Positions 1-55,661 of a DNA stretch of 55,661 nucleotides are shown piece by piece (the first letter of the stretch is position 1; each line of letters begins with the position of its first letter). Source of the stretch: Oscillospiraceae bacterium (GTDB taxonomy: Bacteria > Bacillota > Clostridia > UBA1212). Location of the stretch: NCBI GenBank assembly GCA_015069195.1, contig SVJA01000012.1, positions 1 through 55,661 of the forward strand. Direction: 5' to 3'. The position numbers and the translations under genes are program-made. The notes beneath the pieces are model-generated. The model was not told where the DNA came from and did not search any database. It saw nothing but the letters and a program-made list of their open reading frames with translations.

Positions 1-2
1 GA

Positions 3-956
3 GAAACTACCGAAATTTATCAGTATGGTCTTTGTATGGCAAAATTCTGGATTCCGCCGCTTCCGTATCTAGAATATATTGATTGCGGAATGTCCTATGT
101 TATAAAACTTGCGGATAACAGTATTTTTGTAATTGACGGTGGTATGTTCACCCAATATGATAAGGCACATTCCGAAAAGTTTCTTGCGTTTCTGAAAGAC
201 ATAACAAAAGTAAAACCGGGCGAAAAGATTCGTGTATCATGTTGGGCGGTTACTCATGCTCATGATGATCATAATTCAGGTTTTTCGTATTTTACGAATA
301 TGTACCACGATGATTTTGAAATTGAAAGGGTATTATTTAATTATCCTGATGAACACAATGAAAACAAGGCTCTTTTGGGTACTGTTGAATACAATCACGG
401 TTCATTTATATGGCTCAGAAAGTATTGGCCTGATGTTGTTGAGATAAAATGTCATACAGGTCAACGTTTTAAACTCGCAAATGCCGAGATTGAAGTTTTG
501 GTATCTCACGAAGATATTGTAGATGCGAAAAACGGAAAGAGTTATGCCGGTGAATTAAATTCAACAACAAGTGTATTTAAACTTTATATCGATGGTGTCG
601 TTATACTTATGCCGGGTGATATGACATCACAGCAGGAAAAAATTGCTGTTGAGACTTTTGATGCTAACGTGTTTAAGTGTGATATTTTACAGGCTCCGCA
701 CCATTTCTTTAACAATTTGTATTCTTTTTACAGATTGTGTGATGCTCCGATCATACTGGGTCCGCAGGCTAAAGAGTACACTGCGGTACAACCGTATATG
801 GGTGCATTTGTAAAATTTGTGGAGACTGTTTGCGATAAATTACATTACGGTGGTAATGAAACTGTCGGATATAGATTAGATAACGGTAAAGCCGAAGAGT
901 TTTTCCATGATGAGATTGTCGGTGGAAAATATACGGATTGGCCGTTTATTGAATGA
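3..956 (+). CDS. metallo-beta-lactamase-fold hydrolase, 5'-truncated by window edge
   Basis: The reading frame is open from the first bases of the window: 11 codons precede the first ATG at 36, with no stop and no ribosome binding site. The true start is therefore probably upstream and about 317 residues are visible. The zinc-binding motif of the metallo-beta-lactamase fold is present as THAHDDH (HxHxDH), after a strand ending in FVIDGGMF. A later MPGDM segment fits the next metal-ligand region, and QAPHH supplies a further His pair. Substrate cannot be told from the sequence; the resemblance is to ComEC/Rec2-like and other broad MBL hydrolases. No signal peptide can be judged because the N-terminus is missing. 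Confidence 0.75.
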   Translation, partial: ETTEIYQYGLCMAKFWIPPLPYLEYIDCGMSYVIKLADNSIFVIDGGMFTQYDKAHSEKFLAFLKDITKVKPGEKIRVSCWAVTHAHDDHNSGFSYFTNMYHDDFEIERVLFNYPDEHNENKALLGTVEYNHGSFIWLRKYWPDVVEIKCHTGQRFKLANAEIEVLVSHEDIVDAKNGKSYAGELNSTTSVFKLYIDGVVILMPGDMTSQQEKIAVETFDANVFKCDILQAPHHFFNNLYSFYRLCDAPIILGPQAKEYTAVQPYMGAFVKFVETVCDKLHYGGNETVGYRLDNGKAEEFFHDEIVGGKYTDWPFIE

Positions 957-971
957 TTCAAAGTGTTTTTC

Positions 972-1000
972 TTGAATGTATTAAAAAAATGTGCTATCAT
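972..1000 (+). promoter_or_regulatory. sigma-A-type promoter for the secreted C39-like protein gene
   Basis: The -35 is TTGAAT (972-977) and the -10 is TATCAT (995-1000), with a 17-bp spacer and an extended TGn just before the -10. It sits about 100 bases upstream of the next start codon. Called by eye. Confidence 0.55.
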
Positions 1001-1099
1001 TTTGACAGTTTAAAACGAAGATTTAATTTTTGAACGAATATAATAAGAAAGGTGGATGTTGCCTTTTGTGTGTGGATGTGCAAAAGGTAACGGTTATTT

Positions 1100-3940
1100 A
1101 TGAGTAAACGCATTTTAAGTTTTGTGCTTATGGTTTGTGTTGTATTTACTGCTGTGACAGCAGGATATGCTTTTCCTGTTGAGAACACTGTAGAAGCGGC
1201 GACAACTCCCGTAAACTATAATGTTTTCGAGCAGAATGATACTGTCTGGAAAGATTTTGATCCGTCGGGCGGAGCAGATCCTTGTCCTATCGGACCTCAG
1301 GGTTGCGGACTTTTTTCCGTAGCTAATGCAGTTCACTATCTTACAGGTAATACTGTTGATATGAGAGAACTTTCTGTATGGGCTTGGACAAATCAGTACT
1401 ACAGAGCTGACGGTGCTACATATCGTTGGTTGCTTTATCCCAATCTTGCCAATGCTTTAGGCGGAAAGTACGGATTTACAACTCCTGTTACATGGAAAGG
1501 CGGTAAAGCGTCTGATACGCAGCTTCTTAATCACCTTGCAAACGGCGGTACTGCAGTAGGTCATGTATACGGTCACTTTATTTGCCTTGCTGATTATGAT
1601 GCAGCATCAGGCAGAATTCTTGTACTTGATTCTGCACCCGATTATGAGAGAAGATTTACACAGAGCGGTGGTAGCTGGCTTACGATATCCGAGCTTTCAG
1701 GAGAGAGCAGCTATATGATACTTGACGGTTACTGCTTATTGAGCAAAGCTACGGCTTCTATTTCAAACTATACTGCAACGACGTCGGTCGCATCAGGCAG
1801 CGGTTCCGTATTCTTTGCAAACGACCACACATCATGGAAATTCGGTGCAGGAAATACCGTTTTCTTTAAAGTCATTCCTGCTTCAGGATATAAAGTTTCT
1901 TCGATAACCGTCAACGGAGCTTCCATTGCTGTCAATAATAACGGCGAAACTGCAGCATATGCATTCACAATGCCTTCTGCAAATGCTACGGTAAGTGTTA
2001 AGTTTACTACAGGCGGTAAAACTTACAATCCCGCGGCTCTTACTTCAAATGTTGCTTATGATGTAAATGCAGGCCTTGTTGCTCGTGCTGACTGTACTGT
2101 CCCCGGTTCATACATAGGTCTTTTCCCTGCAAGTGCAACTACTTACACAAAAGATACTGCTGTATTTTATTATTCGGCACCGCAGTATTGGTATTTCGGA
2201 ATTGACAGTGCTACGGGTACCCCCTTTGCGACTACACGTCATCTGCAGTGCGGTTTACGCGGAGGAAATTATCTTTCATATGGTGCCGGTTCTTTCAAAG
2301 TGCTTTTGTTTACAGTGTCCGGCAGTGCAGTTTCAAATATAGTTAATGTTACATTGTCAGGTACTGCAAGTCATTACGGAGCGTTAACATATATTCCCGG
2401 AAATAGTACAAGCGGCGGAGATGACACAACTACTTTGTATACAGTTTCTATTTCGTCGTCAGAAGGTGGAACTGCTCATTTCGGAGACGGTGTTTTGTCA
2501 GGTCAGGTTACTGCAGGAACCGTTGTAAACTATCAGGTTGACCCAAGCGAGGGATATGTCGTTTCAAAGATTCTTGTAAACGGTGTTTCACAGACGATAC
2601 AAAATGACGGCGGAAGTTTTGTATATAACTTCATAATGACAGCTCAGACTACAACTGTTTCCGTAACATTTGCCAAAGCCAAGTCATTCCCGTCAGATGA
2701 TATTATTTTTGATAATTCGGATTCTGTTTCATGGATTGAGAATTCAGTAATTGTCGATGCGAGTGTAGCTCTTACAACAGATGCCGGCAGTGATACTTTT
2801 ATGAAAGTGACGGCTAAATCTTCTCCTGATCCGCAGTTTTATATGGATTATTCAAAGATTAGTGCGTTGAATGCTTCTGAATACAAATACATGGTGGTTA
2901 CTGCCAGAACAACTTCTTCGAATACCTTTGCAAAAATGTATCTCTGTCCGGGAAGTATTACAGGCCCTACAGAGGATTGTACAGCTTCTTGGAATTGGAA
3001 AAATGACGGTCTCTGGCATGATTATCTGATAGATCTTTCCGGTAAAACAAAATGGACCGGAAATCTTAATACAATCAGATTTGATTTCTTTGACGGTACA
3101 ACTACAAGCGGTATGTCACTTGATCTCCGTTCTGTAAAATTCTATAAAACAGCACCGTCGTCCCCGACTATAACAACCGATAAAACTGTTTATACGGTAG
3201 GAGATATGATTACAATTACTTACTCAGGTCTTGACAGTCATATCTCTACACAGCAGAACCAGATTCCTTTTATCGCTATATATGCTGAAGGTACATCACC
3301 GGGATCTGCTCCTGCAGGTCTCTACACAATGGTAACCGCAACAAGCGGAAATGCTGTTTATCCTACGGATGCAGTTGGTGGTTTGTATTACGGAAAAACT
3401 CTCGAACCCGGTACATATACTGCATGGATTGCTTACGATGCACAGGGTACATCAGGTGCATATAACTTGGGTAATGTTCATTATGCGGCAAGTTCTTCTT
3501 CGTTCACTTTTGTGATAAAAGAAGCGAGCAGTTCTGTTGATACATCATGCATCACTAATGTCGGCACAGGTGTTGCATCAGGCGAAAGTTCTATAGTTCC
3601 GATTGCCGGTACAACTGTTACAAATGCGATTACAGCACTTCAGACATTACTTAACGCTTCGTCTGTTTCTGTAACAAAAGACGGTGCGGCAGTTTCTGCA
3701 AATGCTGTTCTCTGTACAGGTATGTCAATTACTGCAGGTGCAAAATCATATACAGTAGTTGTAAAAGGCGACGTCGATTGTGACGGAAGTGCTACTGTTG
3801 CGGATGCTTCTGCTGTTATGGCAGGTCTCAGAGGCTCTGCGACTTTGTCTAAGGCAAGCATTGATGCTGCTGCAGAGTGCTCAGGTAACAAAGGTGCTTT
3901 GAGTATTTTGGATGTTATGGCAATTCTGAATTATATTTAA
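1100..3940 (+). CDS. secreted C39-like cysteine peptidase with repeat, carbohydrate-binding-like and dockerin-like modules
   Basis: This 946-residue exported protein has a signal peptide (residues 1 to about 33, Lys-Arg then a hydrophobic core). Residues about 45-220 look like a papain/C39-like peptidase: C69 in PQGCGLFS, H159 in GHFICLADYD and D177 in LVLDSAPD give a Cys-His-Asp triad. Two divergent InlB-type repeats follow (about 225-300 and 450-530). Next is a beta-sandwich module of carbohydrate-binding type (about 535-685) and an Ig-like module (about 690-800), both shared with the large protein at 31617-35543. The C-terminus is dockerin-like: GDVDCDGSATVAD (D891-D902) is a full calcium loop, while the second loop keeps only the ILDVMAILN helix. 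AAAAGGT lies upstream of the ATG. Peptidase activity is inferred from the triad. Confidence 0.8.
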   Translation: MSKRILSFVLMVCVVFTAVTAGYAFPVENTVEAATTPVNYNVFEQNDTVWKDFDPSGGADPCPIGPQGCGLFSVANAVHYLTGNTVDMRELSVWAWTNQYYRADGATYRWLLYPNLANALGGKYGFTTPVTWKGGKASDTQLLNHLANGGTAVGHVYGHFICLADYDAASGRILVLDSAPDYERRFTQSGGSWLTISELSGESSYMILDGYCLLSKATASISNYTATTSVASGSGSVFFANDHTSWKFGAGNTVFFKVIPASGYKVSSITVNGASIAVNNNGETAAYAFTMPSANATVSVKFTTGGKTYNPAALTSNVAYDVNAGLVARADCTVPGSYIGLFPASATTYTKDTAVFYYSAPQYWYFGIDSATGTPFATTRHLQCGLRGGNYLSYGAGSFKVLLFTVSGSAVSNIVNVTLSGTASHYGALTYIPGNSTSGGDDTTTLYTVSISSSEGGTAHFGDGVLSGQVTAGTVVNYQVDPSEGYVVSKILVNGVSQTIQNDGGSFVYNFIMTAQTTTVSVTFAKAKSFPSDDIIFDNSDSVSWIENSVIVDASVALTTDAGSDTFMKVTAKSSPDPQFYMDYSKISALNASEYKYMVVTARTTSSNTFAKMYLCPGSITGPTEDCTASWNWKNDGLWHDYLIDLSGKTKWTGNLNTIRFDFFDGTTTSGMSLDLRSVKFYKTAPSSPTITTDKTVYTVGDMITITYSGLDSHISTQQNQIPFIAIYAEGTSPGSAPAGLYTMVTATSGNAVYPTDAVGGLYYGKTLEPGTYTAWIAYDAQGTSGAYNLGNVHYAASSSSFTFVIKEASSSVDTSCITNVGTGVASGESSIVPIAGTTVTNAITALQTLLNASSVSVTKDGAAVSANAVLCTGMSITAGAKSYTVVVKGDVDCDGSATVADASAVMAGLRGSATLSKASIDAAAECSGNKGALSILDVMAILNYI

Positions 3941-4020
3941 AAAGATTATTTATTTCTGATTCTAAGGGTTGTGTTTATATGCAGGTAAAATCGCTGTAAA
4001 TGCAACCCTTAAAAAAATAC

Positions 4021-4049
4021 TTGAAATCTCAAAAAAGATGTGGTATCTT
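4021..4049 (+). promoter_or_regulatory. sigma-A-type promoter of the aro operon leader
   Basis: The -35 is TTGAAA (4021-4026) and the -10 is TATCTT (4044-4049), with a 17-bp spacer and an extended TGG before the -10. Transcription would start near 4056, giving a leader RNA of roughly 220 bases up to the terminator at 4275. A second possible -10 (TATAGT, 4071-4076) lacks a well-spaced -35. Confidence 0.5.
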
Positions 4050-4096
4050 TTTGTGGTACGCGGAATAGCGTATAGTTTTCACTTGAGGAAATTCTT

Positions 4097-4195
4097 ATGT
4101 TAAAGTTATTTGCTGAGAAATTTGCATACTTTTACTTTTACTTTTATTTTTTTGCGTTTGGCTTAAAAAATAAGAGCGTTTTGTGCTGCAAATAA
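4097..4195 (+). CDS. Phe/Tyr-rich leader peptide of the aro operon
   Basis: A 32-codon reading frame has a very good ribosome binding site (GAGGA at 4085-4089, 7-base spacing to ATG). It carries eight Phe and four Tyr codons, concentrated in the run AYFYFYFYFFAF (residues 10-21), and ends KSVLCCK before TAA. No Trp codon is present. This is the composition of an attenuation leader such as enterobacterial PheL, and it lies just upstream of a terminator and then aroF, the first enzyme of aromatic biosynthesis. The encoded peptide probably has no function of its own: its translation would sense charged tRNA-Phe and tRNA-Tyr. AT-rich DNA can give Phe codons by chance, but the alternating Tyr/Phe run, the ribosome site and the position together make chance unlikely. 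Confidence 0.85.
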   Translation: MLKLFAEKFAYFYFYFYFFAFGLKNKSVLCCK

Positions 4196-4254
4196 TTTTT
4201 CTTTTAACTATAGACATAAAGTGAAATTTGATGATGTTTTTGAACTCTTGCAGC
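4120..4254 (+). promoter_or_regulatory. putative ribosome-mediated attenuator: alternative pairing segments
   Basis: Segment 1, ATTTGCA (4120-4126), just before the Tyr/Phe run, is complementary to TGCAAAT (4187-4193). Segment 2, GCTGCAA (4185-4191), inside the last leader codons, is perfectly complementary to TTGCAGC (4248-4254), which is the inner half of the terminator's 5' arm. A ribosome stalled in the Tyr/Phe run (4127-4159) would cover segment 1, free segment 2 and favour the antiterminator. A ribosome at the stop codon (4193) would cover segment 2 and let the terminator form. Without translation, 1:2 pairing would also favour termination. Pairings were found by eye, not by energy folding. 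Confidence 0.7.
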
Positions 4255-4275
4255 GAAAGTTGCGAGAGTTTTTTT
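4243..4275 (+). terminator. leader terminator (attenuator hairpin) ahead of aroF
   Basis: A 12-bp stem, AACTCTTGCAGC with GTTGCGAGAGTT (two G-U pairs), closes a GAAA tetraloop at 4255-4258 and runs into seven T. It ends about 28 bases before the aroF start, so it must be read through for the operon to be expressed. Confidence 0.85.
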
Positions 4276-4303
4276 ATTTATTAATTTTAACGGAGGTTAA
4301 ATT

Positions 4304-5311
4304 ATGATTGCTGTATTAAAGAACGGAGTTACAAAAGAACAAGCTGAAAGCGTGATTATGTGGATTAAGAGCCAGGGAGTTGACGTCCATGTATCGGAAG
4401 GTCAGTACCAGACAGTTTTGGGTCTTATCGGTGACACAAGAAGAATTGATGAGGAACTTTTGGGAAGTCTTGAAATTGTTGAGACGGTAAAGAGAGTTTC
4501 GGAGCCTTACAAGAGTGTAAACAGAAAGTTCCATCCTGATGATACGATTATCGATATTAACGGAATTAAAATCGGCGGCGGAAATTTCCAGATTATTGCC
4601 GGTCCTTGCTCTGTAGAATCACGTGAACAGCTTTGCGGTATCGCACAGGATATTTGCAAAACAGGTGCCGGACTTTTAAGAGGTGGTGCATTCAAACCGA
4701 GAACTTCTCCTTACGACTTCCAGGGACTTAAAGTCGAAGGTCTTGATCTTTTGGTAGAAGCTAAAAAACTTACAGGCATGCCGATTGTAACTGAAATTAT
4801 GAATGCAAACCATCTTCCTTACTTTGAGAATGTTGATGTAATTCAGGTCGGTGCAAGAAATATGCAGAACTTCGAACTCTTGAAGGAACTTGGTAAAACT
4901 GATAAGGTTATCCTTCTTAAGAGAGGTCTTGCAAACACAATAAAAGAATGGCTTATGAGTGCCGAGTACATTATGGCAGGTGGTAACGAGAGAATCATTC
5001 TTTGTGAAAGAGGTATCAGAACTTACGAAACACAGACAAGAAATACACTTGACCTTTCCGCTATACCGGTTATAAAAGAGCTTACACATCTTCCTATTAT
5101 CGTTGACCCGAGCCATGCGACAGGTGTTGCAAGATATGTAAAACCGATGGCTATTGCAGCGGCAGCGGCAGGTGCAGACGGTCTTATGATAGAAGTTCAC
5201 AACGATCCTTCAAAAGCTTTGTGTGACGGTGCTCAGTCTCTTACACCCGCACAGTTTGCAGATGTTGCAGCAGCAGTTGATAAAGTTCGTAAAATAGTAA
5301 CGGAAAACTGA
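4304..5311 (+). CDS. aroF: 3-deoxy-7-phosphoheptulonate (DAHP) synthase
   Basis: Condenses phosphoenolpyruvate and erythrose 4-phosphate, the committed step into the shikimate pathway. The 335 residues match the type I-beta form: an N-terminal ferredoxin-like regulatory domain (about 1-70) precedes the TIM barrel. Recognisable barrel motifs are [38 protein letters not shown] and [10 protein letters not shown] (metal and phosphate ligands). The N-terminal domain is the usual site of feedback inhibition by aromatic amino acids. CGGAGG lies 9 bases before the ATG. It is the first gene of a seven-gene operon and lies directly behind the Phe/Tyr attenuator, so the control acts on pathway entry. 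Confidence 0.95.
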
Positions 5312-5330
5312 TAATACGGAGGTTTTAGTT

Positions 5331-6167
5331 ATGAAAGTGGGTATTGTCGGACTCGGTCTCATCGGTGGCTCTGCCGCAAAAGCGTACAAGGCACAGGGTG
5401 AGGGATACACAGTATACGGTTACAACAGAAATCAAGTCATAAATGAATATGCAAAGTTGTCAGGTGTTATTGACGAATATCTTACAGATGATAACATCGG
5501 AGAGTGTGATCTTTTGATTCTGGCTGTTTATCCGGATGCCGCGATAGAATTTTTGAAAAACAAATCAGCAATCATATCAAAAAATACAATTGTAATCGAC
5601 TTTTGCGGAACAAAGAAAAAAATCTGCGAGGCGGGTTTTGAGTTGGCTGAAAAGTATGGTTACACATTTGTCGGCGGACATCCTATGGCAGGTACTCAGT
5701 ATTCGGGTCTGAAATATTCCAAAAAGGACTTGTTTAAAGGTGCTTCAATGATCATCGTTCCTCCTACGAGAAATGATATATCCTTGCTTGCAAAAGTAAA
5801 AGAGTACCTTGAACCTCTCGGCTTCGGACGATTCAATATTACAAGTGCAGAGTTTCACGATTCGGAGATTGCATTTACATCACAGCTTGCACATATTGTT
5901 TCAAATGCGTATGTAAAGAGTCCCGCTGCACAGACACATAAGGGGTATTCTGCAGGAAGTTACAGAGACCTTACAAGAGTTGCGTGGCTGAATGAAACGA
6001 TGTGGACGCAGCTTTTCACGGAAAATAAAGAATATTTGCTCAAGGAGTTGTCTCTTTTGATTGATTCACTCAACGAGTACAAAGATGCTTTGGAAAATGA
6101 TGATGCGGACAAACTGAAAGAGTTGCTCAAAGAAGGCCGCGAATGTAAAGAAAGGGCAGACGGATGA
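5331..6167 (+). CDS. tyrA: prephenate dehydrogenase
   Basis: NAD(P)-dependent oxidative decarboxylation of prephenate to 4-hydroxyphenylpyruvate, the Tyr branch. The N-terminal Rossmann motif is GIVGLGLIGGS (residues 4-14), and GGHPMAGTQYSGLKYS carries the catalytic-site His of the TyrA family. At 278 residues it lacks the C-terminal ACT domain seen in longer Bacillus-type enzymes, so allosteric Tyr feedback through ACT is not expected. It follows aroF by 19 bases with ACGGAGG before the ATG, and overlaps aroB by four bases (ATGA), which suggests coupled translation. Confidence 0.92.
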   Translation: MKVGIVGLGLIGGSAAKAYKAQGEGYTVYGYNRNQVINEYAKLSGVIDEYLTDDNIGECDLLILAVYPDAAIEFLKNKSAIISKNTIVIDFCGTKKKICEAGFELAEKYGYTFVGGHPMAGTQYSGLKYSKKDLFKGASMIIVPPTRNDISLLAKVKEYLEPLGFGRFNITSAEFHDSEIAFTSQLAHIVSNAYVKSPAAQTHKGYSAGSYRDLTRVAWLNETMWTQLFTENKEYLLKELSLLIDSLNEYKDALENDDADKLKELLKEGRECKERADG

Positions 6168-7228
6168 GTATTATTACTGTAAAAAACTCAAAAACATATA
6201 ATGTGCATATCGAAACCGGTTTGTTTAAATGTTGCGGTGATTTGATAAAAAAAGCTTGCGGCGGAGAAAAAATACTGATAGTTTCGGATGATAATGTATA
6301 TCCGATCTACGGTAAAGTTTTAACAGACATTTTAGAAAAAGCCGGTTATAAAGTTTGCAGTTTCGTAATCGAGCACGGAGAAAAATCAAAGAATATCACA
6401 AACCTTGCAGGGATTCTGAGTTATCTTGCGCAGAATGAATTTACAAGAAGTGATTGTCTCTGTACACTCGGAGGCGGTGTCGTAGGTGACTTGGGAGCTT
6501 TGGCGGCCGGTATGTTTAATCGCGGTATAAAGCTTGCGGCAATACCGACTTCGTTGCTTGCTATGGTTGATTCATCGGTGGGAGGAAAAACTGCGATAGA
6601 CCTTCCGGAAGGAAAGAATCTTGCAGGAATGTTTTATCAGCCTGATATTGTAATTTGCGATCCTGCAATGCTTAGGACTTTGCCGTACGAATTTATGAAA
6701 GACGGTTTTGCTGAGGTAATAAAGTACGGCGTTATAAAGTCCGAGAGTTTGTTTAAAAAACTCAATGATGTCGATTTAAAAACTTTTGCAGACGAAAAAG
6801 AAAAGGCCGAGGACATTATTTCGGAATGTGTTGCGATAAAGCGTGATGTTGTCGGAGAAGACGAGTTTGACAACGGACTCAGGCAGATACTGAACTTCGG
6901 ACATACAATTGCTCATTGTATCGAGCTTTTAAGTAATTACGAGATTCCGCACGGAACAGCCGTCTCAATCGGAATGGTATCCATAACAAAGGCATCTGCG
7001 CAAAAAGATATTTGCCCCGAAAGTTGTTATGCGGATTTACTGAAACTTACAGAAAAACACGGAATGGCAACACTGTTGCCGTTTGAAAAAAGTGAAATTT
7101 TCAATGCGGCACTTCACGACAAAAAACGTAAAGGTAATTCAATAACATTAGTTCTTCCGCTCGGAATAGGCGAATGTGAACTGAGAAAGATACCTGTAGA
7201 AGAAATTACTGAATACATTGGAGAGTAA
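6164..7228 (+). CDS. aroB: 3-dehydroquinate synthase
   Basis: Converts DAHP to 3-dehydroquinate, using NAD and a divalent metal. The 354 residues carry the family core GGGVVGDLGALAAGMFNRG, PTSLLAMVDSSVGGKTAID and the metal-site His regions NFGHTIAHCIE and IPHGTAVSIGM. The ATG overlaps the tyrA stop (ATGA), and the following aroA starts three bases after the aroB stop, so this is a polycistronic unit. Full length for the family; nothing unusual. Confidence 0.95.
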   Translation: MSIITVKNSKTYNVHIETGLFKCCGDLIKKACGGEKILIVSDDNVYPIYGKVLTDILEKAGYKVCSFVIEHGEKSKNITNLAGILSYLAQNEFTRSDCLCTLGGGVVGDLGALAAGMFNRGIKLAAIPTSLLAMVDSSVGGKTAIDLPEGKNLAGMFYQPDIVICDPAMLRTLPYEFMKDGFAEVIKYGVIKSESLFKKLNDVDLKTFADEKEKAEDIISECVAIKRDVVGEDEFDNGLRQILNFGHTIAHCIELLSNYEIPHGTAVSIGMVSITKASAQKDICPESCYADLLKLTEKHGMATLLPFEKSEIFNAALHDKKRKGNSITLVLPLGIGECELRKIPVEEITEYIGE

Positions 7229-7231
7229 ATT

Positions 7232-8467
7232 ATGGACATTACCGTAAAATCTGCAAAGCTAAGCGGCGAAGTAAGTGTTGTTGACTCGAAGTCAGAGGCT
7301 CACAGAAAACTTATTTGTTCGCTTTTAAGTTTTGATAAGACGGTGCTTAACTGTAAAAACACATCGGATGATATAAAGGCGACCGTAAGTTGTCTGAAAT
7401 CACTGGGCGGGGATGTTTTGCAGGATGAAAATTGCATAAATATTGATTCGCAAAAAGGTATAAAAGAAACTGCTGTTTTAAACTGCGGCGAAAGCGGTTC
7501 TACGTTAAGGTTTTTCATTCCCGTCGTATGTGCTCTCGGTGTGAATGCCACATTTATCGGTGAGGGCAGACTTCCGGAAAGAACGAATGCGGTTTTAATT
7601 GATCTTCTGTCGAAAAAAGGTTGTGTTTTTGACAAGCCTGACGGACTTCCGCTGAGTGTAACAGGAAAACTTGAAAGCGGTATATTTGAAATACCGGGAA
7701 ATATATCATCGCAATATATTAGTGGATTGCTTTTTGCATTGCCTCTGTCGGACGGAGACAGCGTCATAAAGATTCTCGGAAATACTGAATCGACGCCGTA
7801 CATAGAACTTACGATTGAAGCATTAAGCGAGTTTGGTATAAAGGCTGACTTTGACAAAGAAAACAATGTAATTCGTGTTTGCGGAAATCAAAAGTACAAA
7901 AGTCCGGAGAAAGTAAATGTTCACGGAGATTGGTCAAACGGAGCTTTTTGGCTTTGTCTTAAGGAAATCAGCGGGAATGACATTATAGTTAAAAATTTAA
8001 AGGATAACAGCGTGCAGGGCGACAGAGCAATCGTCAGAATTATTGAAAAAATAAAGGCTGCTCATAGCGGTGAAATTGTTACTGTTGATTGTACACAGAT
8101 ACCTGACCTTGTGCCTGTGCTCACTGTATTTGCATCGTCTCGCATAGGTGAAACAGTGTTTACAGGATGCGAGAGACTCAAAATTAAAGAGAGCGACAGA
8201 ATTAAAACGACGGTTGAAATGATAAACAATCTCGGCGGCGCGGCTGAGGAAATTGACGGAGGCATACGAATTAACGGAAAAGGACGGCTGGCAGGCGGAA
8301 CGGTTTGGTGCTATAATGACCACCGTATTGCAATGAGCAGCGCAGTTGCTTCGTCGATTTGTGACAAAGACGTAACTATAAAAGGCGCACAATGTGTAAA
8401 TAAATCATATCCGGGATTTTTTGATAAATTTGAGCGTCTCGGCGCTGTGATTGAAAGGAGTATATGA
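7232..8467 (+). CDS. aroA: 3-phosphoshikimate 1-carboxyvinyltransferase (EPSP synthase)
   Basis: Transfers the enolpyruvyl group of PEP to shikimate 3-phosphate. The 411 residues show the two-domain inside-out barrel pattern, with an N-terminal SKSEAHRKLICS (the lysine-bearing PEP/S3P site), LNCGESGSTLRFFIPV, GNISSQYISGLLFALP, ERLKIKESDRI and NDHRIAMSSAV. ESGSTLRF replaces the common NxGTxxR motif, as in some Clostridia, and may point to a class II-like active site. It ends in a TGA that overlaps the upstream candidate start of aroC. Confidence 0.93.
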   Translation: MDITVKSAKLSGEVSVVDSKSEAHRKLICSLLSFDKTVLNCKNTSDDIKATVSCLKSLGGDVLQDENCINIDSQKGIKETAVLNCGESGSTLRFFIPVVCALGVNATFIGEGRLPERTNAVLIDLLSKKGCVFDKPDGLPLSVTGKLESGIFEIPGNISSQYISGLLFALPLSDGDSVIKILGNTESTPYIELTIEALSEFGIKADFDKENNVIRVCGNQKYKSPEKVNVHGDWSNGAFWLCLKEISGNDIIVKNLKDNSVQGDRAIVRIIEKIKAAHSGEIVTVDCTQIPDLVPVLTVFASSRIGETVFTGCERLKIKESDRIKTTVEMINNLGGAAEEIDGGIRINGKGRLAGGTVWCYNDHRIAMSSAVASSICDKDVTIKGAQCVNKSYPGFFDKFERLGAVIERSI

Positions 8468-9537
8468 TGTCGGCAGTATTTGGAGAACATATTAAAATAT
8501 CGATATTCGGCGAGTCTCACGGACCTGCGATAGGCGTAACTGCGGAGGGCTTTGATGCAGGTTTTAAAATAAATGTGGAAGCGCTTCAGGAGTTTTTGAG
8601 CCTCAGAGCGCCGGGCGGCAGAATGTCTACAAAAAGAAAAGAACCTGATATTGTGAAGTTTTTATCGGGCGTAAAAGATGATGTGATATGCGGTTCGACA
8701 TTGACTGCGATTATAGAAAACACGGACACCAGGTCCGGTGATTACAGCAATTTGTATGATATTCCGAGACCGGGACATGCAGACTATACCGCACAGATTA
8801 AATATAAGGGTTCACAGGATGTACGGGGCGGAGGACATTTTTCGGGCAGACTTACTGCACCGCTTTGTATAGCAGGCGGAATCGCAAAGCAAATTCTTGC
8901 GAAAAAAGGTATTGAGATATATGCCAGAATAAAAAGTATCGGAACTCTTACAGACGAAGCTCCGACGGCATATCCCAAACTTTCTGAAATGAAGAAAATC
9001 GACTTGCGATTCCCTGTTTATAATCAGGATAAAGCAGAAGCATTTGAGAACATAGTCGAGGAAGCCAGAATGAACGGCGATTCGCTCGGAGGCGTTATAG
9101 AGTGTGCTGTTTTCGGTGTGCCGGCAGGTTTCGGAGGTCCTTTGTTTGAAGGTATCGAGGGACGCATTTCGCAGGCTGTTTTCGGTATTCCCGCAGTAAA
9201 AGGCATAGAATTCGGAAGCGGTTTTGACGGCAGTAAAATGTACGGCTCGGAAAACAATGACGGTTTTTATTTTGACGATGAAGGCAATGTAAAAACTTAC
9301 ACAAACAATCACGGCGGAATCTTAGGAGGTGTATCAAGCGGAATGCCGATTTATTTCAGCGTAGCGTTCAAACCGACACCGTCGATTGCAAAAAAACAAA
9401 AAAGTATCAGTCTGAAAAATAAAGAAAATACGGATCTTGAAATAAAAGGCCGTCATGATCCTTGTGTAGTATTACGAGCGGTACCGTGTGTTATATCCGC
9501 TGCAGCACTCACAATATATGATTTATTAAAAGAATAA
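8467..9537 (+). CDS. aroC: chorismate synthase
   Basis: Eliminates phosphate from EPSP to give chorismate, using reduced FMN. Family motifs are FGESHGPAIG near the N-terminus, GGGHFSGRLTAP, NNHGGILGG and KGRHDPCVVLRAVPC at the C-terminus. Two adjacent ATG codons (8464 and 8467) are possible starts. GGAG at 8457-8460 is only three bases from the first but six from the second, and MSAVFG is the more usual beginning, so 8467 is chosen (356 residues). The start lies on the aroA stop, so translation is probably coupled. Confidence 0.93.
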   Translation: MSAVFGEHIKISIFGESHGPAIGVTAEGFDAGFKINVEALQEFLSLRAPGGRMSTKRKEPDIVKFLSGVKDDVICGSTLTAIIENTDTRSGDYSNLYDIPRPGHADYTAQIKYKGSQDVRGGGHFSGRLTAPLCIAGGIAKQILAKKGIEIYARIKSIGTLTDEAPTAYPKLSEMKKIDLRFPVYNQDKAEAFENIVEEARMNGDSLGGVIECAVFGVPAGFGGPLFEGIEGRISQAVFGIPAVKGIEFGSGFDGSKMYGSENNDGFYFDDEGNVKTYTNNHGGILGGVSSGMPIYFSVAFKPTPSIAKKQKSISLKNKENTDLEIKGRHDPCVVLRAVPCVISAAALTIYDLLKE

Positions 9538-9554
9538 TTTTTCGGAGGCATAAA

Positions 9555-10697
9555 ATGAGTATTAAAGATTTAAGAAACGAAATTGATGAAATTGATGAGA
9601 GTCTTGTAAAACTTTTCAAAAAGAGAATGGAAGTATCTTCTGACATCGCAGCGTACAAAAAGGAACACGGCAAAGCGATTTATGATCCGGAAAGAGAAAG
9701 AGATCTTCTTCTGAGAGTTTCAGATCTTGCCGGGGAGACCGCAGGAGACTACACATCCGTTTTGTATTCAACGATTATGGAGCTCAGCAAATCATATCAG
9801 CACGGTATACTTTTCCCGCAGTCAGAACTCAGAGAAAAGGCTGACAAGGCACTTGAAGAGACTGATAAGGTATTCCCGCGAAGCGCAATCGTTGCATGTC
9901 AGGGCGTAGAAGGTGCTTTCTCTCAGATGGCTTGTACAAAACTTTTTGATTGCCCTCATATAATGTATTTCAATAATTGGGACGGCGTATTCAATGCAGT
10001 AGAAAAAGGTCTCTGCAAATACGGAATTCTTCCTATCGAAAACAGCATCGCAGGTTCTGTAAACAAAGTTTACGATATGATGATAAAGCACAATTTCAAC
10101 ATCGTAAGAAGCACTCGTGTAAAAGTTGACCACAATCTTCTTGCAAAAAAGGATGTTAAACTTTCCGAAATCAAAGAGATTTTCTCACACGAACAGGCTA
10201 TTACACAATGTTCAGAGTTCCTTAAAACTATTCCGAATGTAAAAATAACAATCTGTGAGAATACTGCAACAGCCGCAAAGATGGTAGCAGAATCTGACAG
10301 AGCAGACATTGCTGCACTTTCTTCAAGAGCTTGTATTGAACTTTACAATCTTAAGTGCATTGCAGAAAGCGTTCAGGACAGCGGAAATAACTACACAAGA
10401 TTCATTTGCATTTCAAAGAATCTTGAAATTTACCCCGGTGCCGACAGAACAAGTATTATGATCGTAACATCACATAAGCCCGGTAGTCTTTACGGTGTAA
10501 TTTCAAAATTCAATGCGCTCGGACTTAACCTGCTCAAAATCGAGAGCCGTCCGATTCCGGGAAGAGACTTCGAATTCTCATTCTATTTCGACTTCGAAGC
10601 ATCAGTATACGATGAGCGTTTCGGCAAAATGCTTGCTGAACTTGAAAACAGCGTTGAAGGATTCAGATACTTCGGTACATATTCGGAGGTTGTATGA
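9555..10697 (+). CDS. pheA: bifunctional chorismate mutase / prephenate dehydratase (P-protein)
   Basis: Carries chorismate to prephenate and on to phenylpyruvate, the Phe branch. Residues 1-90 are an AroQ-type chorismate mutase (LRNEIDEIDESLVKLFKKRM). Residues about 108-285 are prephenate dehydratase (GVEGAFSQMA, GILPIENSIAGSV, and NNYTRF with the catalytic Thr-Arg-Phe). Residues about 295-375 form a regulatory ACT domain (KPGSLYGV and IESRPIPG, the Phe-binding motifs). Phe feedback is therefore expected at the protein level, in addition to attenuation of the operon. CGGAGG precedes the ATG, and the gene overlaps the next by four bases. Confidence 0.94.
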   Translation: MSIKDLRNEIDEIDESLVKLFKKRMEVSSDIAAYKKEHGKAIYDPERERDLLLRVSDLAGETAGDYTSVLYSTIMELSKSYQHGILFPQSELREKADKALEETDKVFPRSAIVACQGVEGAFSQMACTKLFDCPHIMYFNNWDGVFNAVEKGLCKYGILPIENSIAGSVNKVYDMMIKHNFNIVRSTRVKVDHNLLAKKDVKLSEIKEIFSHEQAITQCSEFLKTIPNVKITICENTATAAKMVAESDRADIAALSSRACIELYNLKCIAESVQDSGNNYTRFICISKNLEIYPGADRTSIMIVTSHKPGSLYGVISKFNALGLNLLKIESRPIPGRDFEFSFYFDFEASVYDERFGKMLAELENSVEGFRYFGTYSEVV

Positions 10698-11956
10698 TAA
10701 AAGCGGAAAGTGAACTTCGCTGCGGACTTTTAGGAAGAAAACTCGGACATTCATTTTCTCCGCTGATACATTCTTTTGCAGGAGACTACAGCTATGAACT
10801 TTTTGAAGTTGAGCCGGAAAATGCAGACGATTTCATAAAGAATGGTGCATACGATTGTATAAATGTTACGATTCCATACAAGGAAAATGCTTTCAGATGT
10901 GCCGATGTTCTTTCCGATGAGGCTAAGGCAATCGGTGCCGTAAATACTCTCGTAAGGCGTGACGGCAAGATTTACGGATACAACACAGACTATTTTGGTT
11001 TTGTTGCTTTGCTTAATAAAAACGGAATCGACCCGTGCGGTAAGAATTGCCTGGTTCTCGGTACGGGCGGAGCTGCAAAAATGGTTGTTTTTGCTCTCGG
11101 AAAACTCAATGCAAAAAGTATAACCTCAGTTTCGAGAAGCGGTGAAATAAACTATAAAAACGTTTATAAGGAATGTTCTGACACCGAGATTGTTATAAAT
11201 ACAACTCCCGTGGGAATGTACCCCGAGATTTCAGATTCTCCTATAGACATTTCGAAGTTTGAGCAATGCGAGGCTGTTGTGGATATAATTTACAATCCTT
11301 CTGTCACAAAGTTACTGTTTGATGCTAAAAGATGTGGGATGAAAACCGCAAACGGTCTTTATATGCTTTCGGCTCAGGGTATAAAAGCCGGAGAATTCTT
11401 TACAGGAAGAAAGATACCTGATGATGTGATTGATAAAGTTACCGACGCTGTAGAGCAAAAGACTAAAAATATCGTGCTTATCGGTATGCCGGGGTGTGGC
11501 AAGAGTTATATCGGCAGTAAAGTTGCGGAAATGCTCGGCAGAGAGTTCGTTGACATTGATAAAATTATTGAGGAACGCGAAAATCGCCCGATACCGACAA
11601 TTTTCGAAAAAGACGGAGAAGATTATTTCAGAAAAATTGAAACTGCCGTAACTGCCGAATTTTGTGCTAAGAGTGGGCTTGTAATTGCTACAGGCGGCGG
11701 AGTAGTGACGCGAGAGGAAAATTTATTCCCCGTAAAATGTAACAGCATGGTATGTTATGTAAAACGACCTTTGAGTAATCTTCCAACAGACGGCAGACCT
11801 CTTTCACAGAAAACACCTGTTGAAGTTCTTTTTTTACAGCGTAAAGAAAAGTATGAATCGTGGTCTGATTTCTGCATAGAAGTGCCGTGTTCAGATGATG
11901 GTATATCAGAAGATGTAGCGGTGGAGTGTGCTAATAATTTAATAGAGAGTTTATAA
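10694..11956 (+). CDS. aroE-aroK: fused shikimate dehydrogenase / shikimate kinase
   Basis: One 420-residue chain joins two consecutive pathway steps. Residues about 1-252 are AroE: GHSFSPLIH (shikimate site), INVTIPYKE with the catalytic Lys, AVNTLV, GYNTDYFGF and the NADP loop VLGTGGAAK. Residues about 256-420 are AroK: Walker A GMPGCGKS (264-271), FVDIDKIIEE, FRKIE and the GGGVV shikimate loop. No stop or restart separates the halves. CGGAGG precedes the ATG, which overlaps the pheA stop. It closes the operon. The step between AroB and AroE, dehydroquinate dehydratase (aroD/aroQ), is absent here and must lie elsewhere. Confidence 0.93.
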   Translation: MIKAESELRCGLLGRKLGHSFSPLIHSFAGDYSYELFEVEPENADDFIKNGAYDCINVTIPYKENAFRCADVLSDEAKAIGAVNTLVRRDGKIYGYNTDYFGFVALLNKNGIDPCGKNCLVLGTGGAAKMVVFALGKLNAKSITSVSRSGEINYKNVYKECSDTEIVINTTPVGMYPEISDSPIDISKFEQCEAVVDIIYNPSVTKLLFDAKRCGMKTANGLYMLSAQGIKAGEFFTGRKIPDDVIDKVTDAVEQKTKNIVLIGMPGCGKSYIGSKVAEMLGREFVDIDKIIEERENRPIPTIFEKDGEDYFRKIETAVTAEFCAKSGLVIATGGGVVTREENLFPVKCNSMVCYVKRPLSNLPTDGRPLSQKTPVEVLFLQRKEKYESWSDFCIEVPCSDDGISEDVAVECANNLIESL

Positions 11957-11995
11957 TTTTGAAACATTTCGACTGTTGCTATATTATTTTAGCAC

Positions 11996-12025
11996 TTGAA
12001 AGTGTTTTGCTTTTTAATGTACAAT
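11996..12025 (+). promoter_or_regulatory. sigma-A-type promoter for the giant SH3-NlpC/P60 gene
   Basis: TTGAAA (11996-12001) and TACAAT (12020-12025) are separated by 18 bases. The -10 lies inside the 5' arm of the hairpin that probably terminates the aro operon. Confidence 0.55.
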
Positions 12026-12076
12026 ATCAGTGTGTATAGGTATAAGTATGCCTTGCACGCTGATATTGTTATTTTT
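12021..12076 (+). terminator. hairpin probably ending the aro operon
   Basis: ACAATATCAGTGTG (12021-12034) pairs with CACGCTGATATTGT (12056-12069), 14 bp with one G-U, followed by TATTTTTAG. A transcript begun at the promoter just above would lack most of the 5' arm, so the full hairpin forms only in RNA reading out of the aro operon. Confidence 0.55.
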
Positions 12077-12136
12077 AGTTATATTTTGTAAAAATTTTAA
12101 CTTCATTATTTAAATTTTCAAAGGGAGGATTTTTGT

Positions 12137-14116
12137 ATGAAGCGTATTTCAAGTTTAGGCAAAAAACTTCGATCACTGGTACTTATTCTGTTTGCTGTGG
12201 TTACTTTGGTAGCAGGCGGATTTGCTATGGGCAATAATGGGTCGGATGTTGTTTTGCAGACAACGGAGGCTGCTGATCCGGGATGGAAGTGTTATTTTGG
12301 TAAGGCGTATAATAATTCAGCGCATACCACTCAAAATACAGGACGTCATTCAGGTGAGCATAACGTGACGCCTAAGGACGATCATTGGCATTACACTAAC
12401 TTTATTGCAGATTCCTCGGATGACCCCTATTTTTATGTCGGTAAGACTAAATACGATCTAGCCGGTAGTGGTCTGGGCAGTATAGATGCTGATGATTTAA
12501 AATATTTGGTTATCAGGTACTATGCCCAAACGCAGGGAAAATTCATGATGTATTTTGGTACAACTGCTGATCCGAATGCCCATCATACAAGTAACTATGA
12601 CTTTATTCCTGACAGTAAATGGCATGATATAGTTATAGATATGTCTGTTTATTCCGGATGGACAGGTACAATAAATTCTTTGCGAATGGACTTCCTTGAG
12701 TTTGGAGCGTCCGAGTATGTGTATTTGTCTTTTATTGCAGCGTTTGATACTGTTGAGCATTTAACTTCTTGGGCAAAGTCTTCAATTGTTATGGGGCAGA
12801 AGAAAGAAGATTCCGGCACAACTCAGACGGTAGAGAAGGAAAATCCTGTACATACCGAAACTATATATTTTGGTGGTACGAATGGTACATCGAGTTTACC
12901 GGCTACTGCCGGTGAGCTTAACAAGGTTACAACTCCCGGCTCAGGTGATTTTTCAGGGTGGAGATGTATATTCTGTGTAAAAGAAGGTTCACGCTATCGC
13001 ATTGTTGATTATAAGCTTGAAGGAGCGTCTGCAGGAGGTGCTTTTACCGTTGCATCATTTTTCCAATCTTATTCTACCGGTATAGTAATTGCAACAGCGA
13101 ATCCTGCCGGTAGTAATTTTAAAACTTTATGGAATTATATTTCACAGGAAAATTACATAAAAATCTCAGGAACTAAGCTCACTGTATATAAAGTTGTTAT
13201 GGAGAATGTGACGATTTATAATTACCCGGATATTGCTGCAGGAACCGTTACCGACCATAATGCGCTTACTACCACTAAGATGACAGGAACTGTGTCTGTC
13301 GGAGGCGGCAGTACAAAAGATCCTGTAGGTACCGATCTTTCTGAAAGACGTTTTTATCGAAGCAATCTTTCTCAATATTTGACAATGACCGGTGACACTA
13401 CTTCGATGAAATTTACATGTAAAAACGCAGCCGCAATGTATTCAATTACGCTTCCTGACAGGACAACAGGTAAGGTTGTTGCTAAAGTCGGAGTTTATTA
13501 TTCCAGTGATTCTCATGCCACCCAAAATAACAAAGATGGTGCTATCCAGTGGACATATCTTCCTAACGGATCTGACAGCACAGGCGTAGAAATTAATTTT
13601 CAGGATTCTTCGACTGTATCGCTTGGTTCTTATTATAATCAGGATTTGGGTTCTACGGGTTATGCCGACGAAGACGGTGATACAGGTACTGTAAATGCTG
13701 CCGTGTACAAAGGTAATGATAAATATCAGTATACGGGTAGTTTTGCACATCAGGTACTTCCTCCCGGAAAATATCAGGCGCGTCTTGAGTATGATGTATT
13801 GTTTAATAAGTATGTTAAGGTGAAATGTACAACCGGTACTCATATTGTTGCAGATCCTTTTGACGGTGCCAATTTGCGTGAGTGGCCCGGTGCAGGTGTT
13901 GCGAAGAAGTTTGGTACTGATACAACAGTTACAGATACTGACAGTTTGATTACAACGATTCCTTTGAATGTGGATATTTATGTCGGCTACGATGATACGG
14001 ATAAACGAAAAGCAGAGTGGTGGACAGAAAAAGTTGATGTCACAACTACTGCAAGCTCCGGAACAATGGCTCTGTATGGCGGCGTGTTTCATGCTTCTGA
14101 AGGCGGCAAAGCTTAA
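12137..14116 (+). CDS. secreted SH3-NlpC/P60 giant protein, N-terminal part (before in-frame stop)
   Basis: These 659 codons begin after a clear GGGAGG site with a signal peptide (residues 1 to about 31: KKLRS then a hydrophobic stretch). Residues about 110-210 hold a carbohydrate-binding-like beta-sandwich (WHDIVIDMSVYSGWTG) related to modules in the proteins at 1100 and 31617. The part ends inside a bacterial SH3 domain that starts near NLREWPGAG. The TAA at 14114-14116 is the only interruption: the same frame runs on as HKDHVWRVCKVNIDG, completing the SH3 domain, and stays open to 20089. This is therefore the front of a single 2650-codon gene. As it stands it would give an exported protein without a catalytic domain. 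Confidence 0.8.
   Translation: MKRISSLGKKLRSLVLILFAVVTLVAGGFAMGNNGSDVVLQTTEAADPGWKCYFGKAYNNSAHTTQNTGRHSGEHNVTPKDDHWHYTNFIADSSDDPYFYVGKTKYDLAGSGLGSIDADDLKYLVIRYYAQTQGKFMMYFGTTADPNAHHTSNYDFIPDSKWHDIVIDMSVYSGWTGTINSLRMDFLEFGASEYVYLSFIAAFDTVEHLTSWAKSSIVMGQKKEDSGTTQTVEKENPVHTETIYFGGTNGTSSLPATAGELNKVTTPGSGDFSGWRCIFCVKEGSRYRIVDYKLEGASAGGAFTVASFFQSYSTGIVIATANPAGSNFKTLWNYISQENYIKISGTKLTVYKVVMENVTIYNYPDIAAGTVTDHNALTTTKMTGTVSVGGGSTKDPVGTDLSERRFYRSNLSQYLTMTGDTTSMKFTCKNAAAMYSITLPDRTTGKVVAKVGVYYSSDSHATQNNKDGAIQWTYLPNGSDSTGVEINFQDSSTVSLGSYYNQDLGSTGYADEDGDTGTVNAAVYKGNDKYQYTGSFAHQVLPPGKYQARLEYDVLFNKYVKVKCTTGTHIVADPFDGANLREWPGAGVAKKFGTDTTVTDTDSLITTIPLNVDIYVGYDDTDKRKAEWWTEKVDVTTTASSGTMALYGGVFHASEGGKA
14114..14116 (+). 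other. in-frame TAA interrupting the giant wall-hydrolase gene
   Basis: Codon 660 is TAA (GCT TAA CAC) with no frame change on either side. The downstream frame has no ribosome binding site and no ATG near its beginning. One base substitution would restore the gene. No RNA structure that would suggest programmed readthrough was recognised immediately after the stop. Confidence 0.75.
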
Positions 14117-17100
14117 CACAAAGATCATGTATGGCGTGTTTGTAAGGTAAACATTGACGGCGTGTTGCATGAGGGATGGGTAGATACATATTATACCAAT
14201 TATTCTACTGTTATCGCGACATCTTCGAATATAAAGACTACATCTACATCTACTTCTATGGCTGATTTGGTGATGGTTCCGAGAAAAATGATGCGAACCG
14301 ATCCATACACATATAACTATGGACATTGGGAGCCGTTTACTTATCAGAAAGCTAAATCATCTGACTTTGCAGTCAGATGGACATGGTCGTTTAATTCGGA
14401 GGATAATGTTAAGGCTTTTGCAAAATCATACAAGCCTGATGATAACGAAAAACCAAACTCTTATTATTCAAGTGCTCAAGTAGAATTTAATACTGGAAAA
14501 TTCTTGACGCTCACTTCTACTGCGACAGCTGATTCCCTTAAATCTTTTTATATGGGTCATTTGTTTACTAAATCACTTACATATGATGATTATGATGTGG
14601 ATAAGGACGCCGGTTGGATATATGCCAATGCGATAAAACCTGCTACGAAAGGTCTGTGCCGTGTAGACTATGATGATCCGGTGAACTCGAATAACGCAAA
14701 CGGAGCCGGTACGAAAAATGCATTTTTCGGTATCGTTTACAGAACACAGGATAAAGTTGCCGCAACGAATAATATGTATGTTGCATTATGTGCCAATGAT
14801 ACCAAAACGGCCGGTGTTGACTATAGTTATGTGTCGATGGTTTGTGACGGACAATGGCATACCGCTGCGATAGATATCACTGCGAATCCGGAGTGGGCGC
14901 GTACCTCAGAGCAGAATAATAATAACGGTATAAGATATAATGATATGGTGTATATGCTTATACGACCGTTTAGTACTGATACAATCGTAGGCGGTAAGTC
15001 AATTGATATTGCTGCCGTAGGTATTTTTTCCACAGCTGAGGAAGCGCAGTCGTACGGTGATGCATATATTTCAACGAATGGTCTTGACAGTGCTAAAGGT
15101 CTTGTAAGGGTTATCACAAATACAGGAGGTACGGTTACTCTTTCAAAGGGTGGTTCAGGTACTTTGAGTAGTGATTCTACATATATTACAGGTGTATCTG
15201 CCGGTTCTACTTTTAAAGTAAACGTTGCTCCTGATGCCGGATACTACTGTTCGAAACTCTGCTGGAGACCGACCGGTTATACATTAAACGGCGGTAATTC
15301 AGGTGGTGTAAAAACTACATACTTTTCAGCCGGTTCTGCAGGTAACTCTTCTACCTATGCCGCAGACCATGCAAATGTTGTAGAGTATGTAGACGTACTT
15401 GACGGTAATTTTATGAATAACGGTATGTTTACCGGCGGTACTACGAATACCCCTGCTAACTGGCAGAATACTACTTGGGGTGATACAGTCATCGCTACTT
15501 CAGGTCAGATAAAGGCATATAATGCGGCTCTCGTAAAAAAGTATAAGGACGATATTACGGGTAAAACAGCACCTGTCGATATTCTCGATATGGCTGTCAG
15601 ATCCAAAGTAAACAAAGTGGCAACTATACAGACTTTTATAAATAATCTTTGTTCAAAAGAAGATGCAACGGCATGGGGGTTATCTGCGGCTTACGATAAC
15701 CGCAACTATGCAAATATTGCTAAACAAGATAAGGTTATATACGGAGTTGTAACTCAACGTGCCAATATCAGAGCGCTGCCTACTGCGGAGTCATACATTC
15801 CGGATGATGGTGATCATGATGTTGTACAAGAAGCCGGTCTTCCTTATGCTACTGCTGTATGGGTTCTACATACATCCACCGACGGTGCGTTCTATTTTGT
15901 TCAAACACCTTATTACAAGGGATGGGTAGATGCTACATGTATAGCGACTACTACTTCATACAAAGATTGGATAGAATTTGCAGATCCTGCTATTCGCGGT
16001 GACATTATAGTAACTATTGGTTGTTATAAAACTGTAAATGGACAGAAAGCGGAGATGGGTTGTGCTTTCCAGCTTGTGAGTTCTTCTGATACTGGTTACA
16101 CAATTAAGGTGCCTATAAAGAATGCTGACGGGTCTCTCGGAACAAAAGATGTTTCTATAAATAAAGATTACACAAACAAAGGTTATTTGCCTTATACTTG
16201 GAATAATTATATTGCTCGGGCTTTTAGATATCATAGTAAAGAATATTCTTGGGGTGATGAATCTTACGGTCAAGTAGACTGTAGTGCGTTTGCTATGTAT
16301 GTTTTTAAAGCATTCGGATTCCAGATAATGCGAAAGTCCGATGATCAGATTGGAACCGGATATACTACGCTAATGAACAGCAAGACTTACAGCAGATCGA
16401 CAGATGGTTATTATGACCTTGCTAAGTTCGGTGGTACGCCTATGATTCTTGCAGGAGGCGGTCATACTGTTCTTTATCTCGGTTGCGTAGGTGAGAAACA
16501 TTATGTTATAGAGGCGGCTGTCGGAGGCAAGGTAAATGTTAATCAATTAACATCCACTGAGCTTACTCAGATGTGTAATTACACAATAATGGCTCCAAAT
16601 AACTATCTGGAAGATGCATATGTAAGACAATACTTAACAGGTACTGCTAAGACGTTTACTGCTACACTTGAAACTCCTTCATATAAGAATTCAAGCGGAA
16701 CAGGATATACTTCTTCAACAAAGTATACTCTTAACCATACGGTAGATGCTGTTCCTTCCACTTCACTTGATAACGGCACAACTAAATATGATCAGTATGT
16801 TCTCAACTCCGGCGGTCGTGATATTTACGTATGGGCAGAGTTCACGAAAATTTCCAATGAAGTTGCTCTGGATATACAGATAGAAGTTCCGGATGGTTAT
16901 GGTTATGCTGACAAAGATTTTGGTAGTGTCCGGTTTGCTAACAATATGAAGACTTATGCGACTGTCGTAGCGAAAGAGTACAATACAACGCAGGCTGCCA
17001 GACTTGTTGTGTACAAAGGTTACAGAGTTAAAGCTATTGAGATAGAAGGTAGTGTGACGAGGTCTACTGCAAGTGTTACGGTGGGCGGTACAGGTGCCGT

Positions 17101-20089
17101 AGATACATCGATTACTGCTACATATACGCATGAGGGAAGAGGCAGTGCTTCTGAGTCATTGACCGTAGGCAGTGCTGATACAAACAAATTGTTGATTTCC
17201 ATTGATGAGCGGGATTATTTTAAACCTACCGGTGACGGTACAGTAAGGTATATTATAGAACCTATATCTTATACCATACAGTACAATTCAAACTATCCGA
17301 AGGATTCCGGTGTTTCCGATACAACGGTAACCGGTACGCATTACTATAACTGTACCGGTAATGTAATCGAAGGCAATGCAGAGTTTGTTGTTTCTGAGGG
17401 TCCCGGTGATAAGTGGTCGAAGAAGTATACTTTCAGTGCCGGAGATAACTATAGGTTTATGGGCTGGTCTAATAATACAAGCGGTGCCGACGGAGTTGCT
17501 TCTCGTTATTCAGATACTACCAATGAGAGTAGTGTTCAAAATTTGCTTTCATCTACCGGTACATATAACTATTATGCTAAATGGGCGCCTGTAAACTATA
17601 ATCTTTCCGTGGATTTTATTTCACAAGTTGACAGAGAATTGGTCGGAACACCCGAAGGTTTCAAAGTGGTAGTGGGTGGTAAAGAACTCAAAAACGGTGA
17701 AGTTGAAACTACTCAAACTGCATCTGTCATTCCTCTTTCGACATTTACGGAAACAAACTGTGATGCTACATATGACTCGACTAAGAAAATTTTGTCGATA
17801 AAGTCTACTGCTACATCCGGCGTATATTGTGATGTAACATTTTCAAATAAAAATATTCGTTCAAATTACGAATATATGACAATTACATATAAGATGTCCG
17901 GCGCTACTATGAAAGACCGCTTAGTGTTTGCTGTTGATGATTCTGATTATAATGATTTCAGCCAATTAACAGGAGCTGGGACGCTTAATTGTTTGTATGC
18001 AAATTGGATAGCTGACGGTGAGTGGCACACTATGTCAATAAATCTGGGTGAAATGAATATTTTCTATAACAAAAACAGAAATCTGACCGGTATACGTATC
18101 CCCGGAAGTAAGACAAACGGTGCATCTCTCGATATATCTTCAATTAAGTTATGGAAGAGTAAGCCGACCGTTTGGGGTGAGAGTACTGTTTCTAACAGTT
18201 CTTCTGAGGCAACTACTGCGCTCAAAACACAGGGAGACTATGGTTTTTCTCACAGGCTTAACAAGGGTACTACCGTGAATGTCGTTTCTGCACAGCAAGC
18301 TGACTACGGATTTGTTATGGATCTTCAGAAAGCTTATTTGGTGTTTAGAAAACTAAATAAAAGCACAAGCGATCCTGTATTTTCAAAGGCTGAATATGAG
18401 GCAAGCGAGTGGTATGATATCGGTACTTATACGACAGTTACGGTAAACGGAGTCAGTTTGCGTTGCCTTGATGTTTCCGACTACATAAAAAATCATACGT
18501 TTGATATGTCTGCTGCAAACTTCACAATGCCTGCCCATGATGTTCAGCTGATATTTGTATGCGACTATATGAAGTATACTGTTAAAGTCTTTACATATAC
18601 TGCCGGTGTGTCATACGACGCTATTGATGAGAGTGTAAGTGTGTCTAACACGGATTCTACGCCGTCAAAAGCTTTCACCGAAGCAACGGTAACTATCGAA
18701 TCTTCAAAGAACAACGGTATAATAGGTCGTTACGGCAGTACAGTGAAACTTTCGGTAAGCTCAATCACAAGCGGTAAGAAGTTCCTTGGTTGGTACGAGA
18801 AAAATCCCGACGCGACCAATACAAGCGGTAATGCATATGGTAAGCTCATTTCGACAAGTACATCGTTTACATTGTCAGAAAGTTTGCATAAGAATATGGA
18901 AATTGTGGCAGTATTCGGTTCGAGTACTTCTACAAACACAATATTTAATTTCTGTAATGCATCAGGGCAGGTTATACAGACGATTATTGCAGCACAGAAA
19001 AAATATATTCCGATTACGAATATTACGGCACGTCCGTACAAGACAAATTATGTGTTCAGTGGTTGGCAGCTTTTGAAAAATGCTGATAAGTCTGATTATG
19101 AAACAGTGACTTATAACAGTAAAACTTATTACAAGGTAGACGGTCCCACACAACCGGCATATACTTATAAATACAGCGTTCTTTACGAGGATAAGAACTG
19201 TACAAAACCGGCATACATTTACACCAGCGGAAAGGGTACGGTTTATATCGATGCCTGTTATACTCAGGTTGATTCTAAGGATGTTGTGGTTGAAGTTTTA
19301 GAAGGCGGTACGGTAAATGGTACAAATAAGGTAACTGTTCCTCGAAATACCACTGTTACGCTTAAAGCTACAGGTAGTGGTACATTTAAGGGTTGGATAG
19401 ATAAGGAAAAAACTTCAAAAGTTTTCATAGAGGGTGCATATTACGACGGTACATACTATTATCCTTATATCAGTTACCAAAAAAACTATTCGTTTAAAGT
19501 TTTGCGACAGATAAAGTTAATTGCAATCTATGATGCTGATGCAGCCAAGGATAATGTTCCAATGGTACATATGCCTATTTATTTACAGCGAGTCGATATG
19601 GGTTCTTACTATAGGTACACTGTTGTAGGATTTTTGACGATGACTCCGTCTGCCAAGTATACCATTTTGGAATGGGGCGCGTTATTCTTTATGGCACCTG
19701 ATGCGAATACTAAGCCGACAACGACATCTTACGATCCGGCGACCGGTGAAACAACAACTAAAAATATACTTACAACGGCAACGCCTTCTACTTACTTGCA
19801 GAAGATAACTAACTCCGCTTCTGATCAGATAAGTACGGCAGGACAGTTTTCTGCGGGTGTTAATGTTCAAAACGCACGTACAATGTATGTTCGATTGTAT
19901 TGCAGATACTCGTATGTAGATTCTGATACAAATGAGACGGTGTACGTGGTAACATACAGTAACACTATTCAAAGAGCAATATCAGCATATTCTGCTTCTG
20001 ACGCAACAGACGGTGTTGAATTCCCGAGCAACTATTATGGTACAACGATTCAGGACTATAAACCGAGTGATTATGAGAATTTGTTCTAA
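14117..20089 (+). pseudogene. SH3-NlpC/P60 giant protein, C-terminal part downstream of the stop
   Basis: The same frame continues for 1990 codons after the TAA. The first possible start is GTG at 14162, without a ribosome binding site, and no signal peptide exists, so this half is probably not expressed alone unless the stop is read through. Counting from the original ATG, a sugar-binding-like module lies at about 860-970 and a second SH3 domain at about 1200-1270. The NlpC/P60 catalytic domain is at about 1353-1488, with Cys1382 in VDCSAFAMYVF and His1443 in GGGHTVLYLG. InlB-like beta-repeats (FMGWSNN, FLGWYEK, FKGWIDK) and another sugar-binding-like module follow. NlpC/P60 domains usually cut gamma-D-Glu-diamino acid links in peptidoglycan. 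No dockerin or LPxTG anchor is seen at the end. Confidence 0.75.
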
Positions 20090-20106
20090 GAAAAGTTATT
20101 AAGATA

Positions 20107-20152
20107 AAGCCCTCGAAATTGGGTCGATATCCAATTTTGAGGGCTTCCTTAT
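20107..20152 (+). terminator. strong terminator after the giant gene
   Basis: AAGCCCTCGAAATTGG pairs with CCAATTTTGAGGGCTT (16 bp, one G-U) around an 8-base loop (20107-20146). It is followed by CCTTATTGACTTTTTT. Because of the A-rich flank it may also act on the opposite strand. Confidence 0.8.
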
Positions 20153-20198
20153 TGACTTTTTTAGTTATACTTAGCAGAAAAAAGGTAAAATATTTAAA

Positions 20199-20867
20199 TT
20201 ACGAAAATGCCGGTGGTTTTCCTTTTACTTCCGTAAATCTGCTGTTTTCGGGTGACGGCTCTGACATACTGAAATACATTTTTGCAGCTTTTGTTGTGCC
20301 GAAATCGCAGTTTGAACCTGTGCATTGAACTTTATTAAAGGCCTCGCGGAACATTGCATTGTGTGCTTCTTCGCGGTTGAGCAAAAAGTCGATTGTTTCT
20401 TTAACTTTTTTATCGTTTATTTGCCGGTATAGATACTCATAAACCACCTTTGCGCGCTGTTCCGATGCAATGTTTGACAGCAGATCTGCGCACAAATCGC
20501 CTGTGACGGTTACGTAGTCACCTGTCCATGAGTATCCGGATGCATTTACAAGTCCTGGATTGAGACCGAGCTGCACGTGTGTTTGGATTTCACCGGCAGG
20601 CACAGACAGAGCATCTACGTAGTGACCGTTCAGAAGATTGATAGTCTGCGAAATCATTTCAAGGTGGCTTAGTTCTTCTGCGGCAATGTCCATAAAGAGG
20701 TCTTTGATTTCCGGGTCTTTGATTCTGAAACTCTGCGACATATACTGCATTGCGGCTTTGAGTTCGCCGTTACCACCGCCGAGTTGTTCTTGCAGAAGAG
20801 CGGCATACTGCGGATTTGGTTTTTCAATCGCAACAGGATGAAATAGCTGTTTTTCGTGTTTAAACAC
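20199..20867 (-). CDS. cotJC: manganese catalase, CotJC spore-coat type
   Basis: A 222-residue ferritin-like manganese catalase. Metal-binding helices are visible: AAEELSHLEMI (E-x-x-H), then SEQRAKVVYEYLYRQ and LNREEAHNAMF (E-x-x-H). The frame stays open some 96 codons further upstream, but that stretch is low-complexity and unlike the family. AAAGGAAG followed eight bases later by GTG gives MFKHEKQLF, the usual beginning, so GTG at 20867 is chosen. In Bacillus CotJC is a spore-coat protein made in the mother cell; here cotJA and cotJB are absent. The divergent neighbour is spoIVA, another mother-cell gene, which supports the sporulation role. Confidence 0.85.
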   Translation of the reverse strand: MFKHEKQLFHPVAIEKPNPQYAALLQEQLGGGNGELKAAMQYMSQSFRIKDPEIKDLFMDIAAEELSHLEMISQTINLLNGHYVDALSVPAGEIQTHVQLGLNPGLVNASGYSWTGDYVTVTGDLCADLLSNIASEQRAKVVYEYLYRQINDKKVKETIDFLLNREEAHNAMFREAFNKVQCTGSNCDFGTTKAAKMYFSMSEPSPENSRFTEVKGKPPAFS

Positions 20868-21061
20868 GGGGATCACTTCCTTTTGATTTAATATTTTTAT
20901 AATCTCCACATTTTTTCGTCGTATACCATTGCTTGAATTTTTTCTGAAATTGTAATAATACCGCACAAGCCTCATATATTTAAGTGAAAACAAGTTCCCC
21001 GCGAGAAAACGACGCCGGAACGTTAAATTTTTACACTTAAAATTTGAGGAGGTTTTGATAG

Positions 21062-22540
21062 GTGGACAGATACGATATATACCAGCAAATTGCAGAACGA
21101 ACAAAAGGAGATATTTATATCGGCGTTGTAGGACCGGTAAGGACAGGAAAGTCAACTTTTATTAAACGATTCATGGATTTGCTTGTTATACCTAACATTG
21201 CAGATACATACGAAAGGGATCGGGCGATTGACGAGCTTCCGCAGAGCGCAGCTGGTAAGACCATTATGACAACGGAGCCGAAATTCGTTCCAAACGAGGC
21301 GGCAAGTATTGTTATCGGTGACAGCATTCAGATGCGTGTCAGACTTGTTGACTGTGTGGGTTATCTTGTTGATAATGCACTCGGTTATCTTGAAAATGAT
21401 GTGCCGCGAATGGTTGATACGCCGTGGTTCGAGGAAAAAATTCCGTTCGGTGAGGCTGCTGAAATCGGTACACAGAAAGTTATAAACGAACATTCCACAA
21501 TAGGCATTGTAATCACAACAGACGGAAGCATTACTGATATTCCGCGTGAAGATTATCTTAAAGCAGAGGAAAATGTTATCTGCGAAATGAAGAAGACAGG
21601 AAAGCCTTTTGCCGTATTGCTAAATTGCACCGATCCGGAGAGTGAAGCGGCGTGTGAACTTAAAAACTCACTTGAAGAAAAGTATTCCGTGCCGGTTATC
21701 CCGATAAATTGCAGTATGATGGATTCGCAGGACATTAACGAGATTATGAAAACCATTCTTTATGAATTCCCCGTGTGCGAAATCGGTATAAACGTTCCTC
21801 AATGGATGGAAAGTCTCGGATATGACGAAGATTTGAAAATGCTTTTGGTTGATGCGATAAAAGAAGCTTTTTGCGATGCTGATAAGTTCAGAACTGTTAA
21901 GGGTTGCACAGAGAAACTTTCGGAGTACGGATTTATAAAGCAGGCTATCATAACGAAGCTTGATGCAGGTAGCGGCAGTGCGCTTATTGAAGTTTCAATG
22001 CCGGATGAATTGTTCTACAAAATTCTTTCCGACAGGTCAGGTCTTGATATCACCGACGATAAGGCTTTGATTTCAATGATTAAAGAACTCGGCAGAATAA
22101 AGCGAGAACACGAACGCCTTGAGAATGCTTTGCGCGAGGTTGAACTCAAAGGTTACGGCATCGTGATGCCGACAATGGAAGAAATGCAGTTTGAAGAACC
22201 TGAGATAGTGAAGCAGGGCTCAAGATTTGGTGTCAAATTGCGTGCAAAAGCTCCGTCGATTCATTTGATGAAAGCTTCAATAGAAACGGAAATATCGCCG
22301 TTTGTGGGCACAGAAAAGCAATCTGAAGAGCTTGTTAACAGAATCATCAGTGAATTCGAGGAAGAACCGACTCAAATCTGGTATTCAAACCTCTTCGGAA
22401 AACCTCTAAATGAACTTATGGGCGAGGGTCTCCAATCAAAACTCAATGCAATGCCGGACGAGGAACGTCTGAAACTTCGAGACACCGTGGAACGTGTCAT
22501 AAACGAAGGCAGCAACGGTCTTGTCTGCATAATATTGTAA
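21062..22540 (+). CDS. spoIVA: stage IV sporulation protein A (coat morphogenetic ATPase)
   Basis: SpoIVA coats the outer forespore membrane and is the basement layer on which the spore coat is built; polymerisation is driven by ATP hydrolysis. The 492 residues begin DRYDIYQQIAERTKGD with Walker A GPVRTGKSTF (about 24-33), and the sequence is typical of the family through to the hydrophobic C-terminal end NGLVCIIL, which in Bacillus binds SpoVM and membrane. The start is GTG after GAGGAGG (spacing about 9). Upstream, CATATATT with ATA-rich sequence further upstream vaguely resembles a sigma-E promoter; this is weak. Its presence marks an endospore-forming lineage. Confidence 0.95.
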   Translation: MDRYDIYQQIAERTKGDIYIGVVGPVRTGKSTFIKRFMDLLVIPNIADTYERDRAIDELPQSAAGKTIMTTEPKFVPNEAASIVIGDSIQMRVRLVDCVGYLVDNALGYLENDVPRMVDTPWFEEKIPFGEAAEIGTQKVINEHSTIGIVITTDGSITDIPREDYLKAEENVICEMKKTGKPFAVLLNCTDPESEAACELKNSLEEKYSVPVIPINCSMMDSQDINEIMKTILYEFPVCEIGINVPQWMESLGYDEDLKMLLVDAIKEAFCDADKFRTVKGCTEKLSEYGFIKQAIITKLDAGSGSALIEVSMPDELFYKILSDRSGLDITDDKALISMIKELGRIKREHERLENALREVELKGYGIVMPTMEEMQFEEPEIVKQGSRFGVKLRAKAPSIHLMKASIETEISPFVGTEKQSEELVNRIISEFEEEPTQIWYSNLFGKPLNELMGEGLQSKLNAMPDEERLKLRDTVERVINEGSNGLVCIIL

Positions 22541-22547
22541 TATTTTT

Positions 22548-22595
22548 ACTCATCCGTGGACTTTTTTTGTGTCTTACGGATGAGTTTGCTTTTTG
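22548..22595 (+). terminator. terminator after spoIVA
   Basis: ACTCATCCGT (22548-22557) pairs with ACGGATGAGT (22576-22585). It is followed by TTGCTTTTTG. Confidence 0.7.
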
Positions 22596-22608
22596 AGCCG
22601 TTTAATTA

Positions 22609-22637
22609 TAGACATCGGTTCAAAAAAATGATAGAAT
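22609..22637 (+). promoter_or_regulatory. sigma-A-type promoter for the GH42-like gene
   Basis: TAGACA (22609-22614) and TAGAAT (22632-22637) with a 17-bp spacer, 30 bases before the start codon. Confidence 0.5.
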
Positions 22638-22667
22638 TTTTAAAATAAATTGCACGGAGGAAAAATT

Positions 22668-23912
22668 ATGAAAAATCCTAACTTAGATACATTTCCGCTT
22701 GGTTTCTGGTGTACGACAGATGTAAGCTCTGCTACCGATAATGATGTCAAAGATTGGAAAGAACTTGGCATGTCACTTGTTATGGGACACGGCTATGATT
22801 ACAAAAAAGATAAAAAAGAAGACTTTATAAAAATGCTTGATGCAGCACACACAGAAGGCATAAAAATTATACTTTGCGACCACAGAACAGAGTCGAGAAA
22901 TATATATAAGCATAGTGAAGAAAAATATATTTCTGATTTGAAAGATGTTATAAATGATTTCGGAAGTCATCCGGCTGTTTGGGGTATTCACATCGGTGAC
23001 GAGCCGTGGGATGAGCAGGAGCACAAAGCTTTTTACCGTGCTATGGAACTTGTTCGCGAACTTGCTCCCGGATTAGAACCTTATGCGAATTTGCTTCCGC
23101 ATTTGCCCGGTGTTTTGGAAAAAGTCGGTAAAAACAGCTGGACTGAGTATCTCGACGAATTTATAACAAAATCTAAAGCAAAGTTTATTTCATATGATTG
23201 TTATGTTCAGATGATTGAGGACCCAATCGGAGTTGAGGTATATTACAGTACATTGAAAGATCATGGAGATGCTTCTAAGAGACATGATATACCGTTCTGG
23301 ACAATTTTGCTTGCGGTTCCTCATTTCCATTACAGAAATCCGAGTCTTGACGAATTCAGATGGCAGCTTAATACTGCAGTCGCCTGCGGTGCAAAGGGTA
23401 TTTCGTGGTTTTATATTTATCAGCAGGAAATCTGGAATAGTAACTATAGAAATGCACCGGTAAATCAGATTGGCAGAAAAACTGAAAATTATTATCGGAT
23501 TTGTGATGTTCAAAATATTTTCAACCGTACAATAGGTCCTGTTGTAAATAAACTTGATTGGGAGAAAACATATCATATCGGAAAGGCTTACGGTGGATTT
23601 GAACTCTTCGAAGGTGATGAAGAAGTTGCAAAAGACGACAGCGGCGCTGAAATGATTATGACTTACTTTACAGATTCAGATGGCACTCGATATATTTTAC
23701 TTGTGAATAATTCTATGACAAAAGATGTGCTTTACACATTGCAGATAAAAGGCAGTTTTACTAAGGCGGAAGAACTTATGCACGACAATATATGGCGTGA
23801 AATGGCAGGTCTTCTTTTTGATGACGGTCAGGTTGAGAAAACTGACGATGTGACAAAAATTCCTCACTGGTATGCACCGGGACAGGCGATTTTATATAAG
23901 ATAACACGTTGA
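22668..23912 (+). CDS. GH42-like TIM-barrel glycosidase, intracellular
   Basis: A 414-residue protein with no signal peptide. The barrel begins FPLGFWCTTDVSS and reaches WGIHIGDEPW, where E112 sits at the usual acid/base position of clan A glycosidases. GISWFYIYQQEIWNS and a C-terminal small beta-domain (RYILLVNNS) are typical of beta-galactosidase-like proteins. The closest fit is glycoside hydrolase family 42 or relatives; the substrate is unknown. The frame extends six codons upstream, but CGGAGG eight bases before ATG at 22668 fixes the start. It is a monocistronic gene between spoIVA and a small membrane protein with its own promoter. Confidence 0.65.
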   Translation: MKNPNLDTFPLGFWCTTDVSSATDNDVKDWKELGMSLVMGHGYDYKKDKKEDFIKMLDAAHTEGIKIILCDHRTESRNIYKHSEEKYISDLKDVINDFGSHPAVWGIHIGDEPWDEQEHKAFYRAMELVRELAPGLEPYANLLPHLPGVLEKVGKNSWTEYLDEFITKSKAKFISYDCYVQMIEDPIGVEVYYSTLKDHGDASKRHDIPFWTILLAVPHFHYRNPSLDEFRWQLNTAVACGAKGISWFYIYQQEIWNSNYRNAPVNQIGRKTENYYRICDVQNIFNRTIGPVVNKLDWEKTYHIGKAYGGFELFEGDEEVAKDDSGAEMIMTYFTDSDGTRYILLVNNSMTKDVLYTLQIKGSFTKAEELMHDNIWREMAGLLFDDGQVEKTDDVTKIPHWYAPGQAILYKITR

Positions 23913-23952
23913 TGAAATTGTTAAAAGTTTTGTAAAAACTCATCGAAAAATA

Positions 23953-23981
23953 TTGACTAAAATGTAATTTAGTTGTAAAAT
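23953..23981 (+). promoter_or_regulatory. sigma-A-type promoter for the 80-residue membrane protein
   Basis: TTGACT (23953-23958) and TAAAAT (23976-23981) with a 17-bp spacer. Confidence 0.6.
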
Positions 23982-24009
23982 GATAGAAAATTTTTGGGAG
24001 GTTGTTACT

Positions 24010-24252
24010 ATGGATAACAAAATTGTATTTGGTATTTTGTGTATTCTCTTCAACTCAATCGGTGTTCCTTGCTTTATTCAGGGAAATGTTAAGTCCGGTA
24101 TCTTGAGAATTGTACTCGGTGTTGTTACATGTGGCATTATCGGTTTCATCAATGAAATCATGGGTATCATTCTCGGCATTCAGGTTTTGACAATGAGCGA
24201 CGAAGAGTATGCTGAGAAGAAGGGTACTATCACAAAGGGTATTCCTGCTTAA
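24010..24252 (+). CDS. small membrane protein, 80 residues
   Basis: Two hydrophobic segments (about residues 4-22 and 28-58) are joined by a short GNVKSGI turn, and a charged tail follows (SDEEYAEKKGT). It resembles the small TM2-like membrane proteins of Clostridia but lacks the full TM2 motif, so no function is assigned. GGGAGG lies eight bases before the ATG. It has its own promoter and a strong shared terminator, so it is transcribed alone. Confidence 0.7.
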   Translation: MDNKIVFGILCILFNSIGVPCFIQGNVKSGILRIVLGVVTCGIIGFINEIMGIILGIQVLTMSDEEYAEKKGTITKGIPA

Positions 24253-24276
24253 TTTTGTATCTTAATTATAAGTACA

Positions 24277-24323
24277 TAAAACAAAAACGCTTTTTCCGGA
24301 AAGGAAAAAGCGTTTTTGTTTTA
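24277..24323. terminator. bidirectional terminator between convergent genes
   Basis: A perfect 20-bp stem, AAAACAAAAACGCTTTTTCC with its complement, closes a GGAAA loop. It has A-runs on the left and T-runs on the right, so it can stop both the small membrane protein gene and the amidotransferase gene. Confidence 0.9.
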
Positions 24324-24334
24324 TATCCGTAATA

Positions 24335-25048
24335 TTATTTGCTTGAAGCTTTTATGAAAGCCTCAAATAATTTTTCTGTTTCGCCGCCTTTGTCCCACAA
24401 AAACTCAGGATGCCATTGCACACCTACGATAAAATTGTGGTTTTCGGAATAGATGGCTTCGATGATTCCGTTATCTGAAATTACACCGGCTTTAAAACCG
24501 GGAGCTAAATCTTTTACTGCCTGGTGGTGCATACTGTTTGTAGATATTTTATCTTTGCCGAAAAGTTCGCTGAAATACGTTTTTTCGATAACATTTGAGG
24601 AATGTGCAAAGTTTTCGTAGGGTGGTTGTTGTTTGTGTTTATCTAAAGGAATTTTTTCTGCCGTAAATGACGGAATATCCTGAATAAGTGTACCCGCTGC
24701 CGCAACATTTATAAGTTGGATGCCTCTGCAGATGCCCAGAATCGGCAAGTTTTTTGAAACAGCATATTTATACAGTTTTAACTCGAATTCATCGCGGTCA
24801 TCACAAATTTTACCGCAAGCTTCCTGTGTTTCTTCACCGTAGTATTTCGGATTCACATCTTCTCCGCCTGAAAAGAGTATTCCGTTAAGCAGTTCGACTA
24901 TTTCCGGTAATTCTGTATTGTTTTCATCATAGCAAAGCGGTACGGGAACGCCCCCGGCTCGTATAATGCTGTCAATATAATTTCCTCTGATTGTGAAATA
25001 CGTATCTTCTCTGTGATTTAATGTTATTCCTATAAGCGGTTTCTTCAT
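24335..25048 (-). CDS. class I glutamine amidotransferase, peptidase C26 / PuuD-like
   Basis: A 237-residue protein of the gamma-glutamyl hydrolase type. The nucleophile elbow is [12 protein letters not shown] (Cys), with FSGGEDVNP for the oxyanion region, the histidine segment MHHQAV, and VGVQWHPE providing the catalytic His-Glu pair. Relatives hydrolyse gamma-glutamyl-GABA (PuuD) or other gamma-glutamyl amides; the exact substrate cannot be read. It starts MKKPLIGIT and is convergent with the small membrane protein. No putrescine pathway genes lie nearby. Confidence 0.85.
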
Positions 25049-25088
25049 AATTTTACCTCAAATTCGTGTTTTTTCGACTATTAAACAG

Positions 25089-25117
25089 TTTACAATAAAG
25101 ACACTTTCGTCTATAAT
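25089..25117 (+). promoter_or_regulatory. sigma-A-type promoter for proS
   Basis: TTTACA (25089-25094) and TATAAT (25112-25117) with a 17-bp spacer. The short untranslated leader holds no T-box. Confidence 0.7.
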
Positions 25118-25157
25118 TGATAAGGTTATTTTACTACAAAATTGTTTGGAGGTCACT

Positions 25158-26600
25158 ATGGGAAAAGATAATAAATCAAAAATGGTCGAAGCCATTACTT
25201 CCATGGATGAAGATTTTGCAAAATGGTACACAGACGTTGTTCTGAAAGCCGAACTTATTGATTATTCGAGCGTAAGAGGATGTATGATTCTCCGACCTTA
25301 CGGTTTTGCTATATGGGAAAATATTCAGAAGATTCTTGATGGTATGTTTAAGGCTACAGGTCATGAGAACGTTGCTATGCCTATGTTCATTCCTGAGAGT
25401 CTTTTGCAGAAAGAAAAAGATCACGTTGAGGGATTTGCTCCCGAGGTTGCTTGGGTTACACACGGTGGTTCCGAGCAGCTTACAGAGAGACTTTGTGTAA
25501 GACCTACATCGGAGACTTTGTTCTGTGATCACTTTTCAAATATCGTACAGTCTTACAGAGATTTGCCGAAACTTTATAACCAATGGGTAAGTGTTGTAAG
25601 ATGGGAAAAGACTACAAGACCTTTCCTTCGTTCACTTGAATTCTATTGGCAGGAAGGACATACTGTTCACGCTACTGCAGAAGAGGCAGAAGAAGAGACA
25701 GTAAGAATGCTCAATGTTTATGCAGACTTCTACAGAGATGCACTTGCTATTCCGGTTATTAAAGGTCGTAAAACTGACAAAGAGAAATTTGCCGGCGCTA
25801 ATGCTACATATACCATCGAGTCTATGATGAAAGACGGTAAGGCTCTCCAGTCCGGTACAAGCCACAACTTCGGTGACGGTTTTGCTAAAGCTTTTGATAT
25901 TCAGTTTACTGATAAGGACAACACTCAGAAATATGTTCACGAGACATCATGGGGTATGAGTACACGTACTATCGGTGCTATCATCATGGTTCACGGTGAT
26001 GACAACGGACTTATGTTGCCTCCTGCTGTTGCTCCGATTCAGACAGTTATCGTTCCGATTGCTATGCACAAAGAGGGTGTTCTTGATAAAGCTAACGAGC
26101 TTAAAGCGAGACTTGCTTCTAAGTTCCGTGTAAAAGTTGACGATTCTGATAAGATGCCCGGTTGGAAGTTTGCTGAGTATGAGATGAAGGGTGTGCCGGT
26201 AAGACTCGAACTCGGTCCCCGTGATATTGAGAACAATCATTGCGTACTTGTAAGACGTGATACAAACGAAAAGATTACAGTTTCACTTGATAATATTGAG
26301 GAAGAACTCGAAAATCTTTTGAAAGCTGTTCACGATAATATGTACGCAAGAGCTTTGGAAAGACTTGAAAGCAGAATTTACGAAGCACACGATTACGATG
26401 AGTTCAAAAAGACTGTAGAAGAAAAGCCAGGCTTCATAAAGGCTATGTGGTGCGGTGAGCTTGATTGTGAGCTTAAGATAAAAGAGGATACAACTGCTAC
26501 ATCAAGGTGTATGCCTTTTGATGCAGAAGCTATCGACGACAAATGTGTATGCTGCGGAAAACCTGCAAAGAAACTTGTTGTCTGGGGTAAAGCTTATTGA
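25158..26600 (+). CDS. proS: prolyl-tRNA synthetase, archaeal/eukaryotic-type (type 3)
   Basis: Charges tRNA-Pro. At 480 residues it is the shorter form without the bacterial editing insertion: class II motifs appear directly as [18 protein letters not shown] (motif 1/2 region), [12 protein letters not shown] and [15 protein letters not shown]. The C-terminal domain with CVCCGKP and the terminal VWGKAY is typical of this type and can bind zinc. The frame extends four codons upstream, but GGAGG before ATG at 25158 sets the start. The gene runs into the next one with 26 bases between, so the two may be co-transcribed. Confidence 0.93.
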
Positions 26601-26626
26601 TTTAGTTTAAAAAATAAAGGATAGTT

Positions 26627-27697
26627 ATGGAAAAGAAAATTTGTTCATTTTTAATAATGTTATTGATCCTTGCTGCAATGCCTTTGTACTTTGGTACAGG
26701 GGCATTGTCTGTTTACGCAGCAGGAAATGTTAAAAATGACACTCTGCGAGTTGCACAATACAACATCTTAGGAAATGTCATTATGGACAGAAATTATGTA
26801 TGGAATGATATAAAAGATCATGATCCTGATCTTATCGCGCTCAATGAGGTTGATGTGCGTTGCTTTGATGATGTTGTGGGTATGCTTGGCAAAAAAGGAT
26901 ATGATTATTACGGAAACTCCGATTGGAGCCCTGATAGTAATGAATATATAATTTCAAAAGCCGGCTGGTATAATCTGACGATTTTTAAGAAAGATAAGTT
27001 TGAACTTTTAGACAGTGGAATGTTCACATTGTCAGACACTCCGGATGTTGATTATTCTTTTATCAGTTACATGGATCTGACTACAAAACAACGAAAAGAG
27101 GGCAGACCTCGTACTTGCAGTTGGGTATATCTTAAAAACAAGGAAACAGGAGGAAAATTAATATTTTCTTCTGTTCACGTACAGCATGCTAAGACATCCG
27201 AACACGATTATAACAGTATCGGTTTGACCGTTCTCGGCGAGCAACTTTCTATACTTGCTGATGATTATAACTGCGAAGTGATTTGTGCAGGAGATGTAAA
27301 TTCTTCTGACCCTGTAGAAGTGTATGATTTTGGGTTTTCGAGTTTGAATAAAGGTCAAAATTCGCATGCTCACGCAGGTTCTATCGATACTGTTCTGATA
27401 ACCGACGGTATAATAGGTGAAAGTTTCAGCGTAGGTAAACGAACTTCTTCTGACCATTGTCCGACTTTCTCTGTGTTGAAAGTGCCTGTAACAAAAAGTC
27501 TTACCGATAGTGAGATTATGTGGATTGTGATTATTATAGCAGCGGTTGTTGTGGTTGCTACAGTAATTACTGTCATTGTGATTCTTACTAAACGCAAAAA
27601 GGAAAGAAACAAGAAAGCTGCTGAGGAAAGACTAGCGGAAATGCGAGCCAAACTAGCTGAGTATGAGAAAGAAAAAATCAATGAGAAATCTATATAA
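26627..27697 (+). CDS. membrane-anchored endonuclease/exonuclease/phosphatase-family protein
   Basis: The 356 residues start with a signal sequence (about 1-32). The EEP-fold domain follows: RVAQYNILGN, LNEVDVRC with the metal-binding Glu, SVHVQHAK, CAGDVNSSD and the terminal SSDHCPTFS with the catalytic Asp-His. A C-terminal membrane helix (about 296-323) and a Lys/Glu-rich tail follow. The domain would therefore be held outside the cell by a C-terminal anchor. EEP proteins cut DNA, phospholipid or sugar phosphates; substrate is unknown. AAAGGATAG precedes the ATG. Confidence 0.8.
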   Translation: MEKKICSFLIMLLILAAMPLYFGTGALSVYAAGNVKNDTLRVAQYNILGNVIMDRNYVWNDIKDHDPDLIALNEVDVRCFDDVVGMLGKKGYDYYGNSDWSPDSNEYIISKAGWYNLTIFKKDKFELLDSGMFTLSDTPDVDYSFISYMDLTTKQRKEGRPRTCSWVYLKNKETGGKLIFSSVHVQHAKTSEHDYNSIGLTVLGEQLSILADDYNCEVICAGDVNSSDPVEVYDFGFSSLNKGQNSHAHAGSIDTVLITDGIIGESFSVGKRTSSDHCPTFSVLKVPVTKSLTDSEIMWIVIIIAAVVVVATVITVIVILTKRKKERNKKAAEERLAEMRAKLAEYEKEKINEKSI

Positions 27698-27727
27698 GGT
27701 CTTGTTGAATTTAATGAGAATGACATA

Positions 27728-27768
27728 AAAGAAGCCGAAGGTGACAAATTCTCACCTTCGGCTTTTCT
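27728..27768. terminator. bidirectional terminator between convergent genes
   Basis: AAGCCGAAGGTGA pairs with TCACCTTCGGCTT around a 7-base loop. AAAAG lies on the left and TTTTCT on the right, serving both the EEP gene and gpmI. Confidence 0.85.
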
Positions 27769-27785
27769 AATAAAGCTATTTGAAA

Positions 27786-29417
27786 TTATTTTATAATACT
27801 TTCATCCCAGCTTGCAGGGGCTTCTATGTTGAGAAGATGTGCAACTGTAGCTGCGATGTTTGAAAGACCGAATACCGGTTTTCCTTCTGCAGTAGTACCT
27901 TCTTTGACAGTGTATTTGTCTTTGTTATCAGTGTTGTCATAGAAGTAACAGGGTACAGGGTTAAGTGTATGAGATGTCTTTGCTTTAGGTGTACCGTTTT
28001 TATTACATGCGACACAACCTTTCTTTATCTCGTACATTTCATCAGCATTGCCGTGATCGGCCGTGATTATGGCCATTCCGCCGAGTTCGTCGATAACGGG
28101 GAGTAATCTGCTCAAACAGAGGTCAACGGTTTCTACGGCTATTTCTGCAGCTAAAAAGTTGCCTGTATGTCCGACCATGTCACCGTTTGCAAGATTAACA
28201 CGTGCGTACTGATATTTTCCTGTTTTGAGTTCTTCGATCATTTTGTCAGTAACTTCTGCGGCCTTCATCCAAGGTCTCTGCTCAAAAGGAATGACATCTG
28301 ACTGAACTTCAATGTATGTTTCAAGTTCGTCATTGAACTTGCCGTTTTTGTTACCGTTCCAGAAGTATGTAACGTGACCGAATTTCTGTGTCTCGGCAAC
28401 TGCGAGCTGTCTTAAACCTTTGGATGCCAAAAGCTCACCCATTGTATTTTTTATAGAGGGCGGATTTACCAAAAATCTGGAAGGAATGTGGTTGTCTCCG
28501 TCATACTGGAGCATACCTGCATAGCAAACTTTCGGGAAATAAGTTCTCTTGAATGTATCAAGGCTTGCATCCTCAAAAGCACGGCTGATTTCCTGCGCTC
28601 TGTCACCACGGAAGTTGAAGAAAATTACGCTGTCGTTGTCAACGATTTTTCCGACCGGCTGTCCGTCTTTTGCGATAACGAATGCGGGGAGATCCTGATC
28701 GATAACGTTTGTTTCGTCACGGTATGTCTGGATAGCTTCTTCTGCTGATGCAAACATTCTGCCTTCACCCATAACGTGAGTAGCCCAACCACGCTCAACC
28801 ATAGACCAATCAGCTTCGTATCTGTCCATAGTGATATTCATACGACCGCCGCCGCTTGCGATACAAACGTCGAATGAATCGTCACGAAGTGTAGCGATAT
28901 ATTCTTCAAAAGGTGTTACGTATGTAAGCGCTGAAGTTTCACCAACGTCACGTCCGTCAAGAAGGATATGTACGCGAACAGTCTTTATTCCTTCTGTCTT
29001 AGCCTGCGCGATCATAGCTTTGAGGTGATTTATATGTGAGTGAACGTTACCGTCTGAGAAAAGTCCGATAAAGTGAAGAGTAGAGTTGTTTTCGAGGCAG
29101 TTGAGAACTATCTCTCTCCAGCCGGAATCTTTGTACATAGATCCTGTTTCGATAGATTCGTTAACGAGTTTAGCGCCCTGGCTGTAAACAGCACCTGCAC
29201 CGATAGCGTTGTGTCCTACCTCAGAGTTACCCATATCTTCGTCAGAAGGAAGACCGACAGCTGTGCCGTGAGCTTTGAGGGGTACCATCGGGTATTCTGC
29301 TTTAAGTCTGTCGAGCATAGGTGTGTATGCCTGACTTACGGCATTTCCGTCATCACGAGGTGCGATACCGATACCGTCCATAACTATTGTAACAATAGGT
29401 CCGTTATATTTGATCAT
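27786..29417 (-). CDS. gpmI: 2,3-bisphosphoglycerate-independent phosphoglycerate mutase
   Basis: Interconverts 3- and 2-phosphoglycerate using two metal ions. The 543 residues show the alkaline-phosphatase-like fold: VTIVMDGIGIAP, MGNSEVGHNAIGAG with the phosphorylated Ser, HILLDGRDVGETS, FNFRGDRAQEISRAF, and the metal sites MVGHTGN and ADHGNADEM. It is slightly longer than the usual 510 residues. The start MIKYNGPIV follows GGAGG. The gene stands alone between a terminator and its own promoter. Confidence 0.95.
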   Translation of the reverse strand: MIKYNGPIVTIVMDGIGIAPRDDGNAVSQAYTPMLDRLKAEYPMVPLKAHGTAVGLPSDEDMGNSEVGHNAIGAGAVYSQGAKLVNESIETGSMYKDSGWREIVLNCLENNSTLHFIGLFSDGNVHSHINHLKAMIAQAKTEGIKTVRVHILLDGRDVGETSALTYVTPFEEYIATLRDDSFDVCIASGGGRMNITMDRYEADWSMVERGWATHVMGEGRMFASAEEAIQTYRDETNVIDQDLPAFVIAKDGQPVGKIVDNDSVIFFNFRGDRAQEISRAFEDASLDTFKRTYFPKVCYAGMLQYDGDNHIPSRFLVNPPSIKNTMGELLASKGLRQLAVAETQKFGHVTYFWNGNKNGKFNDELETYIEVQSDVIPFEQRPWMKAAEVTDKMIEELKTGKYQYARVNLANGDMVGHTGNFLAAEIAVETVDLCLSRLLPVIDELGGMAIITADHGNADEMYEIKKGCVACNKNGTPKAKTSHTLNPVPCYFYDNTDNKDKYTVKEGTTAEGKPVFGLSNIAATVAHLLNIEAPASWDESIIK

Positions 29418-29455
29418 AATAATCCTCCATTAAATAAAATTATCTTATATATTTT

Positions 29456-29483
29456 ACTATATTATGGTTTTCGGGGCAAGCAA
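29456..29483 (-). promoter_or_regulatory. possible sigma-A promoter for gpmI
   Basis: On the minus strand TTGCTT (29483-29478) and TATAGT (29461-29456) are 16 bases apart, 39 bases before the gpmI start. Confidence 0.4.
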
Positions 29484-29542
29484 ATACTTTACAAAAGTAT
29501 CAATAAAATGTTTTAATATCAGTTGTATGCGGAGGTTTTCTG

Positions 29543-30379
29543 ATGTTCGGATATGTAAATATAAATAAAAGTTCATTATCAAAAGAGAATATCGAAAAGT
29601 ACAGAAGCTTTTACTGCGGTCTTTGTCATACATTGGGTGAAAAGTACGGTCTTTTTAGCCGGCTGACATTGACTTATGATATGACTTTTCTTGCATTGTT
29701 TCAAAGTGTCTTGTATGGTGAGACGGTTGAGTATTCAGAGAAACGTTGTATCGTTCATCCTGTTAAAAGTCACAAGGTTGCAGATGCTGACGCGATTCAA
29801 TATGCCGCCGCTATGAATGTCGTTCTTGCATATTATAAATGTGCGGATGATTGGCATGATGATAAAAACATAATAAAAGGTACCGAAGCATTGCTGTTGA
29901 AAGCTCATGTAAAGAGAATAAAAGATGCTTTTCCGCGACAATGTACTGCGATAGAGAATTGTATTGCAAGACTTACAGAAACGGAAAATAAGGGCATTTT
30001 GAACCCTGATATACCGGCTAACATATTCGGTGAGCTTATGGGAGAGCTTTTTTGCAGGTTTGATGATGAAAACCGGGAAGTTTTGTACAAATTCGGCTTT
30101 GATCTGGGCAAATTTATTTATATTATGGATGCGTACTGTGATATTAAGACTGATTTAAGAAAACAAAAGTACAATCCACTCATCAATATTCCGAAAAGTG
30201 ATATTGAAAATATATTGCAGATGCTTGCAGCGGCGTTTATAAATGACTTTGAACAGATAGAGACTGTCTGTGATAACGAGATATTGAAGAACATACTTTA
30301 TTCCGGTGTATGGTTGCACTACGCTAAATTAAAACAAGACGAAGAAAAAAAGGACGGTGATGATAAAAATGCAGGGTAA
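29543..30379 (+). CDS. DUF5685-family protein
   Basis: The 278 residues begin MFGYVNINKSSLS and carry YRSFYCGLCHTLGEKYG and RLTLTYDMTFLAL, the signature of the DUF5685 family. The Cys-x-x-Cys and the later conserved Asp and His residues suggest metal binding. No signal peptide is seen, and the function is unknown. GCGGAGG lies before the ATG. The 3' end overlaps the start of the J-domain gene by 20 bases, and a small zinc-ribbon membrane protein follows, which suggests a three-gene unit. Confidence 0.8.
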   Translation: MFGYVNINKSSLSKENIEKYRSFYCGLCHTLGEKYGLFSRLTLTYDMTFLALFQSVLYGETVEYSEKRCIVHPVKSHKVADADAIQYAAAMNVVLAYYKCADDWHDDKNIIKGTEALLLKAHVKRIKDAFPRQCTAIENCIARLTETENKGILNPDIPANIFGELMGELFCRFDDENREVLYKFGFDLGKFIYIMDAYCDIKTDLRKQKYNPLINIPKSDIENILQMLAAAFINDFEQIETVCDNEILKNILYSGVWLHYAKLKQDEEKKDGDDKNAG

Positions 30380-30980
30380 TCCTTATAAGATTTTAGGAGT
30401 TTCGGAAAATTGTTCTGATGACGAACTTACAAAAGCATACAGAAAACTTGCTAAAAAATATCATCCCGACTTGAATCCCGGAGATAAAGACGCAGAGCTT
30501 AAGATGGGCGAGATAAATGCCGCATACGAAGAAATTAAAAATATGCGTGAAAAGGGCACAAACGGAAATTACGGTTACGGATACGGCGGCGGTCAATCAT
30601 ATTACGGTAATTCTGGTAACCGTGACAGTATATATAATTCTGTCAGAATTTATATAAATGCGAGACAGTTTACTCAGGCACTTAATGTTCTTAACGGCAT
30701 TGATCCGTCTGAAAGAAGTGCAGAGTGGTTCTATCTGAGTGCTTTTACAAACTATGGCATTGGTAATTCAATAACTGCTTTAAATCACGCAAAACACGCT
30801 GTAGATCTTGAACCTAACAATCAGGAATACAGACAATTGCTTGCTGTTATTCAAAACGGAGGCAATATAAACTATAATCGCACACAAAACTACGGTCCGA
30901 GTACGATTGATCTGAGCGGTTGTTGCAGGTCGCTTTGCTGGACATATATTTGCTGTGATTTGTGCAACTGTTGTTGCTGA
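30360..30980 (+). CDS. J-domain (DnaJ-like) protein with cysteine-rich tail
   Basis: Residues about 4-68 are a J-domain with the HPD tripeptide in KKYHPDLNPGD, the element that stimulates DnaK. A Gly/Tyr-rich linker (YGYGYGGGQ) leads to a repeat-like helical region (QALNVLNGIDPS, TPR-like). The last 20 residues contain nine cysteines, ending CCDLCNCCC. There is no classical DnaJ zinc-finger or substrate domain. AGGA is five bases before ATG at 30360; ATG at 30369 is the alternative start. It overlaps the DUF5685 gene. Confidence 0.8.
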   Translation: MIKMQGNPYKILGVSENCSDDELTKAYRKLAKKYHPDLNPGDKDAELKMGEINAAYEEIKNMREKGTNGNYGYGYGGGQSYYGNSGNRDSIYNSVRIYINARQFTQALNVLNGIDPSERSAEWFYLSAFTNYGIGNSITALNHAKHAVDLEPNNQEYRQLLAVIQNGGNINYNRTQNYGPSTIDLSGCCRSLCWTYICCDLCNCCC

Positions 30981-31008
30981 ATTTTAAAGAAAAGTTGGGG
31001 TTTTTAAG

Positions 31009-31428
31009 ATGGGAAAATTCAGAGCATTTATGACTCGCTTTATGTACGGTCGATACGGAGTAGACAGACTTTACACGGGACTTTTTATATTATTTTTGAT
31101 TGTTACGGTAATCGACTTATTTGTAAGTAATCCTATTATAAGTATTGTACTTTCGGTTTTGAATTTACTGATTTTTCTGTTTATGTTTTACAGGGTGTTT
31201 TCGCGCAAAATATATCAGCGCAGAAAAGAAGAAACAACATATCTTAAAATTACCGGGGCAATAAAAAAGCCTTTTATTATGTTTGGACGTCGTTTTAAAG
31301 ACAGAAAGACACATATATACAAAAAATGTCCGTCCTGCAAAGCACAACTTCGCTTTCCTAAGCGAAAGGGGACGATAATGGTGACGTGTCCGAAGTGCAA
31401 GGAGAGTTTTAGGATAAAATATAAATAA
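31009..31428 (+). CDS. small membrane protein with C-terminal zinc ribbon
   Basis: Two membrane helices (about residues 22-40 and 44-63) are followed by a basic linker and a zinc ribbon with C107/C110 and C127/C130 (CPSC and CPKC). 139 residues. It lies 28 bases after the J-domain gene on the same strand and appears to be the third member of the unit. The ribbon would face the cytoplasm, next to the J-domain protein, if both termini are inside. The function is unknown. Confidence 0.75.
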   Translation: MGKFRAFMTRFMYGRYGVDRLYTGLFILFLIVTVIDLFVSNPIISIVLSVLNLLIFLFMFYRVFSRKIYQRRKEETTYLKITGAIKKPFIMFGRRFKDRKTHIYKKCPSCKAQLRFPKRKGTIMVTCPKCKESFRIKYK

Positions 31429-31445
31429 TTTTAACGGTGCGAATT

Positions 31446-31529
31446 ATGAAAACAATTGCAATTATAGATGATGATATTTCCGCTGAATATAAAAGCGGGG
31501 TATTATCTATAATTGTTGCATTTGAATAG
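31446..31529 (+). CDS. very short reading frame, possible gene remnant
   Basis: 27 codons after an AACGG-like site, beginning MKTIAIIDDDIS. This resembles the first strand of response-regulator receivers or of subtilisin-like proteases (IDDG). It stops at TAG just before the long terminator hairpin. It may be a degraded gene start or chance. Confidence 0.25.
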   Translation: MKTIAIIDDDISAEYKSGVLSIIVAFE

Positions 31530-31532
31530 AAC

Positions 31533-31605
31533 AACAAAACGAACCACCCGTAAAATCCTGGTTTTGCTTAACTAAAAAGGACTTTTACGGGTGGTTCGTT
31601 TTGTT
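31533..31605. terminator. bidirectional terminator with a 23-bp perfect stem
   Basis: AACAAAACGAACCACCCGTAAAA (31533-31555) is exactly complementary to 31583-31605. Smaller complementary blocks (TCCT/AGGA, TTTT/AAAA) lie inside the loop. It separates the J-domain unit from the convergent phosphatase gene. Confidence 0.8.
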
Positions 31606-31616
31606 TATAAACAGAA

Positions 31617-34600
31617 TTAAATTGAGTTCAAAACTGCCATCACATCAAGAATATTTACATTGTTTGCGTTCTTCACAAGAGCTGCATCATAATATTCATT
31701 TTCAAGCATATTTGTTCCGAGCAAATGTGCATATATCGCTGCTGCATCTGCAACATTTACGTCACCGTCAGGGTCGACATCTCCTTTGACAACAACTTTA
31801 TAAGTTTCATTGTCGGTTGCTACTGCCATACCGGTTGTGATGACATCACTGTCAGCGGCAGTTGCGCCTGAAACATTTGTTATTGTTGCGGCAGAAGAAC
31901 TGAAAGTCGCTTTAGCGTCACTTGAAAGTGAGCCGGCTGTTGTGCCTTTGTGAGCAGTAACAATTTTTGTACCGGTTGCAGAGCTTGTTCCGCTGCTGAT
32001 TATAGAAGTAGATTCTACGATATTGACAACGATTGGTTCATAATCTGCATAGTGAACGTTGTTCAGCGTTGCCGCACCATCTTTGTTTGCAGAGTCGTAT
32101 GCAAGCCAGATATGATACTCTCCTTCTGGTAATGCTCCGACTGTTGTACCGTAAATTATATCGTCAGGGAATGACACAAATCCGCTGTAATCATCTAAAA
32201 CGATATACTGAAGCGCACGGCCGTTTCCGGGAGATGTTTCAGGTGCGTAGAAAGCAAGGAACGGTAAAATGTTTTCCTGTCTTCTGTATTCGTCGAACAG
32301 ACCGGAGTAGTTTACTTTGACGTTTTCACCGTATGCAAAAGTATTTTTTTCAATTTTAACTGTCGGTGAAACAGGTTTTGTCCTCGAGAACTTAATCGAG
32401 CGCAGATACAAAGAACTGTTTGCCGCCGTTGTGCCGTCAAAGAAGTCAAAACGCAATTTATTGATATCACCTGTGAAGAGTGGAAGATCAGACAAGTCGA
32501 TTACATATTCGTGCCACAAACCGTCATTTATAAGTGTCCATGTCTTATAACATTCTGCTGTTGCATTTAATGTTTCGCCTGCGCATAAATACATTGTCGA
32601 ATGTGTATTTGACGCTGTGGTCTTCGCAACAACCGTCATATACTTATATTCGTCTGCTGATACTTTGTCAGAAAGAAGTGAGAAGTCAAAATATGCAAGC
32701 GGATCATCGTCTGAAACGGATGGTGTTGTATATTTCGCATAAATGTCACCAATTGCGTCTGACGTAATTTCAACGGATGAACCTTCTGAAACACCGCTTG
32801 CCTGCAGCCAATGCCCCATTGCTTGATTTTCAAATATAAGCTCTGTTCCGTTTGTCGGATATTCTTTAAGGATTGATTTTATAGAAGCGATTTCAGCAGC
32901 AGTAACTCCGCAATCGAGAAGGTACGCCTCTGTGTTTTGCTGAAGTGTGAGAGAAGAACTCTTGTATGATTTTAATCCTTTGAGCAGCATATTGATGTTG
33001 TGATTCATAGAATAAGTGCCTGCTTTGTCGAGATTTCCCATAGATGAAAACCATGAAAGCATGTATTCTTTATGAATTTCCGTGTCGCTGACATTACAGA
33101 GAGCCATCAAAAGTGCCTGAATGGTACCGGTACGGTCTCGACCGAGAGAACAATGGAACAAAATAGGGTAGTTTGATTCGTATGCAAACAAACTGATCGC
33201 ATCACCTATTGCAACCATATACTCACTCGAAGCGAAAATACCTTCATACCATCTTACACTGATAGGCTTCATATTTATGCTTGCGCCGAGAGGTGAAACA
33301 GTGGAAGAACCTCTTAAGTCGAGGTCGGTTTTTATACCGAGTTTATTTACAAGCATATCAATGTCGTATGCGGTAGCGCCTTCTAAAGCACCGCCTCTGT
33401 ATATAAGTCCTGTCTTTATTCTGTAACCGTCAATAGTTGTCAGACCGCCGCCGTCACGAAGATTGTTTATACCTTCAACATAAAGCTGATGCGGCTGATA
33501 ATCTGCAGTTGTAAATTTGTATACAGCAGATTTGTTTGAAGATGCATCGGTTATCTGCCAGTAATATTCGGTAGCAGGGAAAAGATTATATACATCAATG
33601 GTAGTTGCTGTTGTGGTATATGTGATTGCACCTGACATATCGGCAGATTTGCTGATTTTCAATGTATATGAACCTGAATTTCCTGTCCAAGCAAATTTTA
33701 CAGGAACCGGGTGACAATCTGTCTCTGTGTTACCGTCAGAATATTTTGTAACGACAACATCGTTGTTGTTTGTATAGTTTATATAATGTTGTTCAGCCCA
33801 ATAAGCCTTGACAGGGTCTTGCAAAATATTTACACCGTATGTTCCGTCGACAGGAGACTGAAGCTGAATTGTGTTATTTTTTGTGTCAGAGTTGTAGAAA
33901 ACAATCTGATTCTTTACCGTGAAAGCCTCTCCGTCAAAAGCGTAGAAATCATTTCTGTTAAGACTTCCGATAGTATATGTTCCGAGTCTGCCGTTTGTAA
34001 TATTTGCATCATATGAAACACTGTAATCAAAAACAAAAGAACTTGCACCAACGGAAATCGGTGTAACATTGACCGTGATTCTGCTGTCAGAAATGGCTGA
34101 TTCAAGTTTTGTTGCAATCTGCTGTGCCGCATCCGGTGCAGAGTAAGTTTCTGCAAGGGTATAGGAAAGATCTGTAATTTTAGAAACTGCGTTGCTCAGA
34201 GCGGTTTCTGCGGTAGCATTGAATGATTCGTATGTGAAAGGAACATTCAGGTGGAGAATGTAGTTGCTGTTGTTTGAAACCGCGCGAATAACAAAATTAT
34301 ATGAAGCACCGCTTGTGAGTGTTGTGCCGTAATCAAGGAATGCATTTATATAAAGTGATCTTATACCTGTGGAAACGGTTTTGAGATATGTCGGTGCATG
34401 CCATTTAACCGAAGATGCCTTATAGTCCGTAGAAGATGGGATAACGGCATATTCAAAAGTCGCAATACCTTCCGCACAAGAAGCCGTGTTTGCAGTAAGA
34501 CTAACGATACCTGCTTTATCAAATGCAGTCTGATGTTGATTGTAATTGTTATGTGAAGAACCGTAAGATCCTGTGTTGTTGTCAAGCCATGCATTTGTAA

Positions 34601-35543
34601 GTTTCGGAACTACCGCTGTAAGTCCGGTATATGTCTGTGTGCCTGCACTCGCCGTAGTGAAAGTTACGTTGTAAGTTATAGATCCGTTTGCCGCAGATGT
34701 GTTGGCAGTATAAGCAGTCGCGGTAACGCTTATAGTTGCTGCAATATTTGCTGCTGTGAGACGTGCTGCAATTTCATCGGCAACAGCAGTAACGGCGCCG
34801 CTCTTATAACGAATATCATTATCTGAAAGCGTAACATTTGAATAACCACCGATATCGGAAGTGAATGTAATACTATTTATGTAGTATGTCGCACTGTTTC
34901 TATCACGAATATAGAGCTTGAATGATCTTATATAACCGTCAGTATCCTGGATGGCTGTCATGTCATTCATTTGCAGATCAATGGTTTTCCATGTTGATGT
35001 AGCTCCTGCAAGGGAAACGCTTGAGTAGCTGTTTTCTATAGCGCTGTTACTGGAAGCATCCTGCTTAAGGATTCTGGCAGATGCAGCAGCAGACGCGGTA
35101 TCAGGACTTATGTCTGTCATAAAAGTCATAGACATGCCTGTAACGGAACTTGCAAGTACAGGTGTGTTTAAAGTAATCATAAATCCGCCTTGTTTAACTC
35201 CTGTCGGCGCGATTTTGTAGCAATTTCTGCCGTTGTAAGTAGTGTAACCGCATTTAGTTGTATCTGTGCAACTTAAGCAATCATGAATACCGTCAATTCC
35301 GATAGAAGAAAGTAAATAAAGACTACTGCCTGAAACAAACTCAAGGCTGAGTCCTGCGGCAGTTTGTGTGCCTGTAGATTGTGCAGTAGCACTTGAAATG
35401 CCGGTGTCTGCGGAATTTGTCACATTATGTGATAAATCGCTGTAAGTTTCAGCTGAAAGTGTCATTGGTGTAATCATAGTACAAACCATAACGATACAGA
35501 GAAAAATGCTGATTATTCTCTCTGAAGAAAACATACGTTTCAT
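31617..35543 (-). CDS. secreted Cys-based tyrosine phosphatase with Fn3, sugar-binding-like and dockerin-like modules
   Basis: The 1308 residues start at ATG 35543 after AAAGGAAAA; the upstream extension of the frame is rejected. A signal peptide (about 1-30) is followed by a long beta-rich region. A fibronectin III-like module (about 595-680) precedes a phosphatase of the Y_phosphatase3 type (about 685-905): NLRDGGGL, IYRGGAL, DLDLRG and the active site HCSLGRDRTG, where C798-x5-R804 is complete. A carbohydrate-binding-like module (about 908-1052) and an Ig-like module (about 1058-1182) closely parallel those of the protein at 1100-3940. The end is dockerin-like: GDVDPDGDVNVAD (D1255-D1266) is a full calcium loop, the second loop is degenerate, and NILDVMAVLN follows. 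The substrate is unknown. Confidence 0.85.
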   Translation of the reverse strand: MKRMFSSERIISIFLCIVMVCTMITPMTLSAETYSDLSHNVTNSADTGISSATAQSTGTQTAAGLSLEFVSGSSLYLLSSIGIDGIHDCLSCTDTTKCGYTTYNGRNCYKIAPTGVKQGGFMITLNTPVLASSVTGMSMTFMTDISPDTASAAASARILKQDASSNSAIENSYSSVSLAGATSTWKTIDLQMNDMTAIQDTDGYIRSFKLYIRDRNSATYYINSITFTSDIGGYSNVTLSDNDIRYKSGAVTAVADEIAARLTAANIAATISVTATAYTANTSAANGSITYNVTFTTASAGTQTYTGLTAVVPKLTNAWLDNNTGSYGSSHNNYNQHQTAFDKAGIVSLTANTASCAEGIATFEYAVIPSSTDYKASSVKWHAPTYLKTVSTGIRSLYINAFLDYGTTLTSGASYNFVIRAVSNNSNYILHLNVPFTYESFNATAETALSNAVSKITDLSYTLAETYSAPDAAQQIATKLESAISDSRITVNVTPISVGASSFVFDYSVSYDANITNGRLGTYTIGSLNRNDFYAFDGEAFTVKNQIVFYNSDTKNNTIQLQSPVDGTYGVNILQDPVKAYWAEQHYINYTNNNDVVVTKYSDGNTETDCHPVPVKFAWTGNSGSYTLKISKSADMSGAITYTTTATTIDVYNLFPATEYYWQITDASSNKSAVYKFTTADYQPHQLYVEGINNLRDGGGLTTIDGYRIKTGLIYRGGALEGATAYDIDMLVNKLGIKTDLDLRGSSTVSPLGASINMKPISVRWYEGIFASSEYMVAIGDAISLFAYESNYPILFHCSLGRDRTGTIQALLMALCNVSDTEIHKEYMLSWFSSMGNLDKAGTYSMNHNINMLLKGLKSYKSSSLTLQQNTEAYLLDCGVTAAEIASIKSILKEYPTNGTELIFENQAMGHWLQASGVSEGSSVEITSDAIGDIYAKYTTPSVSDDDPLAYFDFSLLSDKVSADEYKYMTVVAKTTASNTHSTMYLCAGETLNATAECYKTWTLINDGLWHEYVIDLSDLPLFTGDINKLRFDFFDGTTAANSSLYLRSIKFSRTKPVSPTVKIEKNTFAYGENVKVNYSGLFDEYRRQENILPFLAFYAPETSPGNGRALQYIVLDDYSGFVSFPDDIIYGTTVGALPEGEYHIWLAYDSANKDGAATLNNVHYADYEPIVVNIVESTSIISSGTSSATGTKIVTAHKGTTAGSLSSDAKATFSSSAATITNVSGATAADSDVITTGMAVATDNETYKVVVKGDVDPDGDVNVADAAAIYAHLLGTNMLENEYYDAALVKNANNVNILDVMAVLNSI

Positions 35544-35610
35544 ATTCGATTTTCCTTTCGTGATGTATTTAAAATAGAATATCATATTTCCGGTGCAAAC
35601 ACAAATAAAA

Positions 35611-35645
35611 TCATGCCCTCGCGATGCGAAAAAGCGAGGGCATGA
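35611..35645 (-). terminator. terminator after gltX
   Basis: TCATGCCCTCGC and GCGAGGGCATGA form a 12-bp stem. On the minus strand it is followed by TTTTATTT. Confidence 0.75.
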
Positions 35646-35652
35646 AAACTTA

Positions 35653-37122
35653 TTATTTTGTTAATAATTCGATACCGATTTTAATTCTTCGGATTGTTTC
35701 GTCATATCCGAGAATCTCGGCAAGCTCCGTAGCGCCGCCGGGGCTTACAGCAAGACCGCTGAGTGCAGTTCTGACAGGCCAGAGAATCTGGCTGTTCTTG
35801 ATTTCGTTATCTGCTGCAATTTTGCAAAGTATTTCATAAAGATTTTGTGAAACCCATTCGATGTCTGCAAATGTTTTGCCTTCGAGTGCTGTGAGAACCA
35901 ATTTCAAACCTGTAAGCGAGTTTTCTGTGTCTGTTTTCATCTTTTTGTGACAGTAGAGTTCTGTAGAGTATTCGGGAAGTTCTTTGAAGAAAAAAATCTT
36001 CTCGTCAATCTCTGTAAGAATCTCTGTTCTGGGTTGAATGAGAGCTGCTACACGCTGTTTCTTTTCTTCTGAAAGTGCCTCTCCGACAGCATTATCAATC
36101 CAAGTCTTAGCTGTCTTATAGAAATCTTCTGCAGACATTCTTCTGATGTATTCGCCGTTCATCCATTTGAGCTTGTCAATGTCAAAAATTGAAGGAGATT
36201 TACTGATACCTTTGATAGTGAAAGCTTTTTCAAGTTCGGAAAGTGTGTAGAACTCTTCGTTTCCTGACGGGCTCCAACCGAGAAGTGCAATGTAGTTGAG
36301 TACCGCTTCGGGGAGATAACCTTTTGCAATCAAGTCGCCAAAGGATGCGTCACCGTTACGCTTTGAAAGCTTGTTGTGCTCGTCTTTCATAACAGGGGCA
36401 CAGTGAATGTAGGTAGGGATTTCCCAACCGAACGCCTCGTAAAGAAGATTGTATTTCGGTGTAGATGAAAGATACTCATTTCCTCTTACAACATGTGTGA
36501 TTTTCATAAGGTGGTCATCGACAACGTTTGCAAAGTTGTATGTCGGAAGTCCGTCTGATTTCAAAAGAACTTGATCATCAAGTGTTTTGTTTTCAACAGT
36601 AATGCTTCCGTAAACCGCATCTTCAAAAGTAGTTGTGCCTGTAAGGGGCATTTTCTGACGGATAACGTAGGGGATACCTGCTGCAAGATTTGCTTCGACT
36701 TCCTCTTTGGAAAGGTCTCTGCAATGTCTGTCATAGTTAAAAGATGTACCGAGAGCATCACTGCCTGTCTTAAGTGAATCAAGTCTTTCTTTTGTGCAGA
36801 AACAGTAGTATGCCTGACCTAATTCGACGAGTTTTACCGCATATTCTTTGTAAATCGGTCTTCTTTCGCTCTGGATATAAGGACCGTATTCTCCGCCTTT
36901 TCCGGGACCTTCGTCATAGTCGATACCTGTCATTTTGAGTGTATCAAGAACTACGTCCATCGCGCCTTCTACATATCTTTCCTGGTCTGTATCTTCTATA
37001 CGGAGTATAAAATCTCCGCCTTGTGATTTTGCTATCAAATATTCATACAAAGCTGTCCTAAGGTTTCCTATGTGCATATAACCCGTGGGACTAGGTGCAA
37101 ATCTGGTTCTGATTTTGTCCAT
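35653..37122 (-). CDS. gltX: glutamyl-tRNA synthetase
   Basis: Class I synthetase charging tRNA-Glu (possibly also tRNA-Gln, depending on whether the organism has glutaminyl-tRNA synthetase). [19 protein letters not shown] holds the HIGH-type motif and [10 protein letters not shown] the KMSKS-type motif. 489 residues, full length. The open frame extends 21 codons further upstream, but GAAAGGAGC before ATG 37122 and the [14 protein letters not shown] beginning decide the start. It is divergent from the fumarase genes. Confidence 0.95.
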
Positions 37123-37151
37123 TTTTGCTGCTCCTTTCAAGTTGTTTATCC

Positions 37152-37180
37152 TTGATATCTTATAAACAATAATGTAAAAT
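37152..37180 (+). promoter_or_regulatory. sigma-A-type promoter for the fumarase/tartrate dehydratase genes
   Basis: TTGATA (37152-37157) and TAAAAT (37175-37180) with a 17-bp spacer, 31 bases before the start codon. It overlaps a TTGACA-like element facing gltX on the minus strand. Confidence 0.5.
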
Positions 37181-37211
37181 GTCAACAGTGACTTTATATA
37201 AAGAAAGGTCT

Positions 37212-38117
37212 ATGGATATTATGTTTTCAGACAATGAAATGCGTATCGTAAACTCCGTCGCATCGTACCTTTCCGTTATGTCGAAAAGGCTTCCCGATGA
37301 TGTTCAGAATCGCCTTATTGAAATGCGTGATAACGAAACCGATCGGAATGCTTCTGCTGTTTATGATTGTATGTTTAAAAATATAGAATTGGCAGTTTCT
37401 CTTGATCGTCCTTTGTGTCAGGATACGGGACTTATTCAGTTTTTTATAAAGGCAGGTTCGCGTTTTCCGTATCTTGCGAAAATGAAAGATATTTTGACGG
37501 AAGCGGTCAGAATTGCTACCTCTGCGACACCTTTGCGTCCGAATGCCGTGGACACTTTCAGAGAGAAAAATTCCGGTAATAATATTGCAAACGGAAGTCC
37601 TTGGATTGAGTGGGAGATTGTTTCCGACAGCGACGTTTTAGAACTTGAAATATATATGGCAGGCGGCGGTTGCAGTTTGCCCGGCAAAGCTCTTGTTCTT
37701 ATGCCGTCAGCCGGTTATGAGGGCATTGCAAAAGCTGTTTTAGAAACTGTTTGTGACAGAGGTATAAATGCTTGTCCTCCGCTTATTGTGGGTGTAGGTA
37801 TCGGAACTTGTGCCGACAGCGCAGGCGTTTTGTCAAAAAAAGCATTGCTTCGCGGTATAGGTACGGTAAATCCTGATAAAGATGCTCAAAAGCTCGAAAA
37901 ATTGCTTTTTGAAGGTCTGAACAACATCGGTATCGGCCCGAACGGTATCACGGGAAAAGAGAGCGTTTTGGACGTTCACGTAGAGTTTGCCGCTCATCAT
38001 CCTGCGACACTTGCTGTGGGTATTTCGGTCGGTTGTTGGGCCACAAGGTACGGCAAGATTCGATTTGCAAGCGATTTGTCATATGAGATTACGACTCACG
38101 GAGGTGTAGATTTATGA
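37212..38117 (+). CDS. class I fumarase / L-tartrate dehydratase alpha subunit
   Basis: A 301-residue [4Fe-4S] hydro-lyase subunit. Likely cluster cysteines lie in LCQDTGLIQFF, GGGCSLPGKALVLMPS and GIGTCADSAG. Two-subunit forms serve as fumarase in anaerobes (as in Pelotomaculum) or as tartrate dehydratase (TtdAB); the sequence alone does not decide. GAAAGG sits before ATG 37212, so the upstream extension is not used. Its stop overlaps the start of the beta subunit by four bases. Confidence 0.88.
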   Translation: MDIMFSDNEMRIVNSVASYLSVMSKRLPDDVQNRLIEMRDNETDRNASAVYDCMFKNIELAVSLDRPLCQDTGLIQFFIKAGSRFPYLAKMKDILTEAVRIATSATPLRPNAVDTFREKNSGNNIANGSPWIEWEIVSDSDVLELEIYMAGGGCSLPGKALVLMPSAGYEGIAKAVLETVCDRGINACPPLIVGVGIGTCADSAGVLSKKALLRGIGTVNPDKDAQKLEKLLFEGLNNIGIGPNGITGKESVLDVHVEFAAHHPATLAVGISVGCWATRYGKIRFASDLSYEITTHGGVDL

Positions 38118-38722
38118 AAAAAGTTCTGACGACACCTGTTCGTGATGAAGATATCATTGATTTGAAAGCAGGAGATACCGTATATCTCAGCGGATTACTT
38201 GTAACTTCGCGTGATGACGGCCACAGAAGGCTCGTAGAAGGCGGTATTATGCCTGAAATTGATTTGAAAGGTGCAGGTTTATATCACGCAGGTCCGATTG
38301 TAAGAAAGCTTGAAAACGGCAAATTTGAAATGATTTCATGCGGTCCTACCACCAGTATGCGTATGGAGAAGTTTGAGAAAGACTTCATTCGAAAGACCGG
38401 TGTTAAAGTTATCATCGGTAAAGGCGGAATGGGACAGGACACTGTTGATGCGTGCAGAGAATACAAAGCGATTCACTGTGTATTTCCCGGTGGTTGTGCT
38501 GTTGTGGCGGCACAGGAGATAAAAGAGATAATCGGCGTCGAATGGGAAGATTTCGGTATGCCTGAGGCTCTCTGGAAATTAGAAGCAGTTGAGTTCGGCC
38601 CGCTGACCGTTACGATTGATACTCACGGAAATAATTTGTTTGCAGAGAATAAAAAAGTTTTCGGCGAAAAACTTGAAGAAGAGTTTGAAAAGATGAAATC
38701 CGAACTTAAATTCGGACATTGA
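38114..38722 (+). CDS. class I fumarase / L-tartrate dehydratase beta subunit
   Basis: The 202 residues form the partner of the alpha subunit, corresponding to the C-terminal domain of single-chain class I fumarases. Motifs are LKAGDTVYLSG, CGPTTSMRME, IGKGGMGQDTV and CVFPGGCAVVAA. It overlaps the alpha gene (ATGA), which suggests coupled, equimolar synthesis of a heterodimer or heterotetramer. The likely role is interconversion of fumarate and malate in a branched fermentative TCA route. Confidence 0.88.
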   Translation: MKKVLTTPVRDEDIIDLKAGDTVYLSGLLVTSRDDGHRRLVEGGIMPEIDLKGAGLYHAGPIVRKLENGKFEMISCGPTTSMRMEKFEKDFIRKTGVKVIIGKGGMGQDTVDACREYKAIHCVFPGGCAVVAAQEIKEIIGVEWEDFGMPEALWKLEAVEFGPLTVTIDTHGNNLFAENKKVFGEKLEEEFEKMKSELKFGH

Positions 38723-38737
38723 TTACAGGAGGATATT

Positions 38738-39019
38738 ATGACAGGGTTGTATGTAATTTTAGCAATTGTTTTTGTGATGAGCCTTGTAGGATTAATTTCG
38801 ATGAAAGTCGATAAAGTAAAAGCCGAAAAAGGCAAGTGGCGTACAAAAGAAGCTACTTTGCTTTTGATTGCGTTATGCGGTGGCGCACTCGGCTCGTTCC
38901 TCGGAATGCAACTTTTCAGACATAAGACAAAACATATCAAATTTATTCTGTTAGTTCCGCTTTGCCTGATACTTCATATCGTGCTTATCGGACTTTATGT
39001 TTGGAAGTTTGTAATTTAA
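38738..39019 (+). CDS. DUF1294-family small membrane protein
   Basis: 93 residues with a membrane segment at each end and the DUF1294 signature between: MKVDKVKAEKGKWRTKE, then LLIALCGGALGSFLGMQLFR and HKTKHIKF. The function of the family is not established. It lies 15 bases after the fumarase beta gene, with CAGGAGG before the ATG. Confidence 0.85.
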   Translation: MTGLYVILAIVFVMSLVGLISMKVDKVKAEKGKWRTKEATLLLIALCGGALGSFLGMQLFRHKTKHIKFILLVPLCLILHIVLIGLYVWKFVI

Positions 39020-39039
39020 AAACGGAGGTTTATGATCTG

Positions 39040-39996
39040 ATGCCTATACAATGGTTTCCGGGACATATGGCGAGAGCCAGAAGAGTCCTTGCAGAAAATT
39101 TAAAATTAGTTGATGTTGTAGTTGAGATAATCGATGCCAGACTTCCGTTCAGCAGCCGAAATCCCGAGATTGACAGAATTATCGGTAATAAGAGGCGTGT
39201 TTTGGTGTGCAACAAAGCAGATTTGGCAGACCCCAGACTCAGTGATTATTGGCGTGAATACTACAAAAATAATGATATAGGCGTGGTATTTACCGATTGT
39301 CACACCGGAAACGGTATAAAGGCCGTCACGGCAGAGATAAAACGAGTTATGGCAGACAAGATACAGCGTTACCTTGAAAAAGGTCGTAAAGAACCTGTTA
39401 TTCACGCTATGGTTGTAGGTGTACCTAATGTCGGTAAGTCGTCATTTATAAATAAAGTTGCCGGAAAAGCAGTTGCAGTTACAGGTGATAAGCCGGGTGT
39501 TACACGAAATAAGCAATGGTTAAAATTAAATCCCGATATATATTTGCTTGATACTCCCGGACTTTTGTGGCCGAAAATAGAAAACCAGAGAAGTGCATAC
39601 AAACTTGCTTGCAGCGGGGCGATAAAGGATGATATTTTGGATGTTGAAGATCTCGCTTCGTTTTTGATTTACTATCTATCACAGAATTATCCTGATGCGA
39701 TAAAAGAACGATACAAAGTGGATACCGAGGCAGTTTTAGAGGGCGTTGACCGTGGTGACAGAGTAATGTGCGGTGTTGCGATGCTTGATGCGTGCGGAAA
39801 GAAACGCGGTTGCCTTATAAGAGGCGGAGAGATTGATTATACAAGGATTTCAAATATTATTCTTGACGAGTTTCGTGCCGGTAAAATCGGAAGAATTACT
39901 CTTGATAATCCGGAAGTTCTTACGGAGGGCCCTGACGGTTCACAGATAGCGGAAGAAATTTCCCGGGAAATTGACGAAATAGAGGGCGAAGAATAA
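39040..39996 (+). CDS. rbgA: ribosome biogenesis GTPase RbgA (YlqF)
   Basis: A circularly permuted GTPase that acts late in 50S subunit assembly. IQWFPGHMARARR opens the protein; the G4 motif (CNKADL) precedes G1 (GVPNVGKSS), and DTPG (G3) follows, the order diagnostic of the family. 318 residues. The frame is open further upstream through the end of the DUF1294 gene, but ACGGAGG and the family beginning set ATG 39040. It is followed by rnhB and yraN, a common order in Firmicutes. Confidence 0.95.
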   Translation: MPIQWFPGHMARARRVLAENLKLVDVVVEIIDARLPFSSRNPEIDRIIGNKRRVLVCNKADLADPRLSDYWREYYKNNDIGVVFTDCHTGNGIKAVTAEIKRVMADKIQRYLEKGRKEPVIHAMVVGVPNVGKSSFINKVAGKAVAVTGDKPGVTRNKQWLKLNPDIYLLDTPGLLWPKIENQRSAYKLACSGAIKDDILDVEDLASFLIYYLSQNYPDAIKERYKVDTEAVLEGVDRGDRVMCGVAMLDACGKKRGCLIRGGEIDYTRISNIILDEFRAGKIGRITLDNPEVLTEGPDGSQIAEEISREIDEIEGEE

Positions 39997-40014
39997 TATA
40001 AAAACGGTGGATAT

Positions 40015-40647
40015 ATGACAGACGAAAAGTTTTTTGAGATGTGCGCTTATGAGCGTATGCTCAGAGAAAAAGGTTACAAAATTATTGCGGGCATAGATGA
40101 GGCAGGCAGAGGACCTTTGGCAGGGCCGGTTGTCGCAGGATGTGTTATTTTCAGAGAAGACGATGAGCTTCCGCGAGCCAATGATTCTAAGAAACTCTCC
40201 GAAAAGGCTCGTGACAAGATGTTTGATGAAATCATTGATAAAGCTTTTGCTTATGGCATAGGTATTTCAGACAACAATCTTATTGACGAGATAAATATTC
40301 TTCAGGCCACATATTGTGCGATGCGACAGGCTGTGGAGAAGGCTTGCGATATGGCCGGGTTAAAGCCGGAGATTGCCATGATAGACCATGTCACGATACC
40401 TGATTTTGATCCCGAGATAAAGCAGTTTCCTTTGACACACGGAGATGCTTTGAGTGTTACTATCGGTGCTGCTTCCATACTTGCAAAAGTTACAAGGGAC
40501 AGGATGATGGTAGAGTACGCAGAGAAGTATCCCGGGTACGGTTTTGAAAAGCATAAAGGTTATGGTACTAAGGCTCATTACGAAGCGATAAGAAATTTGG
40601 GAATGTCGGAAATTCACCGAAAATCATTTTTGAAAAAGGTGCATTGA
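40015..40647 (+). CDS. rnhB: ribonuclease HII
   Basis: Removes ribonucleotides from DNA-RNA hybrids. 210 residues with the catalytic motif IAGIDEAGRGPLAGPVVAG (Asp-Glu), a further Asp in MIDHVTI, and KVTRDRMM with the fourth acidic residue. GAGGCAGGCAGAGG-type family spacing is intact. It starts 18 bases after rbgA with CGGTGG before the ATG, and its stop overlaps the first possible start of yraN. Confidence 0.95.
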   Translation: MTDEKFFEMCAYERMLREKGYKIIAGIDEAGRGPLAGPVVAGCVIFREDDELPRANDSKKLSEKARDKMFDEIIDKAFAYGIGISDNNLIDEINILQATYCAMRQAVEKACDMAGLKPEIAMIDHVTIPDFDPEIKQFPLTHGDALSVTIGAASILAKVTRDRMMVEYAEKYPGYGFEKHKGYGTKAHYEAIRNLGMSEIHRKSFLKKVH

Positions 40648-40652
40648 TAGGT

Positions 40653-41033
40653 TTGAATAAAAGAGAAATCGGCGCCGCAGGAGAAACTGCGGCGCTTAAT
40701 ATTTACTTAAAACACGGATATTGTTTATTGGCAAAAAATTGGCACTATAAGCGTTTTGGCGAGATCGATCTGATACTTTTAGGTTCAGATAAAAGCTGCC
40801 CGGAAAGCCCGGATTTTATAGTGTTTTGCGAAGTGAAGTTAAGAACTGAAAACAACGTGCAAACACCTGCCGAGGCTGTCGGCATAATAAAACAAAACCG
40901 TATAAGAAAACTTGCTGAGATATTTATACAAGAAAACGCACAGTATGAAAATTATACAGTGCGTTTTGATATTGCCGAAATTTATAATGACAAATCGAAG
41001 TTTAAAGTCCGAATATTAACCGATGCATTCTGA
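40653..41033 (+). CDS. yraN: YraN-family (UPF0102) endonuclease-like protein
   Basis: About 126 residues with the PD-(D/E)xK-like core RFGEIDLILL and VFCEVKLRT. The role is not established, although the fold resembles Holliday-junction resolvases. No ATG is available. TTG at 40653 gives MNKREIGAAGE, the usual beginning; TTG at 40644 overlaps the rnhB stop and is the alternative. Its last 18 bases overlap the convergent gene on the minus strand. Confidence 0.85.
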   Translation: MNKREIGAAGETAALNIYLKHGYCLLAKNWHYKRFGEIDLILLGSDKSCPESPDFIVFCEVKLRTENNVQTPAEAVGIIKQNRIRKLAEIFIQENAQYENYTVRFDIAEIYNDKSKFKVRILTDAF

Positions 41034-41990
41034 TTTTATAAGTTCAGACAGATATTCGCTGTAAATTTCTGCGCCTTTTCCGTTAAGATGGCCTATATCC
41101 ATAAAGCAACTGTTGTCATATTTACCGAATTCCTCGGTTCTGTTGGTATCTGTGTAGAAGATCGCTTTTTCTTTAAAAAGTTCGTCAATCTTCGACATAT
41201 TCTTTTCATATTCAGGATATTGCTTCAGATAGTCAGCTGTTTTCGGAGATGTCACTGCGATAAGTTTTATATCGTTTTCTTTGCAAAAATCAATAATTTT
41301 TTCTAAATATTCAATGTTTTCATCGATAAACTTGACATTAATAGTCGAAATTTTATCACTTCCACTATATTCTCCGAGAGAATCTACAAAACCTTTGCCG
41401 CCATACCATTCATTCCAATAACTCGGTGCAATATAGTTTTTATAATCATCCGAGAACTTGTATTTTAAATTGCTTGTAAGCTGACTTACGCGGTAAACAG
41501 AGTAGTGGCTGCTTTTAAAGAAAGCTTTAGGATATTCGTTAAATTCAAATGCCTTCATAAAGTAGTCGTTCTTGACTTCTGAATTTTCCATTCTGTCATA
41601 AATAAGATATGTACTTGTGTTTTGTGATGAGTAACTTGATTCTATATAAAAATCAAGACTCACATCCAGTATGACATATTTAATTTTATGAACTCTGTAT
41701 GCTTCCTTTATCATATAGTATGAATCAACCGGTTTTTGTGAGGATGTTCCCAAATTAAATGTGCTGACATTTGTTTTTTCGTCAGCCAAAGATGGTTTTA
41801 CACCTCTGTATACGTAAGATGGACCCACAAATGCAAGGTCAATGTTTTCTGCTTCATAAAAATCATTCATCTGCGTTCTTACATATGAACATCCCGGGAT
41901 GACAGCAAAAGCGTAGAGTTGTTCAACCAGTATGAAAACTAACAGTACGGAAATTGCCGAAATTATAAATCTGAAAATGTTTTTCTTCAT
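41016..41990 (-). CDS. SGNH-like membrane-anchored partner of an O-acyltransferase
   Basis: 324 residues with an N-terminal membrane anchor (about 6-28) and an extracellular domain. AFVGPSYVYRG stands where SGNH esterases carry GxS, and CFMDIGHLNGKGA matches the C-terminal DxxH block. Proteins of this type (AlgX/AlgJ/DltD-like) finish acyl transfer begun by MBOAT proteins, and the MBOAT gene lies 12 bases upstream. The likely target is a surface polysaccharide, but no polysaccharide genes are in view. The gene overlaps yraN tail to tail. Confidence 0.75.
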   Translation of the reverse strand: MKKNIFRFIISAISVLLVFILVEQLYAFAVIPGCSYVRTQMNDFYEAENIDLAFVGPSYVYRGVKPSLADEKTNVSTFNLGTSSQKPVDSYYMIKEAYRVHKIKYVILDVSLDFYIESSYSSQNTSTYLIYDRMENSEVKNDYFMKAFEFNEYPKAFFKSSHYSVYRVSQLTSNLKYKFSDDYKNYIAPSYWNEWYGGKGFVDSLGEYSGSDKISTINVKFIDENIEYLEKIIDFCKENDIKLIAVTSPKTADYLKQYPEYEKNMSKIDELFKEKAIFYTDTNRTEEFGKYDNSCFMDIGHLNGKGAEIYSEYLSELIKSECIG

Positions 41991-42002
41991 AACCGTACCT
42001 CC

Positions 42003-43442
42003 TTAGAAATTAGCATACATGAAGCTTCCTTGACCGCTTACAGAGAAACATATCAATGTTATAAGGGAAACTACATAAATGAACAATCTGACGGCAAAAG
42101 GCATTTTTACGATTTTGTCGGAAATGTATATTTTTTTATAATTTAAAAATTCAACAACAAAAAAAATAAGTAAAAATACTGCTAACATAATGCCTTGAGA
42201 TTTTTCCAAACCATTTTCACGACATAGAATTCGAGTTTTGTCTATAAGGTTTGTGAAATCAAAATTAAACAATCCTTTTATCATATTTAAGGCGGTTCTT
42301 ATATCGTTTGCGCGAAAGAAAATCCAACCTAAACAAACGAGCATAGATGTGGTAATCATCTGATATGCAGAACATAGGAACCCCTCTTTTCTTATTCCGA
42401 ATTTATTGCGTATTTTTTCGCCGATAGGGTATGTAAATGTGTTTAATATTGAAATAACACCATGATAGATCCCCCAAACGATAAAAGTCCAATTTGCGCC
42501 GTGCCAGATACCGCTTACAAACATTGTAGCAAGAAGGTTTAAGTTTTTTCTGATTTTACCTTTTCTGTTACCGCCGAGAGGTATGTATATAAAATCACGA
42601 AGCCAATTGCTGAGTGATATATGCCATCTTCTCCAAAAGTCGGAAATGTTTCTTGCAAAGTATGGAGTATCAAAGTTCGGCGTAAGTTCTATGCCGAAGC
42701 AAAGTGCAGCACCGGATGCAATATTTACATATCCGGAAAAGTCTGTATAAAGCTGCAGTGCATATAAAACAGCTCCTGCGATTACAAAAAATGTAGAGCT
42801 ATATTCTCCTGTATCGAATATTCCACCGACAACCATACCTAGTCTTTCGGCGATAACTGTCTTTTTTAATATACCCCAAAGTATCAGTAAAACACCTTTA
42901 ACATTTTTGTCGTAATCAAACTTGTTTCCGTTAAAAAGTTGAGGTGATAATTGTTCGAATCTTGCAATAGGTCCTTGGATAATGTGAGGGAAGAAAGTTA
43001 TATACAGTGCAAATTTTGCAAAGTTTTTCTCGGGCTGAAATTTATTCTTGTAGATTTCAACCAAATATGCAACTGATTGGAATGTGTAGAAAGAAATTCC
43101 AAGAGGAACTATTATTTTTGAAGTAATATCGTTTGCATTATCAATTCCGGGGATGTTTGACAAGATAAATCCTGTATATTTTGCAAATATCATTATTCCG
43201 AAATTTATAACAAGCGGTAGCACTAAAAAGATTTTCTTTTTTTGTTTTTCAAGAAGTCTGCTGAATATGTAGGTGGTGACAACCGTAACCGACATAACCA
43301 AAAGTGCTTCGAATCCTGCAAAATAGTAAAAAACAACACTCCCCAAAAGCAGAGGAATCCATCTGCTTCTGAGGGGTGTAGCATAATATGCAATCCATGT
43401 AATAATTAAAAATATAAAAAATGAAAAATCCGTTATATTCAT
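42003..43442 (-). CDS. MBOAT-family O-acyltransferase (AlgI/DltB/PatA-like)
   Basis: 479 residues with about ten membrane segments. The family core is FARNISDFWRRWHISLSNWL, FIYIPLGGNRKGK and the catalytic-His region SGIWHGANWTFIVWG. It would pass an acyl (probably acetyl) group across the membrane to an extracellular acceptor, together with the SGNH-like protein downstream. The Shine-Dalgarno is weak (GGGTAG). It follows the M18 aminopeptidase gene by 13 bases, so it may share its transcript without a functional link. Confidence 0.9.
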   Translation of the reverse strand: MNITDFSFFIFLIITWIAYYATPLRSRWIPLLLGSVVFYYFAGFEALLVMSVTVVTTYIFSRLLEKQKKKIFLVLPLVINFGIMIFAKYTGFILSNIPGIDNANDITSKIIVPLGISFYTFQSVAYLVEIYKNKFQPEKNFAKFALYITFFPHIIQGPIARFEQLSPQLFNGNKFDYDKNVKGVLLILWGILKKTVIAERLGMVVGGIFDTGEYSSTFFVIAGAVLYALQLYTDFSGYVNIASGAALCFGIELTPNFDTPYFARNISDFWRRWHISLSNWLRDFIYIPLGGNRKGKIRKNLNLLATMFVSGIWHGANWTFIVWGIYHGVISILNTFTYPIGEKIRNKFGIRKEGFLCSAYQMITTSMLVCLGWIFFRANDIRTALNMIKGLFNFDFTNLIDKTRILCRENGLEKSQGIMLAVFLLIFFVVEFLNYKKIYISDKIVKMPFAVRLFIYVVSLITLICFSVSGQGSFMYANF

Positions 43443-43455
43443 ATTCTACCCAAAA

Positions 43456-44886
43456 TCACTTTGTTGTAAAGAAATTTTTGTATGCACGGTAAGTCCAGTA
43501 AATGTCAGCCTTTGACGCGAGCTCATACGGTGCATGCATAGAGAAGAGCGCAACACCGCAGTCAAGAACTTCGATACCTTTATTTGCCATGAACTGACCG
43601 ATAGTTCCGCCGCCGCCTGCATCAATTTTACCCATTTCGGTTTCCTGCCACTTTATGCCTTCTGAGTCAAAACTGCTTGTAACTTCATATACAAACTCTG
43701 CACAAGCATCGCTTGTACCGCTTTTACCGCCGTGACCAGTGTATTTGCAAACTGCTATACCTCTGCCTGCATATGCAGCATTAAGTCGTTCAAAAACTTC
43801 GGGGAATGTCGGGTCGTATGCGGCTGTAACGTCTGCGGAAAGGAGTCTTGATTTTCTGAGGCATTTTTCTTTCATATAACAAACTTTGTTATCATAGTAA
43901 AGTGAACAGAAATCTGAGATGTAATGTTCGAGAGCGCAGGATCTTGCACCGGTATTTCCCATGCTGCCGACTTCTTCTTTGTCTGCAAAATATGCAACGG
44001 CAGTATGTTCTGGAACTTCTTTTATATTGAGAATTGCCTCAAGTGATGTATATGCACAGATTCTGTCATCGTGTCCGTAAGAACCGATAAGACCGCGGTC
44101 AAAACCTACATCACAAGCCATAGCAGCAGGAACAACCTGAAGTTCTGCACGCATAAAGTCTTTTTCGCAGATGCCGTATTTCTCGTTGAGAAGCGTGAGG
44201 ATATTCTGCTTTACGGTGAGTGCTTTGTCGTCTTCGTTTCTGGGATCTTCGTAGCCTGCAACAGATCCGATGATAAGATTCAACTGCTCTGCATTTATAA
44301 CATCTCTTCCGGGACGGTTGAGCTGTTCTCCGCCTAAGTGGGGGAGCAAGTCAGAGATAACAAAACAAGGATCGCCCTGTTCGTCACCGATTTTAACATT
44401 AAGTTTTGTACCGTCATTTTTTATGATAACGCCGTGAAGTGCCAAAGGTGTAGCAACCCACTGGTATTTTTTTACACCGCCGTAGTAGTGTGTTTTGAGA
44501 AGTGCAAGATCACCGTCTTCGTAAAGCGGATTAGGTCTTATATCAAGTCTCGGCGCATCAATATGTGAACCGACAATCTTGAAACCTTCTTCGGGTGTTT
44601 TTTTACCTGTAACGGAAATGAAGAGAGCACGACCTCTGTTGCTATAATATGCTTTTGTGCCGGGAACGTTTTCAATCTTTCCTGAAAGAATGTCATTGAA
44701 ATCTACAAAACCGTTTGCCTTGAGAATAGAAATAGTGTTTTCCACAACTTCACGTTCTGTCTTTCCTTTATTAAGAAAGTCTTTATATCTTTCGCAAACA
44801 TCGAAAGTTTCTTTTCTGATAGTTTCATCCATGGAAACCCATGAACTTTCTCTTTTAACTTCAAGTTCTTTATTAAACTCAGCCAT
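43456..44886 (-). CDS. M18-family aminopeptidase
   Basis: 476-residue zinc aminopeptidase of the aspartyl-aminopeptidase type, cytoplasmic. Metal and active-site segments are IVGSHIDAPRLD, FADKEEVGSMG, TGHGGKSGTSDAC and FSMHAPYEL. It begins MAEFNKELEVKRESSW after GAGGAGAG. The start lies two bases after the stop of the upstream aminotransferase, so they are one transcription unit, and both act on amino acids or peptides. Confidence 0.92.
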   Translation of the reverse strand: MAEFNKELEVKRESSWVSMDETIRKETFDVCERYKDFLNKGKTEREVVENTISILKANGFVDFNDILSGKIENVPGTKAYYSNRGRALFISVTGKKTPEEGFKIVGSHIDAPRLDIRPNPLYEDGDLALLKTHYYGGVKKYQWVATPLALHGVIIKNDGTKLNVKIGDEQGDPCFVISDLLPHLGGEQLNRPGRDVINAEQLNLIIGSVAGYEDPRNEDDKALTVKQNILTLLNEKYGICEKDFMRAELQVVPAAMACDVGFDRGLIGSYGHDDRICAYTSLEAILNIKEVPEHTAVAYFADKEEVGSMGNTGARSCALEHYISDFCSLYYDNKVCYMKEKCLRKSRLLSADVTAAYDPTFPEVFERLNAAYAGRGIAVCKYTGHGGKSGTSDACAEFVYEVTSSFDSEGIKWQETEMGKIDAGGGGTIGQFMANKGIEVLDCGVALFSMHAPYELASKADIYWTYRAYKNFFTTK

Positions 44887-44888
44887 TT

Positions 44889-46166
44889 TTATCTCTCCTC
44901 TAAAATTTTATTTATAGAGCAAATTTTTACACATATACAAAGAATCTTAACTGCCTCTTTCAAATCTTCGATAACCGGAAGAGTAGGTGCGATTCTGATA
45001 TTTTTGTTTTCGGGATCTTTACCGTAAGGGAATGTAGCACCGGCTGGTGTAAATACAACACCGCAATCTTTTGCCATAGCGACTACTTTGTCAGCACATC
45101 CGGGAAGGGTATCAATGCTGATAAAATAACCACCTTTGGGATTACTCCAAGTGAGTATTCCCAAACCGGAAAGCTCTGATTCCAACGTTTCGAGCACAAC
45201 TTCAAATTTCGGTCTGATGATATCGGCGTGTTTCTTCATGTGAGCAATAACACCGTCGTAATCTTTAAGGAAGTTTACGTGACGGAGCTGATTTATCTTG
45301 TCGTGACCGATTGTCTGTACATTCATATGCCATTTGAAATATTCAATATTTGCAACCGATGAAGCTACTGCTGAAAGTCCGCTGCCGGAGAATGTTATCT
45401 TTGAAGTAGATGTAAACACAACGGCTCTGTCGGGATTTCCCGCTTCGGCACAAGCTTCTATTATACTGAGCTGTTTTGCAGGCGCATCATAGAGATAGTG
45501 TACTGTATAAGCATCGTCCCAGAATATTCTGAAATCATCTGCTGCGCAATCCATAGATGCGAGTTCTTTTATCACTTCGTCGGAATAAACAGTACCTGTA
45601 GGATTACTGTATTTAGGAACAGACCACATACCTTTTACGGCAGGATCTTTTACGAGTTCTTTTACGAGTGCCATATCGGGACCGTTCTCTGTAAGCGGAA
45701 CGTTTATCATTTCGATACCGAGCTGCTCTGTGATTTTAAAATGTCTGTCATAACCCGGAACAGGGCAGAGGAATTTTATTTTATCAGCCTTGCACCAAGG
45801 TGTGGCACTTTTAGAAACACCGAATACCATGAATTTCATCAAGGTATCGTACATAATATTTAAGCTGGAGTTACCGCAGACTATGACGTTTTCAGGGTTA
45901 GTTCCGATAATAGAAGCCATAAGTTCTTTGGCTTCCGGAATACCGTCTAAAATACCGTAGTTTCTGCAATCCATATTTTTAGCTGTTTTGAGGTTTCCGA
46001 GATACTTTTTATCAAGCATCTCACTGGACAGATCGAGCTGCGCCGAAGCAGGCTTTCCTCTTGTCATATCGTATGAAAGGTTAAGTGCTCTGAGTTCTTC
46101 ATACTTTTCTTTAAGCTCTGAAAGTTCGCTTTTGAGTTCTTGCTCTGTCTTGTTTATGTAATTCAT
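44889..46166 (-). CDS. class I aminotransferase (aspartate aminotransferase, type Ic-like)
   Basis: PLP-dependent aminotransferase of 425 residues. YDMTRGKPASAQLDLS, NYGILDGIPEAKELM, KYSNPTGTVYSDE and the Schiff-base Lys in TSTSKITFSGSGL match the group once grouped with MocR-like proteins and now described as aspartate aminotransferase type Ic. The start is ATG 46166 after GAAAGGCAG; six further upstream codons are excluded. The last residues (CICVKICSINKILEER) are unusually Cys-rich and run into the next start. It may supply Asp/Glu exchange or act on aromatic keto acids made by the aro operon; the latter is only a guess. Confidence 0.88.
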   Translation of the reverse strand: MNYINKTEQELKSELSELKEKYEELRALNLSYDMTRGKPASAQLDLSSEMLDKKYLGNLKTAKNMDCRNYGILDGIPEAKELMASIIGTNPENVIVCGNSSLNIMYDTLMKFMVFGVSKSATPWCKADKIKFLCPVPGYDRHFKITEQLGIEMINVPLTENGPDMALVKELVKDPAVKGMWSVPKYSNPTGTVYSDEVIKELASMDCAADDFRIFWDDAYTVHYLYDAPAKQLSIIEACAEAGNPDRAVVFTSTSKITFSGSGLSAVASSVANIEYFKWHMNVQTIGHDKINQLRHVNFLKDYDGVIAHMKKHADIIRPKFEVVLETLESELSGLGILTWSNPKGGYFISIDTLPGCADKVVAMAKDCGVVFTPAGATFPYGKDPENKNIRIAPTLPVIEDLKEAVKILCICVKICSINKILEER

Positions 46167-46203
46167 ATTTATACTGCCTTTCAAATTGTATATAATCCTA
46201 CGT

Positions 46204-46232
46204 ATTATACAGGGAACTTAATTTAACTTCAA
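46204..46232 (-). promoter_or_regulatory. sigma-A-type promoter for the aminotransferase unit
   Basis: On the minus strand TTGAAG (46232-46227) and a perfect TATAAT (46209-46204) are separated by 17 bases, 38 bases before the start codon. Confidence 0.7.
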
Positions 46233-46263
46233 TAATAAATATAGCAAAAAAAAGTAAATGTTG

Positions 46264-47250
46264 TTAATTATCTTCCGAATCTGAAGTATCTGCACCGATA
46301 TTTGCAAGCGGATTGTTATTTACCGCTTCTCTGAGAATGTCTTTATTTACATGCGTGTAAATCTCGGTTGTGGCGACGCTTTCGTGTCCGAGAATTTCCT
46401 GTAAAGACCTGATATCAACGTTTCCGTAAGTATACATAAGAGTGGCCGCTGTATGTCTGAGCTTATGTGCGGAATATTTTTCGGGATCAAGTCCTGCCTT
46501 GGTAATGAATTTTTTGACGAGGTGTTCTACCGTTTTAGGACTTATTCTTTTTCCTCGATTGCTCAAAAAGAGAGCGTTTTTGTCAGGAGAATCATCGTCA
46601 GGAGTTTTTCTTACTGCAAGATATGCGTCGATCGCACGCAAGCAGGCGTCGTTTAAGTAAACGGTTCTTTCTTTGTTTCCCTTACCCGTAACTACTATGG
46701 AATCGTTTCTGATGTTCGGAATGTTTATGCCGACAAGTTCTGCAAGACGCATACCACAGTTTAAAAACAGTGTAATAATGCAATAGTCGCGTTCTTTGTG
46801 AGGCCCGTCGATTGCTTTCAATAAATCAAGGCTCTCATCCAGTTCTAAGTATTTCGGAAGTCTTTTCGGGAGTTTCGGTGATTCCAAATCAAGGGCCGGA
46901 TTTTGCGAAATGATGCCGGCACCTTTATAGAGATATTTGAAAAACGAACGTAGACACGCAACTTTTCTCGCACGTGTAGTAGCTTTGTTTTTTCTGTCGC
47001 GGTTAAGATAGTTGATAAAAGCATACAAATCAGTTAAAGTAACGGAATCCATAAATTGCTCATCACAATCGCCTATACTGCTTAAACCTTTTCGTTTTAT
47101 CATGAAGCCGAAGAATAGGTTGAGGTCATAAACATACTCATCCACAGTCTTTTGTGACTTGCCTCTGATATCTTCCATATATACCAAAAAGTCTTCCGCA
47201 AAGTAAGGTAAAACAATATCTTTTTTTCTGTGAAAACCGTCTGCGACCAT
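46264..47250 (-). CDS. tyrosine recombinase, XerC/XerD-like
   Basis: 328 residues. An N-terminal SAM-like core-binding domain (YFAEDFLVYMEDIRGKSQKT) is followed by the catalytic domain with Arg in CGMRLAELVGI, Lys in VTGKGNKERTV, His-x-x-Arg in SAHKLRHTAATLMY, His in LGHESVATTE and the Tyr nucleophile in IYTHV. All six residues are present. No phage or integron genes are adjacent, which favours a housekeeping chromosome-dimer resolvase over an integrase. GGAGG before ATG 47250 sets the start, ten codons inside the open frame. It is divergent from glyA. Confidence 0.88.
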   Translation of the reverse strand: MVADGFHRKKDIVLPYFAEDFLVYMEDIRGKSQKTVDEYVYDLNLFFGFMIKRKGLSSIGDCDEQFMDSVTLTDLYAFINYLNRDRKNKATTRARKVACLRSFFKYLYKGAGIISQNPALDLESPKLPKRLPKYLELDESLDLLKAIDGPHKERDYCIITLFLNCGMRLAELVGINIPNIRNDSIVVTGKGNKERTVYLNDACLRAIDAYLAVRKTPDDDSPDKNALFLSNRGKRISPKTVEHLVKKFITKAGLDPEKYSAHKLRHTAATLMYTYGNVDIRSLQEILGHESVATTEIYTHVNKDILREAVNNNPLANIGADTSDSEDN

Positions 47251-47343
47251 AATTCCTCCGTCTGTAATTCTGATATTCAACAGTATAATTCAAATCAAAG
47301 ATTAAATAAAGAAAAATATTGTTAAATATTGCGTAATGTTTGA

Positions 47344-47371
47344 TTGACAAAAATGTAAGCATAAGTATAAT
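47344..47371 (+). promoter_or_regulatory. sigma-A promoter for glyA
   Basis: Consensus TTGACA (47344-47349) and TATAAT (47366-47371) with a 16-bp spacer, the best promoter match in the window. Confidence 0.8.
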
Positions 47372-47407
47372 TAAGAAGTGATTTTTTGACCTATTAGGAG
47401 GATTATA

Positions 47408-48652
47408 ATGAACAGTATCGAAGAAATACGTCTTGTAGACCCTGAAGCAGCTCAGTACATTGAGTCGGAGCTCTCAAGACAGCAGAATAAAATTGAACTT
47501 ATCGCTTCTGAAAACTTTGTAAGCAAAGCAGTTATGGCGGCAGCCGGCAGTGTTCTTACAAACAAGTATGCCGAAGGTTATCCTGGAAAGAGATACTACG
47601 GCGGTTGTGAGCATGTTGACGAAATAGAGACACTTGCTATCGAGCGTGCTAAAAAGCTTTTCGGAGCAAATTACGCAAACGTTCAGCCGCACTCAGGTGC
47701 TCAGGCAAATACAGCAGTATTTTTTGCAGTACTTCAGCCGGGTGATACTGTTCTCGGTATGAACCTTGCACACGGCGGTCACCTTACACACGGCAGCCCC
47801 GTAAATATGTCGGGTAAGTGGTTTAACATCGTTTCATACGGTGTAAGTGAAGCAGATTGCCGGATTGATTATGAAGAAGTTAAAAAGGTTGCACTTAAAA
47901 CAAAGCCGAAGCTTATCGTTTGCGGCGCGAGTGCATATTCCAGAATTATAGATTTTACAAAGTTCCGTGAGATTGCAGATGCAGTAGGAGCATATCTTAT
48001 GGTAGATATGGCTCACATTGCAGGACTTGTCGCTGCAGGTCTCCATCCGTCACCGGTTGGTATTGCTGATTTTGTAACTACAACAACTCACAAGACACTC
48101 AGAGGTCCCAGAGGCGGTTTGATTCTTACAAACACAGAAGAAAACGCTACTTTGATAAACAAAGCTGTATTCCCCGGAATTCAGGGAGGTCCTTTGATGC
48201 ACATTATTGCTGCTAAGGCTGTTGCATTCGGTGAGGCTCTTACACCTGCATTCAAAGAGTATCAGACACAGATCGTTAAGAACGCTGCACGTCTTGCTGC
48301 TGAGCTTGAAAAGAGAGGCGCTAAACTCGTTGCAGGCGGTACAGATAACCACCTTATGCTCGTTGACGTCACTTGCTTTGGAATCACAGGTAAAGAAGCA
48401 CAGCTTATGCTTGATGATGTAAATATTACTTGTAACAAAAACGGTATACCTTTTGACAAGCAGAAACCTTTTGTGACAAGCGGTATCAGACTCGGTACTC
48501 CTGCAGTTACATCGAGAGGTATGAAAGAAGATGATATGGAAGTCATCGCTGACTGCATCGTAACAGCACTCACCGACAAAGACGGTTCAAAGAAAGAAGA
48601 AGTAAAGGCAAAAGTTGAGAACCTTCTCGCAAAATATCCTTTATATGCATAA
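47408..48652 (+). CDS. glyA: serine hydroxymethyltransferase
   Basis: PLP enzyme interconverting serine and glycine, loading one-carbon units on tetrahydrofolate. 414 residues with [40 protein letters not shown] and the PLP-lysine motif [19 protein letters not shown] lies seven bases before the ATG. It has a consensus promoter and its own terminator, consistent with strong, independent expression. Confidence 0.97.
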
Positions 48653-48665
48653 TAAGTTTCAGACG

Positions 48666-48698
48666 GCCGCTGCTGTTTTATAACGCAGCGGCTTTTTT
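48666..48698 (+). terminator. terminator after glyA
   Basis: GCCGCTGC (48666-48673) pairs with GCAGCGGC (48685-48692), followed by TTTTTT. It lies only 14 bases before the rarA start. Confidence 0.9.
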
Positions 48699-48711
48699 AA
48701 GGCGGTATCAC

Positions 48712-50007
48712 ATGGCAGAACCACTCGCATACAGAATGCGTCCCAAAACAATAGAAGAATTTTGTGGTCAAAAGCATATACTTGCTCCCGGAAAGCTTTT
48801 ATACAGAATGATAAAGGCAGACCGATTGGCAAGTGTTATATTTTTCGGACCACCCGGTACCGGAAAAACAACACTTGCACGTATTATTGCAAATGCTACA
48901 GATGTAGGTTTTGAAAAATTGAACGCTGTTACGGCAGGCGTTGCTGATATAAAGAGAATTGCGGCAGACAGCCAGAACACTATGCTTAATCCGTCGGGTA
49001 GAGTTGTACTTTTTATCGATGAGATACATCGTTTTAATAAAGCACAACAGGACGCATTGCTTCCGTTTGTTGAAAGCGGCTCAATTATATTGATTGGTGC
49101 AACTACCGAAAATCCGTTTTTTGAGGTAAACAAGGCCCTTATATCACGTTCTACCGTATTCCAGCTCAACCCTCTTACAAACGATGATATAAAAGATATC
49201 GTATACCGTGCCCTTGATGATAAAGAAAACGGTTACGGCGATTTAAATATAACCATTGACGAAAACGCACTTGAATTTCTAGCCGAAACTGCGGCAGGCG
49301 ATGCCCGAGCCGCTCTTAACGCTTTGGAACTTGCTGTTATAAGCTCCGAAGCAGATATGTTGAACGGTTTTAATATTACTCTTGATATTATGTCAGAATG
49401 TGTGCAAAAGAAGTCTATCCGTTTTGATAAAGACGGAGAAGCGCATTATGACAATATAAGTGCGTTTATAAAGAGTATGCGGGGAAGTAATCCGGATGCG
49501 GCTGTTTTTTACCTTGCAAGAGCTTTGTATGCAGGCGAAGATATAAACTTTTTGGCAAGAAGAATAATGATTTGTGCAAGTGAAGATGTCGGCACGGCAA
49601 ATCCGACCGCACTTATTGTTGCAAGTGCTGCGGCTGACGCCGTAAGAATGATCGGTATGCCTGAAGCTCGCATAATACTTGCTCACGCAGCTATCACCGT
49701 CGCAACAAGTCCTAAATCAAACGCTTGCTATAATGCGATAAATACTGCCCTTTATGACGTGGAACATAAAAATACCGGTGAAGTACCGATGCAACTTCGA
49801 AACGCCGAGACAAGCGGTATGGCAGACCTTGGATACGGTGACGGTTATAAGTATGCACACGATTATCCTGGACACGTTGCCGATATGGAATTTTTCCCTG
49901 ATAGCATGAAAGGTACTAAATACTACAGTCCTTGCGGGAACGGCGCAGAAAATAAGATTATTGAGTATCTTAAATGGGCTGAAGAAATGAAAATGTCAAA
50001 AAAATAA
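48712..50007 (+). CDS. rarA: replication-associated recombination protein A (RarA/MgsA)
   Basis: AAA+ ATPase acting at stalled replication forks. 431 residues: MRPKTIEEFCGQKHIL opening, Walker A FFGPPGTGKTT, Walker B FIDEIHRFNKAQQD, GATTENPFFEVN, then the C-terminal tetramerisation region (EDVGTANPTALIVA and KSNACYNAI). AAGGCGG stands before ATG 48712. It directly follows the glyA terminator, so it must be read through from glyA or use a promoter not recognised here. Confidence 0.95.
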   Translation: MAEPLAYRMRPKTIEEFCGQKHILAPGKLLYRMIKADRLASVIFFGPPGTGKTTLARIIANATDVGFEKLNAVTAGVADIKRIAADSQNTMLNPSGRVVLFIDEIHRFNKAQQDALLPFVESGSIILIGATTENPFFEVNKALISRSTVFQLNPLTNDDIKDIVYRALDDKENGYGDLNITIDENALEFLAETAAGDARAALNALELAVISSEADMLNGFNITLDIMSECVQKKSIRFDKDGEAHYDNISAFIKSMRGSNPDAAVFYLARALYAGEDINFLARRIMICASEDVGTANPTALIVASAAADAVRMIGMPEARIILAHAAITVATSPKSNACYNAINTALYDVEHKNTGEVPMQLRNAETSGMADLGYGDGYKYAHDYPGHVADMEFFPDSMKGTKYYSPCGNGAENKIIEYLKWAEEMKMSKK

Positions 50008-50021
50008 TTGGTGGCAAATAT

Positions 50022-52259
50022 ATGATTTCAAACAAAGAACTTACATTTGAAATTAAAGAATACATCGAAAAGAATAAATCGCAAATCGGAGATGCACTTT
50101 ATGCTGTTACGGGTGATTTGTCACGCGAGGGGCAATATTTTGCTTCGTGGCTGGTATTAACCGATACACATATCGTCACTTATGATGGTGAATATTTAGT
50201 TACGAAGATTTCGGATTTAAAGTCTGTTTTCGTAAAAAGAATGTATGGAAATGCATCGATTGTCGCCGTGAATTGTGATGATGTGACTGTTTGTTTGTTC
50301 AGATATACATATTCCGTTGCAATAATATGCGATGCGATTACCGATTACATCAGACATATAAAAGACGGACTTGATCCAGAAAATGAGAAAGGAATTCTTG
50401 ATAATACGTTTGCTAAACTCTTGCGTGTCTGTCCGAAATGCGGCAGAGCACTTCAAAGAGAGGGTAGTGAGTGTTTAAAATGTAAATCAAAGAGATCTGT
50501 TTATAAAAAGGTTTCAAAATACATAAAACCCGAGCTTAAACATTTGCTTTTCTGTGTTTTCCTTTCAATAATCACAACAATAACAGTTCTTTTCCCTCCG
50601 AGAATGACGCAGATGCTCATAGATGATGTTATTCCGGAAAAGAATACAAAAATGCTCTTTAACATCGTAATTATACTGATAATTTCGTACATTGTGCAGG
50701 GCATTGTGGCGGCATACAGAACTTACTGCATAAGAATGAGCGGTGATCGACTTGTACTAAGCATCAGAAACGATGTATATGAAAAGGCTCAGAAGTTACC
50801 AATGGGTTTTTATGACAAAACGTCGACCGGTTCTATTATTAACAGAATAACGAGCGATTCACTTACTTTGCAGTCGTTTGTGCTTCGTTTCTTTCAGGAA
50901 GCCATTGCGCAGGCCATTCTGATGGTACTGATAATAATATTTATGTTTTCGGTTCATTGGAAACTTGCTCTTGTTGCACTTGTTCCCGTCCCTTTTATAG
51001 TTTTTGTAAGAAGAAAATACGGAAAGAAAATACACCCGTATTACAGAAAAATATGGAGAAGATGGGCTGCCGTGTCAGGAATCTTGACTGATACAATCCC
51101 TTGTGTACGCGTTATAAAGTCATTTACGGGTGAGAAAAAAGCCACAGAAAAATTCACAAAGTATAATATGAAATGGCTTAAAATGGAAATAAAATCAATG
51201 AAAATCGTTGTTCCTTTTCCTCATATAATTAACTTTCTGACTGCAGCCGGTTCGATACTTATATGGGCTGTTGGCGGAACCTGGGTAATCAATGGGTCCG
51301 ACAGTCAGATATCTCTCGGTTTATTGGTATCTTTTATTACTTATACATCGATGTTCTATACACCGGTGAACTTCTTTGCGACATTGAATGACGAATTCCA
51401 GAAAGCACTTTCTTCAACAGAAAGACTTTTGGATATAATCGATGCGGATCCCGAAGTAAACGACGGAAAATGTCTTAAACCTGAGAAAATAGATGGAAAA
51501 ATCGAGTTTAAAAACGTTAGTTTTTCTTTTGATAAAGGCAGAAAGACTCTTTCAAACATTGATCTTACGATAAATCCCGGTGATATAGTCGGTGTTGTAG
51601 GCACCACAGGTTCGGGTAAAACTACGCTTATAAACATCCTTCAAAGATATTACGATAACTACGAGGGTGACATATATCTTGACGGGACAAATATAAAAGA
51701 TATCGACCTAGAATACTATCGTTCAAAAATCGGTTTTGTTCAGCAGGACCCTATGATGTTCAGCGATACTATTTTTAATAACATTGCTTTCGGTAAACCT
51801 AATGCGACTCCCGAAGAAGTATTTGAGGCTGCTGATGTTGCGAACGCACACGACTTTATCGTAAAACAGCCCGATGCATATGATTCGTTGCTCGGCGAAA
51901 GGGGTATCGGTCTTTCCGGTGGTGAAAAGCAACGTGTTTCTATCGCAAGAGCAGTGCTTAAAAATCCGGAAATACTCATTTTTGACGAGGCGACTGCTTC
52001 TGTTGACTCCGAAACTGAAGAACTAATACAAAGTGCAATCGAGCGGCTTATAAAAGGCAGAACCACTATTATGATTGCGCACAGACTTTCAACTCTCAGA
52101 AAAGCAAATGTGATAATCGTAATTGATAACGGAAATATAATTGAAATGGGTTCACACGAAGAACTGATAGCTCTCGGCGGAAAGTATTCAAAATTGATTG
52201 AAATTCAATCGTTGTCAGAGAAAGTAAGAAAACAAAAAGCCGAAGAGAAGTTTGATTGA
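50022..52259 (+). CDS. ABC exporter (fused permease-ATPase) with N-terminal extension and zinc ribbon
   Basis: 745 residues, longer than the usual 580. Residues 1-130 form an extra soluble domain (TDTHIVTYDGEYLVTKISDL, PH-like in pattern). A zinc ribbon follows, C137/C140 and C151/C154 (CPKCGRALQ, CLKC). Six membrane segments come next, then the ATPase domain with Walker A GTTGSGKTT, Q-loop FVQQDPMMF, signature LSGGEKQR and Walker B ILIFDEATASVD. The type is a homodimeric exporter; the substrate is unknown. It starts 14 bases after rarA and is followed nine bases later by a DUF1854 protein. That pairing recurs in bacteria, including loci annotated with cyanophycin metabolism, but no cyanophycin gene is seen here. 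Confidence 0.9.
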   Translation: MISNKELTFEIKEYIEKNKSQIGDALYAVTGDLSREGQYFASWLVLTDTHIVTYDGEYLVTKISDLKSVFVKRMYGNASIVAVNCDDVTVCLFRYTYSVAIICDAITDYIRHIKDGLDPENEKGILDNTFAKLLRVCPKCGRALQREGSECLKCKSKRSVYKKVSKYIKPELKHLLFCVFLSIITTITVLFPPRMTQMLIDDVIPEKNTKMLFNIVIILIISYIVQGIVAAYRTYCIRMSGDRLVLSIRNDVYEKAQKLPMGFYDKTSTGSIINRITSDSLTLQSFVLRFFQEAIAQAILMVLIIIFMFSVHWKLALVALVPVPFIVFVRRKYGKKIHPYYRKIWRRWAAVSGILTDTIPCVRVIKSFTGEKKATEKFTKYNMKWLKMEIKSMKIVVPFPHIINFLTAAGSILIWAVGGTWVINGSDSQISLGLLVSFITYTSMFYTPVNFFATLNDEFQKALSSTERLLDIIDADPEVNDGKCLKPEKIDGKIEFKNVSFSFDKGRKTLSNIDLTINPGDIVGVVGTTGSGKTTLINILQRYYDNYEGDIYLDGTNIKDIDLEYYRSKIGFVQQDPMMFSDTIFNNIAFGKPNATPEEVFEAADVANAHDFIVKQPDAYDSLLGERGIGLSGGEKQRVSIARAVLKNPEILIFDEATASVDSETEELIQSAIERLIKGRTTIMIAHRLSTLRKANVIIVIDNGNIIEMGSHEELIALGGKYSKLIEIQSLSEKVRKQKAEEKFD

Positions 52260-52268
52260 GGTGATTAT

Positions 52269-52754
52269 ATGCCGAGAAGATATGAGGAAAATTTAAAACT
52301 TACAAAAAATATCAATTTCGCAAGTTTGGATGCCGAAACAAACAGCGGTGAAAAGTTTGAAAATGTAACACTTAAAAGATTATTTCCGATAAACAGCATT
52401 CACGACTATATATCGGTTATTTCTCCTGAGGGAAAAGAATTGTTTATTGTAAAAAGTATGGCTGGTTTTGAAGAAAATTCACTTAAAATTGCAGAAGAAT
52501 TTCTCGAAAGCTTTTATATGATTCCGAAGATTTTAAAAGTTTACGGTAAAAAGGACAAATTCGGCAGACTTAATATTGATGTACTTACCGATATCGGCGA
52601 CCGTACTATTGAAATAGCAAACAGACAGACTGACATAAAGGTCAGAGAAGACGGCAGAGTATTGTTCCGTGACATAAACGACAATCGATATGAAGTCGAA
52701 GATCTTTCTCGTCTTGACAGAAGAAGTCTGGCGATTTTGGATTCAGACTTGTAA
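52269..52754 (+). CDS. DUF1854-family protein, partner of the ABC exporter
   Basis: 161 residues, cytoplasmic. LKRLFPINSIHDYISVISPEGKE and the C-terminal DINDNRYEVEDLSRLDRRS match the DUF1854 pattern. It sits nine bases behind the ABC gene with GAGGTG before the ATG, so the two are co-expressed, and it probably works with the transporter. Its biochemical role is unknown. Confidence 0.85.
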   Translation: MPRRYEENLKLTKNINFASLDAETNSGEKFENVTLKRLFPINSIHDYISVISPEGKELFIVKSMAGFEENSLKIAEEFLESFYMIPKILKVYGKKDKFGRLNIDVLTDIGDRTIEIANRQTDIKVREDGRVLFRDINDNRYEVEDLSRLDRRSLAILDSDL

Positions 52755-52777
52755 AACAAACATTTTTGTAATATTAT
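52749..52777 (+). promoter_or_regulatory. sigma-A-type promoter for the riboswitch-queT transcript
   Basis: TTGTAA (52749-52754, overlapping the DUF1854 stop) and TATTAT (52772-52777) with a 17-bp spacer. Transcription would start about five bases before the riboswitch. Confidence 0.55.
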
Positions 52778-52788
52778 TGTCGGGCAAT

Positions 52789-52831
52789 AGTGAGTTCGTG
52801 ACCTTCCTCACTTAAAACAAAACTAAAGGAG
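52789..52831 (+). promoter_or_regulatory. preQ1-I riboswitch
   Basis: P1 is AGTGAG (52789-52794) with CTCACT (52807-52812). The loop TTCGTGACCTTC supplies the conserved UUC and ACC. The tail TTAAAACAAAACTAAAGGAG is nearly the tail of known preQ1-I aptamers and contains the queT Shine-Dalgarno (AAAGGAG). Binding of preQ1 would pair the tail into the pseudoknot and block translation. It stands directly before a queuosine-precursor transporter, which agrees with the call. Confidence 0.88.
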
Positions 52832-52839
52832 TGCTTTTT

Positions 52840-53334
52840 ATGAAAAAAAACAGAGCATTATTTATTTCTTATTCTGCGGTTATTGCTTCACTTTATGTGG
52901 TGCTAACTTTTTTGTCTAACATTTTCAGTCTTTCGGTCGGTCTTATTCAGTTCAGATTTTCTGAAATACTTGCGATTTTACCTTTGTTCTCAATTACTGC
53001 GATTCCGGGACTTACGATTGGTTGCCTTATATCGAACATATTAACAGGTTGTCCACTTTGGGATGTTTTGCTCGGAACTTTAGCGACACTTATCGGTGCC
53101 ATCGGAACGTATTTTATTGGTGAAAAATCTTATTTGTTATCACTTTTTCCTCCGATATTATCAAATGCAATTATTGTTCCTATCGTTTATACGATTATTT
53201 ATTCATTTGGCAATGAAGGATTTATCGCATGGTTTTGCGGTGTATTCGTCGGCGAATTTGTAATGATAGCTTTGGTCGGAAGTATCCTTTACAACATACT
53301 CAAAAAAAATCAGAAAAATTTATTTAAAATTTGA
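52840..53334 (+). CDS. queT: queuosine precursor transporter QueT (ECF substrate-binding component)
   Basis: 164 residues with about five membrane helices and the QueT-family features SVGLIQFRFSEILAILPLF, GLTIGCLISNILTGCPLWDVLLGTLATLIGA. As an energy-coupling-factor S-component it would need the general EcfAA'T module, not in this window. ATG 52840 lies eight bases from AAAGGAG; the GTG nine bases upstream is rejected. Expression is probably shut off by preQ1 through the riboswitch. Confidence 0.9.
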   Translation: MKKNRALFISYSAVIASLYVVLTFLSNIFSLSVGLIQFRFSEILAILPLFSITAIPGLTIGCLISNILTGCPLWDVLLGTLATLIGAIGTYFIGEKSYLLSLFPPILSNAIIVPIVYTIIYSFGNEGFIAWFCGVFVGEFVMIALVGSILYNILKKNQKNLFKI

Positions 53335-53415
53335 AAATAATGTATTGAATTGTGTCAGAACGGACAAAATTACTTTGTACAAACGTACTTAAACGTATAC
53401 AAAGGAGTGTTGGTT

Positions 53416-53763
53416 TTGATACAACGAGGTGACATTTATTATGCAGATCTAAGTCCCGTAATCGGCTCAGAACAAGGCGGTGTAAGACCGGTACTTGTGA
53501 TTCAGAACGATGTAGGAAACAAATACAGCCCGACAATAATTGTGGCGGCGGTTACTTCTCAAATGAACAAATCCAGATTGCCTACGCACCTTAATTTAAG
53601 TGCAGACGAATTCGGATTAAGCAAAGATTCGGTAGTTCTTCTGGAACAGCTCAGAACAATCGATAAAAAGAGACTCAAAGAACACATATGCAGGCTTGAT
53701 AACGGTTTTATGAACCGGATCGACAAAGCTCTTGAAATAAGCTTAGGTCTTGCAAGAGCATAA
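53416..53763 (+). CDS. ndoA: MazF/EndoA-type endoribonuclease toxin
   Basis: 115 residues, the same length as Bacillus EndoA, beginning [22 protein letters not shown] and containing [10 protein letters not shown] and [16 protein letters not shown], the RNA-binding and catalytic segments. It cleaves single-stranded mRNA at short motifs. The start is TTG at 53416, eight bases after AGGAG; no ATG is available. In Bacillus the antitoxin gene ndoAI lies directly upstream; here the upstream gene is queT and no antitoxin frame is visible. Confidence 0.88.
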
Positions 53764-53770
53764 AATACAC

Positions 53771-53797
53771 CACTACATAGAAACGTTCTGTGTAGTG
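53771..53797 (+). terminator. hairpin after ndoA
   Basis: CACTACATAGAA pairs with TTCTGTGTAGTG (12 bp, one G-U) around a three-base loop. No T-run follows, so it may protect the 3' end rather than terminate. Confidence 0.45.
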
Positions 53798-53882
53798 ATA
53801 CATAATAAAATCATCAATATAAGAATTATTAAAAGATAAAAGGTTTCATTAATATAACAAAAAAAGTGTCAAAACAAAAATC

Positions 53883-53917
53883 GACGCGGCGGTCTTCTTG
53901 ATAAAAGCCGCCGCGTC
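53883..53917 (-). terminator. GC-rich terminator after the spore protein gene
   Basis: GACGCGGCGG and CCGCCGCGTC form a perfect 10-bp stem. On the minus strand it is followed by GATTTTTGTTTTG. Confidence 0.8.
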
Positions 53918-53942
53918 TCATAATTTTTATTCAAAAATCAAA

Positions 53943-54134
53943 TTATTTCTTACCTGTAAAATAATTGTTGCCTGTATAGCTTTCAAATACTTTACGAACG
54001 ATATTACCGCCGATTGTACCAGCTTCTCTGGAAGTGAGGTCGCCGTTGTATCCGTCTTTAAGATTGATACCTGATTCTCTTGCGATTTCATACTTCATCT
54101 GGTCAAAAGCAGTTTTGCTGTTGCTCTTAGACAT
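53943..54134 (-). CDS. small acid-soluble spore protein, alpha/beta type
   Basis: 63 residues that saturate spore DNA and protect it from UV and heat. QMKYEIARESGI contains the germination protease site (cleavage after Glu in YEIA). SREAGTIGGNIVRKVFE is the second conserved DNA-binding block. CGGAGG precedes the ATG. It should be made in the forespore under sigma-G; no clear sigma-G promoter could be read. A short hairpin with a T-run sits just ahead of the ribosome site. Confidence 0.95.
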   Translation of the reverse strand: MSKSNSKTAFDQMKYEIARESGINLKDGYNGDLTSREAGTIGGNIVRKVFESYTGNNYFTGKK

Positions 54135-54150
54135 AATTGTAACCTCCGTT

Positions 54151-54174
54151 AAAAACTCCGACTTTTGAAGTCGG
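54151..54174 (-). terminator. hairpin with T-run directly upstream of the spore protein ribosome site
   Basis: On the minus strand CCGACTT-CAA-AAGTCGG is followed by AGTTTTT and then AACGGAGG. It may end the DUF378 transcript, act as an attenuator, or be the 5' hairpin of the spore-protein mRNA. Confidence 0.6.
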
Positions 54175-54215
54175 TATACATATTATTCTCGGTTATTTAA
54201 AATAAATACCGGAAA

Positions 54216-54434
54216 TTATACCCTTTCATTTTCAGGACTTGTTCTGAAAAGTAAGCTTACCGAATATATACCTGCGATTCCTACGAGAGAGTATATAATT
54301 CTGCTTATTAAATGCGTTGCACCGCCGAAGAGTGCTGCGACTATATCAAACTGAAAAAGTCCTACTGAAAGCCAGTTGAGTGCACCGATTATTATCAAAA
54401 TAAGTGCAAATCTGTCCAAACCGTTTCTTGCCAT
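54216..54434 (-). CDS. DUF378-family small membrane protein
   Basis: 72 residues with two membrane helices and the family pattern LDRFALILIIIGALNWLSVG ... GGATHLISRIIYSLVGIAGIY. The role is unknown. AAAGGAG precedes ATG 54434; the longer frame is not used. It lies head-to-tail with the spore protein gene, separated by the hairpin at 54151-54174. Confidence 0.88.
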   Translation of the reverse strand: MARNGLDRFALILIIIGALNWLSVGLFQFDIVAALFGGATHLISRIIYSLVGIAGIYSVSLLFRTSPENERV

Positions 54435-54519
54435 GGTTTTAAGCTCCTTTCCGGTGGCAAAAATAATTAAAGTGTCCACCATTCGAATATATATTTTCCT
54501 TATTTTTTTAATTTATTCG

Positions 54520-54548
54520 TTGAATATTTCTTTTGATTAAATTAAAAT
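54520..54548 (+). promoter_or_regulatory. sigma-A-type promoter for the DUF6873-like gene
   Basis: TTGAAT (54520-54525) and TAAAAT (54543-54548) with a 17-bp spacer, 29 bases before the chosen start. Confidence 0.5.
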
Positions 54549-54577
54549 GTTCCAAAATACTTTTTTTGGTTTTGTTT

Positions 54578-55288
54578 ATGGAAAATGTTTGTTTTATCGT
54601 GTCTTGTGACGCGGATGATGTATTGAAAGATAATTTAAGAAAGCAAGGCAGTGTTTTTGAATTGAATCATTGCGGCACGCTTGATGAGAGAGAATCTGCT
54701 CATCCTGATATGCACATATGCAGGATTTCAGAGTCGTTTTGCGTTGTTTCCCCGTATGCCGCTGAATTTGTTGAGACTTTTTTTTTAGAAAACGGCATCG
54801 GTTTTACTGTCGGAAATACATTTCTTTCACCTGAATATCCTGAAAACATTGCATATAATGTTTCGGTAGGGGACAAAATATTCTTCCACAACACAAAACA
54901 TACCGACAAAACGATTCTGGAAATGCTAATAAATTCGGGCAAACGCCCGGTAAATGTAAAACAAGGGTATTCCGGATGTTCTTCAATATTTGCCGATGTT
55001 AAGGTTATAACTTCCGATTACGGTATATTTAAAACCTGCAAAAAAGAGAATATTACCGCCGTGCTGTTTAAAGAGCCGAAGCAAATACTATTGAGCGGCT
55101 TTGCTAACGGATTTATGGGCGGTTCGTGCGGTTACAGCAAGGAAACAGGTCTTCTTATAAATTGTTCCGAAGAGTATCTTCCGTCAGATTTTAGATGCGA
55201 GTTAGATCGTCAAAACATAAAATATACATGTGTAGGAAGCGGAAGAATAACCGATATAGGCGGCATTTTGATTTTCACGGGACATTGA
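54578..55288 (+). CDS. DUF6873-like protein of unknown function
   Basis: 236 residues, cytoplasmic. The central part (VKQGYSGCSSIFADVKVITSD then GGSCGYSKETGLLINCS) matches the GME-fold family listed as DUF6873, common near other unknown genes in Clostridia. The start ATG 54578 is chosen because a promoter overlaps the upstream part of the frame; its ribosome site is weak. The next gene starts 44 bases downstream on the same strand. Confidence 0.65.
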   Translation: MENVCFIVSCDADDVLKDNLRKQGSVFELNHCGTLDERESAHPDMHICRISESFCVVSPYAAEFVETFFLENGIGFTVGNTFLSPEYPENIAYNVSVGDKIFFHNTKHTDKTILEMLINSGKRPVNVKQGYSGCSSIFADVKVITSDYGIFKTCKKENITAVLFKEPKQILLSGFANGFMGGSCGYSKETGLLINCSEEYLPSDFRCELDRQNIKYTCVGSGRITDIGGILIFTGH

Positions 55289-55332
55289 CTCCAAAACATA
55301 TAATGTTGTGGATAAAACAGGAGGATTTATTC

Positions 55333-55653
55333 ATGCATTATGTAAATATTATTGATTCTGCAAGTCCGGATGATTTTTTTATGTTTATGTCTTCGCGGAT
55401 AAATGTATTCAATATTCAGCGAAATAACCGCTGGACACTTTGTAAAATCAATAATAACGAATTGACCGTAAAAGTCCTTTCTGCATATCTCTCCGAATAT
55501 ATATGGGAAATTTCCTTACCGCGATTGTGCTTAAAATACCTGAATAGATATTTTAAGGTTCCTGTTTCTTCGAAATTTGATATTGTATCCCAAGCGATGA
55601 ATGTTGCATCGTGCCTTAAAGAGAATACCGTTGATATTGTAGAAAAAAATTAA
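55333..55653 (+). CDS. hypothetical protein, 106 residues
   Basis: Complete small gene with AGGAGG eight bases before ATG 55333. The sequence begins MHYVNIIDSASPDDFF and contains a helical aromatic-rich stretch (YLSEYIWEISLPRLCLKYL). It slightly resembles part of the YtxC sporulation family, which is much longer; I do not assign it. An ATG at 55654 directly after its stop may be the start of the next gene, cut by the window edge. Confidence 0.6.
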   Translation: MHYVNIIDSASPDDFFMFMSSRINVFNIQRNNRWTLCKINNNELTVKVLSAYLSEYIWEISLPRLCLKYLNRYFKVPVSSKFDIVSQAMNVASCLKENTVDIVEKN

Positions 55654-55661
55654 ATGAATAT

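Follow-up and report, generated by a model that had tools for sequence, protein, structure and literature searches.

The window, that is, the whole 55,661-nucleotide stretch of DNA that was analysed, carries on its minus strand an open reading frame (ORF) at 31617-35543, which begins with an ATG at position 35543 just 3' of AAAGGA, a ribosome-binding-like site, and encodes a product of 1308 amino acids. An earlier note on this DNA had described the product as a secreted, dockerin-bearing tyrosine phosphatase; its coordinates, length and motif (HCSLGRDRTG) proved exact when compared with the ORF list. A pseudogene is excluded by the open frame, by the existence of an orthologue and by the dN/dS ratio given below. 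An NCBIfam scan of the 1308-residue protein gave no match, and the modules were delimited as follows.

31617-35543, minus strand: whole gene, predicted exported multi-modular phosphatase of 1308 residues (open frame and ribosome-binding-like AAAGGA)
35451-35543, minus strand: predicted Sec signal peptide, residues 1-31 (hydrophobic core 3.26; 82% conserved in the orthologue)
34824-35366, minus strand: N1, residues 60-240, beta-type (BLAST to relatives)
34164-34823, minus strand: N2, residues 241-460, common to relatives from the order and the class (BLAST to relatives)
33744-34163, minus strand: N3 stretch, residues 461-600, fast-evolving (56% identity to the orthologue)
33480-33743, minus strand: Fn3-like domain, residues 601-688 (included in alignment A1; Fn3 matches in Foldseek with a low-confidence model)
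32868-33479, minus strand: phosphatase domain PF13350, residues 689-892 (E 3e-28; E 9.5e-29 in a second scan)
33126-33155, minus strand: active-site loop HCSLGRDRTG, residues 797-806 (Cys798, Arg802, Asp803 and Arg804)
32316-32855, minus strand: C1, residues 897-1076, cassette start, jelly-roll-like (copies 31-53% identical in other ORFs of the genome; fold label from low-confidence CBM4/CBM86-like Foldseek matches)
32019-32315, minus strand: C2, residues 1077-1175, Ig-like by pattern (copies in other ORFs)
31788-32018, minus strand: pre-dockerin beta segment, residues 1176-1252 (other dockerin ORFs match from about 1177 to 1308)
31620-31787, minus strand: dockerin-like module, residues 1253-1308 (first calcium loop complete, second lacking its ligands)

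Judged by eye, the N-terminus resembles a typical Sec signal, with a plausible cleavage after LSA31 (also by eye). Its hydrophobic core has a mean Kyte-Doolittle value of 3.26 over 12 residues, and the export proposed earlier is supported by this predicted signal peptide. The statement that phosphatases of this type are normally free enzymes is wrong for this PF13350 subfamily: when the 57 related ORFs were screened crudely for hydrophobicity, 31 were export-like or anchored, 24 were not and 2 were cut at the 5' end, a share that holds for a biased sample gathered by similarity to the window protein and is not general. Among ORFs with a GRDR-type loop, the same crude screen found an export-like segment in 23 of 27, and many of the export-like relatives are lipoproteins or membrane-anchored forms.

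The Pfam family Y_phosphatase3 (PF13350) matches residues 689-892 with an E-value of 3e-28 (99.8 bits, the cut-off being 22.2), which rules out a chance C-x5-R motif. The complete phosphatase site announced in the earlier note is thus confirmed, with its catalytic residues Cys798, Arg804 and the in-loop Asp803 all present. The profile also matches the solved structure 8dhi (2.8e-28) and 1ywf, the M. tuberculosis PtpB (1e-10). Across 27 aligned domains the patterns N-R-D-GG and HC..G.DRT.T are invariant, the loop positions H, C, G, D, R and T included.

The accessible part of PMC3091653 describes MptpB-type atypical lipid phosphatases with a P-loop HCXXGKDR[TA]G, in which the position-5 Lys is strictly conserved and important for phosphoinositide binding, while the position-6 Asp is essential and presumed to be the general acid, WPD being absent. 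The general-acid Asp that the earlier note expected can accordingly be placed at Asp803, inside the loop, and no WPD or KNRY string occurs anywhere in the 1308 residues. At position 5, Arg802 replaces the Lys of the MptpB-type signature; over the 57 related ORFs this position is R in 27 (a phage row, L089, counted among them), A in 16, K in 10, T in 2, and I and C in 1 each. With Asp803 at position 6, no WPD and Arg802 at position 5, the window protein should work like the MptpB family, yet it lies outside the signature that defines it. The exported cysteine phosphatase is probably active.

The substrate class can only be inferred. Loops that, like this one, have two basic residues, neither of them at position 2, are reported to prefer singly phosphorylated inositides (PMC3091653, accessible text), and by this analogy a substrate with a single phosphate is to be expected sooner than phytate or polyphosphoinositides. 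The rule weighs against phosphate scavenging from dietary inositol phosphates, in the manner of the secreted PTP-like phytases of gut bacteria; the common C-x5-R chemistry, export and the herbivore gut origin of the orthologue speak for such a role, but the phytase family PTPlike_phytase (PF14566) has no match in the genome (E<=0.1) or in the protein (E<=1), and we hold scavenging to be improbable. The action on host phosphoproteins or phosphoinositides suggested in the earlier note, that is, a host-directed signalling phosphatase, draws on the relation of the family to MptpB and to Listeria phosphatases, for which such activities are described (PMC3091653, in its accessible part), and on the 1ywf match. 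It is nevertheless very unlikely in our view: no injection or entry route was seen, the protein is large (1308 residues) and bears a dockerin, phosphoinositides of the host lie inside its cells, the phosphoinositide-binding Lys of the loop is Arg here, and relatives are found across Clostridia as lipoproteins and anchored forms.

Two AlphaFold2 models were obtained from alignments of only 2 and 3 rows, and both are poor (pLDDT 46 and pTM 0.35; pLDDT 58 and pTM 0.53). Foldseek with the poor phosphatase model returned nothing below E 0.001, so the phosphatase fold rests on the sequence profiles; the best matches of this low-confidence model were mostly Fn3 domains. Together with an fn3 match slightly below cut-off in a relative (L127), they speak for the Fn3-like label of the earlier note. 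Its sugar-binding-like label is the weakest of its claims: the modules concerned, N1 and N2 among them, have no Pfam CBM match and no PDB sequence match at E below 0.05, and what speaks for it are CBM4/CBM86-like jelly rolls, found amid much noise in the Foldseek search with the low-confidence C-terminal model. Since both models are poor, these fold searches carry little weight and the label is tentative. The many rows for botulinum-toxin binding domains in the Foldseek search with the C-terminal model were set aside as noise (TM-scores near 0.2, rmsd about 17-20, a shared beta-sandwich fold).

The protein has a two-part origin. Residues 60-890 match a wider group of exported Fn3-phosphatases from gut Clostridia; within them, residues 60-460 match exported phosphatases of another family of the same order (genomes G016 and G019-G022) and of another family of the class (G127, where these modules are 47-52% identical and an N1-type module stands on both sides of the phosphatase). 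None of the phosphatases from these six genomes has a dockerin, and several end in a membrane-anchor-like segment. Residues 897-1308, for their part, match a cassette repeated across the window's own genome, including in other exported proteins. The protein is thus a phosphatase fused to the dockerin cassette of its own genome, with a fusion point near residue 895. An assembly chimera was rejected, as a metagenome-assembled genome (MAG) from roe deer shows the fusion as well, with the gene order preserved. The syntenic orthologue in this MAG (RGIG4242, from colon), counted once in our analyses, keeps the full architecture and is 80% identical overall, with 82% identity in the phosphatase domain, 71-74% in the cassette and 56% in N3. 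Relative to it, dN/dS is about 0.115 both overall and in the phosphatase domain, values that are approximate as dS is above 1; by this measure (about 0.12, approximate), the gene is under purifying selection.

With the general Pfam model the dockerin is weak: Dockerin_1 matches residues 1253-1306 with 16.8 bits in the protein scan, below the PF00404 cut-off of 22.9, and with 23.1 bits in the genome scan, while a model derived from the dockerins of this genome gives 63 bits. The dockerin-like module of the earlier note, on a protein with a complete phosphatase domain, is supported, and the genome encodes cohesins that could receive it. As in type I dockerins, the first EF-hand-like calcium loop is complete (D, D, D, N and D at positions 1, 3, 5, 9 and 12) and the second is without ligands (L, K, A, N and D); because the second loop is degenerate, cohesin binding remains predicted. 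Among the 17 dockerins of the genome that fit the loop pattern, a few non-fitting ones being left out, D/N at positions 1, 3, 5 and 12 of loop 2 is kept in 2; at least one ligand is lost in 15, the window protein's included, and two dockerins (L074 and L078) lack just one. Loop 1 is kept in 17 of 17, which is not independent evidence since the pattern demanded it. Single-repeat and atypical-loop dockerins are on record in R. flavefaciens (PMC2930009, accessible text).

The genome (2.0 Mb, completeness 95.75%) has 21 Dockerin_1 matches at E<=0.1, of which 13 are over the cut-off, and 5 cohesin matches, of which 4 are over it. Two cohesin proteins have a C-terminal membrane-anchor-like segment and a basic tail. 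Cohesins were also found in 6 of 8 other genomes searched, including both others that have a dockerin-phosphatase, and they are over cut-off in all three genomes that carry one. The loss of loop-2 ligands here and in most of the tabulated dockerins, with a Pfam score at or below cut-off, would also fit a dockerin-like end that is worn, or repurposed for wall binding, the enzyme being free or otherwise held outside any cohesin complex. Against this stand the intact loop 1, the conservation of the cassette in the orthologue and the cohesins of the three genomes, and we regard it as unlikely.

A glycoside hydrolase domain was found in none of the 21 dockerin ORFs (E thresholds 0.01 to 1; L082 and L073 scanned in part), and GH9 and GH5, the two families covered in the search of the genome, had no match at E<=0.001. 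Given cohesins with neither GH5/GH9 nor hydrolase-bearing dockerin ORFs, the predicted system is not a classical cellulosome. Its other dockerin cargo includes a transglutaminase-like domain, a GDSL lipase, LRR proteins and SH3 and, below cut-off, a weak C39-like peptidase and a metallophosphatase; cassette modules also occur in an amidase (L070), in a second GDSL protein (L065:2915-8704) and, weakly, in an NlpC/P60 protein.

Relatives of the phosphatase are present at E<=1e-5 in 22 of the 31 genomes of the order, and at E<=1e-10 in 25 of 391 genomes that sample the class evenly. A scan of viral contigs gave a single remote relative (28%), which was dropped from the tree, and a phage origin was rejected on this ground. 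The tree, built on 46 rows out of 47 retained by a motif filter (the ORFs found later, 57 in total, lie partly outside it), places the window protein in a clade with its orthologue, the G127 protein and five relatives from the order (support 97/96). A dockerin was detected in 3 of the 57 related ORFs (model built from the genome's dockerins; 54 of the 57 read with both ends in the stretch), namely the window protein, its orthologue and L058 of genome G012. The latter, of 523 residues, has its dockerin (40.9 bits with Pfam) N-terminal to the Fn3 and phosphatase domains. Because L058 groups with its tandem neighbour L049, which is membrane-anchored (support 98/94), a dockerin was gained independently by PF13350-type phosphatases at least twice, the gains lying in different families of the same order. 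Enzymes of this type are known, and their mounting on a dockerin appears to be rare.

The neighbours of the gene are, by eye, gltX-like and phosphoglycerate mutase-like and not wall genes, and the neighbourhoods of relatives in 18 stretches are mostly housekeeping-like (by eye) and give no substrate clue. Exceptions are the polysaccharide loci around two membrane-anchored relatives: a paralogue of the same genome (at C22, about 40% identical) adjoins a sugar transferase and a glycosyltransferase, and its relative in genome G013 sits between two UDP-GlcNAc 2-epimerase genes. These placements make an envelope role of the anchored forms possible. Extended to the window protein, this would mean an enzyme acting on the cell's own envelope, dephosphorylating exopolysaccharide, teichoic-type polymers or peptidoglycan-linked groups as the wall is remodelled, which the amidase and, weakly, the NlpC/P60 protein among the sharers of cassette modules would also suit. 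The surroundings of the dockerin gene itself do not point that way, however, and a paralogue of such modest identity may differ in role; we consider this reading rather unlikely, if conceivable.

The reading that we prefer, to which we give about an even chance, is that of an exported PF13350 cysteine phosphatase, fused to a standard dockerin cassette and mounted on a surface cohesin. After Sec export, the dockerin would plug into a membrane-anchored cohesin protein, and the enzyme would sit on the cell surface next to other degradative cargo, such as peptidase-like proteins and lipase. Signal peptide, catalytic residues, purifying selection, fusion and the presence of cohesins are read directly from the sequence, docking and substrate being inferred. 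There, Cys798 would attack a phosphate monoester, with Arg804 and the loop amides holding the phosphate, Asp803 acting as general acid and Arg802 standing in for the binding Lys of the family; the most likely substrates would be glycoconjugates or proteins that carry phosphate monoesters and are captured at the surface of the cell. A bolder extension, which is unlikely, is that a non-cellulosomal cohesin-dockerin surface complex, with dockerins that have a single working calcium loop, removes phosphate, acyl and peptide groups from glycoconjugates of the host or of the envelope, and that its phosphatase, whose loop is GRDR and which always has an Fn3-like partner, represents a new class of extracellular enzymes acting on phosphoglycans.

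Cohesin-dockerin systems have mostly been studied as plant-fibre machines. A complete tyrosine-type phosphatase as cargo, in a genome without GH5/GH9 matches, points to further uses of the scaffold, namely phosphate chemistry outside the cell, on the surface of gut bacteria. Should the enzyme prove active on phosphates of glycans or proteins, a part of the extracellular biochemistry of the gut about which little is known would become accessible, and the subfamily is readily testable, its domain being small and the assays standard.

Among known systems, the PTP-like phytases of rumen bacteria (PF14566) are secreted C-x5-R enzymes of gut bacteria, alike in chemistry and secretion; they belong to a different Pfam family, unmatched here. 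PHP is a metal-dependent fold, unrelated to the tyrosine-type phosphatase, which sets the present protein apart from the PHP of Pseudobacteroides cellulosolvens. Like the window genome, that species has a wide non-CAZyme dockerin cargo, with putative peptidases among its 71 dockerin proteins (PMC5590126, accessible text). The dockerin-bearing non-glycosidases of Ruminococcus flavefaciens FD-1 (transglutaminase, LRR, peptidase and serpin) likewise combine a conserved C-terminus, dockerin included, with variable N-termini, and transglutaminase and LRR cargo is common to both; FD-1 has a true cellulosome, however, and the word 'phosphatase' is absent from the accessible text (PMC2930009). No dockerin-bearing tyrosine phosphatase was found in the accessible text of the literature searched, which included PMC2930009, PMC5590126 and PMC2721979, with preprints and most subscription journals outside its scope. 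The closest enzymes are the atypical lipid phosphatases MptpB and Listeria Lmo1800 (PMC3091653, accessible text), which share the PF13350-type domain, the C-x5-R loop, the position-6 Asp and the lack of WPD; the window protein differs from them in having Arg for the position-5 Lys, and in being exported (as predicted), multi-modular and dockerin-bearing, its catalytic domain being preceded by an Fn3-like one.

The C-terminal cassette of the phosphatase recurs in another exported protein of the window, where sequence comparison finds it about 39-45% identical to that of the phosphatase, and two further open reading frames resemble it weakly.

1100-3940, + strand: exported protein of 946 aa with a weakly matched C39-like peptidase domain (domain scan, sequence comparison)
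12137-14116, + strand: 659-aa open reading frame (domain scan, sequence comparison)
14162-20089, + strand: protein of 1975 aa in which SH3_6 and NlpC/P60 domains are recognised (domain scan)

The similarity of the 1975-aa protein to the cassette is weak by sequence comparison, as is that between the 659-aa frame, which gave no match in a Pfam scan at E<=0.01, and C1, the cassette's first module. Most readable dockerins of the same genome (L064-L081) keep an intact first calcium loop and a degenerate second one, as if a single loop were enough.

This genome also encodes a paralogue that adjoins exopolysaccharide genes; a His-rich stretch precedes its membrane segment, and a relative (L140:5739-6923) likewise lies within a polysaccharide locus.

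L087:4141-5592 (contig C22): membrane-anchored Fn3-phosphatase paralogue

In at least four relatives, gene neighbourhoods place directly after the phosphatase lipoprotein a protein with a signal-like N-terminus, which is possibly its partner.

L131:4982-6220, L133:3702-5009, L134:3118-4470, L135:4431-5786: 412-451 aa protein of no clear family

Four phosphatase open reading frames are packed into 5.7 kb of genome G130 (contig C108, L143:4628-10319); the active-site loop reads HCxxG-A-DRTG in all four, and the proteins are apparently not exported. Genome G012 holds a tandem pair.

L088:2330-3901 and L088:3846-5051: tandem phosphatases

One member carries an N-terminal dockerin, which is an independent gain, and the other is membrane-anchored and dockerin-free.
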